A DNA stretch of 64,000 nt from an uncultured Pseudomonadota bacterium (GTDB lineage Bacteria; Pseudomonadota; Gammaproteobacteria; Methylococcales; Methylomonadaceae), in NCBI GenBank assembly GCA_903834465.1, contig CAILJB010000008.1:1-64000 (forward strand). Direction: 5' to 3'. Positions 1 through 64,000 of this stretch are shown here, one piece after another. Position 1 is the stretch's first letter. Each line of letters starts with the position of its first letter. A program made the translations under genes and the position numbers. Under the pieces are notes generated by a model that had not been told where the DNA came from, searched no databases, and worked only from the letters and a program-made list of their open reading frames with translations.

Positions 1-69
1 GACTTTCGGGGGCTAGTCTGTGAAGTGAACCGTGCTGTAATGCGGTCAGCAGCAGAAACCAGTAGGTAG
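1..69 (+). CDS. tnpB: Possible C-terminal tail of tnpB (partial)
   Basis: Frame 1 is open from the window edge and stops with TAG at 67-69, about 35 bases before the terminal hairpin of the IS element. That is where the end of tnpB is expected in IS605/IS1341-type elements. The 22 visible residues (DFRGLVCEVNRAVM...) follow the zinc-finger region and carry no diagnostic motif, since the TnpB tail is variable. The call therefore rests on position and strand, not on recognised residues. Confidence 0.35.
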   Translation, partial: DFRGLVCEVNRAVMRSAAETSR

Positions 70-140
70 TAGTGATACATGCCTGCTCCTTAGCAATAAG
101 GAATCCCCGTTGTAACCCTTTAGGGCGGGGAGGATGTCAA
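1..140 (+). mobile_element. Right end of an IS200/IS605-family (TnpB/IS1341-type) element
   Basis: The segment ends in the signature right end of IS200/IS605 elements: a subterminal hairpin with outer arms CCCCG (105-109) and CGGGG (126-130), an inner CCC-TTTA-GGG stem (116-125), then AGGATGTCAA finishing at 140 with the terminal TCAA. A second small hairpin (CCTTA/TAAGG, about 88-101) lies just upstream. In this family the right end follows tnpB and also supplies the 3' part of the guide (omega/re) RNA, so the rest of the element should lie left of position 1. Position 141 onward is sequence of the disrupted gene. The family call rests on the hairpin plus the terminus; the target site cannot be seen because the left end is outside the window. 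Confidence 0.82.
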
Positions 141-831
141 AACCTGCTGTTGAAAGTAGATTTAGCGTAGCTTCCACGACTTGCGGATTGAAATTGCGAT
201 TAAATGTATCAACAAATAAAACGACTTCGCGGGTTGACTCCGTTGATTGCGATGCAAATTTTTCTGTGTCGGGTAACGTTTGATTGGCGGGAATTGGCAA
301 CGGAGCTTTTGCCGAAATACTAAAAAACGTTTCGGTCATTTTTGCAATGAACGGTGAACGATTGCGCCACGTCACCAATTGTTTGAGAGCGGGTAAACGG
401 ACTAATTTTGGTAAATTTGCAAACAGTTTTCTACGCAAAGGCACGCCATTTGTTTGATTGAATTGCGCGAGATATTCCGCTTTGATGAGAGCCATATCGA
501 CTTCGTTTTCACATTCGCGTTTGCAGCCTTTACAACTCACGCATTCGTTCATGGCTTCGACTAATTGAGCATCGAAAAGAGCTTTGTCGTCGTTAATGGC
601 ATTGAGCGCAGATTTTAATAGTTTAACCCGTCCGCCCGTTGATAAATGTGGATTGCCCGTCACTCTAAAACTTGGACACATTACGCCTTTTGCGTTGTGC
701 GTTTCACACTGTTTGCTGCCGATACAAACCGCCACGGCTTTCGCAAAATCGCCGCCTTTTTTGGGAATATCGGCGTAAGCGTCGCCCATTCCTGCGTTTT
801 GATAATCTGACCAATCAAGAAAAAGTTTCAT
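46..831 (-). pseudogene. Fe-S oxidoreductase fragment (C-terminal half of an FAD-linked oxidase type protein), cut by an IS element
   Basis: The protein matches the ferredoxin-like/CCG half of large FAD-linked oxidases (YdiJ/GlpC-like). Two cysteine clusters are visible: C36, C42 and C52 in a segment ending GVMCPSFRVT, and CVSCKGCKREC followed by NEVDM. The N-terminal FAD-binding half usually fused to this domain is absent; the 190 bases upstream of the ATG at 831 are not coding. Genuine gene sequence stops at 141 (after ...STAG); the last 30 or so residues, starting FDILPALKGYNGDS, are read from the inverted IS605-type right end. The expected downstream CCG motif (CCGRT-like) is lost. It is therefore 3'-truncated and probably inactive. 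Whether the short N-terminus is also a truncation or a stand-alone Fe-S subunit cannot be decided here. Confidence 0.75.
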
Positions 832-979
832 TGTTTTCGCTCTGTAAATAAAAACGTCTACAGCAAAAACAATTCCATTCGTAACATGTTGTGTTGCAAA
901 GAAAAATTAAATTCTTTTTCTGTCGTTATGTGACAAAACGGACAATCGATTGTTCATTAAGAGGCTTTTGCGACAAGTG

Positions 980-1005
980 AAAGGCTGGTTTTACCAGCCT
1001 TTTTT
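980..1005 (+). terminator. Rho-independent terminator-like hairpin, recurring GGCTGG type
   Basis: AAAGGCTGG (980-988), loop TTTTA, CCAGCCTTT (994-1002), followed by more T. The plus orientation has the better U-tract, yet no plus-strand gene is recognisable between 832 and 980, so either an unseen small RNA ends here or the hairpin is a relic. The same core recurs at 6457-6486, 7135-7163 and 53484-53513. Confidence 0.6.
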
Positions 1006-1036
1006 ATTTTAATTCGTCGTTCTTTATGTACGCGGC

Positions 1037-1082
1037 AAATTGTCGAGCGACAATTTGTCACATTGTAATGTTGAGTTACATA
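1037..1082 (+). promoter_or_regulatory. Candidate promoter with a palindromic operator over the -35
   Basis: A perfect inverted repeat, AAATTGTCG-AG-CGACAATTT (1037-1056), overlaps a -35-like TTGTCA (1055-1060). A -10-like TACATA follows at 1077-1082 (16-base spacer), about 70 bases before the small secreted protein gene at 1153. The 321-base gap 832-1152 otherwise holds only the hairpin at 980-1005. Assignment as promoter and operator is inference from position and symmetry. Confidence 0.4.
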
Positions 1083-1152
1083 CTGTTAGCATTCTCAACG
1101 GGCAATGTCAGCCCAGAGGTGAAATTACTAAACTTTAACTTGGAGTTAAGAA

Positions 1153-1413
1153 ATGAGTATCAACAAAAAATCAGTGCTAAAAAATGCCATTGTTTGTGTC
1201 GCATTGTTAGTTTCTATGCAATCTGTATTTGCTCAAACAGGAACGGTAGTTATTCCTGCAACGGAAATTATGTCTGCACCACTGGGAACAGGTGGCTCTT
1301 ATAATCGTGCTGCAAATAAAAAAATGCTTTTCGCATTTTTAGTGCAAGGTACAGGCACAATTTCACCAGCTTATGGTCAGATTGATCAGGTTATTGTCAC
1401 ATATCAGTTTTAA
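1153..1413 (+). CDS. Small exported protein, unknown function
   Basis: An 86-residue protein preceded by a good ribosome site (GGAG about 8 bases before ATG). Residues 1-28 form a typical Sec signal peptide (KNAIVCVALLVSMQSVFA, cleavage after AQSVFA-like residues), leaving a mature chain of about 58 residues rich in T, G, A and V with no cysteine. I do not recognise the family. It is followed within 20 bases by the unknown gene at 1429, and both end before a strong terminator at 1912, so they are probably co-transcribed. The promoter candidate with a palindrome at 1037-1082 may control both. Confidence 0.6.
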   Translation: MSINKKSVLKNAIVCVALLVSMQSVFAQTGTVVIPATEIMSAPLGTGGSYNRAANKKMLFAFLVQGTGTISPAYGQIDQVIVTYQF

Positions 1414-1428
1414 ATAAAGTTGGTTTTT

Positions 1429-1899
1429 ATGATAACGATGATTTCAAGTACAGCAAACTATGTGACTTATTCCGAACCTATAAAAGATTTTCGTGAACGA
1501 ATGAAAGCAGAAAAACCATTTTCTGATGCAAAAAAACAAGCTGATGAGCTTCTAGCAAAAGAAAGCGCGAAAAAAATGTTGGCAACGATTCAATCAGATT
1601 CACAATTCGCAGAACAAATGGCAAATACACATGCTTTCACCCGTGATTATGAACTTATTGATTTAGCTGATGTTCCCATTGAGAGTGAAACAGGCATGAA
1701 TGAGTACAGTCAGCATGTCCGTAATTTTGAAGCGAAAGCCAATGATGTCATGACCGAACGAATTCAGCTTTACAACAAGATGAAAACTAACGGTTCGACA
1801 GGTGCGGAAATTTTCAATGGGTTGGTTGCTTTTGATAAAACGTTATCCGCAGATTATCAAAAGGCAACGAAACTTGACTTAATGACCAATCTGGTTTGA
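1429..1899 (+). CDS. Hypothetical cytosolic protein, charged and helical
   Basis: A protein of about 156 residues with no signal peptide, rich in K, E, A and D, and predicted by eye to be mainly helical (for example KPFSDAKKQADELLAKESAKK). No family was recognised. The ATG at 1429 is preferred to the in-frame TTG at 1420; the ribosome site is weak. It lies 15 bases after the small secreted protein gene and 12 bases before a strong terminator, so the pair looks like a two-gene unit. Confidence 0.55.
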   Translation: MITMISSTANYVTYSEPIKDFRERMKAEKPFSDAKKQADELLAKESAKKMLATIQSDSQFAEQMANTHAFTRDYELIDLADVPIESETGMNEYSQHVRNFEAKANDVMTERIQLYNKMKTNGSTGAEIFNGLVAFDKTLSADYQKATKLDLMTNLV

Positions 1900-1911
1900 T
1901 GTTATGACAAT

Positions 1912-1950
1912 AAAAGCCCCGACTTGCATTACAGCAAATCGGGGCTTTTT
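1912..1950 (+). terminator. Rho-independent terminator
   Basis: An 11-base-pair stem AAAAGCCCCGA (1912-1922) / TCGGGGCTTTT (1939-1949) with a 16-base loop and a T tract. It closes the transcription unit of the genes at 1153 and 1429. Confidence 0.85.
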
Positions 1951-2123
1951 CATTTAAACCAAATCAAAAATCTCCAAGCCCATTGTTCTGTTGCAAACGA
2001 AACAATTTCTTCCATTACGAAACCTTCACGACAAACAACGTCCCGAATTTACTGGCTTTTCAAGCGGCATAATCATTGCTGACTGGCTTTTGAAAATATA
2101 CTTTTAAAAAATTTGGAACAACA

Positions 2124-2435
2124 ATGATTGGAATCGATACTCAAAATTTAGAATGCCGCTATTTTGTAACGTACAGCGGTGTGAAATTGCCTTTTAAATT
2201 ATCCCAACCATTAACCGATGCTGAATTGCAAAATCGAAATACCTTTTTTTGCGCGTATTTCGACGACAAAGACCAACTGTTGTTTTTTCAAAAAATGGTT
2301 TATGGTGAAAGCGAATTAGAACATTGCTACAGCTATGACGATAACGGCGTGTTGCAACAAGCTGAAATCACGGATGCAGATGGCGATGTGACCGTACTGA
2401 CATTTGACGAAACTGGAAAATTGATTGAAGACTAA
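2124..2435 (+). CDS. Small conserved-type protein (DUF6156-like), upstream of selO
   Basis: A 103-residue acidic cytosolic protein. The opening (ECRYFVTYSGVKLPFKL) and the central TFFCAYFDDKDQ segment resemble a small family, DUF6156, that I associate with methanotroph genomes; this is recall and not a search. It has no signal peptide or membrane segment. Its C-terminus, ending GKLIED, overlaps the start of selO by 11 bases, so the two genes are likely translationally coupled. Function unknown. Confidence 0.6.
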   Translation: MIGIDTQNLECRYFVTYSGVKLPFKLSQPLTDAELQNRNTFFCAYFDDKDQLLFFQKMVYGESELEHCYSYDDNGVLQQAEITDADGDVTVLTFDETGKLIED

Positions 2436-4017
2436 AATTAACACGCTGGACGCGCTAACTTTCGACAACCGATTTATTCGAGAATTACCTGCCGATTTAG
2501 AAACAAAAAATGAAACTCGGCAAGTGCTTGGAACGTGTTATTCAAACGTTTTGCCCACACCTGTTCGAGAACCTCGCACCGTTGCAATAGCAAAAGAAGT
2601 CGCCGATTTATTAGATTTGAGCGAAGACGTTTGCGAATCAGATGATTTTGCTCAAGTGTTTGCGGGAAATCGTTTGGCAAAAGGCATGGAAGCGTATGCA
2701 ACGTGTTATGGCGGACATCAATTTGGCGAATGGGCGGGACAATTAGGTGATGGTCGCGCTATCAATTTGGGCGAAGTCGTCAATTCCAAAAATCAACATT
2801 GGACATTGCAATTAAAAGGCGCAGGCAAAACGCCTTATTCACGTCGCTCGGATGGTTTAGCGGTGTTGCGCTCATCGGTGCGGGAATTTTTATGTAGCGA
2901 AGCCATGCACCATTTAGGCGTTCCCACAACACGCGCCTTGAGTTTGGTTTTAACGGGTGAACACGTTGTGCGTGATATGTTTTACGACGGCAATCCGCAA
3001 CATGAACAAGGCGCAATCGTCTGTCGCGTCGCGCCCTCATTTACCCGTTTTGGACATTTTCAAATTTTTGCCGCGCGTGATGATCTCACGTTATTAAAAC
3101 AATTTGTCGATTTCACGATTCGCACTGATTTTCCCGAATTGGGCGAACCTTCGACGGCGGTTTATTTGAAATGGTTTGCCGAAGTTTGTCGACGCACGGC
3201 GGCTATGATTGTGCATTGGCAACGAGTCGGTTTTGTTCATGGCGTGATGAATACTGACAATATGTCGATACTTGGCTTGACGATTGATTATGGCCCTTAC
3301 GGTTGGTTGGAAAATTTTGATTTAGATTGGACACCCAACACCACGGACGCGGATATTGGGCGTTATCGTTTTGGCAAGCAAGCGCGAATGGCATCGTGGA
3401 ATTTAGCACAATTCGCCAACGCGATTATTCCGTTGATTCAACAAATTAAACCATTGCAAGCGATATTGGATGAACATTACATTCAAAATTTTCAAACTGC
3501 GTGGTCAAAAATGATGGCAGAAAAATTGGGATTTCCCGACGTTCAAGAAACCGAGGAAACCTTGATTTATGAGTTAGTTGCCTTGTTGCAAACGGTTGAA
3601 ACGGATATGACGCTATTTTTTAGACAACTGGCAAAAATTGATATGTCGCAAATGGATTTTGATATTTCACCGCTAGAAGACGTTTATTATTCACCAGAGC
3701 AATTAGATGAAACCTATAAAAACGCGCGTCTCGAATGGCTAAAACGTTATCAGCAACGTTTGCATCAAAGCGAAATAACGGAAGCCGAACGATGCAAACG
3801 TATGAATGCGACGAATCCGATTTATGTACCACGCAATTATCTCGTGCAACTTGCTATCGATGCTGCAGAACAAGGGGATTTTTCTGAAATTCATAAACTG
3901 CTCGATGTTTTCCGTGCGCCTTATGACGAAAAACCTCATTTGGAAAAATACGCGCAAAAACGTCCCGATTGGGCAAAAGAACGCGCTGGATGTTCGATGT
4001 TGTCGTGCAGTTCATAA
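2425..4017 (+). CDS. selO: Protein adenylyltransferase SelO (YdiU/UPF0061)
   Basis: SelO is a pseudokinase-fold enzyme that transfers AMP from ATP to Ser, Thr or Tyr of proteins, linked to redox stress. This copy is 530 residues long. It shows [18 protein letters not shown] near residue 100, [15 protein letters not shown] with the nucleotide-binding Lys, [16 protein letters not shown], and the [21 protein letters not shown] catalytic and metal-binding block. It ends in CSS, the site that carries selenocysteine in some homologues but is Cys here. The start is TTG at 2425 with GGAAAA upstream, inside the end of the preceding gene. Identification is firm; the exact start is less certain. Confidence 0.93.
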   Translation: [530 protein letters not shown]

Positions 4018-4106
4018 ACAGAATTTAATTTTTAAAAACCAATTTGCATACCGCTTCTTACGAGGTCTTGTGCCTATTTTTATAATGCACAAACAATGAG
4101 AATGCG

Positions 4107-4799
4107 ATGCATAACAATTGCGTTAATGCCGAAAACGTCGAGAGCGACAATCACTTATGGTTGCAGTTTTGGCGCGACCAGCGTGCTGACTTTCATCAAA
4201 CCGTTGTAAATCCACTGCTTATAAAATTCTGGTCTAGCCTAAATTTAGACTATGGCAGTCGCGTGTTTGTGCCACTTTGCGGTAAAAGTTTGGACATGAT
4301 TTGGCTGGCTCAACAAGGACATGAAGTGATTGGCGTTGAATTAAGTCCGGTCGCGGTGCGAGCTTTTTTTAAAGAAAATAGTTTTAAGCCAGTGAAGCAA
4401 CGCATTGGAAAATTTATGCTGTGGAAATGCGGAAAAATTAGCATTCTTTGTGGCGATTATTTCTCACTGCAAAAATCCGATTTGGGCATATTCGATACCG
4501 TTTATGACCGCGCGGCATTAACGGCTTTATCTGAAAACGTACGTCGTCTTTATGTAGCGCAACTAAAAATAATTGTGCTTAAAAACACTAAAATCTTTTT
4601 GCTAACCATTGAAGATTCCATAGAAAACGTGACGGAAAATTCGACGATTGAAATCGATGAAGAAATTAACGCGCTGTATTCGGGCGATTTTGAAATTGAT
4701 TTGGCGTATATGGAAAGCGTGTTTGAAACGGATTTAGAATCACCGAATTCACCTGCGAACCGTGCAGATTACAAGGTATATAGACTTTCTTGCCGATAA
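4107..4799 (+). CDS. tpm: Thiopurine S-methyltransferase family protein
   Basis: An S-adenosylmethionine-dependent methyltransferase of the bacterial TPMT family, whose members methylate thiopurines and, in bacteria, selenium or tellurium oxyanions. At 230 residues it is slightly longer than the usual 218 or so. Family marks are NHLWLQFWRDQRADFHQ near the N-terminus, the SAM-binding stretch VFVPLCGKSLDMIWLAQQGH followed by VIGVELS, and FDTVYDRAALTAL. It lies 90 bases after selO on the same strand and ends 10 bases from the convergent uvrC stop. Substrate is not predictable from sequence. Confidence 0.85.
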   Translation: MHNNCVNAENVESDNHLWLQFWRDQRADFHQTVVNPLLIKFWSSLNLDYGSRVFVPLCGKSLDMIWLAQQGHEVIGVELSPVAVRAFFKENSFKPVKQRIGKFMLWKCGKISILCGDYFSLQKSDLGIFDTVYDRAALTALSENVRRLYVAQLKIIVLKNTKIFLLTIEDSIENVTENSTIEIDEEINALYSGDFEIDLAYMESVFETDLESPNSPANRADYKVYRLSCR

Positions 4800-4809
4800 A
4801 ATTACACGA

Positions 4810-6414
4810 TTACGTTTTAAATTCATCGCGTAATTTCATCTGCCGTTTTTTACGATTGTAACCAATCGTAAAATCGTGCGTGGCATCACGGATTTTTCGC
4901 AGCAATAACATCATGCGACTATTTTTAGGGAATTTGAGCGGTTCGGTTGTTTGTGACAAATAAATTTCTTCTTGTTTTTTTGCCAGTCCAATGAGCGGCA
5001 AGGTTAAATTTAGCTCCGTTAAAGCTTCACTTGCCGCACTGACTTGACCTGCGCCGCCATCAATCACAATCAAATCGGGCAATGTTTTTTTCTCGCCCAG
5101 CAAACGTAAATAACGACGATAAACAACTTCTTTCATACTGGCAAAATCATCGGCGTGCGACACGGTTTTGATTTCAAAATGCCGAAAGCCTTTTTTATTC
5201 GCTTTCATATCTACAAATTGCGTCATACCTGACACGATATGTTCATTGCCCAAATTTGAAATATCAAAACACTCAATCACATGCGGCAACGTCGGTAAAT
5301 TCAACGCGATTTGCAAATCGACTAACGCGCTGTCTTCGTTCAAATTCGCTTCGATATTTTTTTCAGCGAGTTTTACCAACGCTAATTTATTACCGCGTTG
5401 TGGCAAGGTAAGCGAAACATTCGCGCCGCGTAATTTTGTAAAAAAGGCTTCTAAATTTTCCTTTTCAACGTCATCTTGCCAAATCGCGGTATTCACAATA
5501 ATTTCGTGCGGTAACGGATTTTTTCGATAAAAAGCCATTAGAAATTCTTGAGCAATGTGGTCTTGATAATCGAGCGTAAAATCTTGTTTACCTGATAAAA
5601 CACCTTTTTTGACACAAAATTGCACCACACGCATTTGCTCGCCTTGCCGGCGAAAAGCCAGCACGTCTTGATTTTGATGATTTTGCGTATCGACGATTTG
5701 TTTTTGTGCCAGCTTTTGTAAGCGCGTTAATTGGTCACGAATTTCTAACGCGCGTTCAAATTCTTGCGCCGCTGCGGCATTTTTCATTTCAGTTTTTAGC
5801 AGTTGCAACGTGTCTTTCAAATCGCCAGACAACAATGTTTTCGCACGTTCAACTTGTTGTGCGTAATCGTTTTGGCTGATGTTTTGAATACACGGCGCAG
5901 AGCAACGATGGATATAAAAATTCAAACAGGCTTTTTGCGGCAAGGTTTTACAGTCGCGTAATTTGAATTGTTGCATGACCAGTTTTTGCAATTCGCGGCG
6001 CAAATTTCCATCCGTATACGCGCCAAATACATCTATTTTTGCGGTCGGTTTGCGTGTTGAAAAAATGCGCGGAAACGCATCTTTGCTCAAAGCAATGTAG
6101 GCAAACGTTTTTGCGTCTTTGAGAACAATGTTGTATTTAGGTTGATGTTGTTTGATTAAACGATTTTCAAGTAATAACGCTTCGATTTCGTTATCCACAA
6201 TAATCCAATCAATTTGCCGAATTTGCGCGACAAGGCGGCGCGTTTTGATGGGCAATAAATGTTGACTGGAAAAATAGCTTTTAACACGCGCACGAAGATT
6301 TTTGGCTTTGCCACAATATAAAACCTCGCCCGTCGCATTTTTGTATAAATAAATGCCTGTATGCGTCGGAATGTCTGAGCTTTTGAAATCACTAATTTTT
6401 TCAATCAGTAGCAT
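4810..6414 (-). CDS. uvrC: Excinuclease ABC subunit C, short form without HhH domain
   Basis: UvrC makes both incisions in nucleotide excision repair. Visible are the GIY-YIG domain (TGIYLYKN, then LYCGKAKNLRARV), a UVR motif that contacts UvrB (EFERALEIRDQL, about residues 210-235), and the RNase H-like nuclease domain (VIECFDISN, LIVIDGGAGQ, RKIRDATHDF with the conserved His). The chain stops soon after YNRKKRQ, so the C-terminal helix-hairpin-helix pair found in the usual 600-residue form is missing. ATG at 6414 with AGGA upstream is chosen over the in-frame ATG at 6435. uvrA and uvrB lie upstream on the same strand. It looks intact, not degraded. Confidence 0.93.
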   Translation of the reverse strand: MLLIEKISDFKSSDIPTHTGIYLYKNATGEVLYCGKAKNLRARVKSYFSSQHLLPIKTRRLVAQIRQIDWIIVDNEIEALLLENRLIKQHQPKYNIVLKDAKTFAYIALSKDAFPRIFSTRKPTAKIDVFGAYTDGNLRRELQKLVMQQFKLRDCKTLPQKACLNFYIHRCSAPCIQNISQNDYAQQVERAKTLLSGDLKDTLQLLKTEMKNAAAAQEFERALEIRDQLTRLQKLAQKQIVDTQNHQNQDVLAFRRQGEQMRVVQFCVKKGVLSGKQDFTLDYQDHIAQEFLMAFYRKNPLPHEIIVNTAIWQDDVEKENLEAFFTKLRGANVSLTLPQRGNKLALVKLAEKNIEANLNEDSALVDLQIALNLPTLPHVIECFDISNLGNEHIVSGMTQFVDMKANKKGFRHFEIKTVSHADDFASMKEVVYRRYLRLLGEKKTLPDLIVIDGGAGQVSAASEALTELNLTLPLIGLAKKQEEIYLSQTTEPLKFPKNSRMMLLLRKIRDATHDFTIGYNRKKRQMKLRDEFKT

Positions 6415-6456
6415 TTCAATTCCTAAAAAATTCAAAGTGCTGATTTTAGCACAAAC

Positions 6457-6486
6457 AAAAAAGGCTGGTTTTCGCCAGCCTTTTTT
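6457..6486 (-). terminator. Terminator downstream of vapBC (GGCTGG-type hairpin)
   Basis: Stem AAAAAAGGCTGG / CCAGCCTTTTTT around a six-base loop, immediately after the vapC stop (6492) in the minus direction. A/T flanks on both sides could allow action in either direction. Confidence 0.8.
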
Positions 6487-6491
6487 GAATT

Positions 6492-6860
6492 TTACGACAT
6501 GTAAGTCAAATCAAATTTATTTGCCGTTGTAAGCAAACGCTTATCGCGTGTCCATAATTTAGCATTAACAGCTAATCGCGTCGAAGCCAATAAATGTGCA
6601 TCAATAAAACCAATGCCCAAACCAAACAAAGCGTGGTTTTCAATAAATACATTCATTTCATTGTGGAAAGCAACGGGAGCTTGAGGCAAATTATTGAGAG
6701 CTTTCAAAATAATTTCTCGTTTGTTCAAATTACCCAATGCCAATTCACCACGCACAAACGGATGTCCTAATACACGATTCGATTCGAGCAATTTAACCAA
6801 CTCAGGTTCAGTATTTCGTAAATGGTCAATCCAAACCGAAGTATCCACTAGAACCATCAT
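6492..6860 (-). CDS. vapC: PIN-domain ribonuclease toxin VapC
   Basis: A 122-residue PIN domain with the acidic metal-binding set in order: D6 in LVDTSVWIDHL, E39 in RGELA, D87 in GIGFIDAHLLA and D106 in LWTRDKRL. VapC toxins cleave tRNA or rRNA and are neutralised by the VapB encoded just upstream. The start (tandem ATG) lies 6 bases after the vapB stop, as in a typical operon. The pair sits between uvrA and uvrC with the same kind of hairpin on each side (6457-6486 and 7135-7163), so it looks like a discrete cassette. Confidence 0.88.
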   Translation of the reverse strand: MMVLVDTSVWIDHLRNTEPELVKLLESNRVLGHPFVRGELALGNLNKREIILKALNNLPQAPVAFHNEMNVFIENHALFGLGIGFIDAHLLASTRLAVNAKLWTRDKRLLTTANKFDLTYMS

Positions 6861-6866
6861 GATTGA

Positions 6867-7061
6867 TTACGCAACCGATTGACGACGCGAAATTACAGTC
6901 AATTGCGGTTCGCTACCGCCTAAACTCGCTAAACGCTTGGCACTTTCACGCTCGATTAGGGCTTTCAAGGCTTCGCGTAACAGACTGGTTCTGTCGCGTA
7001 CATTCGATAAAAGTCCTGCTTCTTCTAATAAATCATCATCTAAAACAACTGTTGTTCTCAT
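6867..7061 (-). CDS. vapB: Antitoxin VapB (ribbon-helix-helix)
   Basis: About 64 residues, starting MRTTVVLDDDLLEEAGLLS and continuing RTSLLREALKALIERESAKRLA, the pattern of VapB/Arc-type ribbon-helix-helix antitoxins. The C-terminal tail (GGSEPQLTVISRRQ) would wrap the toxin. ATG at 7061 is preferred because homologues begin MRTTVVLDD; an in-frame ATG exists at 7097. VapB normally represses its own promoter together with VapC. Confidence 0.85.
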   Translation of the reverse strand: MRTTVVLDDDLLEEAGLLSNVRDRTSLLREALKALIERESAKRLASLGGSEPQLTVISRRQSVA

Positions 7062-7134
7062 TTTTCTGAGCCTTTTAAATTCAAAAATAGTCATCAAATG
7101 ATGCGTTATTTAGCATTCCAAATCAACACAAACG

Positions 7135-7163
7135 AAAAAGGCTGGTTTTTGCCAGCCTTTTTT
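7135..7163 (-). terminator. Terminator downstream of uvrA (GGCTGG-type hairpin)
   Basis: AAAAAGGCTGG / CCAGCCTTTTTT with a six-base loop, between the uvrA stop (7213) and the vapB start. Read on the minus strand it has the classical hairpin plus U-tract order. Confidence 0.8.
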
Positions 7164-7212
7164 CATTTTTAATGTGCCTTATCAATTGTTTTTTTGTAAA
7201 ACATCAGAAAAT

Positions 7213-10071
7213 TTAAACAACCAATATCCGTTTCAAAAACTCACCCGTATACGATTTTTTATTTTTCGCCACTTGTTCGGGCGTTCCTTTAGCAATAATT
7301 TCACCGCCTGCATGACCGCCTTCTTGCCCTAAATCAACCAAATAATCACAATTTTTAATTATATCTAAATTGTGTTCAATCACAAACACCGAATTGCCTT
7401 TCTCCACCAAACTATTTAACACCGCAATCAAGCGTTTCGTGTCGTCAAAATGCAAACCAGTCGTCGGTTCATCGAGCATATAAACGACATGCCCACGTTT
7501 GCTTTTGCTGAGTTCTTTGGTGATTTTAATGCGCTGACTTTCGCCACCTGATAACGTCGTTGAACTTTGTCCCAATTTGATATAACCCAAACCAACTGCT
7601 AAAAGTGTTTGTAATTTTTTGTTAATCGACGGAATGGCGGCAAAAAATGGCGCGGCTTCGGCAACTTCCATGTTTAAAATTTCAGCGATGTTTTTGCCTT
7701 TATATAAAACGCTCAAGGTTTCTTTGTTATAGCGTTTGCCGTGACAATCGCTACATTCGACGTACACATCGGGCAAAAAGTTCATTTCGATTTTCAACAC
7801 GCCATCGCCTTGGCAAGTTTCACAGCGTCCGCCTTTCACGTTGAACGAAAAACGTCCTTTTTCGTAGCCACGCATTTTGGCTTCTTGCGTCGCGGCAAAA
7901 AGGTCGCGGATGTCGTCGAATAATTTGGTGTAGGTTGCAGGATTTGAACGCGGCGTTTTACCAATCGGGTCTTGGTCAATAATAATCACATTCTGCACGC
8001 AATTTGGCACAGCAATCGAATCGTGTTGCCCGATAAAATCGACTTGTTCGCCGAATTTTTTACACAAATACGGCATCACGGTTTGGTTAATCAACGTACT
8101 TTTTCCCGAACCCGAAACGCCCGTAATGCCACACAAAATACCGAGCGGCAAATCGACGTTGACGTTTTTCAAATTGTTTTCGCTCGCGCCACGCACCGAA
8201 ATAAATGCGACAGGTTCACGGCGTTTTTCAGGGACAGTAATCGTGAGTTCGCCGTTCAAATATCGCCCCGTCAAACTGTTTGGATTTTTCATGATTTCTT
8301 CGGGCGTACCTTTCGCGGTAACGTGTCCGCCGTAAATTCCCGCACCTGCGCCAATATCAATCACATAATCCGACGCACGAATCGTGTCTTCGTCGTGTTC
8401 GACGACAATTAAGGTATTTCCTAAATCGCGCAATTTATGGAGCGTTTCAATCAGTTTCACATTGTCGCGTTGATGAAGCCCGATGCTTGGCTCGTCCAAA
8501 ATATACAAAACGCCCATCAAATTACTGCCGATTTGTGTCGCTAATCGAATGCGTTGCGCTTCGCCGCCTGATAAGGTTTTCGCACTGCGCGACAAGGTTA
8601 AATAGCCCAAGCCGACATTATTTAAAAAACCTAGCCGTTCGTTGATTTCTTTTAACACTTGTTTGGCAATGGTTAAGTCTTTTTCGCCTAATTTTTCAGG
8701 AAGTTGTAAAAAGAATTGCGCCGCGTTTTCGATGCTCATGTCGGTGACATCGATGATGCTTTTGTCATCAATTTGCACAGCCAAAACAACGGGCTGTAAG
8801 CGTTTGCCTTTGCAACTTTGGCAGGGTTTGAACACCATAAATTTTTCGATTTCTTTTTTGCGGTGTTCACTTTCGGATTGTTTATAAAGTCGAAGTGTTT
8901 GCGGAATCACGCCCTCGAAACCTTCGTCGAGTTTCATGTTTTCGCCCGTTGACCATTTGCCGCTTAACGCTTCGGTTGTGCCGTAAAGCAACACGTTTAA
9001 TTGTGTTTCGGTCAATTTTCCTAACGGTGTCCACACATCAAAACCGTATTCCCGTCCGACGACGGCGATTTGTTGCGCTCGCCACGTTAAATCCATTTTC
9101 CCGTAAATTGCCAAGCCGCCGTCCATGATGGATTTTGTTTTGTCGGGAATGAGTAAATCGACTGACAATTGCGTGATTTCGCCTAATCCGTGGCATTCGC
9201 TACACGCGCCGAATGGGCTGTTAAACGAAAACATCCGTGGTTCTAAACTTTCAAACACGATTTTCGGATGTTTGACGCACGCGCCGAAAGTGCTGTAAAT
9301 CGTTTCGCCTGCGCTACGTTGCAATTCTTTTTTCTTTTCGCCAGACGCATTTTTGTCGATGACAATCATGCGTTCTTTGCCCAGTGATAATGCCTGTTCG
9401 ACGGCTTCGTTGACGCGCGAATGTTCGTCTTCGTCAATCGTAATGGTATCGACCACCGCTTCAATCCAGTGTTTTTCGTAGCGTTCGAGTTTTAATTCGT
9501 CTTTGATGGTGTCGCTGTCGTAGATTTTTTGATTGACGCGGATTTTGGCAAACCCTTGTTTGCGTAAATCGTCAATGACTTGTTCGTGTGTGCCTTTTTG
9601 ACCGTTGATAATCGGCGCGAGGAAAATCAAGGTTTTTTCTTGTTCTGCCATAATCAAACGGGTGATATTTTCAGCACTTTGCGGTTTGATTTCGCTGTGA
9701 CATTTTGGGCAATGGTGCGTGCCGATTCGCGCAAAAAGTAGGCGCAAATAATCATAAATTTCGGTCACTGTGCCGACGGTTGAACGAGGATTTTTGCTAG
9801 TGGTTTTTTGTTCGATGGAAATGGCAGGCGATAACCCTTCGATGCTGTCTACGTCGGGTTTGTCCATCAAACCTAAGAATTGCCGCGCATACGCAGATAA
9901 ACTTTCGACATAACGCCGTTGTCCTTCGGCGTAAATCGTATCGAATGCCAGCGTGGATTTTCCCGAACCCGAAAGCCCTGTGATGACAATCAATTTATTG
10001 CGCGGAAATTCGACATCGATGTTTTTTAAATTATGTTCGCGTGCGCCTTTTACTATGATGCTGTTTTTCAT
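7213..10071 (-). CDS. uvrA: Excinuclease ABC subunit A
   Basis: UvrA is the dimeric ATPase that finds DNA damage and loads UvrB. The 952 residues contain two ABC ATPase modules: Walker [10 protein letters not shown] (about 33-41) and GVSGSGKST (about 640), signatures [12 protein letters not shown] and [11 protein letters not shown], and zinc-binding pairs CPKC, CQSCKG and [14 protein letters not shown]. The insertion-region text [18 protein letters not shown] differs from the FSFNNPAGACPTCDG style I expect of gammaproteobacteria and is closer to archaeal or other bacterial UvrA. Divergent from the RelA/SpoT-domain gene at 10211; its terminator lies at 7135-7163. Confidence 0.97.
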
Positions 10072-10210
10072 GGTGTTTGGTTACGATTAAAGGTCAGGGA
10101 ATCAGCGTAGATTTTAACACCTCCAGCTTATGTGAAGTGAGTTGTTGTGTATAATCAAAACATGGGCTACATCACAATTTGAATTGAATCACACAAGGAT
10201 AACGAACGAT

Positions 10211-11272
10211 ATGAATGATAGTGAAAAATATGTAGAAGAATACAAATCGATAATCCCCGAATATGAGTTGTTTATTGCTGGAATGAAAAACCTTGTTAGC
10301 CAATTGGTAAAAAAAGAAGATGTCGTTACCATTGAAGCAAGAGTTAAAACAGCTGATAGTTTCAAAGAAAAAATCGAAAGAGAAGGTAAAAATTATCAAG
10401 ATCCGCTCAAACAAATTACCGATTTAGCAGGCATTCGTATAATTACCTACCGTCTTTCAGATATTGAGACTGTTAAAAAAGTCATAGAAGACAATTTTAC
10501 AATTGATTCTTCTAATTCTGAGGATAAAACTAAAAGAAAGGATCCCGATAAATTTGGTTATCTTTCTGTTCATTATGTAATAACACATTCGACAGAAAGG
10601 GAAAAATTACCAGAGTATTCTAATTTTGTGTCGTTCAAGTGTGAAGTTCAGATTCGTACTGTCTTACAGCATGCTTGGGCGGCAATAGATCATAAATTAC
10701 GATACAAAAGTAAAGATGATATTCCAGAGGAATTATTGAGACCGTTGTATAGGATGCGTGCGCTTCTGGAAGTGGCAGATGAACAATTTGAAGCATCTTT
10801 TAAGCATATTACTGAAGTCAGAGAAAAATATAACACTTCTGTAGAAAGTAACTCTTTTAAGGATATTCCGCTTGATATTGAATCATTAAGTGCTTATGTC
10901 AAAAATAGTCCTCATATAAAATCGTTGAGACTTGCTGCAGAACAAAAAGATTTAAATATCACTAAATCTAGTCCCAATTGCAAAACTCAAGAATATAGTA
11001 GACTTCTCTACATTATGAAGTTAGCGGAAATTGAGAGTATTGCTGAATTCGATGGATTGATTGGAGAGCTTCTTGATAAAAAAGATGACATTTGGTCAAA
11101 AATAAATGAAGAATGGAAAATAGGAAAATCCGACGAAAATTTACGTTTAGTAATAACTGAAGATAATGTTATGTCGATAATTTTTTTCATTGCGTTAAAC
11201 AATTCAGATAAAGCTACGAAAATTTTTTTCAGAACTTGGCATAAAAAGTTTGCCAGTCAGGAATGCTCTTAA
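10211..11272 (+). CDS. RelA/SpoT nucleotidyltransferase-domain protein, stand-alone
   Basis: About 353 residues. The N-terminal 210 or so match the (p)ppGpp synthetase fold: RVKTADSFKEKIER, a DLAGIRIITY metal/ATP region, GYLSVHYVI, and CEVQIRTVLQHAWAAIDHKLRYK. There is no HD hydrolase domain, TGS or ACT domain. The C-terminal 140 residues are unrecognised. It could be an alarmone synthetase or a toxic small alarmone synthetase of the type used in toxin-antitoxin or phage defence. ATG at 10211 is chosen over 10142 because of AAGGA upstream. The gene is visibly more AT-rich than uvrA beside it, suggesting separate acquisition. Confidence 0.82.
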   Translation: MNDSEKYVEEYKSIIPEYELFIAGMKNLVSQLVKKEDVVTIEARVKTADSFKEKIEREGKNYQDPLKQITDLAGIRIITYRLSDIETVKKVIEDNFTIDSSNSEDKTKRKDPDKFGYLSVHYVITHSTEREKLPEYSNFVSFKCEVQIRTVLQHAWAAIDHKLRYKSKDDIPEELLRPLYRMRALLEVADEQFEASFKHITEVREKYNTSVESNSFKDIPLDIESLSAYVKNSPHIKSLRLAAEQKDLNITKSSPNCKTQEYSRLLYIMKLAEIESIAEFDGLIGELLDKKDDIWSKINEEWKIGKSDENLRLVITEDNVMSIIFFIALNNSDKATKIFFRTWHKKFASQECS

Positions 11273-11324
11273 AAAATTACATAAAGAATTTTACAACACT
11301 GAATTTTCTGAATCAGCGTAGTTG

Positions 11325-11798
11325 TTATATTCTTCCAGTCCTGTTTTCAGCAAACTCACGCACCTGTTCAAGCACTTGCAACAATTTTGTGGCTTGCTCA
11401 AACGCGGCGTTGATAGTTGCCGCATTTTGCTCACTGTCTTCAGGGTAATCGTGGGCGAATTGATTGCGAATTTCACGAAACTGCAACCATTCATCCACCG
11501 AAGGAATCGCGCCAATTTTTTCTAAACGGTTTAATTTATCAATGAAAGCGGGGAATTCGTTAGGTTCTTTGGCAATTTCTAGCACTAACGGAAACAATTT
11601 TGCGCCCATCGCATCTTGTAATTTGCCAAATCGATTACTGAACAATTCTAAAATCGCCACATCTTGCTCAGTCAGCGATTGAAACCGCTCGGCGGTAATG
11701 GGCAACCAATTCGTCATTTCACCCATTGACCAAGTTAAACGCTGTGCGTGTCGATCGCAGGTTTTCAAAATAGCGGCAAGATAGTCTTTGGTGTTCAC
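11325..11798 (-). CDS. HEPN-domain toxin (HepT-like)
   Basis: A 157-residue helical protein with the HEPN ribonuclease motif RX4HXY: RNQFAHDY with R111, H116 and Y118. HepT-like HEPN proteins pair with MNT nucleotidyltransferases; in studied pairs the MNT partner AMPylates the HEPN protein at the conserved Tyr to silence it. The start overlaps the end of the MNT gene by 4 bases, so the pair is translationally coupled. It is the last gene of the run GTPase-GTPase-uvrB-MNT-HEPN. Pair identity is well supported; target unknown. Confidence 0.85.
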   Translation of the reverse strand: MNTKDYLAAILKTCDRHAQRLTWSMGEMTNWLPITAERFQSLTEQDVAILELFSNRFGKLQDAMGAKLFPLVLEIAKEPNEFPAFIDKLNRLEKIGAIPSVDEWLQFREIRNQFAHDYPEDSEQNAATINAAFEQATKLLQVLEQVREFAENRTGRI

Positions 11799-12094
11799 AA
11801 TAAAATTCCCGTTTGTTTGGCAATTTGATGAATGGGGAGTAATTCTGAATTCGCACGATGCACGACAACATCAATTTTCTGTTCGCCCAATTGGCGCGTG
11901 AGTGTCACTAAAAAAGCGAGTTTTGCATTGACGATATTTGTCACATCGGTTTCGCTAGTTTCGATATATAAATCAATATCGCCGCCCCGTTTGTTGTCGT
12001 CCACTCGTGAACCAAACAGCCAACATTGCCCATCAGAAAAATGTTGCTCACACGCGGTGCGGATGATGGTTTGTTGTTTTTCAGTTAGGCGCAT
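11795..12094 (-). CDS. MNT nucleotidyltransferase-domain antitoxin (MntA-like)
   Basis: A 99-residue minimal nucleotidyltransferase with the active-site motif GSR-X8-DID: G28, S29, D39 and D41 within LFGSRVDDNKRGGDIDLYIE. It is the likely antitoxin of the downstream HEPN protein, acting by AMP transfer. Its ATG shares one base with the uvrB stop (TAATG) and its own end overlaps the HEPN start by 4 bases, so uvrB, MNT and HEPN are expected on one message. Confidence 0.85.
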   Translation of the reverse strand: MRLTEKQQTIIRTACEQHFSDGQCWLFGSRVDDNKRGGDIDLYIETSETDVTNIVNAKLAFLVTLTRQLGEQKIDVVVHRANSELLPIHQIAKQTGILL

Positions 12095-14013
12095 TATTGT
12101 ATTTTCCTCAACTGCGCGATTCTATCGCGTAATTCAATTGCCTTTTCAAAATTCAATTGCGTGGCACACACTCGCATTTGCGCGTCGAGTTCAATCAATT
12201 GCCGCTCAATATCGGCTTTGCCTAAATGTTTAACACCTTTGATGTTGCCTTGTTTTTCGCTGACGGATTTGATGATGGTTTGTGGTGTAATGCCGAATTT
12301 TTCATTATGAGCAATTTGTGCGATTCTACGATTTTGCGTAATTTCCATTGCGCGTTGCATCGAACCAGTCATTTTGTCCGCAAATAAAATCACTTTGCCG
12401 TTGCTGTTTCGCGCTGCACGTCCAATCGTTTGAATCAAACTGCGTTCATCACGCAAAAAACCTTCTTTGTCTGCGTCCAAAATAGCAACTAAACTCACTT
12501 CGGGAATATCCAGCCCTTCGCGCAATAAATTGATGCCGACCAAAATATCGTATTCACCGGCGCGAAGTTGGCGAATTAACTCAATGCGTTCCAAACTATC
12601 CACGTCGCTGTGCAAATAACGCACTTTGAGCATTTCTTTGGAAAGATAATCCGTCAAATCTTCCGCCATCCGTTTGGTGAGCGTAGTAATCAAAACCCGT
12701 TCACCGCGTTCAATCACGAATTTGGCTTGTTCAATTAAATGCAGCATTTGTCCCGAAATCGGATGTACAAAAATTTCAGGGTCAAGCAACCCCGTTGGGC
12801 GAATAATCAACTCAGCAACATTTTGACTTTGCGCCAATTCATAATCCGCTGGCGTAGCGGAAACAAAAAGCGTTGTTGCCATTTTGCTTTCGAATTCATC
12901 AAATTTGAGCGGACGATTATCAAATGCGGACGGCAGCCGAAAGCCAAAATCGACTAAATTTTTCTTACGCGCAAAATCACCGTTATACATGGCACGAGAT
13001 TGCGGCAAGGTTTGATGGCTTTCATCGATAATCAGCAAATAATCGTCACCAAAATAATCCATCAACGTAAAGGGCGGTTCACCGGCATTTCGATTTTCAA
13101 AACAGCGGCTGTAATTTTCAATCCCTGAGCAATAACCCATTTCGGTAATTATTTCTAAATCGTATTCGATGCGTTGTTTTAAACGTTGCGCTTCGAGCGG
13201 CTGCAAATCTGGTAAACGCGCTTCTAATTCGGCACGAATGGTGAGCATAGCGCGTTGTTTTTTATCTTCGGGAATAACATATTGTTTGGCGGGATATAAA
13301 ACGGTTTCATCGATTTGCGAAATTAAATCGCCTGTGAGCGAGTCAATTTCTTTAACGGATTGAATTAAATTAGCTTCAAGCGTGACACGCAAAATATTAC
13401 TTTCATAAGCGGGAATAATATCGACGACATCGCCACGAACTCGAAATTTCCCTGCGTCTAATGCGGCATCGTTGCGTTCATATTGAATAGCTAGCAAGGC
13501 TTTTAATAAATCAGTCCGTTTTAATTTTTCACCTTTAATCAGCGGCACAGCCATTTTGCGAAAATCGTCAGGATTTCCCAAACTGTAAATACAACTAATG
13601 CTCGCCACAACAATCGTATTGTTGCGACTGATTAAACTCGACACCGCGTGTAAACGCATTTTTTCAATGGCGACATTTACGCTGGAATCTTTTTCGATAT
13701 AAGTGTCGGTCGTCGGTAAATAGGATTCGGGCTGATAATAATCGTAATACGAAATGAAATACTCGACCCGATTTTCAGGAAATAACTCTTTTAATTCGGT
13801 GAACAGTTGCGCGGCGAGGGTTTTGTTGTGAGCGATAATGAGCGTTGGTTTTTGCAGTTTTTCAATCACATTCGCCATCACAAACGTTTTGCCACTTCCC
13901 GTGATACCGAGCAACGTTTGTTTTTGAGACGTTGAAAAATTCGTAGTTAATTCATCGATGGCTTGTTGCTGACCAATTGACGTAGGGTAGGGCGCATGTA
14001 GTTTGAATTGCAT
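12094..14013 (-). CDS. uvrB: Excinuclease ABC subunit B
   Basis: UvrB is the damage-verifying helicase of excision repair. Its 639 residues show Walker A GITGSGKT (36-43), the DNA-gripping beta-hairpin region YYDYYQPESYLPTTDTYIEKD (about 90-112), the helicase box IIDESHQT, LVGINLLREGLDIPE, QTIGRAARN, and a C-terminal UVR motif (NFEKAIELRDRIAQL) that recruits UvrC. It is about 35 residues shorter than the E. coli protein. GKFRVRGDVVDIIPAYE and SYLPTTDTYI deviate from the usual gammaproteobacterial wording. The start lies 2 bases after the GTPase stop; the stop overlaps the MNT start. Confidence 0.97.
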   Translation of the reverse strand: MQFKLHAPYPTSIGQQQAIDELTTNFSTSQKQTLLGITGSGKTFVMANVIEKLQKPTLIIAHNKTLAAQLFTELKELFPENRVEYFISYYDYYQPESYLPTTDTYIEKDSSVNVAIEKMRLHAVSSLISRNNTIVVASISCIYSLGNPDDFRKMAVPLIKGEKLKRTDLLKALLAIQYERNDAALDAGKFRVRGDVVDIIPAYESNILRVTLEANLIQSVKEIDSLTGDLISQIDETVLYPAKQYVIPEDKKQRAMLTIRAELEARLPDLQPLEAQRLKQRIEYDLEIITEMGYCSGIENYSRCFENRNAGEPPFTLMDYFGDDYLLIIDESHQTLPQSRAMYNGDFARKKNLVDFGFRLPSAFDNRPLKFDEFESKMATTLFVSATPADYELAQSQNVAELIIRPTGLLDPEIFVHPISGQMLHLIEQAKFVIERGERVLITTLTKRMAEDLTDYLSKEMLKVRYLHSDVDSLERIELIRQLRAGEYDILVGINLLREGLDIPEVSLVAILDADKEGFLRDERSLIQTIGRAARNSNGKVILFADKMTGSMQRAMEITQNRRIAQIAHNEKFGITPQTIIKSVSEKQGNIKGVKHLGKADIERQLIELDAQMRVCATQLNFEKAIELRDRIAQLRKIQ

Positions 14014-14015
14014 CG

Positions 14016-15605
14016 TTACTTCTCTGGGTTATCGGGCATTAACATTCGTTCCAGCGTACTATTTGGCGCAAAGTCCACTGGCTTTTTAATAATCGTTTCA
14101 CACATCGTCAGCAACGCATAGGTTTGTTGCAATTGTGCGGTTTGTTGCTCACTGAATTGTTCAATGGCGGCAATCACATCGTGATTCAAACTCGTTAAAC
14201 CTTGAACAATGCCTTTATTTAATCCACGCACCGCACTTTTTTCGAGAGACGGTTGGCATTTTTTCAAAATAAAAAACGGCACTAACCACGCCAAACCACA
14301 AACTAACGTGCTATGCACCGCAAAATCAACACTCAAATAATTCGCATGGCTTTGATTACTTTCGACATAACCATTTACTACTTGATAACCCACCCAACTC
14401 ATTGCCGCGAGTGGCAAAATAATTTCCGTCGTGCGGACAAATTTCAAAAACAGCCGCTGCACAACATTACCCCGTTGCGCTAAGGCTTGGCGGGTGTTCA
14501 ATTCAACATGATGGTGAAATTTTTTTTGCGCGGTGTCGTATAAACGTAAAAGTTCAGAATCGAGCGGTGCAGTCGGGAATCTCAACGATTCTGCATCAAT
14601 AACTAACGCATTTAACGCATCTTCAAAACGGGTTTGCGCCCACTCATCCCAAAGCGAAATCGGCGTTGTCGTTGTTAATAAATCACTGGCGTGTTGCGCG
14701 AAATGTTCGGCTAATGGCTGAACGCGCCACGCAAAACCTTGTTGTAATTGCGCGGCAGTCGTTTTCCAATTTGAAAGCCAATGGTTTTGCAATTTTTTCA
14801 AAGCCGTTTCATTGCCAAGTTGTAACCGTGCAAACTGTAATTGTTGTTGCAACACTTGCACGCGAATATGTGTGCCGCGTTGCTCTAATTGTTCGATGGT
14901 TTTTTGTGTGGCAAGCGAGGTTAATGTGTTGGCTAACGTGCTAAATTCATCGTTTTCAAGAGATTCTAGCACGCAACAGGTTTTAAAAATCAATGGGGCG
15001 TGAAAGCCAGCGCGTTTTAATTGTTTTTCAAAATCGGCGGCTTGTTCGATTTGTCCACGATCCCATTGATTCATGACAAACAACCACGCATGACTTGCCC
15101 CTTCGGCAAGCAATAATTGCCACGCTTTTTCGTCTTGGTAACGTTCAGGGCTGACCACATAAATCAATACATCAACATGTGGCAACCATTGCAACACCAA
15201 CGTTTTATTGTGTGCGTCGGTGCTGTCGAAGTCTGGCATATCAATCCAAACAATATTTTTTTGCGCGGCATCGTCATGGTGCGCGACGCAAATATCGGTT
15301 AGCGGTAATGTCGGCAAGGTAATTTCACGATGGTGAAACAGCGTGACTTCTTTTGAGGTTGGACGTGCCACGCCAGCTTTGGCAATGGCTTTTCCGGCTA
15401 ATCGATTCAGCAACGAACTTTTCCCTACGCCAGTACCGCCCATAAACGCGACCATTAACGGACGCATTCCTTGTGTTTCTGTGAGACGCGGAATTTCTGG
15501 CGTATTTAACGGTTGCACGGTTTCTTCAGTAAGCCAACCTTGTTCGTAAGCCTGTTGCGCCCACGTTTGCGTGTGCTGTAATAAATCAGAGTAATCGTAA
15601 GCCAT
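14016..15605 (-). CDS. Dynamin-like/TRAFAC GTPase with C-terminal membrane region
   Basis: About 529 residues. Complete GTPase motifs are present: G1 GGTGVGKSS, G3 DMPDFDS and G4 NQWD. A long helical middle part follows. Two hydrophobic segments (EIILPLAAMSWVGYQVV and HSTLVCGLAWLVPFFILKK) suggest a membrane hairpin, as in bacterial dynamin-like proteins. ATG at 15605 gives a 20-base overlap with the upstream GTPase; an in-frame ATG at 15662 would lengthen the overlap. It ends 2 bases before uvrB. Function unknown; membrane remodelling or stress response are possibilities by analogy only. Confidence 0.75.
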   Translation of the reverse strand: MAYDYSDLLQHTQTWAQQAYEQGWLTEETVQPLNTPEIPRLTETQGMRPLMVAFMGGTGVGKSSLLNRLAGKAIAKAGVARPTSKEVTLFHHREITLPTLPLTDICVAHHDDAAQKNIVWIDMPDFDSTDAHNKTLVLQWLPHVDVLIYVVSPERYQDEKAWQLLLAEGASHAWLFVMNQWDRGQIEQAADFEKQLKRAGFHAPLIFKTCCVLESLENDEFSTLANTLTSLATQKTIEQLEQRGTHIRVQVLQQQLQFARLQLGNETALKKLQNHWLSNWKTTAAQLQQGFAWRVQPLAEHFAQHASDLLTTTTPISLWDEWAQTRFEDALNALVIDAESLRFPTAPLDSELLRLYDTAQKKFHHHVELNTRQALAQRGNVVQRLFLKFVRTTEIILPLAAMSWVGYQVVNGYVESNQSHANYLSVDFAVHSTLVCGLAWLVPFFILKKCQPSLEKSAVRGLNKGIVQGLTSLNHDVIAAIEQFSEQQTAQLQQTYALLTMCETIIKKPVDFAPNSTLERMLMPDNPEK

Positions 15606-17292
15606 GTGGTTTTTCTTCAAATGTGGTTTCGACAGCGGCGAGTTGCTCAGGTGAAATGCCAAAATGCGTTTCGGTTTTTATGTGATTTGGCAGCGCGTGT
15701 AAACGTTGCGCTAATTGCGCGAAAAGATGTTGTTTCACAGCGGCGAGTTGTTGCGCTTTTAAATCACTTTCCACTTTTTTCATATAACTGCCAATCGCGC
15801 TTTCAGTAAGTAAATTGGTCAGCGTCAACATTGCCGGTGCAATAATTAAATCATGTAAACCAATGCCACCGGTATATAACGTAATTGCCAGAACGGCTGC
15901 ATCGGCAGTTACTCGCGTGGCGCGTAAGGTATTTAGCACCATCGGTTGTTCTTCTAATTTGTGATACAGCCCTTGAGCGGCGTGTTCGACATCTTGTTGA
16001 AATGTGTGATGATAATTTTCGGCAGCTTGATTGAATTCGTGCAGTATCGCCGCGCGATGTCGTCGCAGTTGTTCACTTAAATCGCGCCATAACGGTTGTG
16101 TATTTTTATCCAATAATTGGTGCGCTAATTCGGTGAGCGTGTGATTGAGCAATTGCGTCAAGACCGTCATTTCATGACTGCGTTGCATTTGCGTTCGACT
16201 TCGCCCCAGTCGCCGCAATTGTTTTAACGGATAAAGTAAAACTTTTCGCGCTGTCATCATCATTTTTGCCACACTGGGAATTTCTAGCAGCAACAATAAT
16301 TCGGCAATGGCTTGTTGAAAGGTTTCGTAATGGCGTGGATGGTTTAAATAATCGCGTTCGTAATCACTTAATGCCTGTTGAATTGTCTCATCGACTAACT
16401 GTTGCCATGCTTGATAGATTTCATGTTCAGCGCGTAACGGTTTTGTCCATTCTTGCCAGTGCATTTGTAATAATTTTTGTTCACGGCGATGCTGTTTCTC
16501 GCGCTGCACTTTTTTAACTAAATCGAACAAAACGTGTCGTTGCGTAGTCGGGATTTCAGGGGACTGCGTCGCTTTTTGATATAGCAGCAGCATGACTTCG
16601 GGAAATACATCGCGCCGATAATCACGCCATTTTTCTTGTAGCGATTCTAAAATGACGGCTTTTGCATCCTCACTTAATTTATTGACGCAAATCAAAGTCG
16701 GTTGGCGCAACGGCTCAATGCGTTTCATCATGTCCCACACGGCTTGGTCAGCATATTTCTCTTTGCTGACTACCAAAATAATTATATCTGCTAAAGCAAT
16801 TGTTTTTAGCACGCCTTCACGATAATCGGTCGAATCAATCGAATCAAAATCGGGCGTATCCCAAAGAATGGCAGGTGGTAAACAAGAAGAGGACGTTTGA
16901 GCGTTAGTCAGCGAGTAACAATCATAACGGCTGTTGTTTAATTGTTCGGGTGATGTTTTTGAAAAGGGGGCGAAATAATTTTCTACATCATTGCAAGTTG
17001 CTAATTCAATGCCATGACAAAACCCTTGGGGATGAATCGTGTAACCGGCTAACGGGCTGACACCGGCGTTTTGTGATTGTAAAAAGACATTAACGATAGA
17101 ACTTTTCCCCGCTTGCGTCGGGCCAATCACGGCAATTTGTAACGGTAACGTTGTGCTAACTTTTCCTTTCCGAAAAAAGGCTTGCGCTAACGTGAGTTGT
17201 TCATAAGTCTGTTGATAATAATGTGCATCATGCGGGTTGGAATTCAAAACGACATGATAGCGTTGTCGGAGCAGAGAAATAAATTCCAGCAT
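15586..17292 (-). CDS. Dynamin-like/TRAFAC GTPase, partner of the downstream GTPase
   Basis: A 568-residue GTPase with G1 GPTQAGKSS, G3 DTPDFDS and G4 NKLS, then about 300 residues of charged helix and a hydrophobic stretch near residues 455-500 (AVLAITLYTGGIGL, IIAPAMLTLTNLL). It shares architecture with the next gene but little direct identity by eye, so the pair is probably heteromeric. The genes overlap. It is the first gene of the minus-strand run that continues into uvrB. No clear ribosome site precedes ATG 17292. Confidence 0.75.
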   Translation of the reverse strand: MLEFISLLRQRYHVVLNSNPHDAHYYQQTYEQLTLAQAFFRKGKVSTTLPLQIAVIGPTQAGKSSIVNVFLQSQNAGVSPLAGYTIHPQGFCHGIELATCNDVENYFAPFSKTSPEQLNNSRYDCYSLTNAQTSSSCLPPAILWDTPDFDSIDSTDYREGVLKTIALADIIILVVSKEKYADQAVWDMMKRIEPLRQPTLICVNKLSEDAKAVILESLQEKWRDYRRDVFPEVMLLLYQKATQSPEIPTTQRHVLFDLVKKVQREKQHRREQKLLQMHWQEWTKPLRAEHEIYQAWQQLVDETIQQALSDYERDYLNHPRHYETFQQAIAELLLLLEIPSVAKMMMTARKVLLYPLKQLRRLGRSRTQMQRSHEMTVLTQLLNHTLTELAHQLLDKNTQPLWRDLSEQLRRHRAAILHEFNQAAENYHHTFQQDVEHAAQGLYHKLEEQPMVLNTLRATRVTADAAVLAITLYTGGIGLHDLIIAPAMLTLTNLLTESAIGSYMKKVESDLKAQQLAAVKQHLFAQLAQRLHALPNHIKTETHFGISPEQLAAVETTFEEKPHGLRLL

Positions 17293-17387
17293 AAAAAAAA
17301 TGGCTTCGGTTTATAATAACCCCGCATTTTACTTTGTTTGTGACGATTACGTTATCATCCCGCTTATTTAATTTTGAGATTATTGCA

Positions 17388-17825
17388 ATGAAAAAATTAC
17401 CCTTTGTGTTATTACTGCTCAGTTGCATGACGCTGGTTGCGTGTAATAACGGTCAGAAAATCAACGCACACAATGAAAAAACCGCTTACAAATCCGTCAG
17501 AATGATTAAAACGCGTTTGGGCGAAGATATGCGCGTGGAATATGAAATGTCGTTTTGGATGATACGCGATGCAAAAAAAGATAAAGACGAATTTTTAAAC
17601 ACCGTGGATGAAAAAACACCGGCTGAAATCATCGCAATGGGCAAAGAGATTTATCAAGAACGCAAAGCCGCAGGTGTTCCCGAATATCAACAATATAAAA
17701 CGTGGGAAGAAATGATGGCGAAATACGACAGAGATCGTAATAACCAAGGCAAAGCAAAGTCAGACATCAATGAAAAAGTGGACGACCCTCGCATGAGCAA
17801 CCGCGACGTAATTTACAAACTGTAA
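17388..17825 (+). CDS. Small lipoprotein, unknown function
   Basis: A 145-residue protein with a lipoprotein signal peptide ending in the lipobox LVAC (MKKLPFVLLLLSCMTLVAC), so it should be acylated and membrane-attached. ATG 17388 is used because the signal begins there; 17334 would place a non-secretory tail in front. The mature part is strongly charged (DAKKDKDEFLN, YDRDRNNQGKAKSD) and has no recognised domain. It starts about 95 bases from the divergent GTPase gene and is followed 19 bases later by the DUF3530-like gene. Confidence 0.6.
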   Translation: MKKLPFVLLLLSCMTLVACNNGQKINAHNEKTAYKSVRMIKTRLGEDMRVEYEMSFWMIRDAKKDKDEFLNTVDEKTPAEIIAMGKEIYQERKAAGVPEYQQYKTWEEMMAKYDRDRNNQGKAKSDINEKVDDPRMSNRDVIYKL

Positions 17826-17844
17826 TGATTAGGAATTTTGCGTA

Positions 17845-18672
17845 ATGTTCATCAAAAAATTAACACACGTTGGTTTGATTCTCTGTCTGTGCAGTGTATT
17901 TACCTGTGTGGCTAGCGATGAAAAACGTGAGGCAGAATTTGCAACCGATATTCAAAAAACGTTAAATGTTGGTCACGCAGTTTGGTTGGAAGCGGAAAAG
18001 AAAAAATTTTTAGGTTTGTACACCGACACGGCGAAAAATCCTCGTCAAGGTGTCATCATTCTTCTGCATGACACAGGTGGAAATCCTAATCAGCAAGCAA
18101 TAATCAAATCGTTACGCACTTTTTTCCCCGAACATCATTGGGCAACGCTGTCGTTGCAAATGCCTGTGCGTGAAGAAAGTGCGCCGGTTCAGGATTATTA
18201 CGCCTTATTCCATGAAGCCAAAATGCGATTACTTTCAGGGGTAAAATTTGCCAAAACAGAAAAAGCTGAAAAAATCGTTGTGATTGGTTACGGTTTAGGT
18301 GGTTTGATGGCAAGTTATTCGTTGACGGAAAAAAATGAAGATGTAAATGCGTTAGTCACGATTAGTTTGCCCGTGCCAGAAACCAGCGACGTTACTGCAC
18401 AAACATTGCAATTTATCCCAAAATTGACGTTGCCGATGCTCGATATTTACGGCGCATTAGATGTATCGAATGTTCTGAGTAGTGCCAGAGAACGACAAGT
18501 GGCGGGGAAAACAAATGCACATTACCGACAAGTCAAACTTGATAACGAAGGGCATTTATATCTACACGATGACGGTTTGTTGGTGAAACGAATTTACAGT
18601 TGGATTGAAAAAGTAACGGGTGTTAACGAAACTAAATTACCACCCAAAGAACAGAGCAAGCCTGTGAAATAA
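17845..18672 (+). CDS. Exported alpha/beta-hydrolase-like protein (DUF3530 type)
   Basis: A 275-residue protein with a Sec signal peptide (residues 1-24, ending TCVAS). It keeps the alpha/beta hydrolase outline: GVIILLHDTGGNP as the first strand/oxyanion region, KIVVIGYGLGG at the nucleophile elbow, LPMLDIYGALD near the acid, and EGHLYLHDD containing the His. The nucleophile position in GYGLG is Gly, not Ser, so hydrolase activity is doubtful. This matches what I recall of DUF3530, a periplasmic gammaproteobacterial family of unknown role. Probably co-transcribed with the preceding lipoprotein gene. Confidence 0.7.
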   Translation: MFIKKLTHVGLILCLCSVFTCVASDEKREAEFATDIQKTLNVGHAVWLEAEKKKFLGLYTDTAKNPRQGVIILLHDTGGNPNQQAIIKSLRTFFPEHHWATLSLQMPVREESAPVQDYYALFHEAKMRLLSGVKFAKTEKAEKIVVIGYGLGGLMASYSLTEKNEDVNALVTISLPVPETSDVTAQTLQFIPKLTLPMLDIYGALDVSNVLSSARERQVAGKTNAHYRQVKLDNEGHLYLHDDGLLVKRIYSWIEKVTGVNETKLPPKEQSKPVK

Positions 18673-18692
18673 ACTTGCCCTGTTCTGGTTTA

Positions 18693-19436
18693 TCATTTTA
18701 TGGGGGCAGCAACTAAGACAGCATCATTTGAACTTGTACTTTTGTCATTACACGTTGGATGTCCCCAACTACTTGCACTGCTACCATTTGCGATATCGAA
18801 AATAATGTTATCTTTTTTGTCGCCTGCAACACCAGCTTTAACGTTATCTAAGCCTAATGTGTGACGTGTGCGCCATGCAATGTTATGGTCAGCACAAGAA
18901 CTGTCACCACTCACACCAATCGCGCCAACTAATGCGCCAGATGCGTTGTATAACGCTAAACCACCGCCAAATACGTTAATGCCGCCGATACGTTTACCCA
19001 CGAGTGGATCTGTTTTTGTACCAAAATTGGTTGCAATACCGGCATACGCAACGGTTGCATCGACAGGGTTACTTTCTTGTAAACCAAATAAACTGCCACC
19101 TGGTTGCACAGCTGAATATAAGTTAGCTGTTGATAATGCTAAACCTGGCAAACTGAATGCGTTTGCTGTGTTTGCTTTTTGAGCAGAAATTACGCGACTT
19201 CCTGGCCATTGATCGCCACGGTCTGCACCAGTTTTCGCTACTGCACAAACTTCGCCATCACGGTTTACAACAGTTCCCCACATATTTAAGGCAAATCCAC
19301 CGTTGTCTTGCGCTTGAGCAGTTTTTAATGCACTTTGTAGATTTTCAAAAGTAGGAACATCTTTACATTTGTTAGGGTTTGCCATGGCACAAGTCGCAGT
19401 TAAAGCAAGTGCAACGAAAGAAAGTTTTTTTAGCAT
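18693..19436 (-). CDS. Periplasmic heme-binding/GlcG-HbpS (DUF336) family protein
   Basis: A 247-residue protein with a clear signal peptide (MLKKLSFVALALTATCAMA). The mature chain shows the GlcG/HbpS fold text: an N-terminal helix, VVNRDGEVCAVAKTG, RVISAQKANTANAFS, GGLALYNASGALVGAIGVSGDSS and ADHNIAWRTRHTLG. Family members bind heme or are linked to oxidative stress and glycolate metabolism; secreted copies are frequent in methylotrophs. A few cysteines (C24, C64 and others) could form disulfides in the periplasm. It is divergent from glnS; an inverted repeat at 19471-19498 lies 35 bases upstream. Confidence 0.82.
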   Translation of the reverse strand: MLKKLSFVALALTATCAMANPNKCKDVPTFENLQSALKTAQAQDNGGFALNMWGTVVNRDGEVCAVAKTGADRGDQWPGSRVISAQKANTANAFSLPGLALSTANLYSAVQPGGSLFGLQESNPVDATVAYAGIATNFGTKTDPLVGKRIGGINVFGGGLALYNASGALVGAIGVSGDSSCADHNIAWRTRHTLGLDNVKAGVAGDKKDNIIFDIANGSSASSWGHPTCNDKSTSSNDAVLVAAPIK

Positions 19437-19470
19437 AAATCACCTTAGTTGTTTTTTTGTTATTGTTAAT

Positions 19471-19523
19471 GTCTCAACTTAATTTAAACGGTTGAGACGT
19501 GCAAATAGTAAAGTAATCTCAAC
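19471..19523. promoter_or_regulatory. Inverted repeat with an extra half-site upstream of the heme-binding protein gene
   Basis: GTCTCAAC (19471-19478) and GTTGAGAC (19491-19498) form an 8-base inverted repeat with a 12-base A/T spacer. A further TCTCAAC lies at 19517-19523. This is a plausible operator for the minus-strand gene ending its 5' region at 19436, or a leader hairpin if transcription begins upstream. The rest of the 244-base gap to glnS shows only an 11-base near-palindrome at 19558-19568. Confidence 0.4.
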
Positions 19524-19680
19524 AAACGAACAAGATGCGTCGTTTTTATATCACACTCCATTAAATGGCATGCTTTCTGCCTTGTTACACTATTAAGTTT
19601 CATTTACCATGCTTTAAAAATCTTTGCATTAGCGTGAATAATTGCGCTATTTATTTAACTTTTTTGAATTTAAAACGACT

Positions 19681-21342
19681 ATGCACATCACGGAATCTGC
19701 TTTACCGACGAATTTTATTCGTCAAATTATCGCGGCTGATTTAAGCGCAAACAAAAATAATGGCAAAGTTGCTACACGCTTTCCACCTGAGCCTAATGGC
19801 TATTTGCATATTGGTCATGCAAAATCAATTTGTTTAAATTTCGGCACAGCTCTCGAAAATAACGGGACTTGCAATTTGCGTTTTGACGATACCAATCCCG
19901 AAAAAGAAAGTATCGAATATATGGAATCTATCAAGCGTGATGTCGCTTGGTTAGGTTTCGAATGGTCAGAATTGCGTCATGCGTCAGATTATTTTGAGCA
20001 ACTGTATCAATATGCCGTGGAATTGATTAAAAAAGGTTTAGCGTATGTAGATAGTTTGTCGGCGGAAGAAATCCGTGTTTATCGCGGTACATTGACGCAA
20101 GCGGGCAAAGAAAGTCCTGACCGCAATCGCTTGATTGAAGAAAATTTAGATTTGTTCACACGCATGCGAGCAGGGGAGTTTGCAGACGGGCAATATGTGT
20201 TGCGTGCCAAAATCGATATGGCATCGCCGAATATCAATTTGCGCGACCCCGCAATTTACCGTATTCGCCGCATTCATCATCAACGTACCGGCGATGCGTG
20301 GTGCATTTACCCGATGTATGATTACACGCATTGTATTTCTGACGCTATCGAAGGGATTACACATTCGCTTTGTACGTTGGAATTTGAAGACCATCGACCA
20401 TTATATGATTGGGTTTTGAATGAATTACAAACGCCGTGTCATCCACAACAAATTGAGTTTGCGCGTTTGCAATTAGAATACACGATTGTGAGTAAGCGCA
20501 AATTGAATCAACTCGTTACAGAAAAGCACGTTTCTGGTTGGGATGACCCACGAATGCCAACGATTGCCGGTTTGCGCCGCGCGGGTTTTACGCCAAAATC
20601 AATTAAAGATTTTTGTGAACGCATTGGCATTACCAAACAAAATTCGTGGATTGAAATGGGCGTATTGGAATATTGCATCCGTGAAGATTTAAATACCAAT
20701 GCGTTTCGTGCGATGGCAGTTTTAGAACCGTTGCGTGTGGTGATTGATAATTATCCTAATGATAAAGTCGAAAACTTGGAAGTGAGTAATCATCCACAAC
20801 GCGAAGAATTTGGCAAACGTATCGTGCCGTTTTCAAAAACAATTTTGATTGAACGTGATGATTTTTCAGAAAATCCGCCGCCAAAATACAAGCGTCTCAT
20901 TCAAGGCGAAGAAGTCCGTTTGCGTGGCGCGTATGTGATTCGTTGTAATGAAGTGATAAAAAATGCGGACGGCGAAATTATCGAATTACGTTGCAGCTAT
21001 GACGAAAATACGTTAGGTAAAAATCCAGAAGGGCGCAAAGTGAAAGGTGTAATTCATTGGGTGTCTGAAGCACATTCACTTGCCGCTGAAATTCGTTTGT
21101 ACGATAGATTATTTACAGCACCGCAACCGGATAACGAAGAAAATTTTTTAGATGTCGTCAATCCAAATTCGCTACAAACCCTGATAAACTGCCGCGTTGA
21201 AGCCAGTTTAAAAACGTCAACATTGGAAAATCGTTATCAATTTGAACGCACGGGATATTTTTGTTTAGACAGCGATAGTACGAACGATAAATTAGTATTC
21301 AATCGTACCGTGACCCTGCGTGATAACTGGGAAAAGGATTAG
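19681..21342 (+). CDS. glnS: Glutaminyl-tRNA synthetase
   Basis: Class I synthetase charging tRNA-Gln. From ATG 19681 the protein is 553 residues, essentially the length of the E. coli enzyme; the ORF extends in frame to 19642 but those residues are not family-like. Motifs: [15 protein letters not shown] (HIGH signature), [11 protein letters not shown], and VSKRKL in place of KMSKS as is normal for GlnRS. The C-terminal anticodon-binding beta-barrels follow ([20 protein letters not shown]). It lies upstream of the RuMP genes, which have their own promoter candidate at 21355. Confidence 0.97.
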
Positions 21343-21354
21343 GTACATTTTGCA

Positions 21355-21382
21355 TTGACACACCTACCCGTTCTACTTTAAA
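21355..21382 (+). promoter_or_regulatory. Candidate sigma-70-type promoter of the RuMP cluster
   Basis: A perfect -35 TTGACA at 21355-21360 and a -10-like TTTAAA at 21377-21382 with a 16-base spacer, between glnS and hps. A 60-base leader would follow, ending with GGAG before the hps ATG. Confidence 0.5.
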
Positions 21383-21445
21383 GTTAGCCTCGCATAAATT
21401 AGCGTAACAATTAACTATAACTATAACTTTTTTGGAGTGTACATC

Positions 21446-22087
21446 ATGGCAAAACCATTGATTCAAATGGCATTAGATTCATTAGATTTCGACGCAACAA
21501 TTTCATTGGCAAAACAAGTTGCGCCATTCGTTGATATTTTCGAAATTGGCACACCTTGCATTAAACACAACGGTATCAACTTAGTTAAAGCGTTGCGTGC
21601 AGAATTCCCTGACAAATTATTGTTAGTTGACTTGAAAACAATGGACGCTGGCGAATACGAAGCGACTCCTTTCTACGCAGCTGGCGCAGACATCGTGACT
21701 GTTTTAGGTGTTTCTGGTTTAGCGACAATCAAAGGTGTTATTAAAGCAGCTAATGCTAACGCCGCTGAAACTCAAATCGACTTAATCAATGTTGACGACA
21801 AAGCAGCTTGCGCGCGCGCATCAGTTGCAGCAGGCGCACAAATTTTAGGTATTCACACAGGTTTGGACGCACAAGCAGCGGGTCACACACCGTTTGCTGA
21901 TTTAAACGAAATTGCTGGTTTAGGTTTAGGCGCACGCATTTCAGTTGCTGGCGGTATCAATGCTAAAACTGTTCAAGACGTAGTTCGTGCAGGCGCAAGC
22001 ATTATCGTTGTTGGCGCAGCAATCTACGGTGCCGCTTCACCTGCTGAATCAGCGCGTGAAATTCGTGAATTAGTTGACGCTGTTTAA
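21446..22087 (+). CDS. hxlA: 3-hexulose-6-phosphate synthase (Hps)
   Basis: Condenses formaldehyde with ribulose 5-phosphate, the entry step of the RuMP cycle. The protein is 213 residues, an OMP-decarboxylase-superfamily barrel: MALDSLDF at the first strand, FEIGTPCIKHNG, LLVDLKTMDAGEYEA with the Mg-binding and catalytic D-x-K-x-x-D, GIHTGLDAQ, and SVAGGINAKT at the phosphate site. ATG 21446 is preferred to GTG 21437, which lies in the GGAG ribosome site. Regular codon choice and a strong ribosome site suggest high expression. Followed 12 bases later by the isomerase gene. Confidence 0.96.
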   Translation: MAKPLIQMALDSLDFDATISLAKQVAPFVDIFEIGTPCIKHNGINLVKALRAEFPDKLLLVDLKTMDAGEYEATPFYAAGADIVTVLGVSGLATIKGVIKAANANAAETQIDLINVDDKAACARASVAAGAQILGIHTGLDAQAAGHTPFADLNEIAGLGLGARISVAGGINAKTVQDVVRAGASIIVVGAAIYGAASPAESAREIRELVDAV

Positions 22088-22099
22088 TTAGGAAGCCTT

Positions 22100-22633
22100 A
22101 TGCACCAACAACTTATCTTAGATAAAATCACAGGTATCCTCGAAGCAACAGAGGAGTCATATGATGAAAAACTCACCGCTATGCTCGACGAAGCAGGTCG
22201 CATTTTTATTGCGGGCGCGGGTCGTTCAAAACTGGTCGGCAATTTCTTTGCGATGCGGTTGGTGCATGGTGGTTACAATGTAAATGTCGTCGGTGAGATT
22301 GTTACACCGAGTATTAAGGCTGGAGACTTACTAATTATCATTTCAGGTTCTGGTGAAACAGAACAACTCATCGCATTCACTAAAAGCGCGAAAAAAGTTG
22401 GCGCAAAAATTATGTTAATTTCGGCAAAGTCCGAATCAACGATTGGTGATATGGCAGATGGTGTGTTCCAAATCGGAAAATCTGACTTATACGGTAAAGT
22501 CGTTGGAATGCCGATGGGGACAGTTTTTGAACTGTCAACATTACTCTTTTTGGAATCAACTATTTCTCACATTATTCATGAGAAAGGTATTCCTGAAGAG
22601 ATTATGCGCGAAAGACACGCCAATTTAGAATAA
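22100..22633 (+). CDS. hxlB: 6-phospho-3-hexuloisomerase (Phi)
   Basis: Converts hexulose 6-phosphate to fructose 6-phosphate. The 177-residue protein is a single SIS sugar-isomerase domain: IFIAGAGRSKLVGNFFAMRL, LLIIISGSGET and the C-terminal helix with FELSTLLFLESTISH. It is a separate polypeptide 12 bases after hps, not the Hps-Phi fusion also known in methanotrophs. A hairpin with T-rich tail follows at 22648-22676. Confidence 0.95.
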   Translation: MHQQLILDKITGILEATEESYDEKLTAMLDEAGRIFIAGAGRSKLVGNFFAMRLVHGGYNVNVVGEIVTPSIKAGDLLIIISGSGETEQLIAFTKSAKKVGAKIMLISAKSESTIGDMADGVFQIGKSDLYGKVVGMPMGTVFELSTLLFLESTISHIIHEKGIPEEIMRERHANLE

Positions 22634-22647
22634 GAACTAATTTTTGA

Positions 22648-22676
22648 AGCGAATGATTTTTAATCATTCGCTTTAT
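22648..22676 (+). terminator. Hairpin terminator after hxlB
   Basis: AGCGAATGATT (22648-22658) / AATCATTCGCT (22662-22672) with a three-base loop and a T-rich tail, 15 bases after the hxlB stop. It probably makes hxlAB a partly separate unit from tkt. Confidence 0.65.
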
Positions 22677-22707
22677 TTATTCAGTCATTCACGTCAAAAA
22701 ATACAGG

Positions 22708-22745
22708 TTGCACTATTGAAGGATTTTAGTAGTGCAATTTTTTTT
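22708..22745 (+). terminator. Second hairpin plus T8 just upstream of tkt
   Basis: TTGCACTA (22708-22715) / TAGTGCAA (22730-22737) with a 14-base loop, followed by eight T. It ends 24 bases before the tkt ATG and directly before its AAAGGAG ribosome site. It could be a second terminator or an attenuator in a tkt leader. Confidence 0.55.
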
Positions 22746-22768
22746 AACATTTACCAAAGGAGAAGAAT

Positions 22769-24754
22769 ATGACTTCGCGTAGAGAATTAGCGAACGCCAT
22801 ACGCGCTTTAAGCATGGACGCAGTACAAAAAGCAAATTCAGGACACCCCGGCGCGCCAATGGGTATGGCCGATATTGCCGAAGTGTTGTGGAACGACCAC
22901 TTAAAACACAATCCAACCAATCCACATTGGGCAGATCGTGATCGTTTCGTATTGTCGAATGGTCATGGTTCGATGTTAATTTATTCTTTGTTGCACCTTT
23001 CTGGCTATGATTTGCCAATGAAAGAATTGCAATCTTTCCGTCAATTGCATTCTAAATGTGCTGGTCATCCCGAATACGGCTATGCACCAGGCATTGAAAC
23101 CACTACAGGGCCGTTAGGTCAAGGTATTACCAACGGTGTTGGTTTTGCAATGGCAGAAAAATTATTAGCCGACCAATTTAACCGTCCTGGTCATGATATT
23201 GTTGATCACCATACTTATGTATTTTTAGGTGATGGCTGTTTGATGGAAGGTGTGTCTCATGAAGCCTGCGCCTTAGCGGGTACTTGGGGTTTAGGTAAAT
23301 TAGTTGCTTTCTGGGATGACAACAATATTTCTATCGATGGTCACATTGATGGTTGGTATACCGACGACACCGTAAAACGTTTTGAAGCCTATGGCTGGCA
23401 CGTTCAATCAGTTGATGGTCACGATGCAAATGCGATTAACGCCGCCATTACAGCAGCTAAAGCTGTTACTGACAAACCATCTATGATTTGCTGCAAAACC
23501 ATCATCGGTTTTGGCTCACCAAACAAAAGTGGTAGCCATGACTGTCACGGTTCTGCATTAGGTGACGCGGAAGTTGCGTTGACTCGTAAAGAATTAGGTT
23601 GGACACACGAACCATTTGTAATCCCTTCTGAAATTTATGCCGGTTGGGATGCAAAAGCGAAAGGTTCGACAGTTGAATCAGATTGGAATGCTAAATTTGA
23701 CGCTTACGCAGTTGCTTATCCTGAATTAGCGGCTGAATTTAAACGCCGTATGGCGGGTGATTTGCCTGCAAATTGGAAAGCTGTTACTGACGAATTCATT
23801 AAAGCGACGAACGAAAAAGGCGAAAATCTCGCTTCACGTCAAGCCTCACAAAAAACAATTGCTGCACTTGCACCAATTTTACCTGAGTTTTTAGGCGGTT
23901 CAGCGGATTTAACTGGTTCGAATTTGACTAGCTGTGCAAGTTTCAAACACGTTAGCGGCAAAGAACCTGGTAACTACATTTCTTACGGCGTACGCGAATT
24001 CGGTATGTACGCTATCATGAACGGTATGGCGTTGCATGGTGGTTTATTACCTTTCGGTGGCACGTTCCACATGTTCTCGGACTATGCGAAAAGCGCGTTG
24101 CGTATGGCGGCGTTGATGAAACAACGTACTATCGCTGTATTGACACACGATTCAATCGGTCAAGGCGAAGACGGTCCAACGCATCAACCTATCGAAAATA
24201 CGTCTGCGTTGCGTTACATTCCAAATATGGATGTTTGGCGACCTGCTGATGCGACTGAAACGGCTGTTGCATGGGTTGTTGCAATCGAACGCAAAACTGG
24301 ACCAAGTAGTTTGGTATTGAGTCGTCAAGGTATTCCTGCGATTGCTCATGATGACGCGCAAATTGCTGCGATGCGTCAAGGTGCGTATGTCGTTTCTGAA
24401 GCGGCTGGCACAGTGGATGTGATTTTGATTGCGACAGGTTCAGAAGTGGACTTGGCGGTAAAATCACAAGCAGAATTAGCAGCTGAAGGCATTAACGCTC
24501 GCGTTGTATCTATGCCATCAACAAACGTATTTGATCGTCAAGATCAAGCCTATAAAGACAGCGTCTTATTACCAAACGTTAAACGTGTTGCTATCGAAGC
24601 CGGTGTAACAGATTTTTGGCGTAAATACGTTGGTTTAGAAGGTAGTGTTGTCGGTATCGATACATTCGGCGAATCTGCACCGGGTGGCGTATTATTTAAA
24701 CATTTCGGTTTCACCACTGAAAATGTTGTTAAGCACGTTAAAGCGGTGCTTTAA
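22769..24754 (+). CDS. tkt: Transketolase
   Basis: Thiamine-diphosphate enzyme moving two-carbon units, here regenerating ribulose 5-phosphate for formaldehyde fixation. Its 661 residues match family length. Motifs: [15 protein letters not shown] at the N-terminus, TGPLGQG, the ThDP/Mg motif [13 protein letters not shown], and in the pyrimidine domain [14 protein letters not shown] with the catalytic His. The ribosome site AAAGGAG is strong. Its position in the hxlAB-tkt-(two repeat proteins)-tal cluster supports a RuMP role in addition to the pentose phosphate pathway. Homologue names such as tktA or tktB cannot be separated. Confidence 0.97.
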
Positions 24755-24777
24755 TTTCTAAATTTATTTAGCGAATG

Positions 24778-24805
24778 CCTCGATTAGTTTTAAAACTAAT
24801 CGAGG
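24778..24805 (+). terminator. Perfect 28-base palindrome after tkt
   Basis: A 14-base arm beginning CCTCGATTAG is mirrored exactly, centred on TTTTAAAA. The tail (ATTGTTT) is only moderately T-rich, so it may give partial termination before the repeat-protein genes. Confidence 0.6.
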
Positions 24806-24836
24806 ATTGTTTGGCTTTTAACTGATAGGTGTCAAT

Positions 24837-25493
24837 GTGAAAAAAAATAATTTACTCCAAGGTGCCATCGTTGCTTTGTTAGTGGCAAGTCCATTTGCGG
24901 CGAACGCAGGCGCACAATATCCAGCCGCAGATTTTGAACCGAAAGTGCTTTATCAAGATGCGTCTGTTAAATCAACGCCAGCGGCAGCACCAGTTGTCAA
25001 AGCAGCTCCGGCTGTAGCAGCACCAGCTCCTGCACCAGTTGTTTCTGCGGACGATTCAAAATATCCAGCAGCAAACTTTGAACCTAAAGTTTTGTTCAAA
25101 GATGACAGCTACAAACCAAGCAAATCAGCTCCAGTTCCTCAATATACAAGCAGTGCTGGTGCGGTTGTCATGGAAGAAGCTGCAATTAAAAAAGCAGAAA
25201 AAGGCGATGATTCTAATTTGTTGATTTTAGGTTTGTTAGCCGCTGCAGCAGCAGGTTTTGCAGCATCAAGATGCCCTAAATTTGCGGGTGTTTTTGGCTC
25301 AAGCAGTACAGAAAATGAAGTTTCAGCTCCCAAAGAAACTGGCGTAACCCGTTATTTGAATGCGCGTGTTCCTAAAGTTTCTGGCGTAACGAAATATTTA
25401 GAACGTGCTGGTAAACCAACCAATGTTGCGCGTTATATTGCAAAACAAAACATTGCACAAAAAGCTGCTCAAAACGACGCGAATCGGGGGTAG
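24837..25493 (+). CDS. Membrane-anchored repeat protein with [GN]V.[KR]Y[LI] motifs, unknown function
   Basis: A 218-residue protein starting with GTG. It has a signal peptide (1-24, ending AANA), then an exported Ala/Pro-rich stretch carrying two copies of YPAA[DN]FEPKVL (28-38, 76-86). A hydrophobic segment follows at about 127-144 (LLILGLLAAAAAGFAAS), then a tail with three motif copies: GVTRYL (Y173), GVTKYL (Y187) and NVARYI (Y200). The apparent topology puts the motif tail in the cytoplasm. The next gene, 2 bases downstream, repeats the same motif nine times. Both lie between tkt and tal. I do not recognise the family; a tether for the soluble partner or for RuMP enzymes is a hypothesis. 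Confidence 0.6.
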   Translation: MKKNNLLQGAIVALLVASPFAANAGAQYPAADFEPKVLYQDASVKSTPAAAPVVKAAPAVAAPAPAPVVSADDSKYPAANFEPKVLFKDDSYKPSKSAPVPQYTSSAGAVVMEEAAIKKAEKGDDSNLLILGLLAAAAAGFAASRCPKFAGVFGSSSTENEVSAPKETGVTRYLNARVPKVSGVTKYLERAGKPTNVARYIAKQNIAQKAAQNDANRG

Positions 25494-25495
25494 TT

Positions 25496-26113
25496 ATGGG
25501 CTTTTTCTCAGGTCTTTTTGGCAAACGTTCGGAAGATGCTTACAGCACAACAACAAGAAATGCGATTATTTCTACTACTGATTCGACGGATGGTAGCACA
25601 GGGGTGAGTCGCTATTTAGATAATCAACCATCGACCGCATTAAGTGGCGTGGAAAAATATCTAAAAGCGCAAGAGCAAAATCGCCCTAGCAGCGTGGCAA
25701 AATATTTAGCAAGACAAGCGATTGCTGAAAAAAATAAACCTGTCGTGACGTTAACCGGTGTTGCAAAATATTTAAATAACAATAAAGACAGCGCACCAGT
25801 AGTTAGAACAGGCGTAGCGCGGTATTTGGACAATCAGGATAAAACTCCCGTTAGTGGCGTAGCGAAATATATGTTGAAAAAAGCGGTCGCTGAACGTTAT
25901 GCACCACCGCCAGCGAAAGCAAAAGTAACGCGCGTTGAAAGTTATTTGCAAAGTTTGCCTGAAACTAAAACAAGCAATGTCAGCAAATATTTAGCAAGAC
26001 AAGCCATTGCGGTTGCAACTCAAACGAAAGCTGAAGTGGTTGCTGTTGTTGAAACAATTGCTGATGATGTTGCGTTGACGGGTGTTGAAAAGTATTTGCA
26101 GAATCAGCGTTAA
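25496..26113 (+). CDS. Soluble protein with nine [GNSR]V.[KRS]Y[LM] repeats, unknown function
   Basis: A 205-residue protein with no signal peptide or membrane segment. After an amphipathic start (MGFFSGLFGKR) it is built from a short linear motif repeated nine times, with Tyr at residues 40, 55, 70, 92, 110, 125, 150, 165 and 200. Examples are GVSRYLDNQ, GVEKYLKAQ, SVAKYLARQAIAE and GVAKYLNNN; copies 3, 6 and 8 carry a longer helical extension (ARQAIA or KKAVAE). Spacers are low-complexity and 15 to 35 residues long. This resembles multivalent scaffolds that bind a partner through repeated motifs. It is coupled to the membrane-anchored relative upstream and followed by tal. Function not known to me. 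Confidence 0.6.
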   Translation: MGFFSGLFGKRSEDAYSTTTRNAIISTTDSTDGSTGVSRYLDNQPSTALSGVEKYLKAQEQNRPSSVAKYLARQAIAEKNKPVVTLTGVAKYLNNNKDSAPVVRTGVARYLDNQDKTPVSGVAKYMLKKAVAERYAPPPAKAKVTRVESYLQSLPETKTSNVSKYLARQAIAVATQTKAEVVAVVETIADDVALTGVEKYLQNQR

Positions 26114-26152
26114 TTTTCATTCATTTTTAACAATTACAAACAGGTACACATA

Positions 26153-27139
26153 ATGGGTCAATCTTTACTCGAACAATTAAAAGGATTCACGGTTGTCGTT
26201 GCCGACACGGGTGACATTCAAGCAATTGAAGCGTTTACACCGCGCGATGCAACAACTAATCCATCGTTAATTACAGCGGCAGCGCAAATGCCACAATACC
26301 AAAGTATCGTTGACGATACTTTGAAAGGTGCGCGTGAATCGTTAGGCGCAGCGGCTGATGCGGCACAAGTAGTAACGCTAGCGTTTGATCGTTTAGCGGT
26401 TTCATTTGGTTTGAAAATTTTGCAAATTATTCCAGGTCGCGTTTCAACAGAAGTCGATGCACGTTTGTCATTCGATACGGATGCGTCAATTGCTAAAGGT
26501 CGTGAGTTAATTGCCCAATACGAAGAAGCGGGTATTTCGCGTGAACGTGTATTGATTAAAATTGCCGCAACATGGGAAGGTATTCAAGCTGCTGCGGTTT
26601 TGGAAAAAGAAGGTATTCACTGTAATTTAACGTTATTGTTTGGTTTACACCAAGCGATTGCGTGTGCTGAAAACGGCATTACATTGATTTCGCCTTTCGT
26701 GGGTCGCATTTTGGATTGGTACAAAAAAGATACGGGGACCGATTCTTACGCACCCGCCGAAGATCCAGGTGTATTATCAGTAACTGAAATTTACAACTAC
26801 TACAAAAAATTTGGTTATAAAACCGAAGTAATGGGTGCAAGTTTCCGTAACATTGGTGAAATCACTGAATTAGCAGGTAGCGATTTATTGACAATTGCAC
26901 CATCATTGCTTGACGAATTGCAAAAAACTGAAGGCGATTTGCCACGCAAGTTGACACCTGAAAATGCAGCCGCATCATCGATTGAAAAAATCAATGTCGA
27001 TAAAGCAACATTTGATCGTATGCACGCTGAAAACCGTATGGCTACTGATAAATTAGCTGAAGGTATCGATGGTTTTGCTAAAGCTCTCGTAGTATTAGAA
27101 ACATTATTAGCAGATCGTTTGGCTGTTTTGGAAGCATAA
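26153..27139 (+). CDS. tal: Transaldolase
   Basis: Transfers a dihydroxyacetone unit in the pentose phosphate and RuMP regeneration pathways. The 328 residues fit the TalB-type subfamily: ATTNPSLI at the N-terminal strand, the Schiff-base Lys in [12 protein letters not shown] (about K132), CNLTLLF and [12 protein letters not shown]. Last gene of the RuMP cluster, 39 bases after the repeat protein, and closed by a strong bidirectional terminator. Confidence 0.97.
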
Positions 27140-27151
27140 TTTTCCTAACGT

Positions 27152-27191
27152 AAAAAAACCACGCAAGGATTTTTATCCTGCGTGGTTTTTT
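27152..27191. terminator. Bidirectional terminator between tal and hda
   Basis: AAACCACGCAAGGAT / ATCCTGCGTGGTTT with one bulged base, a four-base loop, an A tract on the left and a T tract on the right. It serves tal (plus) and hda (minus), which converge here. Confidence 0.88.
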
Positions 27192-27205
27192 ATTGTGCCG
27201 AGTTT

Positions 27206-27904
27206 TTAAAATTCAGCGTTAAATAAGCGTTTTAAAAATGGTACGGTTAATTTTCGTTTCGCTGCCAAAGAAGCGCGGTCTAATTTATCTAATAAATGCC
27301 ACAATCCATCTAATTCGGATTGATGTTGAATCATTAAAAATCGTCCAACTTGTGGCGAAATTTCAAAGCCCATCGCGTCTGCTTTGAAAATCAACGCATC
27401 AATACTATGCGTATTTACCAGCGTTTTGAGTTGTAACATCAATCCCCAACTTAAACGTGTTTTTAAATCGGGCGTTTTAATCGTCATATAATTTGGCAAA
27501 CAAGTGGCTGAAATAATGAGCTGATGCCCACGATCATAATGTCGCTGCATAAATTCACACAACGCCTGTTCCCATTTTTCCTGACCCACAATCCAATCTA
27601 CATTGTCTAAACACACGACATCGTAATCGTCCAATCCCATTAGAATAGCCGGGCGATGACGACGATAACGCGACAAATCAAAATAAAAAGATTGCCGTTC
27701 ATGCTGTTGTGCGTAGTGGCAACAGGCTTGTAATAAGTGACTTTTACCTTGACCTGATTTCCCCCACAGAAAAATTTGTTGTGCGCCATTTCCTAAAACG
27801 CATTGTTTTAAATCTTTAACAATCGGCTCATTTTCACCGGCAAAAAAATCATCAAACGTTTGATTTGCACGAAATTCAAAATGTAGGGGGAATTGTTCAG
27901 GCAT
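27206..27904 (-). CDS. hda: DnaA regulatory inactivator Hda
   Basis: Hda binds the DNA-loaded sliding clamp and triggers hydrolysis of DnaA-bound ATP after initiation. From ATG 27904 it is 232 residues, matching E. coli (233). Features: DDFFAGEN at the N-terminus, Walker A WGKSGQGKSH, a Walker B-like VVCLDNVD and the DnaA-type sensor region. Its start overlaps the DUF2069 gene by 8 bases. The gene order arsC-DUF2069-hda is a recognised gammaproteobacterial arrangement. The clamp-binding motif near MPEQFPLHF (QFPLHF) is present at the N-terminus. Confidence 0.92.
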   Translation of the reverse strand: MPEQFPLHFEFRANQTFDDFFAGENEPIVKDLKQCVLGNGAQQIFLWGKSGQGKSHLLQACCHYAQQHERQSFYFDLSRYRRHRPAILMGLDDYDVVCLDNVDWIVGQEKWEQALCEFMQRHYDRGHQLIISATCLPNYMTIKTPDLKTRLSWGLMLQLKTLVNTHSIDALIFKADAMGFEISPQVGRFLMIQHQSELDGLWHLLDKLDRASLAAKRKLTVPFLKRLFNAEF

Positions 27905-28262
27905 GAGGAGGAGTGTGACCAAGCGCACGGACATAAAATGCCGCACCAAAAAAAAGTTGCAGACTTAAAAATACTTCCAATGCGGCATAGCCGCGTTCAT
28001 CGGCATTAGCGTAGCATTCAATCGCGCCTTGTATAAAATAAAACAAACTAAGATATGCTATCCATGCACAACTCTTTTTATCGCCATCAAGCATTCCGCG
28101 TAATGGGATTAATAACGGTGTGACATTGAGCAATAAAAGTAAAGCGATGGAAAAACGAGTGGACGGTGCTAAAACGGTATGCCAAAGCATGAGTAAACTA
28201 AACAAGCCTAAAAAGGCACTCAATGCTAACCAATAATAATGCGTCGTTTTTAAATGCGGCAT
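27897..28262 (-). CDS. DUF2069 integral membrane protein
   Basis: A 121-residue protein with about four membrane helices (YYWLALSAFLGLFSLLML, FSIALLLLLNVTPLLI, WIAYLSLFYFIQGAIE, ALEVFLSLQLFFGAAFY). The motif PLLIPLRGMLDG is typical of DUF2069, whose members sit between an arsC-like gene and hda in gammaproteobacteria. Biochemical role unknown. Its ATG overlaps the arsC stop by one base (TAATG) and its end overlaps hda. Confidence 0.85.
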   Translation of the reverse strand: MPHLKTTHYYWLALSAFLGLFSLLMLWHTVLAPSTRFSIALLLLLNVTPLLIPLRGMLDGDKKSCAWIAYLSLFYFIQGAIECYANADERGYAALEVFLSLQLFFGAAFYVRALGHTPPHA

Positions 28263-28609
28263 TATAACAACGCTAACACATTTTCAGGTGGACGACCAAT
28301 CACTGCTTTCGTTTTAGTGACAGCAATGGGTCGTTCGAGCAAACGCGGATGTTTAACAATCGCTTGCAATAAATCTTGCCGCGTCAAATTTTCATTGGCT
28401 AAATTTTCGGTTTGATATTCTGTTTCGCCATGACGCAGAAATTGACGTGGTTCTAAATGTAGTTTCTGCGCCAATGCTTCCAATTCAGCAAGTGTTAATG
28501 GCGTTTTTAAATAATCAATAATCAACACGTCAACGCCGTTTTCTTGTAACAACGTTAACGTTTGCCGAGATTTGCTGCATTGCGGATTGTGATAAAGCGT
28601 AATGGTCAT
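28262..28609 (-). CDS. arsC: ArsC/YfgD-family arsenate reductase-like protein
   Basis: A 115-residue thioredoxin-fold protein with the ArsC signature: NPQCSKSRQTL (catalytic Cys11), the region IIDYLKTPLT, and KTKAVIGRPPENVLALL at the C-terminus. The family reduces arsenate with glutathione/glutaredoxin. No arsR or arsB is nearby; the ftsH-arsC-DUF2069-hda context instead matches E. coli yfgD beside hda, whose true substrate is less certain. It starts 2 bases after the ftsH stop. Confidence 0.88.
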   Translation of the reverse strand: MTITLYHNPQCSKSRQTLTLLQENGVDVLIIDYLKTPLTLAELEALAQKLHLEPRQFLRHGETEYQTENLANENLTRQDLLQAIVKHPRLLERPIAVTKTKAVIGRPPENVLALL

Positions 28610-28611
28610 GT

Positions 28612-30456
28612 TTAGGCTGCTTTTGTTTCTGCAATAGGGTCTGGAAATTCAGGATGCGGCAAAGGTTCTTTACCTACCATAAGTGCGTCGATTTGAATTT
28701 TATCGATGGTTTCCCATTTCATCAACGCTTTTGCCATGTTGTGCAAAATACTGATGTTATCTTGCAAAATCTTTTCGGCACGTTGGTAATTAGCATCAAT
28801 CACGGCGCGAATTTCCTCGTCAATTTGTTGTGAAACTAATTCAGAAACTTTGCTGCCTTTTGCCGCATAACCCATAAAGGGTTGACCGCCTTCTTCGCCA
28901 TACACCATTGTGCCTAACTTTTCCGAAAAGCCCCAGCGTGTCACCATGTTGCGTGCCAATTCGGTCGCGCGTTCAATGTCGTTTGATGCGCCGGTTGTGA
29001 CGCGATCACCACCATAAATCATCAATTCTGCAATCCTACCACCAAATAAACTGGCGATTTGGCTTTCTAATTTACGTTTGCTTGCGCTGTATTGATCTTG
29101 TTCAGGTAAAAACATCGTAATGCCTAACGCTCTTCCGCGTGGCATAATGCTAACTTTATAAACGGCATCGTGTTCAGGCGATAATTGCCCTACGATACAA
29201 TGTCCGGCTTCGTGGTAGGCTGTGAGCAATTTATCTTCTTCGGTCATGACCATCGTGCGTTTTTCTGCGCCCATCAAAATTTTATCTTTCGCTTTTTCGA
29301 GGTCGCTCATGCTGACTTCTTTTTTATTGGAACGTGCTGCGAGCAATGCTGCTTCATTCACAATATTGGCTAAATCCGCACCTGAAAAACCCGGTGTGCC
29401 ACGCGCTAAATCGTACAATACAACATCTGCGGCAGCGGGAACTTTCTTGATATGTACATTTAAAATTTGTTCGCGTCCACGCACGTCGGGCAAGCCAACA
29501 TTGACTTGACGATCAAAACGACCGGGACGTAAAAGGGCTTTATCAAGTACATCGGCACGATTTGTCGCGGCAATGACAATCACGCCTTCATTGCCATTAA
29601 AACCATCCATTTCAACGAGTAATTGGTTTAAAGTTTGTTCACGTTCGTCATTGCCGCCGCCCATTCCCACGCCGCCACGTTGCCGTCCAACCGCATCGAT
29701 TTCGTCGATGAAAATAATACAAGGCGAATGTTCTTTAGCTTGTGCAAACATATCACGCACTCGTGATGCACCCACACCGACAAACATTTCGACAAAATCC
29801 GAGCCGGAAATACTGAAGAATTTAACGCCTGCTTCACCGGCAATAGCTTTTGCAATTAACGTTTTACCTGTTCCTGGAGGCCCTACCATTAAAATACCGC
29901 GTGGAATTTGTCCGCCAAGCACCTGAAACTTTTGTGGATCGGCGAGAAAATCGACCAATTCAGCCACATCTTCTTTTGCTTCTTCACAACCGGCAACATC
30001 AGCAAATTTAACTGTTAATTTATCTTCTTCGAGCATTCGCGCTTTGCTTTTGCCAAAGCCATTCGCACCATAACCGCCTTGGTTGCGACGCATATAGACA
30101 ACCCATACGATAATTAGTAGCAACATCGGAAACCAGGCGATGAAAATTTGCATGAGCATCGATTGTTGCTTTGGCACTTTGGTGCGAATTTGCACATCCG
30201 CTGCCAGTAAATCATCGATTAAATGCCCGTCACCAGGATTAAACGTTTCGTAATTCTCACCGTCTGAGGTGCGTAATTTAATGGTCTGACCAGAAATCTC
30301 GACGCGATCAACTTGTTTGTTTTTTACGCGCTCAATGAAATCCGAATACGCTAACGAATTATCAATCGGCGGCTCCATATTGATGCGTTCAAAAATGAAA
30401 TAACTCGCGCTGCTAATCGCAAGAATAAAGAAAATATGAACTAAATACTTTTTCAT
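28612..30456 (-). CDS. ftsH: ATP-dependent zinc metalloprotease FtsH
   Basis: Membrane AAA+ protease that degrades misfolded membrane proteins and regulators. Its 614 residues contain two transmembrane helices (about 5-21 and 103-121) around a periplasmic domain, Walker A GPPGTGKT, Walker B IIFIDEID, the pore-loop segment MFVGVGASR, the second region of homology ([20 protein letters not shown]), and the zinc site HEAGH with the distal acidic ligand region. It follows the YeeE-type genes by 34 bases and precedes arsC by 2, so it is part of a long minus-strand run. Confidence 0.97.
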
Positions 30457-30490
30457 TGTGTCACGTCCTTAACCGATAGTGTGAAGTACA

Positions 30491-30910
30491 TTATTTTGTA
30501 TCGTGAAACCAGCTAAACAACATCATACCTGCGCCTAACGCAGCGGTAAATAAAAATGGTTCGAATTTCCCATCACCCAATGCGGCGAGTACCGCGCCAG
30601 GACAAAAACCTACTAATCCCCAGCCGATACCAAAGATTACCGCACCTAAAATTAGGCGATGATCAATTGGCGCATTCGTTTTAGGTAAATGGAATTGCGT
30701 ATCGCAAATTGGTTGTGTGCGTTTAAAAATAAAATGTTGCGCGGTTGCCAACGTAATTAACGCGCCTGCCATCACGAGTATCAAACTCGGATCCCAATTT
30801 CCTGTTACATCTAAAAATGCTAACACTTTATCAGGATTACTCATTTGTGAAAGACTCAAACCCACACCGAATAAAATGCCACAGAGCAGGGCTGCTAAAC
30901 TTTTTTTCAC
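30491..30910 (-). CDS. YeeE/YedE-family (DUF6691-type) membrane protein, second half
   Basis: About 139 residues with four hydrophobic segments (SLAALLCGILFGVGLSLS, ILVMAGALITLATAQHFIF, LILGAVIFGIGWGLVGFCPG, FLFTAALGAGMMLFSWF). GIGWGLVGFCPGAVLAALG is the conserved Cys-containing loop of YeeE/YedE sulfur-compound transporters. GTG 30910 is chosen: it overlaps the stop of the preceding gene (GTGA) and begins VKKSLAALL; upstream in-frame residues are not family-like. With its partner it makes up one split YeeE-type channel. Confidence 0.85.
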   Translation of the reverse strand: MKKSLAALLCGILFGVGLSLSQMSNPDKVLAFLDVTGNWDPSLILVMAGALITLATAQHFIFKRTQPICDTQFHLPKTNAPIDHRLILGAVIFGIGWGLVGFCPGAVLAALGDGKFEPFLFTAALGAGMMLFSWFHDTK

Positions 30911-31335
30911 GATGACATCCCTAATAAATGGCGCATAACGTAAACTGTCAAAATGGCAACTGACATAAACGTGACAGTTGCGGCAGCTGAACGCCATGAA
31001 AGCCGTGCTAAACCACATACCGCATGACCGCTTGTGCAACCATTTCCTAAGCGTGTGCCATAACCTACCAAAATACCCGAAACGACTAATACTAACGTTC
31101 CGCGTGAATAAGTGGCTGGCGCAGCCTGAAAAAAATGGTTAAACAATGCGGCGGCGACAATTAAACCGCCTAAAAAATACCATCGCCAATGCCTGTCGTT
31201 ATCTGTCGAGCTAAATGCCCCTGCAATCATGCCTGAAATACCCGCGATGCGCCCATTGAAAAACATCAATAACGCCGCTGATAAACCAATCAAGCCGCCA
31301 CCAAAAAATGCGGAATAAGGCGTAAAATTTTCCAT
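30907..31335 (-). CDS. YeeE/YedE-family membrane protein, first half
   Basis: A 142-residue membrane protein carrying the family motif GTRLGNGCTSGHAVCGLARLS, whose Cys is thought to pass thiosulfate or other reduced sulfur through the pore in YeeE-type transporters. Four hydrophobic helices are visible. It overlaps the second half gene by 4 bases. The pair lies directly behind gyrA (22 bases) and ahead of ftsH. Substrate is inferred from family only. Confidence 0.87.
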   Translation of the reverse strand: MENFTPYSAFFGGGLIGLSAALLMFFNGRIAGISGMIAGAFSSTDNDRHWRWYFLGGLIVAAALFNHFFQAAPATYSRGTLVLVVSGILVGYGTRLGNGCTSGHAVCGLARLSWRSAAATVTFMSVAILTVYVMRHLLGMSS

Positions 31336-31357
31336 ATCTTAGAATTCTAAATGGATT

Positions 31358-33976
31358 TTAATCTTCAACGACATCGTCAGTTTGAGTAGCCATAATTTCA
31401 TCACCCTCTGCAATGACTTCATTTGCCTCACCATCTTCAATTTCATCACTGGTTAATCCTGCGATACGATCAACCGCAACGACTTTTTCGTTCGTATCCA
31501 AACGAATTACGCGAACGCCTTGTGCGCTACGCCCGACAACAGAAATTTCTGCAATTCGGGTTCTTACTAACGTGCCGCCATCAGTGATAATCATGAGTTC
31601 GTCGGTATCATTTACAAGCAACGCGCCAACCACTGCACCGTTACGTTCTGAGGTTTGCATAGCAATAACGCCACTACCGCCACGACCTTGATGACGAAAT
31701 TTTTCAACTTCGGTGCGTTTGCCATAACCATTTTCACTAATTGTTAGCACCGCGCCTTCAGAGGCGATAATTAGCGAAATAACTTTTTCACCCGCCGTTA
31801 ATCTTAAGCCGCGAACACCTGCCGCGCCACGTCCCATTGACCGCACGTCGCCTTCATTGAAACGAATTGCTTTGCCGTTACTGCTAAATAACATGATGTT
31901 TTGTTGACCGTCAGTAATCGCCACGCCAATCAAGGTATCGTCTTCACGCAAATCAATGGCAATTTTGCCGCTGGTGCGTTGATAAGCGAATTCACTTAAC
32001 GGTGTTTTCTTAACTGTTCCAGCTGATGTTGCCATGAAGACAAATTTATTTTCGTCATAATCGCGCGTTGGTAAGAAGGCATTGATTTTTTCGCCTTCTT
32101 CCAAGGGTAATAAATTCACAAACGGTTTTCCGCGTGAGGCGCGGCTGGCAATCGGCAATTGATACACTTTTAGCGCGTAGACTTTACCTTTTGATGAAAA
32201 ACATAAAATCGTATCGTGCGTGCAAGCAATCACGATTTGATCGATAAAATCATCTTCTTTTGTTGCCGTTGCGGATTTACCGCGTCCACCACGATGTTGT
32301 GCTTGGTAATCGCTCAATGGTTGCGCTTTCACATAACCTTCGTGCGAAACGGTGACCACCATATCTTCTTCGGTGATTAAATCTTCGTCAGACAAATCCG
32401 ATTGGTTAATCATGATTTCGGTACGACGTGGCTCGCTGTATTGTTCTCTAATAGCCACTAATTCTTCACGAATCACCGCCATTAAACGTAAGTCATCGCC
32501 CAAAATGTGTAAATAAAAAGCAATTTGTTCCAGTAATTGCGTGTATTCGTTGACAATTTTATCTTGTTCCAAACCAGTTAAACGGTGTAAGCGTAATTCT
32601 AAAATCGCTTGGGCTTGCGCTTCGGATAAACGATAAACATCACCGGCTAATCCATAAATATCGGGTAAATTTTCAGGACGCGAATCACCAGCATTGGTAC
32701 GTTCAATAAGTGATAAAACCAAGCCAGCCGCCCATTGTGTGGCTAATAAATTTTCTTTCGCTTCAGCAGGATTTTTCGCGGCTTTGATTAAATCAATCAT
32801 GGCATTGATATTCGCCAACGCAATCGCTAGACCTTCTAAAATATGGGCGCGTTCACGCGCTTTGCGTAATAAATACACGGTGCGGCGCGTAACAATTTCG
32901 CGGCGATGATTGATAAATGCGGCAAGAATTTCTTTTAAATTTAAACAATACGGACGACCTTCAAGAATCGCTACCATATTGATACCAAACACCGTTTGGA
33001 ATTGGGTTTGTTTGTAGAGATTATTTAAGACAACGTCGGCAACTTCGCCGCGTTTTAATTCAATCACCATCCGCATACCATCTTTATCGGATTCATCGCG
33101 CAAACCAGAAATCCCTTCGAGTTTACCTTCTTTAATCAATTCGGCGATTTTTTCAAGTAATCGTGCTTTGTTGACTTGATAAGGTAATTCGGTGGTGACA
33201 ATAGCTTGACGCGAACTGTCGCCGATATTTTCGAAATGACAGCGAGCGCGGAGATAAATTTTGCCGCGTCCGGTTTCATACGCATGACGAATTCCCATCG
33301 CGCCGTTAATAAAACCGGCTGTTGGAAAATCAGGACCATGAATGTGCGTCATTAAATCGTCAATGGTTGAATCAGGTTCGTCGATTAACGCTAAACAGGC
33401 TCTCACCACTTCATTTAAATTATGCGGTGGAATATTCGTTGCCATGCCAACAGCGATACCTGAAGAACCGTTAATCAGTAGAATTGGTATGCGTGTTGGT
33501 AAAACAGATGGTTCAGATTCAGATTCGTCATAATTAGGCGTGAAATCGACGGTTTCTTTATCTAAATCTGCCAGCATTTCGTGAGCAATTTTTGCCATCC
33601 GTACTTCGGTATAACGCATTGCTGCTGGTGAATCACCATCAACGCTACCAAAATTACCTTGTCCATCAATTAACATGTGGCGCATCGAAAAAGGCTGCGC
33701 CATACGAACCATCGTATCGTAAACCGCTGTATCACCGTGTGGATGATATTTACCGATTACGTCACCGACCACACGCGCCGATTTTTTATAGGCTTTATTA
33801 AAATCGTTGCCAAGTTCGCTCATCGCATAAAGCACCCGCCGATGTACAGGTTTCAGACCATCGCGTACATCAGGCAACGCTCGACCAACAATCACGCTCA
33901 TGGCGTAATCAAGATAGGATTGCTTCATCTCGTCTTCGAGATTAACCGGAATAATTTCTTTAGCGAAGTTTGACAT
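31358..33976 (-). CDS. gyrA: DNA gyrase subunit A
   Basis: Breakage-reunion subunit of DNA gyrase, 872 residues. Visible are the N-terminal start [31 protein letters not shown], the quinolone-region segment [12 protein letters not shown], the catalytic Tyr in AMRYTEVRM, and six C-terminal beta-pinwheel repeats with the GyrA box-like [10 protein letters not shown]. The position equivalent to E. coli Ser83 is Thr, a residue found naturally in many species. The acidic tail (DDVVED) is usual. Candidate -10 TATAAT at 34088-34093. Confidence 0.98.
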
Positions 33977-34087
33977 GATTCTCTTTAAAAAAAGCGTTGT
34001 GGAATTTTAAGGTTCAACAAAAATGGTTTGGGTGAGCACTGTGGAATACTTTGTGCTTGTATCACAGTGTCATGAAATGACGGCAAA

Positions 34088-34093
34088 ATTATA
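34088..34093 (-). promoter_or_regulatory. Candidate -10 box of gyrA
   Basis: TATAAT on the minus strand, preceded by TTGT in the extended -10 area, 112 bases upstream of the gyrA start. No good -35 hexamer is visible at the expected distance. Confidence 0.4.
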
Positions 34094-34143
34094 ACAAATT
34101 ATGCGCCTTACGTTTAGGCGGATTTTTCTTTGCTGCGTAACAA

Positions 34144-34173
34144 TTGTGGTGTAAATTCGGTTTGCCGTATAAA
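34144..34173 (+). promoter_or_regulatory. Candidate promoter of the chemosensory cluster
   Basis: TTGTGG (34144-34149), 18-base spacer, TATAAA (34168-34173), about 120 bases upstream of the first receptor gene. The next co-directional genes follow with short gaps, so this could drive the operon from 34292 onward. Confidence 0.4.
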
Positions 34174-34291
34174 AACTTATTAAAACGAGGGTGATTTATT
34201 TTAATCATTTCGTTTTCGGTCGATACCTCCTGCGTTACAACGTTGAAAGCAGTTTTTATTTTTCACTTTAAATTAAACAAAGGTAACTCCT

Positions 34292-36211
34292 ATGGCACTC
34301 ATTAAAAAACCAACAAATGCCGCAGCTCCAGCAAATGCCCTACGTTCGAGTTCAGCTGCTTCGTCACATGATGTTGAAGCCCAACGCAAAAAAGCCCGCA
34401 CTTTCGCAAAACAACAGCAAGCCGCCGAACGTATCGCGGCAGCCGCATCTGAATTAGCTTCTAGCGTTACAGAAACCGCTGCGTCAACCCGTGAATTAAA
34501 ACGTAACGGTGAACAAATTGCTGTCGCCGCAAAACAAGCCGCAAACAATTCGGAACAAGTTCTAAAATCGTGTTTAGACGCAATGGTCATGATTGAGGGG
34601 GCAGTTGTCGATTCAGCACAAGCACGCGAACGAGGCAATGCCTTAAAACAGGTGCTGACTACTTTGAGTGGTAATGTCACGTTATCAATCAATGCCACTA
34701 GAGATGTGGCGTTACGTCAAACGAATTCGGTAAAAGTAATTTCCGACTTAGAAGTTCAAGCTGAAAACATTGGTCAAATCGTGAAAGCCGTTGGACGTAT
34801 TGCCGACCAAACGAATTTACTCGCTTTAAACGCGGCGATTGAAGCGGCTCGCGCGGGGATGCACGGTAAAGGCTTTGCGGTGGTTGCGGATGAAGTTCGC
34901 ACTTTGGCTGAAATTTCTGAAAAAAGCGCGAAAGAAATCCAAGAATTGGTTAGTCAATTCCAATCAGAAGTGAAACGTTGTGCGGAATTGGTGAAATTAT
35001 CTTCAGAAACTGCATCCGGTGCAGCCAATAAAGGTGATGGCATTACAGAAGGTTTAAGCAGTATTCAAACGCAGTCAATCGAAGTGGCTAAAGCCGCGCA
35101 AGATGTTTTCGATGCAGCAAGTGAAGCAAAACAACGCGTTACGGGTATTCAAAAAAATGCTGAAACTGCTTCGGCGGCATCTGTACAACAAACCGCTTCG
35201 GTTGACTGGGCGGTGAAAACGTTAGATGAACAAGCAAGTGCGATGGTACAAATCGAAGCGGCTGTACAGGATTTAGCCAATACGGCTGAAGATTTAAAAA
35301 CATCGAGCGACATCTCAAAAAGTTCTGAAGAAGTGGCTGCCGCTGCTGAGGAATTATCATCTAGTGTTAATGAAATTAGCGCGGTGTCAACGCAACTTGT
35401 CGGGGCAATCGACGAAATGCGTAAAGCAGGTGAACAGCAATTTGAAGCCGCTAAACAAGCCGCTGAGGCATTAGTTGTTGTAAAAGGTAACGCCGATACG
35501 GCTGAATTGCGTGCAAAAGAAGGTGAACAAGCTATTTCATCTATGCGTGATCAATTCACTGAAGTCTGTACGATGATGGAAGGCTTAATTTCGGAAGTTA
35601 TCGTAGCTTGTGAGCAAACTGATAAAGGTCGGGAACTGACCGTCGCTTTAGCCTCGATTGCGCGTAAGGTCGAAAAAATTGTGGATGCAATTTCAACGGT
35701 ATCTGTGCAAACCAATATGTTAGCTGTAAACGGTTCAATTGAAGCGGCGCGTGCCGGTGAATTTGGAAAAGGATTCGTGGTCGTTAGCACAGATATTCGT
35801 AATTTAGCGCAAGATTCCTCAGAAAACGCAGAACGCATCAAAGATATGGTACGCGATGTGCAGGAACAAGTTGTCACTGCCCGTTCAGATTTGGCAGGTA
35901 ATATCAGTATTGCAGTTGCTGAAACAGAAAAAGTAAAAGTATTAATCAGTGGTTTTGGCAGCATTATCAGTGAAATCGATGGTTTGTTGACCAATGCACA
36001 AAACATTATTGTTCAAGCAACCAAAGTAAATGAAGGCGTAGTGAGTGTGACTTACACCGCAGGTCAAGTAAATGAAGCGTCAGGTGCTGTAGCAAGTGCG
36101 GTTGCTGAAGCCTCAACGTCTGCAAAACAACAAGCTCAAGGTACGGCAGAATTGGCTGAAGCAATCGAAGAAATTGCCTCTTTAGCAGACGAATTGCAAA
36201 ACAACGCCTGA
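34292..36211 (+). CDS. Soluble chemoreceptor with two MCP signalling tips
   Basis: A 639-residue helical protein without signal peptide, membrane segment or recognisable ligand domain. It contains two MCP signalling hairpin tips: a canonical one at about 165-205 ([34 protein letters not shown]) and a diverged one at about 465-507 ([35 protein letters not shown]). The 300 residues between them are typical coiled-coil ([16 protein letters not shown]). Normally a receptor subunit has one tip that contacts CheA and CheW. First gene of the chemosensory operon, with a triple-CheW gene 15 bases later. A fused or duplicated receptor is the likely origin. Confidence 0.85.
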
Positions 36212-36226
36212 TAAAGGGGGAATGTT

Positions 36227-37807
36227 ATGACGACAGAAATTGCAGAACAAGAGGCGACACTGAGTAGCGTGGACGAGTCAGATGTTCGTAGCGTAGATGA
36301 GCTAGTCGTTCGTGAAGAGCCTTCCGATGTCCTTCAGTTCGTTACATTTATCGTGGGTGATGAAGTGTTTGCTGTCGATATGGCACCGGTACAAGAAATT
36401 ATTCGCGTACCCGATGTCGTTCATGTGCCACTAACACCAGATGCACTTGAAGGGTTGGCAAATTTACGCGGCAAAGTCATTCCGATTATTTCGCTGCGTC
36501 GAATTTTTGGCTTTCCTGATTGTGAATATGACGATGCAACACGCGCGTTGGTAATTGATTTGGGACAACCGTTGGGATTTGTTGTTGACCGCGTATCACG
36601 AGTATTGGGCGTTGAAATACATAAAATCGAAAATGTCAGTTCGATTAGTGGCACGGTAAACACCAATTTATTGACAGGTTTGCTCAAAGATGTAGGTGGT
36701 CACGCCATGATTATGGTGTTGGACTTTGCCAAATTGATTGCCAATGAATTTGCCGATATTGCGAAATTGAGCAATAACAATAACAGTACGAATGTGTCCA
36801 GCCGTGCTGAAACAGACGAAGCCGATCAATTTAGTGATGAATTACAGTTGGTTAGTTTTACAGTTGCCGAGCAGGAATACGCAATTAGTATTGAAGACAC
36901 ACAAGAAATTGTACAAGTGCCAGAGCATATTATTCATGTGCCACACGCGGAATCACACGTTTTAGGTGTCATGACATTGCGTAATCGCTTGTTACCGCTG
37001 GTGAGTTTGCGCCGAATGTTTGGTTTGCCTTTCCGTGAAGCGAATGAACACAGTCGTATCGTAGTTGTGTCGGTTGGAAATTCATCGGTTGGCGTAGTGA
37101 TGGATACCGTCAACGAAGTGTTGCGTGTGTCAAAAAATTACGTTGATGCTATGCCAGGAATGTTGGCGCGTGACGGTGATATGTCAGAAATTACCGATAT
37201 TTGCCGATTAGATGGTGGTAAACGGTTGGTGTCAATTATTTCAGCAGACAATATGTTTCGGCACAACGCGGTACTCGATGCTTTAAAAGCGGTTGAAAAA
37301 ATGCAGGATGATTCCATGAGCAATGATACAGAAAAAGCCACTATCGAAGACGATGAACAAATGGTGGTGTTCCGTTTGGATAAAGAAGAGTTTGGCGTAC
37401 CAATTGAAAGCGTACAAGAAATTGTGCGTGTGCCAAATGAACTGACGCATGTGCCAAAAACGCCGTCGTTTATTGAAGGCGTGATTAACTTACGCGGCGC
37501 GGTGTTGCCCGTGATTGATCAACGTCGCCGTTTGGGTTTACCAACAATGGAACGCAGTGAACAACAACGCATTATGGTGTTCTTGTTAGGTGGTGTGCGA
37601 ACAGGTTTTATTGTCGATTCAGTTGCTGAAGTGTTGAAAGTGCCTAAATCGGCAATTGAACCTGCGCCGAATTTGTCGAATAACCAATTGAAATTGATTG
37701 CTCGCGTGGCGAATTTGGAAGAGCAAAAACGGTTAATTTTACTTATTGAACCATCACATTTACTTGAAGCGGAAGATCGTGAAGGTTTAGCAGCATTTGC
37801 GAGATAA
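36227..37807 (+). CDS. cheW: Triple CheW-domain coupling protein
   Basis: 526 residues with three full CheW domains in tandem: about 36-170 (QFVTFIVGDEVFAVDM, LANLRGKVIPIISLRR), 205-345 (LQLVSFTVAEQEYAIS, VMTLRNRLLPLVSLRR) and 370-515 (MVVFRLDKEEFGVPIE, VINLRGAVLPVIDQRR). Each carries the VQEI..VP segment; the second has a less usual TLRNR loop. CheW couples receptors to CheA; a three-domain form could bridge several receptor or kinase units in an array. Acidic linkers join the domains. Located between the double-tip receptor and cheB. Confidence 0.9.
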   Translation: MTTEIAEQEATLSSVDESDVRSVDELVVREEPSDVLQFVTFIVGDEVFAVDMAPVQEIIRVPDVVHVPLTPDALEGLANLRGKVIPIISLRRIFGFPDCEYDDATRALVIDLGQPLGFVVDRVSRVLGVEIHKIENVSSISGTVNTNLLTGLLKDVGGHAMIMVLDFAKLIANEFADIAKLSNNNNSTNVSSRAETDEADQFSDELQLVSFTVAEQEYAISIEDTQEIVQVPEHIIHVPHAESHVLGVMTLRNRLLPLVSLRRMFGLPFREANEHSRIVVVSVGNSSVGVVMDTVNEVLRVSKNYVDAMPGMLARDGDMSEITDICRLDGGKRLVSIISADNMFRHNAVLDALKAVEKMQDDSMSNDTEKATIEDDEQMVVFRLDKEEFGVPIESVQEIVRVPNELTHVPKTPSFIEGVINLRGAVLPVIDQRRRLGLPTMERSEQQRIMVFLLGGVRTGFIVDSVAEVLKVPKSAIEPAPNLSNNQLKLIARVANLEEQKRLILLIEPSHLLEAEDREGLAAFAR

Positions 37808-37830
37808 CGAAAATAGGAACTAATTTAGGC

Positions 37831-38865
37831 ATGATTAAACTACTCATCGTTGACGATTCTGCATTGATGCGTCGGCAACTCAGTTCGGCATTTGAAGAAC
37901 AAGGCGATTTTGAAATTCGTCTGGCGCGAAATGGCAGAGAAGCCGTAGAAGAAAATATGCGCTTTCAACCCGATGTGGTGACGTTAGATATAAACATGCC
38001 TGAAATGGATGGTTTGACTGCGCTATCAACGATGATGTCACAACGTAAAGTTCCCGTTGTGATGGTGTCATCGTTGACAGAGCAGGGCGCATTATCGACG
38101 TTTGAAGCCTTAGCTCTTGGCGCAGTGGATTATATTGCTAAACCGGGGGGGACGATTTCGTTATCACTCGATGCAATAAATAAAGAACTCGTCGCTAAAG
38201 TGAGAGCTGCGGCAAAAGCGAAAGTGAAAGCAACACGCGCTGCTCCAATAATTCCGGTACGCCAAAAAGCTGAACCTCATGCGGCAAGTAACGGTATTGT
38301 CATTATTGGCGTTTCGACGGGTGGACCTCGAACGTTAGAAGAGGTGTTGCCGTTATTTCCTGGTGATTTTCCTTATCCAATAGTGGTCGCGCAACACATG
38401 CCGAGTAGTTTTACAGTGCCATTTGCCAGTCGTATGGATAAATTATGCGCGTTGCGTGTGATGGAGGCGAGTCATCCAATGCAGCTAGAAGCGGGGGTGA
38501 TTTATATTGGTAAAGGCGGGGCAGATGTGACTGTTTCGCAACGCGATGGTAAAACGCGAATTATGCCCAGACCTGAAAACAGCGATTTTACATGGCATCC
38601 ATCGGTGGAATTATTAGGGCGTTCGGTACTGGAAAATTATGATGCAACCAAAGTTATTGCTGTAATGCTTACCGGCATGGGCTATGACGGGGCAGATGCG
38701 TTTACTGAAATTAAAAATCGTGGTGGGAAAACAATTGCGGAAAGTAAAGAATCCTGTGTCGTATTTGGAATGCCCGCAGAACTTATTCACCGTAACGGTG
38801 CGTCAATAGTCTTACCTGCTACGCGCATTACACGCCAAGTGATAGCGTGGGCTGGTCAAAACTAA
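37831..38865 (+). CDS. cheB: Chemotaxis response regulator protein-glutamate methylesterase CheB
   Basis: Removes methyl groups from receptors and is activated by CheA phosphorylation. 344 residues: receiver domain 1-120 with phospho-acceptor D53 (TLDINMPEMDG) and K104; methylesterase domain with catalytic S162 (GVSTGGP), H189 (AQHMPSS) and D286 (TGMGYDGADA). A basic Ala/Lys linker joins them. 23 bases after the triple-CheW gene, in the same operon as cheR. Confidence 0.95.
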   Translation: MIKLLIVDDSALMRRQLSSAFEEQGDFEIRLARNGREAVEENMRFQPDVVTLDINMPEMDGLTALSTMMSQRKVPVVMVSSLTEQGALSTFEALALGAVDYIAKPGGTISLSLDAINKELVAKVRAAAKAKVKATRAAPIIPVRQKAEPHAASNGIVIIGVSTGGPRTLEEVLPLFPGDFPYPIVVAQHMPSSFTVPFASRMDKLCALRVMEASHPMQLEAGVIYIGKGGADVTVSQRDGKTRIMPRPENSDFTWHPSVELLGRSVLENYDATKVIAVMLTGMGYDGADAFTEIKNRGGKTIAESKESCVVFGMPAELIHRNGASIVLPATRITRQVIAWAGQN

Positions 38866-38882
38866 AATGAGGAGAAATCAAT

Positions 38883-39518
38883 ATGGCTATTGTGAAAAAT
38901 CAGACTCCCCATATTCAATGTGTTAATCATGATGAACGAATCGCTGAGCGTGATTTTGAAGGATTGGTTGAAGAATTAAATTCAGATAATCCTACCGAGC
39001 GTCGTTGGGCGGTGCGTGATTTAACGAAAATGCCTGAGGCGAGTTCAACATTGGTGGCACGGTTAAAATTTGAGGATGATGCTAGCGTGCGTGCTGCCAT
39101 TCTTAACGCGTTAGCACATTTAGGCGATAACGTTGCCATTGCCGGATTAGTTAGTTGTTTACGCAGTGAAGATGCTGCATTACGCAATGAAGCGATTGAA
39201 GTTTTAAAAGAAGCTCCAGAGGGTGTTGAGCCAATCATTAACAATTTGCTCAATGATGCAGATTCCGACGTGCGTATTTTTGCTGTCAATATTTTAGAAT
39301 CGCTACGCCATAACAATGTCGAGCAATGGTTGATAAATGTAATTGAAAAAGATCCGCACGTTAATGTTTGTGCCACTGCATTAGATTTACTTAGTGAAGT
39401 TGGAACGGAGCATTCCATTCCAGCTCTTAAACAATTAAAAATTCGTTTTGTTAGTGAACCCTATATTGGCTTTTCGGTGGATTTAGCATTGAAGCGTATC
39501 GAAGAGGGGAGTCATTAA
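38883..39518 (+). CDS. HEAT-repeat protein of the chemosensory operon
   Basis: A 211-residue all-helical protein made of about five HEAT/PBS-lyase-type repeats: TERRWAVRDLTKMPEA, ASVRAAILNALAHLGD, ALRNEAIEVLKEAPEG, SDVRIFAVNILESLRH and a weaker last copy ending VDLALKRIEEG. Such repeats form a curved protein-binding scaffold. It is preceded by a strong ribosome site (GGAG) and ends 1 base before cheR, so its production is tied to CheB and CheR. A role as adaptor or modulator of methylation is inference from position. Confidence 0.8.
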   Translation: MAIVKNQTPHIQCVNHDERIAERDFEGLVEELNSDNPTERRWAVRDLTKMPEASSTLVARLKFEDDASVRAAILNALAHLGDNVAIAGLVSCLRSEDAALRNEAIEVLKEAPEGVEPIINNLLNDADSDVRIFAVNILESLRHNNVEQWLINVIEKDPHVNVCATALDLLSEVGTEHSIPALKQLKIRFVSEPYIGFSVDLALKRIEEGSH

Positions 39519-39519
39519 A

Positions 39520-40362
39520 ATGTCTTCTACCATTACGATTAGCGACGAAGATTTTTTGAAATTCAAAGAATATTTTTATCGCAAAACTGGAATAATATTT
39601 GATTATTCTAAACGTTATTTTGTCGATAAACGCTTAATCGAACGCATTGAGGCAACGGAATCAGAAAATTTTCGCAGTTACTTTAATATGTTGCGTTTTG
39701 AAGCCTCTGGTAATGAGTTACAGAGCTTAGTCAATACCATGACGGTGAATGAAACTTATTTTTTTCGAGAAGAATATCAATTCAAATGTTTGGTAAATTC
39801 GTTGCTCGACGAAATTACCCGCAAAAAAACCGATAAATCGCCCATTCGCATTTGGTCTGTGCCATCGTCGTCAGGAGAAGAGCCGTATTCGATTGCGATT
39901 TATTTACTAGAACATTGGGCGGGCATTGAAGAATGGGATGTTGAAATTATGTCGTCAGATATTGACACTGAAATTATTGCCCAAGCAAAACAAGGGCATT
40001 ATTCCGCCCGTTCGGTGCAGCATTTACCCAAAACATTTTTAGCAAAATATTTTCATTATCAAGACGACGGTTATCAAATTTGTGATGAATTACGCGCGGC
40101 GGTTGAATTTAGCCGTGTCAATATTATGGAACCGTCCGAAGTGCGCGCGTATCGCAATATGGATATTATTTTTTGTCGTAATTTACTGATTTATTTTGAC
40201 GATGCCGCGCGGCGACAAGTGGCAGAAATGTTTTTCGATGCAATGAAAGCAGGCGGTTTTGTCTGTTTAGGGCATTCGGAATCAATGAGTCGTATTTCTT
40301 CGCTATTTCGGGTGCGTAAATTTCCCGAAGCAATTGTTTACCAAAAGCCTTGGGAGGCATGA
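39520..40362 (+). CDS. cheR: Chemoreceptor glutamate methyltransferase CheR
   Basis: SAM-dependent enzyme methylating receptor glutamates. 280 residues: N-terminal helical domain (KTGIIFDYSKRYFVDKRL), MTVNETYFFREEYQF with the conserved Arg, the SAM-binding segment IRIWSVPSSSGEEPYS, then SSDIDTEIIAQAK and IIFCRNLLIYF. No C-terminal TPR is attached. The end overlaps the cheY start at ATGATG. Confidence 0.95.
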   Translation: MSSTITISDEDFLKFKEYFYRKTGIIFDYSKRYFVDKRLIERIEATESENFRSYFNMLRFEASGNELQSLVNTMTVNETYFFREEYQFKCLVNSLLDEITRKKTDKSPIRIWSVPSSSGEEPYSIAIYLLEHWAGIEEWDVEIMSSDIDTEIIAQAKQGHYSARSVQHLPKTFLAKYFHYQDDGYQICDELRAAVEFSRVNIMEPSEVRAYRNMDIIFCRNLLIYFDDAARRQVAEMFFDAMKAGGFVCLGHSESMSRISSLFRVRKFPEAIVYQKPWEA

Positions 40363-40733
40363 TGAAACATATTCTTGTTATTGACGATGCTGCCACTGTG
40401 CGCCTTTATCATCGCAATATTTTAGAAACGGCAGGTTATAGCGTCAGCGAAGCTATCAACGGCATCGAAGCCTTAGAAAAAGCCCTTGTGAAATCTTACG
40501 ATTTATATGTTGTTGATGTCAATATGCCTAAATTAGATGGCTACGGTTTTTTAAAAGAATTTCGTCGTCACGAGGACATTACTCAAGCACCCGCCATTAT
40601 GGTATCAACTGAAGCAGGGACGCATGACAAGGCGTTAGGTTATGCCGCAGGGGCAAATTTATATTTAACCAAACCGATTAAGCCCAATGAATTACTGAGT
40701 TACACTCGATTATTGCTCGGAGATGTCGCGTAA
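40359..40733 (+). CDS. cheY: CheY-type single-domain response regulator
   Basis: A 124-residue receiver: D9/D10 acidic pocket (LVIDDAAT), phospho-acceptor D53 (VVDVNMPKLDG), Ser/Thr in MVSTEAG and Lys in LTKPIKP. No output domain. The ribosome site GGGAGG fits ATG 40359 (or 40362), inside the cheR stop. It overlaps cheA at TAATG, so CheR, CheY and CheA are made in a coupled way. Confidence 0.92.
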   Translation: MMKHILVIDDAATVRLYHRNILETAGYSVSEAINGIEALEKALVKSYDLYVVDVNMPKLDGYGFLKEFRRHEDITQAPAIMVSTEAGTHDKALGYAAGANLYLTKPIKPNELLSYTRLLLGDVA

Positions 40734-43408
40734 TGAACAGTTTATTAGAACAATTTTTATCTGAAGCGCGAGATTTTTTGCAAGGTATTGGTGAAAAACT
40801 CATGCAGTTGGAAAGCGATCCAACTAGCACGCCGTTAATGACAGAGCTATTTCGTTTTGTGCATACCTTAAAAGGTAATAGTGGATTATTTGATTTTCCT
40901 GAAATGACGCGCGTGCTGCACGCCAGTGAAGATTTAATGGATGCGGTGCGAAATGGACGTGTGGGGTATTCACAAAAACTCGCAGATGAATTACTCGAAG
41001 CGATGGATTTTGTGGGTGTTTTAATGGATGAAATTGAAGCCGAAGGCGAAATTGGCAAAAATCATGCGACAACTGCCACTGAACTTGCTCAAGCCTTACG
41101 CAGTTTGATTTCGGATTCAAAAGTATCCACACCGGTTGCAGAACAAGTTTCAATTGATTCTTTTTCAGAAGATGGTCCGGCAGTAAAAGCGATTTCATGG
41201 GATGAATTGCCCACATTAAATTTAGCCGAAACAGTGGCAATAGAATTGTACCGTTGTGCGATAAACGGCGATGCGGTGTTTTGGATTGAATATACGCCCG
41301 AACCAGAATGTTTTTTTAAAGGTGAAGACCCGTTCTTTTTAGCACGACAAGTACCCGACAATGCTTGGCGAAATGCTATTTTAAATAATACTGCCTCGTC
41401 ATTGGTTGAAATGGATGTATTTAGTAGCCAATTAGTTTTTCAATTTTTAACGAGTGCGCCAGCGGAAGAATTGGACGATTTATTCCGTTATGTCCCAGAT
41501 CAAATTCACCGCATTGAAATTCCAGCGTTAGCGTTTGTAAAACCAATTGGCAACACAGATGAGAGCGTTATTGATGACGATTTTATCAATAACACATTGC
41601 TATTGTTGGAGAATGATGACCTGGACGGTGTAGCACGAACCATTAAAACGATGTTGGAATTATCCGCGCCCGAATTATGGTCATCATCGGCGTTGCGTTG
41701 GGTATTACAACTTATTGAACTTGAACCACAAAATAAAGCGGCACAACGACTATTACTGGAATCGTTACGCACACTCACGCCGCCAGATTGGTCAACGCTA
41801 ACGCATAGCGTTCAAATCAATTCAATAACAACTAATCCTGTCATATCTGTGGATATTTCTGAATTTCCTGAAACATTGTTGCGTGATTTTCATACCGTCA
41901 TTAACGCACAACGCGAAATTTTGAGTTTACCCGCAAATACCAGCGGTGAATGGTCAGTCGGGCGATTGAAATCTGTAGCGGTATCGTTGATTGGCTGTTA
42001 TCGCGCTATCAATCAAGCTCACGAAGTGGAAGCAATTGACGCAGCACTGCAAAACGCATTGGCAGAAAACTCTCCAACACCGTTACTAACTTGGTTAGAA
42101 AGCGCATTAACCAATGTGCCTGAATTGACCGTTACCGAAGAAGACCCTCAAATTGCAACCATCTTCCCCGTTGCAACTCAAAACGAAGTTAAATTTGGTC
42201 GCCGAGTTGAAGATACGACAGCTGCCGCAACAGCATCAAAAACACTCAAAGTTGACCAAGACAAAATTGACCGATTGATGAATTTAATCGGTGAAATGGT
42301 CGTAGCGAAAAACGCACTGCCTTATTTAGCGAATCGTGCCGAAACCGTTTTTGGCGTGCGGGATTTAGCACGAGAAATTAAAGCGCAATATGCGGTTATC
42401 AATCGTGTTGCAGAAGAAATGCAAGATACGATTATGCAAGTTCGTATGATGCCAGTGTCGTTTATTTTCCAACGTTTTCCACGCATGGTGCGTGATATTT
42501 CGCGTAAATTGGGCAAAGAAGTCGAACTGGTTTTGGAAGGCGAAACAACCGAAGCGGATAAAAATATTATTGAAGCCTTATCTGATCCGCTCATACACAT
42601 TGTGCGTAACAGTTTGGATCATGGTTTAGAACAGCCGGATGTACGATTAGCCGCCGGCAAAAATGCGGCGGGGAAATTACTCATTCGCGCCAGCCAAGAA
42701 TCCGACCGTGTGTTAATTGAAATTATCGACGACGGGAAAGGTATCAATCCGGATGTTATCAAGCACAAAGCCTACGAAAAAGGTTTAATCGACGAAGCAA
42801 CACTTGAACGTATTAGTGACCAAGATGCGGTGAATTTAGTTTTTGCAGCAGGATTTTCGACAGCGGATGTGATTTCGGATTTATCCGGACGTGGCGTGGG
42901 TATGGACGTGGTGCGTTCGGCAGTCGAAAAAGTAAATGGCACAGTCGGTATTGAAAGCGAAGTGGGCAAAGGTACGCGACTGTATTTATCGTTACCTTTA
43001 TCGATGGCGGTGACGAATGTGATGATTATTCAATCGAATCAGCAAATTTTTGGTGTGCCGATGGATATAGTGGTCGAAACCGTGCGTGTCCCCAGTATTC
43101 ATATACAAAGAATTAAACAAAAACAAACAACAGTATTGCGTGGACGAATTGTACCGTTGTTGTCATTGAATGATTTATTGGCAAGCAATGTGGCTCAATT
43201 GCCCAATGAAGATAATGAATTTGCAACGTTGATTGTGCGCGTACACGGTGAACACGTCGGCATTTTGGTCGATGAATTCCGCGAAACGGTCGATATTATT
43301 CTAAAACCCATGACCGGAATTTTAGGCGGTTTAGCAGGTTATTCGGGCGCAGCATTATTAGGGGATGGTTCGGTGTTAATGGTGTTAAATCCACGGGAGT
43401 TGATTTAG
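40733..43408 (+). CDS. cheA: Chemotaxis histidine kinase CheA
   Basis: An 891-residue kinase. HPt domain with phospho-His H44 (FVHTLKGNSGLFDF); a long middle region (about 150-500) that includes a CFFKGEDPFFLARQ segment and does not look like the P2 domain of E. coli; a dimerisation domain (VDQDKIDRLMNLIGEMV); the ATPase domain (HIVRNSLDHGLEQP, IIDDGKGIN, SGRGVGMDVV); and a C-terminal CheW-like P5 domain ending near NPRELI. There is no fused receiver. It would phosphorylate the CheY and CheB proteins of this cluster. Confidence 0.95.
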   Translation: MNSLLEQFLSEARDFLQGIGEKLMQLESDPTSTPLMTELFRFVHTLKGNSGLFDFPEMTRVLHASEDLMDAVRNGRVGYSQKLADELLEAMDFVGVLMDEIEAEGEIGKNHATTATELAQALRSLISDSKVSTPVAEQVSIDSFSEDGPAVKAISWDELPTLNLAETVAIELYRCAINGDAVFWIEYTPEPECFFKGEDPFFLARQVPDNAWRNAILNNTASSLVEMDVFSSQLVFQFLTSAPAEELDDLFRYVPDQIHRIEIPALAFVKPIGNTDESVIDDDFINNTLLLLENDDLDGVARTIKTMLELSAPELWSSSALRWVLQLIELEPQNKAAQRLLLESLRTLTPPDWSTLTHSVQINSITTNPVISVDISEFPETLLRDFHTVINAQREILSLPANTSGEWSVGRLKSVAVSLIGCYRAINQAHEVEAIDAALQNALAENSPTPLLTWLESALTNVPELTVTEEDPQIATIFPVATQNEVKFGRRVEDTTAAATASKTLKVDQDKIDRLMNLIGEMVVAKNALPYLANRAETVFGVRDLAREIKAQYAVINRVAEEMQDTIMQVRMMPVSFIFQRFPRMVRDISRKLGKEVELVLEGETTEADKNIIEALSDPLIHIVRNSLDHGLEQPDVRLAAGKNAAGKLLIRASQESDRVLIEIIDDGKGINPDVIKHKAYEKGLIDEATLERISDQDAVNLVFAAGFSTADVISDLSGRGVGMDVVRSAVEKVNGTVGIESEVGKGTRLYLSLPLSMAVTNVMIIQSNQQIFGVPMDIVVETVRVPSIHIQRIKQKQTTVLRGRIVPLLSLNDLLASNVAQLPNEDNEFATLIVRVHGEHVGILVDEFRETVDIILKPMTGILGGLAGYSGAALLGDGSVLMVLNPRELI

Positions 43409-43410
43409 TT

Positions 43411-43644
43411 ATGGCGATTGAATTTAAGAAAAATTTAGCGGTATTTAGCGATTTTGTTGGTGTTGAAGAAGCCGAAGCGTTGCTGGAATGGCTCTTAAAA
43501 AATCCAAAGGGTAAAATAAATCTTGCTGACTGTACGCATATTCACGCGTCTAATTTGCAAGTTTTAATGGCTGTAAAACCCACTATCGCAGCGCAGTCAA
43601 AAGACGAAGATTTACAATTATGGCTTTCAACGTTGCTAAACTAG
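43411..43644 (+). CDS. Small STAS-like protein
   Basis: A 77-residue protein 2 bases after cheA. The middle segment, GKINLADCTHIHASNLQVLMAV, resembles the strand-loop-helix of STAS/anti-sigma antagonist folds, where a Ser or Thr is phosphorylated. Here HIHASN occupies that position, with Ser available. Small STAS-like proteins occur in some chemosensory operons. The family assignment is tentative. Confidence 0.55.
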   Translation: MAIEFKKNLAVFSDFVGVEEAEALLEWLLKNPKGKINLADCTHIHASNLQVLMAVKPTIAAQSKDEDLQLWLSTLLN

Positions 43645-43794
43645 CTAGGTGTTTGTAGTATTTACCGTTTCGATTTGGCGAAACCGAATATTTACTGCAT
43701 AACTAAAAACTAGAATAAATGTCGTGGTTAATAAACGCTAAATATCTAGGGATACACAAATTACGTCCCTTTAACAAATTAAGAAGGCTTCAAT

Positions 43795-44169
43795 ATGGCA
43801 AAAACAATTTTACTTGTAGACGATTCAGTTACGATGTTGATGAGTGTAAAAAATAATTTAGAAATCGCGGGGTTTAAAGTTGAAACCGCTGAAGATGGCG
43901 TAAAAGCAATGGCAAAACTCACCGCTGGCTTAAAACCCGATTTAATTATTACCGACATCAACATGCCGAATATGGGCGGTATTGAATTTATTAAAAAAGC
44001 CCGTGCGTTACCTGGCTTTCGGTTTATGCCTATTTTGACATTGACCACAGAAAGTCAACAAGGTAAACGCGACGAAGGTAAAGCGGCTGGTGCAACCGGT
44101 TGGTTAGTTAAACCTGTAGGTGGGGCAGACTTGGTAAAAATCATTAAGCAAGTTTTGCCAGGAGCGTAA
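43795..44169 (+). CDS. cheY: CheY-type response regulator
   Basis: A 124-residue receiver: LLVDDSVT acidic pocket, phospho-acceptor D54 (IITDINMPNMGG), TTESQQGKRDEGKAAGATGW and Lys in LVKPVGG. It is close to the canonical CheY of flagellar chemotaxis. A 150-base gap before it, with a ribosome site (AAGAAGG-like), suggests it may have its own promoter. The second receptor gene follows 6 bases later. Confidence 0.93.
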   Translation: MAKTILLVDDSVTMLMSVKNNLEIAGFKVETAEDGVKAMAKLTAGLKPDLIITDINMPNMGGIEFIKKARALPGFRFMPILTLTTESQQGKRDEGKAAGATGWLVKPVGGADLVKIIKQVLPGA

Positions 44170-44175
44170 AAAATC

Positions 44176-45792
44176 ATGGTTGCCAAATCAAAAAACATCC
44201 TCAATTTTCAAAACGGCGCAGGACGCATTTTGTTAATCAGTACAAGTCTGATGTTGGTGCTAATAGGGTGTGCCGTTTTTTTTAGTTTCTATTTAGAGAC
44301 TGGATCGAGCAGTTACAGAGAAGTGCTGTTTTTAGGTTTGGCAATGGTAATTGCGCTAAGTTCGCAATGGTTTTTATTGAAAACAATTCAAACTCCCCAA
44401 ATTTTATCGCCTGAAGAGCGCGTTCATGCGACGAATGAAAAACTGCGCCATATTCTCAACAGCATTACTCGCCAAGTTGAAAGCGCGTTAGGTATCAAAA
44501 ATACAGCCGTAGGAAATATTGAACATCCCGCTGACATATTAGCGGCAACGCTAATTCAATGTGTTGCAACAATGTCTGAGCAAGTCAAAACGTTGCTCAG
44601 TGCGTTGCAAATGGGGAGCAATGAAACCCTCGAAGAAGCACGTCAATCATTTATTCCATTGATTGATAAAACCGCTGAGGCAATTACACAATATTTAAAT
44701 ATCAGTCAAAATATTGATAGTCAATTACGCGAGCGTATCAACGAAACACAGCAATTGTTATTGAATTTGCGTAGTGAATTAGCCAATGTTACACAACGAC
44801 AAGCGCAGCAAAAAGAATCTTCTGACTTATCAATGAGCATTAGACAAATGTGTTCAATAATCGAAACACACTTGCAAATTGACAATTCTGTCGATACGCA
44901 ATTGCAAGTTGTCGCTCATGATACAAACGAATCAGCAATGATGTTAATCACGTTAATGCGTGATTTGAGTGATGAAGCAAGAGAGTTAGTGAGTTATATT
45001 TCCAGTTCCATGAGTAATATTCGTTCAATGGAAGGTGGTGTTGATGATAACGTGGCATTTATTGTTCGAATTGGACGATTTATACAAGAAATTCCTATTA
45101 AAATTCAAGCCGATATTCAATCTGTTCAAGGCGCGAGTGGCGTAATTGATGGCTTAGGTTATTTGGTTGATAGCATCAAAGAAATTAGTTTTCAAACAGA
45201 TATTCTTGCCGTAAACGCTGCAATTCAGGCTGCTCATGCAGGCGAAGCGGGTCTAGGATTTAAAATTGTGGCGGATGAAGTGCGTAAATTAGCAGTAAAC
45301 TCTAACAAAGCAGCTGAAATGATTGAAGCCGGTTTAGAAACAGCACGACATACCATTCAACATGGTTTGAAATTCAAATTTTTAGATGAAATCATGGTGC
45401 AAATGGATGAAGCTGCCCATGTGTCGGAGGCAGTGAAAAAGTTAGAAGAAAGCCATGAGGATATGCGTCAATATTACAAAACACTATTCACCGTTATTAA
45501 CAGAAATAATACGAAACTCGCTAACGATATTTCTGAAATTTTAGGTAGTATTCAATATCAAGACGTAGTGCGGCAACGCATAGAGCGGATACAAGTTGCA
45601 ATGCAACGCCGCAATGAACTTTTGCAGCAATTTGCAATGGAATTAGAAAACAGTAAAGGAAATATTGTGGATGATTTTGCTGAGCAGATGAATATCGTAT
45701 TAAACAATTATATTGAAGAAGAATCACATCACAATAATAGTTTAAATCCTAATGCCGCCGAAGATCAGCCGCCAAAATTTGAGCTTTTCTAA
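44176..45792 (+). CDS. Membrane chemoreceptor-like protein without periplasmic sensor
   Basis: 538 residues. Two transmembrane helices (about 18-38 and 49-68) are joined by only ten or so outside residues, so there is no extracellular ligand domain. The rest is cytoplasmic helix with a diverged MCP tip at 335-373 ([34 protein letters not shown]) and a C-terminal [20 protein letters not shown] segment known from unorthodox MCP-like proteins. It could sense membrane or internal state, or act as an array partner. Located between cheY and a third receiver gene. Confidence 0.85.
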
Positions 45793-45849
45793 TGCGTGGT
45801 GTTGTGTAAGAATGAGCCATCGTATTTTTTTAAATAAAAGGGGTGTGTT

Positions 45850-46221
45850 ATGGCGAAAATATTAGTCATTGATGACGAAGAGCAATTGCGTGATTTGTTA
45901 AAGCAAATGCTAACCCGTGACGGGCATGAAGTTGTTACCGCATTTGATGGTGTGGAAGGGATGCGAGCTTTTAATCAATCTCATCCTGATCTTGTTATTA
46001 CCGACATCATTATGCCTAACAAAGACGGCATTGAAGTGATTACCGAATTATTATGCCGTAAGCCTAATCTTGCTATTATCGCTATTTCTGGTGGTAGACG
46101 TGCTATTACCGCAGAATTTAATTTGGAATCGGCTGAACTTTTAGGTGTTAAGGGGATTTTGTCCAAACCATTTACCCGCGACCAATTACGCGAAGCCGTT
46201 AATCAAGCTTTAGGTTTATGA
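45850..46221 (+). CDS. Single-domain response regulator
   Basis: A 123-residue receiver with LVIDDEEQ pocket, phospho-acceptor D52 (VITDIIMPNKDG), a SGG switch segment and K in LSKPFTRDQL. The wording is closer to receivers of two-component systems with PAS kinases than to CheY, which fits the PAS histidine kinase two genes downstream. It overlaps the ParA gene by 4 bases (ATGA). Confidence 0.9.
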   Translation: MAKILVIDDEEQLRDLLKQMLTRDGHEVVTAFDGVEGMRAFNQSHPDLVITDIIMPNKDGIEVITELLCRKPNLAIIAISGGRRAITAEFNLESAELLGVKGILSKPFTRDQLREAVNQALGL

Positions 46222-46988
46222 CCTGTTCTATTCCCGTTTTAGTTATTTCGAATCGTAAAGGTGGTGCTGGAAAAACTACCGTTTCGGTGAATGTTGCCGC
46301 CGAACTTGCCGCAACAGGACGAAGAGTTTTGCTGATTGATTTAGATTCACAAGGTCATTGTGCAGTGGGTTTAGGTGTGAAAATGGGGGCAGGGCAAGCG
46401 TCTGTGCATGATATTTTTGCATCTCCCACGCTACGTCTTGTCGATGTAATGCACGAAACCACGATAGATAATCTTTTCCTTTTGCCCGCTAATCCTGCAT
46501 TTCAACATGATCATTGCGGTAAAAATGAAAAACGTTTGGCACAAGCATTAGCCGATGATGCCATTGCGGAACAATTTGATTTTGTTATCATTGATACGCC
46601 CCCTTCGTTGGATAATTTACTTTTGAATGCGTTGTCTGCGGCACACTGGGTGTTAGTGCCGTATGTGCCACATCCCTTATCATTTGAAGGTGTGCGCCAA
46701 TTAGTGCGTGTATTGTTCAAAGTGATTTCTGAACGCAATCCAAAACTCAAAATTTTAGGTTTTTTGCCGGTGATGACCGCAAATAATGTACGTCAACATC
46801 GTCAAGTGACGGAGCAAGTGACTAAGCAGTTTGGTGCATTGCGCGTGTTGAATGGGATTCGCAGTGATATTAAATTAGCAGAAGCCTTTGCGGTGGGTAA
46901 ACCCGTGCGTTTTTATGCGCCTAAAAGTCGTGGTGCGGAAGATTTTGCCGAATTAGCAGCGACTTTAATTCAACTCATGGAAAAATAG
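46218..46988 (+). CDS. ParA/MinD-family ATPase of the chemosensory cluster
   Basis: A 256-residue P-loop ATPase with the deviant Walker A KGGAGKTT, switch I/II segments LIDLDSQGH and VIIDTPPSL, and the ParA-type end GAEDFAELAATL. ParA-like proteins within che clusters (ParC and PpfA types) place chemosensory arrays in the cell. No ParB-like gene or parS site is near, which supports that role over plasmid or chromosome partition. Coupled to the receiver gene by a 4-base overlap. Confidence 0.85.
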   Translation: MTCSIPVLVISNRKGGAGKTTVSVNVAAELAATGRRVLLIDLDSQGHCAVGLGVKMGAGQASVHDIFASPTLRLVDVMHETTIDNLFLLPANPAFQHDHCGKNEKRLAQALADDAIAEQFDFVIIDTPPSLDNLLLNALSAAHWVLVPYVPHPLSFEGVRQLVRVLFKVISERNPKLKILGFLPVMTANNVRQHRQVTEQVTKQFGALRVLNGIRSDIKLAEAFAVGKPVRFYAPKSRGAEDFAELAATLIQLMEK

Positions 46989-47024
46989 CGTTCGCTTTCT
47001 TTTCTTTCATAAGGAGCTGCAAAA

Positions 47025-48545
47025 ATGACAGCGTTGAGCAAAGAACTTCCGATTGATATGCTTTACCCTTTGAACGAAGCGGCTCTTATCAGCAAAACTG
47101 ATTTGAATGGTGTGATTACCTTTGTAAACAAAGAGTTTTGCCGAATATTGGGTTACAGCGAAGAGGAATTACTTGGAAAAACGCATGTTTTTCTCAATTC
47201 GCATGTTCATTCGACAGAGTTTTTTCAAGCCATGTGGGAAACGATTGCACGCGGTGAAAATTGGCACGGTGAAATTTGTAATCGGAGCAAATCAGGACAA
47301 CTGTATTGGTTGAATACGTCTATTTTTCCCATTTTAGATAAAACAACAGGTCAAGTACAAAGCTATATCGGTATTCGTTTTGATATTACTGAAAAAAAAC
47401 GTTTGGAATCAGAATTACAATCCCAGAAAATGCAATATGATTCGGTTATCGAAAGCACGGATGGGTTTTGGCAATTAAACAGTGAAGGACGTTTTATTGA
47501 TGTGAGTGAGTGTTATTGTCGTTTGTCGGGCTACAGTGAAAAAGAGCTATTAGGTATGATGATTTCAGACTTAGAAGCCAATGATCACAAAGGTGATTTA
47601 ATGTATCAAATCAGTACATTAAGCGGTACTACAAGCGATGCCGTAAACAGTAAAGTATTTGAATCAATGCACCAACGTAAGGATAGTACGCATTGGTTTG
47701 TCGAAATTTTGATTAGTTATTATCCCAATCACAATAATTTTTATGTTTTTTTGCGGGATATTTCTAAACGTAAATTGAATGAAAGTGAACAATCCGCGTT
47801 ACAACAGCAACTCAATCATCTGCAAAAATTAGAAAGTATTGGTCGTTTAACGGCGGGTATTGCCCACGATTTCAATAATATTCTAGCAAGCATTTTAGGT
47901 TATAACGAATTAAATAAATATGCTGCTGAAGATATGCCTGATAGTTCGTTAAAAACAGATATTTTGCATAATTCAGAGCAAGTCGAAGTGGCGGGCAGTC
48001 GGGCAGCGGATTTAATTAAAAAAATGCTGACCTATTGCCGTCAAGATGAGATAAGTAAAAGTGACACAACGATTGAATTGACAGATGTATTAAGAAAAAT
48101 TTTGGTGATGTTGCAAGAAATTCTACCGTCAAGTATCACAATTGAAACTGATTTTTTGGAAAATACTTATGTCACTATTGATGAAACGGATTTATATCAA
48201 ATTATCGTCAATTTGTTTGTCAATGCCCGAGATGCGCTGAATAAAACAATCGGTACGATAAAATTGGGCGTATCGTTGGTCGATTCACCGCCGCAAGTTT
48301 GTAGTGCGTGCCAAGAAAAAATAAATGGTAAATTTGTGGAAATTAAAATTTCTGATAGTGGTTCAGGTATTAACGCTGATAAGTTATCACGCATTTTTGA
48401 GCCTTTTTTCACCACCAAAGAAGTCGGAAAAGGAACGGGGTTAGGTTTATCCGTAGTCAGTGGCATTATTCATAAGATGGACGGTCATATTATTGTTGAA
48501 TCGGAAATAGGCAAAGGAACGACATTTCAATTACTGTTACCCTAA
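47025..48545 (+). CDS. PAS-PAS sensor histidine kinase
   Basis: 506 residues, soluble. First PAS at about 20-125 (GVITFVNKEFCRILGYSEEEL, YIGIRFDITEKK), second PAS at about 138-250 (FWQLNSEGRFIDVSECYCRLSGY). Phospho-His H281 lies in GRLTAGIAHDFNNILASI, then the ATPase domain with NLFVNARDAL, a CSACQEK pair, SDSGSGI and FEPFFTTKEVGKGTGLGLS. The PAS sequences show no obvious flavin- or heme-binding Cys or His set, so the signal is unknown. Probable partner is the receiver at 45850. Confidence 0.92.
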   Translation: MTALSKELPIDMLYPLNEAALISKTDLNGVITFVNKEFCRILGYSEEELLGKTHVFLNSHVHSTEFFQAMWETIARGENWHGEICNRSKSGQLYWLNTSIFPILDKTTGQVQSYIGIRFDITEKKRLESELQSQKMQYDSVIESTDGFWQLNSEGRFIDVSECYCRLSGYSEKELLGMMISDLEANDHKGDLMYQISTLSGTTSDAVNSKVFESMHQRKDSTHWFVEILISYYPNHNNFYVFLRDISKRKLNESEQSALQQQLNHLQKLESIGRLTAGIAHDFNNILASILGYNELNKYAAEDMPDSSLKTDILHNSEQVEVAGSRAADLIKKMLTYCRQDEISKSDTTIELTDVLRKILVMLQEILPSSITIETDFLENTYVTIDETDLYQIIVNLFVNARDALNKTIGTIKLGVSLVDSPPQVCSACQEKINGKFVEIKISDSGSGINADKLSRIFEPFFTTKEVGKGTGLGLSVVSGIIHKMDGHIIVESEIGKGTTFQLLLP

Positions 48546-48587
48546 AAATGTTTTAAATTTCACGCCTTCCCGTTTAACTGCCATCAT

Positions 48588-48620
48588 GCCGTATAATTAC
48601 TTTTATTTATACGGCGTTTT
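48588..48620 (+). terminator. Hairpin plus T tract directly ahead of hrpA
   Basis: GCCGTATAA (48588-48596) / TTATACGGC (48607-48615) with a ten-base loop, then GTTTTT, ending 3 bases before the hrpA ATG at 48623. It may terminate the kinase gene transcript, or lie in the hrpA leader; no ribosome site is visible between it and the ATG. Confidence 0.55.
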
Positions 48621-48622
48621 TA

Positions 48623-51600
48623 ATGTCAAACTACGATTTAATTTCTCAACTTTCCAAACAACTTCACTCTTGTTTATCCAAAGATAAACATCTTTTAAAA
48701 CGCCAGCTTGATTCACTACGTCGAAACAAAAAATCAACGTCACAAGATTTTGAAAAACTACAAAGTCGTATTGAAAAATCAGTTTCAGGTTTTGAAAAAC
48801 GTCGTGCCAGTTTTCCTGTTTTAAATTTCTCTGATTTACCCGTCACGGGCAAAAAAGACGACATCGCCGAATTGATAAAAAACAATCAAGTCGTGATTAT
48901 GTGCGGCGAAACAGGTTCAGGAAAAACGACGCAATTACCGAAAATTTGTTTAGAAATCGGACGTGGCGCGGCAGGTTTTATCGGTCACACACAACCGCGT
49001 CGAATTGCGGCAAGAACCGTCGCTGACCGAATTGCCGAAGAATTAGGTGAACCGATGGGTAAATCGGTCGGTTATAAAATTCGTTTCAATGACAAAACGC
49101 ACGCTGATTCATTGGTTAAATTGATGACTGACGGGATTTTGCTCGCCGAATCACAAAACGACCCGTTTCTCAGCCAATACGACACCATCATCATCGACGA
49201 AGCGCATGAACGCAGTTTAAACATTGATTTTCTGCTTGGTTACATGAAATGGTTGTTGCCAAAACGCCCCGATTTAAAACTGATTGTCACGTCCGCAACG
49301 ATTGATACGAAACGTTTTTCGGAACATTTTGACAACGCACCGATTATTGAAGTTTCGGGGCGGACGTATCCCGTTGAAATGCGTTATCGTCCGATTGAAG
49401 CCAAAGACGATGAGGAAGAAGACGAAACCACTGACGATTTGCAAAATGCAATTTTAGACGCGGTTGATGAGTTATATCGGGATTTGCGCGGCGACATTTT
49501 GATTTTTTTAAGCGGTGAACATGAAATCCGCGAAACCACCGAATCGCTCAAAAAACATCATCCGAATCAATACGAAATTTTGCCGCTGTATTCAAAATTG
49601 AGTGTGAGCGAACAAGAGCGTGTTTTCAAACCGAAAGGCGGTAAAGTTCGGATTGTGCTATCGACTAACGTTGCTGAAACGTCTTTAACTGTGCCGAACA
49701 TTCGCGGCGTAATCGATACGGGTCATGCGCGGATTAGTCGTTACAGTCCAAAAAGTAAAATTCAACGTTTGCCGATTGAGCGCATTTCGCAATCGAGCGC
49801 AAATCAACGGGCGGGACGTTGTGGACGTGTTGCAGAAGGGATTTGTATTCGGTTGTATTCGCGCGAAGATTACGAAGCGCGTCCCGAATTCACCGAACCA
49901 GAAATCATGCGAACCAATTTATCTGCCGTGATTTTGCAAATGACGGCGTTAAATTTGGGCGATATTACGGATTTTCCGTTTATCGAACCGCCCGACGACA
50001 AAATGATTCGAGACGGTAAAACGTCGTTGCTTGAAGTGAACGCGCTCGACAAAGCTGGCAAACTCACCGAAGTGGGCAAACAGCTTGCGAAATTCCCGAC
50101 CGACCCAAAATTGGCGCGAATGCTCATCGCCGCGCAAGAACAGGTGTGTTTAAAAGAAGTCAGTATCATCGTGGCGGCGTTGAGTATTCAAGACCCGCGC
50201 GAAAAACCCGCCGATAAAATGCAGCAAGCCGATGCCAAACACATTGCGTTTCGTCATCCCGAATCTGATTTTTTGACGTTGCTTAATGTCTGGAACACGT
50301 TTGGCGAACAGCAAAAAAAGCTCTCGAATAACAAACTTCGCAAATACTGCTCAGATAATTTTCTTTCGTATATGCGAATGCGCGAATGGCACGACAATCA
50401 CAGTCAAATTTTGCAGGTGTTAAAAGGTGATTTGAAAATGCACCCGAACGAAAACGATGCGAGTTATGACCAAATTCATCGCGCGTTACTGACGGGTTTG
50501 TTGTCAAACATCGGTTTTCGTCATGAACAATATGAATATCTCGGCGGACGCGGATTGAAGTTTTTTATTTTCCCAGGTTCGGGATTGCACAAATTGCGTC
50601 CGAAATGGATTGTCGTCGCTGAACAAGTCGAAACCAGCAAAGTTTATGCGCGAACCGTGGCGCGAGTTGAACCCGAATGGATTGAAGAATGCGCGTCGCA
50701 TTTGGTCAAACATAATTATTACGACCCGCATTGGGAGAAAAAAAGTGCGCGTTGCATGGTGTATTCACGCACGTTGTTGCACGGTTTGACCTTGCAAGCG
50801 GGGCGAAAACTGCCGTATGACCACGTTGACCCGAAAGCGGCCAGAGAGATTTTTATTCGCAGTGCGCTGGTTGACCACGATTATCACAGCAACGCGCCGT
50901 TTTATGTGGCGAATCAAAAGTTGCTCGAAGAAGTCGGCATGATTCAACACAAAGGTCGGCGCGTCGATTTGGTGGAAGATGAAGAGTGGTTGTATGCGTT
51001 TTACGACCATAAATTACCGCCCGAAATTGTCAGCGGCGTAACGCTCGACACTTGGCGCAAAAAAGTGGAACGTGAAAATAAGCAGTTTTTATTTTTAACC
51101 AAAGAAGATTTAACCCGCGAAAAAGGCGAGGAATATGTCAACGAGTGGGATTTTCCCGACCATAAAAAAGTTGGCAAATTGACGATTGCGTTGCAATACC
51201 GTTTTGAACCTGGACACGATGAAGATGGCGTGACGGCAATAATTCCTGTGCATCAACTTAATCAAATTACGCAAACGCCGTTTGATTGGCTCGTGCCTGG
51301 AATGCTCGAAGAAAAATGCGTCGCGCTGGTCAAAGCCTTGCCGAAAAACATCCGCAAACATTTTGTCCCTGTGCCTGAAACGGTGAAGAAGTGTTTAGAA
51401 ATAGAACCTGATTTTAAAGGCGCGTTGGAAGAATGGCTCGGCAATCGATTACGCAAACTCACGGGCGAGGCGATTCCGCTCAATGCGTGGAGTTTCGACG
51501 GGCTGATTGACCATTTGAAAATGAATTTTCGGGTGATTGATGACGAAGGGCGATTGCTCGATTATGGTCGAGATTTGAAAAAATTACAGGCAAAACACGT

Positions 51601-52510
51601 CACCAAAGCGGGCGAAAGTTTTGACCAAATCGCCGCCGATGAGTTGAATTTCACGGGTTATATTCAATGGGCATTTGATGATTTGCCTGAGCAATACAGT
51701 TTTATGCAAAAAGGACAGGCGTTTATTGGTTATCCTGCGCTGGTCGATGAAGGCGAAACGGTCGGCGTGAAAATTTTTGACACGCAACGCAAAGCCGAGT
51801 TGCAACATCAAGCGGGGTTGATTCGGTTGTTTCAATTGCAACAACGCAAAGAATGTACTTACGCGCTGAAAAATATCCCCAAAAATGCCGCGTTGGAACT
51901 CGCTTATAACCGTTTGCCGTCGTATCCGATTTTGAAATCGGAATACGTTGCCGAGTATAAAAACGATTTGTTGACCTTGATTTTGAATAGCGTTTTTGTG
52001 GAAGGCAGAACGATACGCACGCAAGCCGCGTTTGAACAAAGTCTGAAAGAAAATAAAAGTTTGCTGGTCACTCGAGCAGTTGAAATTGCGAACTTGGCGT
52101 TAGAAATCATGAAAGACTACGGCGAACTCAAAACCAGTTTGCAACGTCTAAATGCGGCTGACCCTCTGACAAAAAGCCTTGATGAACAAGTCAATTATTT
52201 GATTTACGCGGGTTTTATTCGCACGATTCCGTTTGCTCAATTTAAGCATTTACCGCGATATTTGAAGGCGATGCAATACCGTTTAGACAAACGCGATAAC
52301 ACACCGCAAAAAGCCAATGAACTCGCGCGTTTTCAAATTCGTTATTGGAATTCAGTTTCTCAGCGGCTGAAAAAAGAAATCGTTACGTCTGAAACGGAAA
52401 CGTTTCGTTGGATGTTGGAAGAATTTGCGGTGTCGTTGTTCGCGCAACAGTTGAAAACGGCAATTGCTGTATCGGCACAGAGGTTGGAAAAGGCTTGGGA
52501 AACGGTTTAA
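48623..52510 (+). CDS. hrpA: ATP-dependent RNA helicase HrpA
   Basis: A large DEAH-box helicase, 1295 residues, the usual HrpA size. Motifs: Walker A GETGSGKTTQLPK (about 94-106), TQPRRIAARTVADR, DEAH box IIIDEAHERSLN, SATIDTKRF, STNVAETSLTVP and QRAGRCGR, followed by the HA2/OB-fold region and the long HrpA-specific C-terminal domain. HrpA acts on mRNA and stalled ribosomes in bacteria. The start ATG has no clear Shine-Dalgarno and follows a hairpin. A terminator lies at 52514. Confidence 0.97.
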   Translation: MSNYDLISQLSKQLHSCLSKDKHLLKRQLDSLRRNKKSTSQDFEKLQSRIEKSVSGFEKRRASFPVLNFSDLPVTGKKDDIAELIKNNQVVIMCGETGSGKTTQLPKICLEIGRGAAGFIGHTQPRRIAARTVADRIAEELGEPMGKSVGYKIRFNDKTHADSLVKLMTDGILLAESQNDPFLSQYDTIIIDEAHERSLNIDFLLGYMKWLLPKRPDLKLIVTSATIDTKRFSEHFDNAPIIEVSGRTYPVEMRYRPIEAKDDEEEDETTDDLQNAILDAVDELYRDLRGDILIFLSGEHEIRETTESLKKHHPNQYEILPLYSKLSVSEQERVFKPKGGKVRIVLSTNVAETSLTVPNIRGVIDTGHARISRYSPKSKIQRLPIERISQSSANQRAGRCGRVAEGICIRLYSREDYEARPEFTEPEIMRTNLSAVILQMTALNLGDITDFPFIEPPDDKMIRDGKTSLLEVNALDKAGKLTEVGKQLAKFPTDPKLARMLIAAQEQVCLKEVSIIVAALSIQDPREKPADKMQQADAKHIAFRHPESDFLTLLNVWNTFGEQQKKLSNNKLRKYCSDNFLSYMRMREWHDNHSQILQVLKGDLKMHPNENDASYDQIHRALLTGLLSNIGFRHEQYEYLGGRGLKFFIFPGSGLHKLRPKWIVVAEQVETSKVYARTVARVEPEWIEECASHLVKHNYYDPHWEKKSARCMVYSRTLLHGLTLQAGRKLPYDHVDPKAAREIFIRSALVDHDYHSNAPFYVANQKLLEEVGMIQHKGRRVDLVEDEEWLYAFYDHKLPPEIVSGVTLDTWRKKVERENKQFLFLTKEDLTREKGEEYVNEWDFPDHKKVGKLTIALQYRFEPGHDEDGVTAIIPVHQLNQITQTPFDWLVPGMLEEKCVALVKALPKNIRKHFVPVPETVKKCLEIEPDFKGALEEWLGNRLRKLTGEAIPLNAWSFDGLIDHLKMNFRVIDDEGRLLDYGRDLKKLQAKHVTKAGESFDQIAADELNFTGYIQWAFDDLPEQYSFMQKGQAFIGYPALVDEGETVGVKIFDTQRKAELQHQAGLIRLFQLQQRKECTYALKNIPKNAALELAYNRLPSYPILKSEYVAEYKNDLLTLILNSVFVEGRTIRTQAAFEQSLKENKSLLVTRAVEIANLALEIMKDYGELKTSLQRLNAADPLTKSLDEQVNYLIYAGFIRTIPFAQFKHLPRYLKAMQYRLDKRDNTPQKANELARFQIRYWNSVSQRLKKEIVTSETETFRWMLEEFAVSLFAQQLKTAIAVSAQRLEKAWETV

Positions 52511-52513
52511 ATG

Positions 52514-52553
52514 AAAAAGCCCTGATTTGCGATGAATTAAATCTGGGCTTTTT
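52514..52553 (+). terminator. Terminator after hrpA
   Basis: AAAAAGCCCTGATTT / AAATCTGGGCTTTTT with one internal mismatch, starting 4 bases after the hrpA stop. Confidence 0.82.
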
Positions 52554-52651
52554 GAATTAACTAACTTAACAGTTTGTAGCGTAGAATTTCACCACAGAGA
52601 TTTTTATTGCCTCGGCAGTAATGTCGGCTTTAATCTAAAGTTGGTTATAAA

Positions 52652-52858
52652 TTAGCTCTTTTTGCCATGACCGCGTTCTTTAAGAAGCATAGCTATTGCA
52701 ATTTTTGTTTCTCCAGAGCTAGTTTTAAACTTGTTCATTAAATCGTTGTCATTGTAACGTTTATATTCGGATTTTAATTTGTTCACTCTTTCTTCCTTTT
52801 CTTTCAGTGAATTCAAAGCACCTTTACCAACATCAAATAAAAAACTTCCCAATCCCAT
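52652..52858 (-). CDS. Small charged hypothetical protein
   Basis: A 68-residue protein, MGLGSFLFDVGKGALNSL followed by a Lys/Glu-rich helix (KEKEERVNKLKSEYKRYND) and a tail KERGHGKKS. The N-terminus is amphipathic. AGAGG about 10 bases upstream serves as ribosome site. It starts 2 bases after the stop of the 50-residue gene at 52861, so the two form an operon divergent from the XRE regulator gene. No family recognised. Confidence 0.55.
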   Translation of the reverse strand: MGLGSFLFDVGKGALNSLKEKEERVNKLKSEYKRYNDNDLMNKFKTSSGETKIAIAMLLKERGHGKKS

Positions 52859-52860
52859 TT

Positions 52861-53013
52861 TTATTTACCTCTTGTTTCGCCAGCATCACTACGCTTTTTG
52901 CGCCAAGTTCCGTCATCATTTCTCGAACGATTTTGTCCTGCTGTAGGACCAGTTTTTACAACTGGTCCTCCTGTGTCACGAGGTGATTTTGATGAATCTT
53001 TTTTATCAGTCAT
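52861..53013 (-). CDS. 50-residue basic, low-complexity protein
   Basis: ATG at 53013 with AGGAGC upstream, stop TAA at 52861. The product begins MTDKKDSSKSPRDTGGPVV and ends TWRKKRSDAGETRGK. It is highly charged, probably disordered, and has no cysteine or hydrophobic segment. Support for coding: a good ribosome site, a 2-base gap to the next gene and the shared divergent arrangement with the regulator at 53121. It may act together with the 68-residue protein; no family recognised. Confidence 0.5.
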   Translation of the reverse strand: MTDKKDSSKSPRDTGGPVVKTGPTAGQNRSRNDDGTWRKKRSDAGETRGK

Positions 53014-53049
53014 TTTTTGCTCCTAATTAATAAATTAACGACGTGAGCA

Positions 53050-53078
53050 TTATCAAATTCTTTGCAATAAGCTACAAT
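53050..53078 (+). promoter_or_regulatory. Candidate promoter of the XRE regulator gene
   Basis: TTATCA (53050-53055), 17-base spacer, TACAAT (53073-53078), 43 bases before the ATG at 53121. The divergent small-gene operon starts at 53013, so both promoters would share about 107 bases where the regulator could act. Confidence 0.4.
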
Positions 53079-53120
53079 CAAGCCCAACTCCACATTAGAA
53101 CTCGTTAGGAATCCATATTC

Positions 53121-53483
53121 ATGTCGGTAAATGAAAAAATTCGTTTGGTAAGGGAAGCCAAAGGCTGGACACAAGAAGAAGTTGCAGACAAATTGCAAAT
53201 GTCGGGAAACGGTTATGGCGATATTGAACGCGGTGAAACCGATATAAAACTTTCTCGATTATTTCAATTAGCAGAATTGTTTGAAATGAAACCAGCTGAA
53301 TTTTTTCAACCTAGTGAAAAAACTAATGTAAATGTGAGAGTTAAACAACATCGAAGCAGTTTTTATATGAGTTCACAAAACGAAACTGAAACGCTCAAAT
53401 TTGTGATTGAGCAAAAAGACAAAGAAATTGAATTGCTGAAAAAAATTATTGAATTGATGGAATCAAAAAACGAAGCCAATTGA
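53121..53483 (+). CDS. XRE-family helix-turn-helix regulator with coiled-coil tail
   Basis: 120 residues. The Cro/CI-type domain fills about 1-65 (IRLVREAKGWTQEEVADKLQ, NGYGDIERGETDIKLSRL, LAELFEMKPAEFF). A C-terminal helix rich in E and K (VIEQKDKEIELLKKIIELM) suggests coiled-coil dimerisation. Divergent from two small genes, the usual place of an autoregulatory repressor for a toxin-antitoxin-like or prophage-remnant module. Followed directly by a GGCTGG-type terminator. Confidence 0.85.
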   Translation: MSVNEKIRLVREAKGWTQEEVADKLQMSGNGYGDIERGETDIKLSRLFQLAELFEMKPAEFFQPSEKTNVNVRVKQHRSSFYMSSQNETETLKFVIEQKDKEIELLKKIIELMESKNEAN

Positions 53484-53513
53484 AAAAAAGGCTGGCAAAA
53501 ACCAGCCTTTTTT
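53484..53513 (+). terminator. Terminator of the XRE gene (GGCTGG-type hairpin)
   Basis: AAAAAAGGCTGG / CCAGCCTTTTTT with a six-base loop CAAAAA, beginning at the XRE stop codon. Loop and stem match the minus-strand copies at 7135-7163 and 6457-6486. Confidence 0.85.
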
Positions 53514-53641
53514 GTGGGTGTTAATTTTGTAAAAATGCTATGTGTGACACCTTTTTCGGTGATTTGTGAGAAAATGGAGAGAAATTAGTTAGCCCGATTG
53601 GCAAAGTTGGAAACGCTTACACGATAAAAGTTGGAGAAAAC

Positions 53642-53698
53642 ATGGAAATTGCTATGAAGAAAAAAATTACGCTCAATCATGACTCGTCATTTTTCTAA
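53642..53698 (+). CDS. Possible 18-residue leader peptide of yhdP
   Basis: ATG at 53642 has a good ribosome site (TTGGAGAAAAC) whereas the yhdP ATG at 53679 has none. The short frame (MEIAMKKKITLNHDSSFF) ends with TAA at 53696-53698, overlapping the first 20 bases of yhdP. Translational coupling is the simple reading; the alternative is that the ribosome site serves nothing now. Confidence 0.35.
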   Translation: MEIAMKKKITLNHDSSFF

Positions 53699-56600
53699 CT
53701 TCGCCCATCACTTTGTATTTTGGACGTTATTACTGATAACGCTTGTTTTTTTGGGCGTGAATTTTTTATTTTCGAGCATTGAAAATTATAAAATACAATT
53801 AGCTCATAAATTGAGCGCAGTTATTGATACACCTGTCACAATTGGTCAAATCAACGCAAAATTACGGGGTATTAACCCCGAATTACAACTTTCTCAGCTA
53901 AATATTGCCGCTGAAAAAATCCGACTTAAAGAAATCCGTTTAGGTGTTAATGTTTGGACGTTAATTATTCATCGCGATTTACTTGCGGCAACATGGATTA
54001 CACTTGTTGGCGCACAAATCACATTAACTCGCCACATTGACGATAGCATTAGTGTCGATGGGTTGAAAGCAAGCGAAGGTCAACCATTATGGTTATTACA
54101 AGGTCGCAACATATCTTGTTTGCAAAGCACAATAACGTGGCATGACGAAAAAACACAGGCTTTGCCGCGTCAGATTACGCCTGTTAATTTAGCAATACTA
54201 AATGATGGTAACGAGCATCGTTTAAATTTACTCGCGCGGTTGCCGCAACAAATAGAACCCTTGCGTGTGTCGATGCTATTTACCGGTAGTCCATTTGATT
54301 TACAAACGGTGAATGGCAAAATTTTTCTTGAAGCTAAATCTGTAAAACTCACTGAACTTACAGAATTAGAATTACCATTGTCGTTGAAAATGAGTGATGG
54401 CATCGCAAATTTAAAAGCATGGGGACAGTGGCAAAATGGACGACTCAGCGCGATTAACGGCACGATAGAATCGAAAAATATTACACTCAATCGTCCGCAA
54501 CATATCGCTTTAAAATTTAATGAATTAACCAGTCGTTTTCAATTACATCATCAAAACGAAACATGGCATGTTGAATTACCTGACATAGAAATTTCCACGC
54601 CTGAAACTGAACTTAATGGCGCAGTTTCTGTAACATTGAACGAAAATAATCCTGACGAAAATAGCATTGGTGTATTTTTAGACGAATTGAACATAGTGCC
54701 GTTGATTTCAGTAGTTAATTTTTTTTCAAAAACGCCACTTTTATCTGAACAATTGAGCGGCACATTAACGAATCTTCGTTTATTTATTCGACCGGCGAAA
54801 CAGACTTTTGCTATTGATAGTGCATTCCATAATTTAAGTGTGGATGATGCGACAACAAAACTGAGTGTTGAACATTTGAATGGGCATTTACATGGCAGTG
54901 AACTTGCGGGAACGCTGCGGTTAAATTCCGATAAATTAGTTGTCAATGCACCGACATTATTTCGAAAATTATTACCCGAAATAAAACTAGAAACGGCGTT
55001 GAATTGGCGACAAACCGCAGACGCATGGCATATCGAAAGTGATGCGATTGTATTAACAACAAAAGATATTCCAAGCCAAAGCCGTTTACGATTCACATTG
55101 CCAAAGAATGGCGCAGCGTTTATGGATTTGCAAACGCAATTTGCAATTCATGATGCCACGCAAACAACGCATTATTTGCCAGTAGGAATTATGGAAAAAG
55201 ATGTGGTTGCTTGGCTAGATAAAGCGTTTGAAAAAGGCAGGGTGAAGAATGGGCAATTTTTGTTTTACGGCAATTTATCGGATTTTCCGTTTGAGAAAGG
55301 AAATGGTGTATTTGAAGTGTTATTTGATGCTGAAAATGCTCAACTTAATTACGCACCAGACTGGTTGCCGCTCACTGATTTAACCGCGCAAGTGCGTTTT
55401 TATCAGGACAGTTTGCAAGTCAATCTAACGGGCATGGCGCAAAATACGACCATTAAATCTGCTGACGTGACAATTCCATCGATGTTTACGAGTGATTATG
55501 TTCATGTTGTAGCAGAAGCGGAAGGGGATATTGCTCAAGTTTTAGGTTTCATACAACATACGCCGTTGAAATCGCGGGTTGATTCAGTTTTGACAGCAAT
55601 TGCTCCGCAAGGCAACACACGCCTGTCAATTGATTTACAAATTTCGTTAGTCGAAAAATTAAATTCAAAAGTCAAAGGTTCAGCATATCTGGATAAAGCG
55701 AAATTAAAAGTAAAATCGCTTGATTTACCTGTACAAGCTATTAACGGTGCATTGCAATTTACGGAGAATGGCGTGTTTAGTGACACAATTAGTGCTGTGG
55801 CATTGAATCGTTCGATTCAAATTCGTTTGCAAAGTAATGAAAGTCACACTTCTGTTCACGTTGTTGGTAGCACGAGTGTAGAGGATTTATTTAACCAATT
55901 AAAAATTTTGCCACTGACGAAATTATCACAAAATGCGTGGATAGAAGGCAGCGCAGATTATGAATTAACGCTCACTTTGCCTTATGGACAAATTGCCCCA
56001 ACGTTACAAGTTCAATCGATGTTGGCAGGTATTACGTTAAATCTTCCCGCAGAACTTGCCAAACCAAAATTGCAAAAACTACCTTTAGGCATGACATTAA
56101 CGCTAGGAAATGACGTATTGTTGCCACTCGTTTTGAATTATAACGAACAGTTAAAAGCCAACGTCATGATTGACACGAAAAATCAACGCCTTGAACGTGG
56201 GGCAATTTTGTTAGGTGATGGACAAGTGACATTGCCTGATACGCCTGGTTTGGGTGTCAAAATTTCTCGTGATCAACTGGCGTTGCAAGATTGGTTAAGT
56301 TTAGCGATGGCGAGTTCAGAAAATAGCGTAGCAGATATTCATACCGTTTCCATTCATAGCCAAAATGCGTGTTGGAAAAAATCAGAATTAGGCGAATTTG
56401 ATTTAGTTTTAAAACGAGATAATGAATCATGGCGTGGCAAATTAAACAGTTCATTTGCCCAAGGTTTATTACAATTTCAAAATCATGCGACACTAAAATT
56501 AGAACTTGAAAAATTAGATTTAGCATTTTTCAAACAATTACAGTCGGACGATGAAACCAAAAATGAAACGGTTATTACTTCGGGGACATCATCGAAAAAC

Positions 56601-57473
56601 TTACCATCAATTTCGTTGCAAAGTGAAAAAACGTTTTGGCATGACAAACCATTAGGGAAATTGACGATTGAAACACAGCAATCACCGAATGGCATGACAT
56701 TTAGCACCATTGATTTACAAGCCACCACGCATCATTTATCGATGACAGGCGATTGGCAAAATGCACAAACTGAGTTAAATGGGAAATTTGAATTTTCTAA
56801 AGCAGGGCAGTTATTTTCCAATTTAGGCATCACACAAGATATTTCAGAAACGACGGGTTATGCGAATTTAGCTTTATTTTGGAAAGGCGCACCACAACAA
56901 TTTTCATTGGAAAAATTGCATGGACAAGCGGATTTAAGTTTGCAAAATGGTCGAATTTTAAGTATCGAACCGGGATTTGGTCGGATTTTAGGAATGCTCG
57001 CATTAGAGCAGTGGCTAAAACGGTTGCAACTCGATTTTAGTGATATGTATGCAGAAGGTTTAACCTTTAATAGTATTAAAGGGCATTTTGATTTGGCACA
57101 GGGCAAAGCGAGTACGCAAGATTTAACAGTGGATGCGATTCCTGCCAAAATTTTATTGAATGGCGATACCAATTTTGTATTACAAGATGTCGATTATTTG
57201 GTCAATGTTATGCCTAAAAGTGCCGATGCAGTGCCTATTGCTGGTACAATTGTCGGAAAAATAATGAGCCTAGTCGGAAAAACGCTCACTGGTAAAGACC
57301 AGGAAGGTTTTTTCTTTGGTTCACAATATCAAGTTAAGGGTTCGTGGGGGAATGTTGAAGTCATTCCGCTGCATGAAAACGATGGCTTAATGCAAAAAAC
57401 GTGGCACGGTTTAACGGAATTTCCGTGGCTGCCCCAAAAACTTAATTCTAAAGAGGCGTATCATCATGACTAA
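53679..57473 (+). CDS. yhdP: YhdP-type AsmA-like envelope protein
   Basis: A 1264-residue protein of the YhdP/TamB/AsmA-like family, which carries phospholipids between the two membranes. One N-terminal membrane helix (about 12-33, FVFWTLLLITLVFLGVNFLF) is followed by a long beta-rich periplasmic part starting VIDTPVTIGQINAKLRGINPEL. The conserved C-terminal region (FGRILGMLALEQWLKRLQLDFSD, then VMPKSADAVPIAGTIVG) matches the family. The following nitrilase gene overlaps by 8 bases, an arrangement common in gammaproteobacteria. Confidence 0.9.
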   Translation: MTRHFSNFAHHFVFWTLLLITLVFLGVNFLFSSIENYKIQLAHKLSAVIDTPVTIGQINAKLRGINPELQLSQLNIAAEKIRLKEIRLGVNVWTLIIHRDLLAATWITLVGAQITLTRHIDDSISVDGLKASEGQPLWLLQGRNISCLQSTITWHDEKTQALPRQITPVNLAILNDGNEHRLNLLARLPQQIEPLRVSMLFTGSPFDLQTVNGKIFLEAKSVKLTELTELELPLSLKMSDGIANLKAWGQWQNGRLSAINGTIESKNITLNRPQHIALKFNELTSRFQLHHQNETWHVELPDIEISTPETELNGAVSVTLNENNPDENSIGVFLDELNIVPLISVVNFFSKTPLLSEQLSGTLTNLRLFIRPAKQTFAIDSAFHNLSVDDATTKLSVEHLNGHLHGSELAGTLRLNSDKLVVNAPTLFRKLLPEIKLETALNWRQTADAWHIESDAIVLTTKDIPSQSRLRFTLPKNGAAFMDLQTQFAIHDATQTTHYLPVGIMEKDVVAWLDKAFEKGRVKNGQFLFYGNLSDFPFEKGNGVFEVLFDAENAQLNYAPDWLPLTDLTAQVRFYQDSLQVNLTGMAQNTTIKSADVTIPSMFTSDYVHVVAEAEGDIAQVLGFIQHTPLKSRVDSVLTAIAPQGNTRLSIDLQISLVEKLNSKVKGSAYLDKAKLKVKSLDLPVQAINGALQFTENGVFSDTISAVALNRSIQIRLQSNESHTSVHVVGSTSVEDLFNQLKILPLTKLSQNAWIEGSADYELTLTLPYGQIAPTLQVQSMLAGITLNLPAELAKPKLQKLPLGMTLTLGNDVLLPLVLNYNEQLKANVMIDTKNQRLERGAILLGDGQVTLPDTPGLGVKISRDQLALQDWLSLAMASSENSVADIHTVSIHSQNACWKKSELGEFDLVLKRDNESWRGKLNSSFAQGLLQFQNHATLKLELEKLDLAFFKQLQSDDETKNETVITSGTSSKNLPSISLQSEKTFWHDKPLGKLTIETQQSPNGMTFSTIDLQATTHHLSMTGDWQNAQTELNGKFEFSKAGQLFSNLGITQDISETTGYANLALFWKGAPQQFSLEKLHGQADLSLQNGRILSIEPGFGRILGMLALEQWLKRLQLDFSDMYAEGLTFNSIKGHFDLAQGKASTQDLTVDAIPAKILLNGDTNFVLQDVDYLVNVMPKSADAVPIAGTIVGKIMSLVGKTLTGKDQEGFFFGSQYQVKGSWGNVEVIPLHENDGLMQKTWHGLTEFPWLPQKLNSKEAYHHD

Positions 57474-58284
57474 ATGTGCTGCCATTCAAATGGCATCAAG
57501 TCCAAGTATTAGTGCAAATTTGTTAGAAGCTGAAAAGCTCATCGCTGAAGCGGTAAAAACAGGTGTAAAACTGGTGGCGTTACCCGAAAATTTTGCGTTA
57601 ATGGGCGATCACGAACAGGATAAAGTGAAAGTCAAAGAAGTTGACGGCTTAGGTATTATTCAAAATTTTTTAGAAACTACCGCGAAAAAATATGGCGTGT
57701 GGATTGTTGGTGGCACGATTCCTATTGCGGGTGATGATAAACGTAAAGTGCGTGCCGCGTGTTTGATTTATGACAACACGGGGAAACGTGTGGCGCGTTA
57801 TGACAAAGTACATTTATTTGATGTTCATGTGCCAAATACGAATGAAATTTACCGTGAATCTGATTCGATAGAAGCGGGGGATGAACCGTTAGTGATTGAT
57901 ACGCCGTTTGGTAAATTGGGTATTGCGGTTTGTTACGATTTACGTTTTCCTGAATTTTTTCGGAAAATGAGTGAGCAGGGTGTGGAAATTATTGTCATAC
58001 CTTCCGCTTTTACCGCAGAAACGGGTGCCGCGCATTGGGAATTATTATTACGAGCGCGTGCCGTCGAAAATTTGTGTTATGTCATCGCGCCAAATCAAGG
58101 TGGTTTCCACAAAAATGGTCGCCGTACTTTTGGACACAGTATGATTATTGATCCGTGGGGCGTGGTGCTGGATTGTTACAAAACGGGCAGTGGATTTGTT
58201 TCTGCCGACATTGATCATGAGCGATTGACAAAAGTACGAGCAGCGTTTCCTGTATTAACACACCGTCGTTTTTATTGTGAATAG
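57466..58284 (+). CDS. Carbon-nitrogen hydrolase, Nit1/deaminated-glutathione amidase type
   Basis: A 272-residue nitrilase-superfamily enzyme with the Glu-Lys-Cys triad: E41 (LPENFALMG), K114 (RYDKVHLFD) and C156 (AVCYDLRFPE). The text VPNTNEIYRESDSI and NQGGFHKNGRRTFGHSMI fits the Nit1/YbeM-like branch that repairs deaminated glutathione. Substrate is inferred from family resemblance. Overlaps yhdP upstream and nearly abuts the bamC-like gene. Confidence 0.88.
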   Translation: MTKCAAIQMASSPSISANLLEAEKLIAEAVKTGVKLVALPENFALMGDHEQDKVKVKEVDGLGIIQNFLETTAKKYGVWIVGGTIPIAGDDKRKVRAACLIYDNTGKRVARYDKVHLFDVHVPNTNEIYRESDSIEAGDEPLVIDTPFGKLGIAVCYDLRFPEFFRKMSEQGVEIIVIPSAFTAETGAAHWELLLRARAVENLCYVIAPNQGGFHKNGRRTFGHSMIIDPWGVVLDCYKTGSGFVSADIDHERLTKVRAAFPVLTHRRFYCE

Positions 58285-58285
58285 T

Positions 58286-58870
58286 ATGAAATATGGGTCA
58301 ATGATTTTAGTTTTGAGTGGTGGATTAGTTGCCTGCGGTTCAGTAGAAAACGCCCGTTATCGTGATACCACCGCTTTAGAAAAACCACCCACTTTGGCAT
58401 TGCAAAAAATACCACAAAACCCCAACGTTATAATTGATGATAGCGTTGAACCGAAAAAACAAATTCGTGGTTTAGATGAAAAAGTCGTTTTGCTCGATGA
58501 AAGTCCGAAAAAGTTAGTTTTAAAACAATCAATTAGCGAAGCATGGCGCACCGTTGGAATAGCGTTACGACAAAGTGATATTAAAATTACGGATACTGAG
58601 AAAAGTAAATACAGCTATTACGTCAGTTATAAAGTGCAAGGGGTATTGAAAAATATTCTCGGTGCGTTGAACGAAGATGATACCAAAACCATTTACCTGA
58701 TAACGCTCACTTCTCAAGATGGCGACACACTAATTCAAGCTGCATTGGCGAATCGCTCAGAGCAAGGTAGTCAAAATACTAATGAAAATATCAATCATGT
58801 TATGGATGACAGCGAAGGATTGATTGAATCGCTTTACCATTTATTGCGTGATGACGTAAAAACAGAATAA
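58286..58870 (+). CDS. bamC: BamC/NlpB-like outer-membrane lipoprotein
   Basis: About 194 residues with a lipoprotein signal (MILVLSGGLVAC, lipobox LVAC). The mature start, NARYRDTTALEKPPTLAL, is the unstructured BamC segment that binds BamD. One helix-grip domain follows (VLKQSISEAWRTVGIALRQSDIKITDTEKS), so it is shorter than the two-domain E. coli protein. ATG 58286 is preferred to GTG 58277, which overlaps the nitrilase stop. Usual partners such as dapA are not adjacent. BamC-like is likely; full equivalence is uncertain. Confidence 0.72.
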   Translation: MKYGSMILVLSGGLVACGSVENARYRDTTALEKPPTLALQKIPQNPNVIIDDSVEPKKQIRGLDEKVVLLDESPKKLVLKQSISEAWRTVGIALRQSDIKITDTEKSKYSYYVSYKVQGVLKNILGALNEDDTKTIYLITLTSQDGDTLIQAALANRSEQGSQNTNENINHVMDDSEGLIESLYHLLRDDVKTE

Positions 58871-58904
58871 TTTTTAACCTTAATTTTTTAATTGGAGAAT
58901 TTTT

Positions 58905-59576
58905 ATGAATGAAAATTGGATTGCACCATCTATCTTATCGGCAAATTTTGCAAAATTAGGCGAAGAAGTGGACAACGTTTTAAAAGCGGGTGCAGATATT
59001 GTGCATTTTGACGTGATGGACAATCATTTTGTTCCTAACTTAACCATCGGACCTTTAGTGTGTGAAGCGTTACGCAAACACGGTGTGACTGCGCCCATCG
59101 ACGTGCATTTGATGATTGACCCTGTAGACAGAATTATTCCAGATTTTGCCAAAGCAGGCGCGAGTATTATTACATTCCATCCTGAAGCATCGATGCACAT
59201 TGACCGCACGTTGCAATTGATTAAAGACCAAGGCTGCCAAGCGGGTTTAGTTTTCAATCCAGGTACGCCGTTACATTATTTGGATTACGTCATGGATAAA
59301 ATCGACATGATTTTGCTCATGTCAGTCAACCCAGGTTTTGGTGGTCAATCGTTCATTCCATCAGCGTTAGATAAATTACGCGAAGTGAGAAAACGCATTG
59401 ACAACAGCGGTCGTAACATTCGTTTAGAAATCGACGGCGGCGTGAAAGTTGACAACATCCGCGAAATTAAAGCCGCTGGTGCAGATACATTTGTTGCAGG
59501 TAGCGCAATTTTTAACCAACCTGATTACAAAAAAGTCATCGACGAAATGCGTGTTGAACTCGCCAAAGCGGTTTAA
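58905..59576 (+). CDS. rpe: Ribulose-phosphate 3-epimerase
   Basis: Interconverts ribulose and xylulose 5-phosphate; in a RuMP organism it feeds the formaldehyde acceptor. 223 residues, TIM barrel: [33 protein letters not shown] with metal His/Asp, [19 protein letters not shown] and [13 protein letters not shown] good ribosome site (TTGGAG) precedes it. gph follows 3 bases later, an order common to gammaproteobacteria. Confidence 0.97.
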
Positions 59577-59579
59577 ATA

Positions 59580-60251
59580 ATGGCTCTGGAACTGATTGTT
59601 TTTGATTTAGATGGCACGTTGATAAATTCCGCGCCTGATTTGGTGGAAGCGGTAAATCACGCGCTGACAGAATTAAATAAACCAACGCATTCGCAAGCCT
59701 CAATTCAACAATGGATTGGTAATGGCGCGGATGTGTTGATGAAACGTTCGCTGGTCGGTGACTGGCACGTTGAATCAGAACCAGACGATTTTGAAGCGGC
59801 GTTTACGTTGTTTAAAACGTATTACGCCGCCCATGATTGGGTACATAGTCGGCTTTATGATGGCACATTGGAAACATTACAAACTTTGAAAGACTTAGGT
59901 TTTAAACTTGCCTGTGTGACTAATAAAACGGCTCGATTTACCAATCCTTTAATGGAAACCGCAGGACTTGCACCGTATTTTGATTTTATTGCGTCGGGCG
60001 ATACGTTTGACGTAATGAAACCCGAACCCTTACCTCTTTTAGAAACGGCAAAAAAATTTAATGTCTTACCTGAAAATGCGTTGATGATTGGCGATTCGAT
60101 TAACGACATCACTGCTGGCAAGCGTGCAGGTTTTAAAACAATTGCCGTGTCTTACGGCTACGCAGGTCAATATACAATGGCAGATTTGAACGCTGACTAC
60201 ACAGTGAATGCCATATCAGAAATTGTAGATTTAATTAAAAATGAAATTTAA
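59580..60251 (+). CDS. gph: Phosphoglycolate phosphatase
   Basis: A HAD-superfamily phosphatase of 223 residues: nucleophile motif [14 protein letters not shown], cap domain, VTNKTARF and the acidic motif [14 protein letters not shown]. It clears 2-phosphoglycolate, which arises from oxygenase reactions or from DNA repair of 3'-phosphoglycolate ends. Coupled with rpe (3-base gap) and overlapping mnmG by 11 bases. Confidence 0.93.
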
Positions 60252-62115
60252 AAAAGAATTTGACGTTATCGTCGTTGGCGGCGGTCATGCAGGAACAGAA
60301 GCTGCACTTGCGGCGGCACGAACAGGCGCACAAACATTACTCCTCACCCAAAACATAGATACGCTCGGACAAATGAGCTGCAATCCTGCCATCGGTGGAA
60401 TTGGTAAAGGACATTTAGTTAAAGAAATCGACGCGCTCGGCGGCATCATGGCGAAGGCGATTGATTTGGGTGGCATCCAATTTCGTATTTTGAATGCCAG
60501 CAAAGGTCCTGCAGTTCGCGCTACTCGCGCTCAAGCTGACCGCCAACTTTATAAACAAGCGGTGCGTTATGCGTTGGAAAATCAACCTAATTTGATGTTA
60601 TTTCAACAAACTTGCTCGGATTTGATTGTTGAAGGCACAAAAGTCGTTGGCGTAAAAACCTTGATGGGATTGGATTTTTCAGCGAAAGCCGTTGTTTTAA
60701 CCGCAGGTACTTTTTTAGCTGGAAAAATTCATATTGGTTTAGAAAATTACAGCGGTGGACGCGCTGGCGATGCGGCTTCAATTGCATTGGCAGAACGTTT
60801 GCACGAATTGCCGTTGCGAATTGACCGTTTAAAAACAGGCACGCCGCCGCGCATCGATGCGCGAACCATTAACTTTTCAGTTTTGGAAGAACAACACGGC
60901 GATACACCTACGCCTGTGTTTTCGTTTTTGGGCAAACCTGAACATCATCCGCGTCAAATTCCGTGTTTTATCACCCGAACCAACGAAAAAACCCACGACA
61001 TTATTCGCAGCGGTTTAGACCGTTCGCCGCTTTATTCGGGCATTATTGAAGGTATTGGCCCGCGTTATTGCCCGTCGATTGAAGATAAAATTGTGCGTTT
61101 TGCTGACCGTGATTCGCATCAAATTTTTATTGAACCCGAAGGTTTAAACACTCACGAAATTTATCCGAATGGCATTTCAACCAGTTTGCCGTTTGATGTG
61201 CAATATGAATTTGTGCGTTCAATGCTAGGCTTTGAAAACGCTGAAATCATGCGTCCAGGTTATGCGATTGAATATGATTTTTTTGACCCGCGTGATTTAA
61301 AAAGCTCACTCGAAAATAAACATTTAGACGGCTTATTTTTCGCTGGGCAAATCAATGGCACGACGGGTTATGAAGAAGCCGCCGCGCAAGGTTTGATTGC
61401 AGGTTTAAATGCCGCACGTTTGACACGCGGACAAGAAGGCTGGTGTCCAGGTCGTGAAGAGGCTTACATCGGTGTGATGATTGACGATTTGATTACGCGC
61501 GGTACGCAAGAACCGTATCGCATGTTCACTAGCCGCGCTGAATATCGTTTGTTGTTGCGCGAAGATAATGCCGATTTGCGTTTGACCGAAAAAGGGCGTG
61601 AATTGAATTTGGTCGATGATGAACGTTGGCAAGCGTTTGAAACGAAACGTGAAAATATCGATAAATTACAAACGGCATTGAAACAAAAATGGATTCACAC
61701 CGACACAGAAAATGCGGCGAAAGTGGAGCAATTCTGGGGTAAAGCGTTAAACAAAGAAGCAAATTTGACCGAATTATTGCGTCGCCCTGAAGTGGATATT
61801 AAAAATTTGCTGACGTTTTTAGACGATGAAGCCTTTGCAGACGATGTAGCGGAGCAAGTTGAAATTCAAGCAAAATATCAAGGTTATATCACCCGCCAAC
61901 AAGCTGAAATCGAAAAAGCTCTGCGCTATGACCATTTAAAATTGCCTGCGAGTTTGGATTATAAAGAAGTGTCTGGCTTGTCGAATGAAGTGAGTGAGAA
62001 ACTGCAAAAGCAACGCCCTGAAACGTTAGGGCAAGCCTCACGCATTCAAGGGATTACGCCTGCGGCGATTTCGTTATTGATGGTGCATTTGAAAAAGAAA
62101 GCTGGAGTTAATTAA
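60241..62115 (+). CDS. mnmG: tRNA uridine-5-carboxymethylaminomethyl modification enzyme MnmG (GidA)
   Basis: FAD protein that, with MnmE, modifies the wobble uridine of several tRNAs. 624 residues: N-terminal FAD site [40 protein letters not shown] with the catalytic Cys, [40 protein letters not shown] and the C-terminal domain ending [19 protein letters not shown]. Start overlaps gph. The dnd locus begins 62 bases after its stop. Confidence 0.97.
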
Positions 62116-62177
62116 CAGCTTATGTACAACAAAAATCAAAAGCATTCCTTGCGTTTACCTTTAAGTGGTGGCTTGGG

Positions 62178-63275
62178 ATGAATAAAGATGCCATTGAGAA
62201 ATACACAGAAATTGTTGATGCCATTCGTATTGAATATCTATCAGAAGAGCAAAGTTATCCTTGGATAGTTGGCTTTTCAGGCGGTAAAGACAGTACGCTA
62301 GTTGCCCACGCCGTATTTGACGCATTACTTTCTATCGCGCCTTCAAAAAGAAATCGAGAAATTCATATTGTTTCTAACGATACTTTGGTTGAAAGTCCAC
62401 TTGTAATTAGTCATCTTGTTGCTGTTCAACGTGCGATAGAGCAAGGCGCTGATAATTTAAGACTCCCAATAAAAGTTGTAACAACACAGCCAAAGATTGA
62501 ACAGTCTTTTTGGGTAAATTTAATCGGTCGAGGGTATCCAACACCGAATCAAACTATGCGTTGGTGTACGGATCGTCTAAAAATCCAACCCAGCACACAA
62601 TATATTTTAGATTCTGTTTCAAAATGTGGTGCGGCAATTGTCTTATTAGGTGTTCGTTTAGATGAAAGTCAATCGCGTCGCACAAGCATCGAAAAATACC
62701 AGAACATGGTTGGAAGTAATTTGACACCGCATAATTCATTGCTAGGTGCATTTGTTTATCGTCCAATTGTCGATTTAACCACTGATGAAGTTTGGGAAAT
62801 TTTAGCTTCCAAAAATCCGCCTTGGGGTGGTACACACCGTAGTTTAATTCAACTCTACCGCGATGCAGAAGGCGGCGAATGTCCTGTGGTTTTATCCAAA
62901 GAAGATGCGCCTGGTTGTGGCACAAATTCTAGCCGTTTTGGTTGTTGGACTTGTACCGTTGTTGATAAAGATAAAAGCCTACAAGGTTTTGTGGATAGCG
63001 GGAAGTTAGAATATAACGGTTTGATTGAATTTCGAGATTGGTTGAAATCGATTAGAAACGATTCGGCAATGCGCCAAATCAAACGCCGAAATGGACAAAT
63101 TAGTTTTAATCTTGAAAAAGGTAAACATATTCCTGGCCCTTTCACAATCAAAGCGAGAGAGCTGATTTTGCAGAAATTACTTGAAACGCAAGCACAATAC
63201 GGCGAATCATTGATTAGTGATGCGGAAATTCAAATTATCCGCAGAATTTGGACAGAAGATTTATTGAGGGGATAA
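62178..63275 (+). CDS. dndC: DNA phosphorothioation sulfurtransferase DndC (short form)
   Basis: A PAPS-reductase-like ATP pyrophosphatase that takes part in replacing a non-bridging phosphate oxygen of DNA with sulfur. 365 residues: PP-loop SGGKDST (34-40), FWVNLIGRGYPTPNQTMRWCTDRLK, VLLGVRLDES and the cysteine cluster GCGTNSSRFGCWTCTVV for the Fe-S centre. The chain ends just after EIQIIRRIWTEDLL, where better-known DndC proteins continue for roughly 90 residues. No dndB precedes it; mnmG is upstream. A simple CysH role is unlikely given the Cys cluster and the dndD neighbour. Confidence 0.88.
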   Translation: MNKDAIEKYTEIVDAIRIEYLSEEQSYPWIVGFSGGKDSTLVAHAVFDALLSIAPSKRNREIHIVSNDTLVESPLVISHLVAVQRAIEQGADNLRLPIKVVTTQPKIEQSFWVNLIGRGYPTPNQTMRWCTDRLKIQPSTQYILDSVSKCGAAIVLLGVRLDESQSRRTSIEKYQNMVGSNLTPHNSLLGAFVYRPIVDLTTDEVWEILASKNPPWGGTHRSLIQLYRDAEGGECPVVLSKEDAPGCGTNSSRFGCWTCTVVDKDKSLQGFVDSGKLEYNGLIEFRDWLKSIRNDSAMRQIKRRNGQISFNLEKGKHIPGPFTIKARELILQKLLETQAQYGESLISDAEIQIIRRIWTEDLLRG

Positions 63276-63279
63276 CACT

Positions 63280-63474
63280 ATGAAACCAATAGATGATTTA
63301 CCGCTTTGGCAAGATAAAAAAGCACATCAGGTGCTTGGAGAATTATCAAAAAAGCATCAAGTCCCAACTGATGTATTGAAAGAACTTGTTGCCATTGAAA
63401 AACAACATCAGCACAGAGAACGTGCGCGTGGAATTTACGATGATTTTGACAACGCTTTCGAGCAAATGGACTAG
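63280..63474 (+). CDS. Small protein between dndC and dndD
   Basis: A 64-residue charged helical protein (SKKHQVPTDVLKELVAIEKQHQHRERARGIYDDF) with ribosome site GAGGGG. Small proteins of this kind, annotated as DNA-modification-system-associated, are found between dndC and dndD in other genomes. It starts 4 bases after dndC and ends 2 bases before dndD, so it is part of the operon. Function unknown. Confidence 0.65.
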   Translation: MKPIDDLPLWQDKKAHQVLGELSKKHQVPTDVLKELVAIEKQHQHRERARGIYDDFDNAFEQMD

Positions 63475-63476
63475 CT

Positions 63477-64000
63477 ATGTGGATAGAAAAAATCGAATTA
63501 ACTAATTTCAAGGCTTACAAAAATCAAAATTTTACATTCCCAAAACCAAGTAATGGACGAAATTTAATTTTAGTTGGAGGCATGAACGGGTTTGGTAAAA
63601 CAACCTTGTTGGAAGCACTGTATTTATGTCTTTATGGCGAAGATGCAACTCACCATTTAGCGCGTGCTGGGTTGCAAAGTAAAAACAATTCCTATGCAAA
63701 ATTCTTAGAAAGTGCGTTACACGGTAAATCACTTGCAGCAAAACCCGATCAGATGCGAGTTGTCGTCCGATTCATGGACTCCGAAAAACATGGTTACGAA
63801 ATTATCAGAACATGGTTTTTTAATCGTAAAGGAGCGTTAGAAGATCAAGAAATTCGTTTAAATGAAATTGAAAATGGTATTGTAAGTCCTTTGAATGGGG
63901 ACGCTTTAGACGATGTATTAGAAATTCATGCAGTTCCCGCAAATTTAGCCCCATTTTTCTTTTTTGACGGTGAGCAAGTAAAAAAACTCGCTGATCAAGA
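63477..64000 (+). CDS. dndD: DNA phosphorothioation ATPase DndD (partial, runs off the window)
   Basis: SMC/RecF-like ATPase of the phosphorothioation complex; the 174 visible residues are the N-terminal half of the ATPase head. It opens MWIEKIELTNFKAYKNQNF, with Walker A GGMNGFGKTT, LYLCLYGEDA, and LAPFFFFDGEQVKKLADQ, the segment typical of DndD before the coiled coil. ATG 63477 lies 2 bases after the small gene. The remaining coiled coil and second ATPase half lie beyond 64000. Confidence 0.9.
   Translation, partial: MWIEKIELTNFKAYKNQNFTFPKPSNGRNLILVGGMNGFGKTTLLEALYLCLYGEDATHHLARAGLQSKNNSYAKFLESALHGKSLAAKPDQMRVVVRFMDSEKHGYEIIRTWFFNRKGALEDQEIRLNEIENGIVSPLNGDALDDVLEIHAVPANLAPFFFFDGEQVKKLADQ

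Follow-up and report, generated by a model that had tools for sequence, protein, structure and literature searches.

CsoS2, a bacterial multivalent repeat protein, has its gene in the same operon as the carbon-fixing enzyme that it organises. For EPYC1-type linkers, the FLIPPer criteria describe a largely disordered chain with repeating structured elements at a spacing of 20–120 residues, and further require that the linker binds and phase-separates its enzyme (PMC11570498). Here, we analyzed a stretch of 64,000 nucleotides from a Methylomonadaceae genome (the window), in which two adjacent genes among those for RuMP enzymes, designated P1 and P2, encode proteins that carry many copies of one short motif. 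The reading that we favor, if by no wide measure of confidence, is that of a pair of multivalent disordered linkers, P1 and P2, which would collect RuMP enzymes, with P1 as an inner-membrane anchor.

The pair sits in the tkt–tal interval, where the first-pass annotation had placed it. On the + strand, to which all window coordinates below refer, hps (21437–22087; NCBIfam TIGR03128, above cutoff) and the 6-phospho-3-hexuloisomerase gene phi (22100–22633; NCBIfam TIGR03127, above cutoff) are followed by the transketolase gene tkt (22769–24754; NCBIfam TIGR00232), P1 (24837–25493; GTG start, 218 aa), P2 (25496–26113; 205 aa), and the transaldolase gene tal (26153–27139; NCBIfam), with a gap of 2 bp between P1 and P2. 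In many other genera, fba follows tal. The tkt–P1 gap contains an RNA hairpin with a 12-bp perfect stem (24778–24805; z −3.6), which is kept in congeners with different stem letters, and two further terminator-like hairpins lie in the phi–tkt gap, at 22645 and 22705. Neither P1 nor P2 matched a Pfam or NCBIfam family above its curated cutoff, the top sub-cutoff matches being ATP_synth_reg (17.6 of 25 bits) and anchor_PA1041 (16.8 of 250 bits). A comparison of the P2 sequence with the PDB gave no significant match, and we found no published description of the pair among the open-licence papers searched.

P2 is a soluble protein with a hydrophobic N-terminus (MGFFSGLFG) and nine motif copies: GVSRYL (residue 36; 25601–25618), GVEKYL (51; 25646–25663), SVAKYL (66; 25691–25708), GVAKYL (88; 25757–25774), GVARYL (106; 25811–25828), GVAKYM (121; 25856–25873), RVESYL (146; 25931–25948), NVSKYL (161; 25976–25993), and GVEKYL (196; 26081–26098). 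Both this number and the spacing of 15–35 residues agree with the initial description; six of the nine fit its pattern [GN]V.[KR]YL strictly, the exceptions being SVAKYL, GVAKYM, and RVESYL. Such repetition is far from a chance expectation, as 20,000 shuffles yielded a mean count of 0.013 for P1 and 0.028 for P2 and never more than 2, and the looser pattern [GNS]V.[KR]Y[LMIV] occurred in no other window ORF of at least 100 aa. A scan of the loci for ORFs with exactly one motif copy (2,704 ORFs of at least 100 aa) returned a single match, itself a P2 homologue. Across the family, the consensus is [T/S]-G-V-x-[K/R]-Y-[L/I/V/M], separated by variable linkers. In a logo of 392 copies, T/S (99%), G (76%), V (100%), K/R (94%), and Y (100%) are followed by L/I/V/M; as the pattern used to collect the copies already demanded V, Y, and one of K/R/S/E/Q, the independent information in this logo lies in the preferences for T/S and G. 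The most common spacing is 20 residues, followed by 15 and 17.

The motif of P2 is under constraint. Among 12 congeneric P2 genes, pN/pS was 0.03 at the V/Y/L positions and 0.11 over all motif positions, as defined by the window copy of P2, and 0.33 in linkers and the rest of the protein. The AF2 model of P2, built from a shallow alignment, had a pLDDT of 48 and a pTM of 0.16, with short low-confidence helices starting at most motifs, and that of P1 likewise had a low-confidence pLDDT of 49. These models are compatible with a flexible chain bearing helical stickers and do not amount to proof of it. Taken together, the logo of the motif, the pN/pS values, and the disorder-like models support a multivalent-linker architecture. 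P2 and its homologues range from 59 to 544 aa and from 2 to 20 motif copies, and this variation in number around a fixed motif suits avidity better than sensing. It counts against the alternative that P1 and P2 are regulatory or assembly factors, for instance formaldehyde-responsive proteins or oligomer chaperones, instead of structural scaffolds. Their constant operon position would suit such a role, and from general chemistry a Lys/Tyr-rich motif could react with formaldehyde; however, neither protein has a recognisable sensor or chaperone domain in Pfam or NCBIfam, and we consider this explanation quite improbable.

For P1, sequence, hydropathy, and motif scans confirmed the proposed layout of a signal peptide, a single membrane helix, and three motif copies in the tail. 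The signal peptide (residues 1–24; 24837–24908) includes a hydrophobic stretch at residues 5–22 and was judged by eye to be cut after ANA, while a Kyte–Doolittle profile places the transmembrane segment at residues 126–146 (25212–25274). The tail carries GVTRYL (residue 169; 25341–25358), GVTKYL (residue 183; 25383–25400), and NVARYI (residue 196; 25422–25439), the last of which ends in YI and not YL. In addition, P1 contains two YPA[AT][DN]FEPKVL repeats that were absent from the first-pass annotation, at residues 28 (YPAADFEPKVLYQD, 24918–24959) and 76 (YPAANFEPKVLFKD, 25062–25103), both predicted to lie on the periplasmic side. Within the first repeat, Y28, P29, and P35 are invariant in 27 homologues. 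The same 27 homologues share one plan, comprising a signal peptide, one to three YPA-type repeats, a low-complexity linker, a transmembrane segment (exactly one after residue 60 in 27/27), and a motif tail that often ends in TGVEKYLR[DN]RG. Since in these homologues the transmembrane segment is flanked by negative or no net charge on its N-terminal side and by positive or no net charge on its C-terminal side, P1 is predicted to be oriented N-out/C-in.

The YPA-type repeat is also found apart from P1. Many genera encode small secreted proteins of 76–139 aa that consist only of YPA.[DN]F.PKV-type repeats (L112–L124, L135, L261), most of which end in YPAA.F.PKVIYP; in several genomes the gene adjoins an NMT1/SsuA-like ABC transporter. 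A separate protein of this kind was not found in the genus of the window. One genome (G019) encodes a secreted SRPBCC-domain protein with three C-terminal YPA repeats (L125:9315-10229; Pfam PF10604), which by eye resembles MxaD. Because the repeat thus occurs on small secreted proteins and once on an MxaD-like SRPBCC protein, a bridge across the envelope is conceivable. P1 might join periplasmic methanol oxidation to a cytoplasmic RuMP condensate organised by P2 and pass formaldehyde to Hps, a trans-envelope metabolon that we regard as unlikely; if it existed, toxic formaldehyde would reach Hps with little free diffusion. Bridging could even be the main function, with P1 coupling methanol dehydrogenase to Hps and P2 merely amplifying the effect, and P1 does have repeats on both predicted sides of the membrane. 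Yet the SRPBCC fusion is confined to one genome and its MxaD identity has no NCBIfam match, the secreted YPAA gene, where checked, adjoins the ABC transporter and not methanol-oxidation genes, and a second family has a P2-like protein without P1. Bridging as the main function is accordingly very doubtful.

We then evaluated how the pair is distributed relative to RuMP genes. Its anticipated co-occurrence with these genes held, and its operon place is kept across genera and in two families. Methylomonadaceae genera repeatedly show the order hps-phi-tkt-P1-P2-tal(-fba), G019 and G027 contain repeats of hps-phi-tkt-P2, and P1 lies near hps, tkt, or tal in G038, G040, G045, G051, G054, and G060. 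More broadly, P1 accompanies the RuMP genes in f3 and f5 and in the majority of f4 genomes, G046 being an exception in which it lies apart from them. P2 is missing from some Methylomonadaceae loci, e.g., G030, and other loci end at contig edges. Two assemblies call for comment: contig G052:C1 (L073, L075) almost duplicates G038:C285, which suggests contamination of the G052 assembly, and both P1 copies of G039 (L132) appear frame-disrupted, perhaps as a sequencing artefact.

The second family, f10, is probably Methylophagaceae, and the 16S of its member G460 is nearest to non-beta Gammaproteobacteria. Here the gene order is different (hps-P2like-tal-hps-phi, with a variant hps-phi-P2-tal-hps in G479), and a soluble P2-like protein occurs without P1. 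By a hand count from coordinates, the P2-like gene adjoins hps in 45/45 assessable genomes out of 50 with Hps, the other five having a partial Hps match or Hps at a contig end, while the seven f10 genomes without Hps have a ChpA-like match at most. Methylophagaceae are not known to have an intracytoplasmic membrane (ICM). The original proposal of a membrane-tethered scaffold close to that membrane is partly supported, as regards the RuMP tie and the multivalent architecture. The evidence does not call for the ICM, which is not the common denominator because f10, probably devoid of an ICM, has the soluble protein only.

In a sample of 369 genomes of the class, matches to the P1 model (A1) and Hps occurred in the identical six genomes, which represent two lineages and include two (G000 and G027) that fed sequences into the model; none of the 363 Hps-less genomes had an A1 match. 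In a phylum sample of 399 genomes, A1 matched in G000 only. Across these 369 class and 399 phylum genomes, the pair was not widespread without RuMP genes, nor did an established family function emerge for it. The pair is missing, although RuMP genes or hps are present, from f6 genomes, G057, and G820, the last of which has two hps genes (65–66% identity) and no motif protein near them. With several hps-bearing lineages lacking it, the pair is a RuMP accessory and not a universal component of the pathway. As an accessory, it is linked to hps, phi, tkt, or tal across lineages, although the independent lineages number two and common operon ancestry inflates the linkage counts, and within the class sample it is absent where RuMP is absent. 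Overall, a functional tie of the pair to RuMP is strongly supported.

The P1-like proteins of f6 keep the YPA repeats and lack the GV.KYL motif, as does a YPAA protein in G044, which has no Hps. In f6 (L126, L128–L130, L133), an acidic tail and a basic C-terminus of the KANKTKR/RANKTKR type replace the motif, and the RuMP genes lie elsewhere than the P1-like genes. Separately, a comparison of Hps sequences gave no clear docking surface specific to motif-bearing lineages, yielding only five weak positions that are confounded by phylogeny.

The main complication is that the motif also occurs in a ChpA-like kinase of f10 and in proteins encoded away from RuMP loci. These raise the alternative that the motif binds a general polar, envelope, or chemosensory hub, such that the RuMP operon hosts just one of its users and P1 and P2 would serve to localise something to the membrane or pole. 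Three f10 loci that were read encode ChpA-like hybrid kinases of 1,905–2,035 aa with 4–6 or more motif copies (L109:5745-11852, L257:5672-11581, L258:5742-11459), and in many f10 genomes long ORFs of this kind were hit by the family search. Further motif proteins, outside RuMP loci, lie at L136:9527, L061:9442-10272, and L072:9755-10528; in the latter two, the repeats are fused to a Cys-containing C-terminal domain without a Pfam match. Because of these proteins, the receptor of the motif may not be a RuMP enzyme, and a shared hub receptor would account for the motif copies in the ChpA-like kinase no less well than a RuMP enzyme would. However, a general hub does not readily fit the linkage to RuMP operons in two families whose gene orders differ or the lack of A1 matches in the Hps-less class genomes, and no long-ORF ChpA is among the Methylococcales matches listed. 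We thus consider a general hub rather unlikely.

Returning to the favored reading of P1 and P2 as linkers that collect RuMP enzymes, each motif copy, together with a few following residues, would form a short helix with T/S as N-cap. This helix may dock on one conserved site, for which Hps or another operon enzyme would be the simplest partner, and many copies on one flexible chain could then, by cross-linking, hold oligomeric enzymes together in a cluster or condensate. The motif copies of P1, on the predicted cytoplasmic face of the inner membrane, would tether this cluster there, while its periplasmic YPA.[DN]F.PKV repeats could hold a second partner, possibly the methanol-oxidation machinery. 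Formaldehyde capture would thereby be placed opposite formaldehyde release.

An open question in methanotrophs and methylotrophs is how the cells manage high fluxes of cytotoxic formaldehyde. If confirmed, a dedicated scaffold that the assimilation operon itself encodes, and whose docking motif can be tested, would provide a direct handle on this question and be of interest to synthetic methylotrophy. With CsoS2 of alpha-carboxysomes, P1 and P2 share the nature of multivalent repeat proteins encoded in a carbon-assimilation enzyme operon. They are set apart from it by gene context and motif, the P1/P2 set having one short motif class only. No carboxysome shell or Rubisco genes were recognised in the window operon or the conserved neighbourhood (hps, phi, tkt, tal, fba), and we did not class the pair as CsoS2 because the operon genes are those of RuMP enzymes. 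Unlike EPYC1, P1 and P2 are bacterial, belong to another pathway, use another motif, include a membrane-anchored partner, and have a putative linker role. Their motif spacing in the window (15–35 residues, mostly 15–22) is shorter than that of EPYC1 and falls at the low edge of the EPYC1-type range of 20–120 (PMC11570498). Judged against the same criteria, they resemble EPYC1 and the pyrenoid Rubisco linkers in their predicted disordered chain, their short near-regular repeats, and their tie to a carbon-fixation enzyme (PMC11570498), and, if they do act as scaffolds, they would constitute a bacterial counterpart of the Rubisco linkers in another carbon-fixation pathway.
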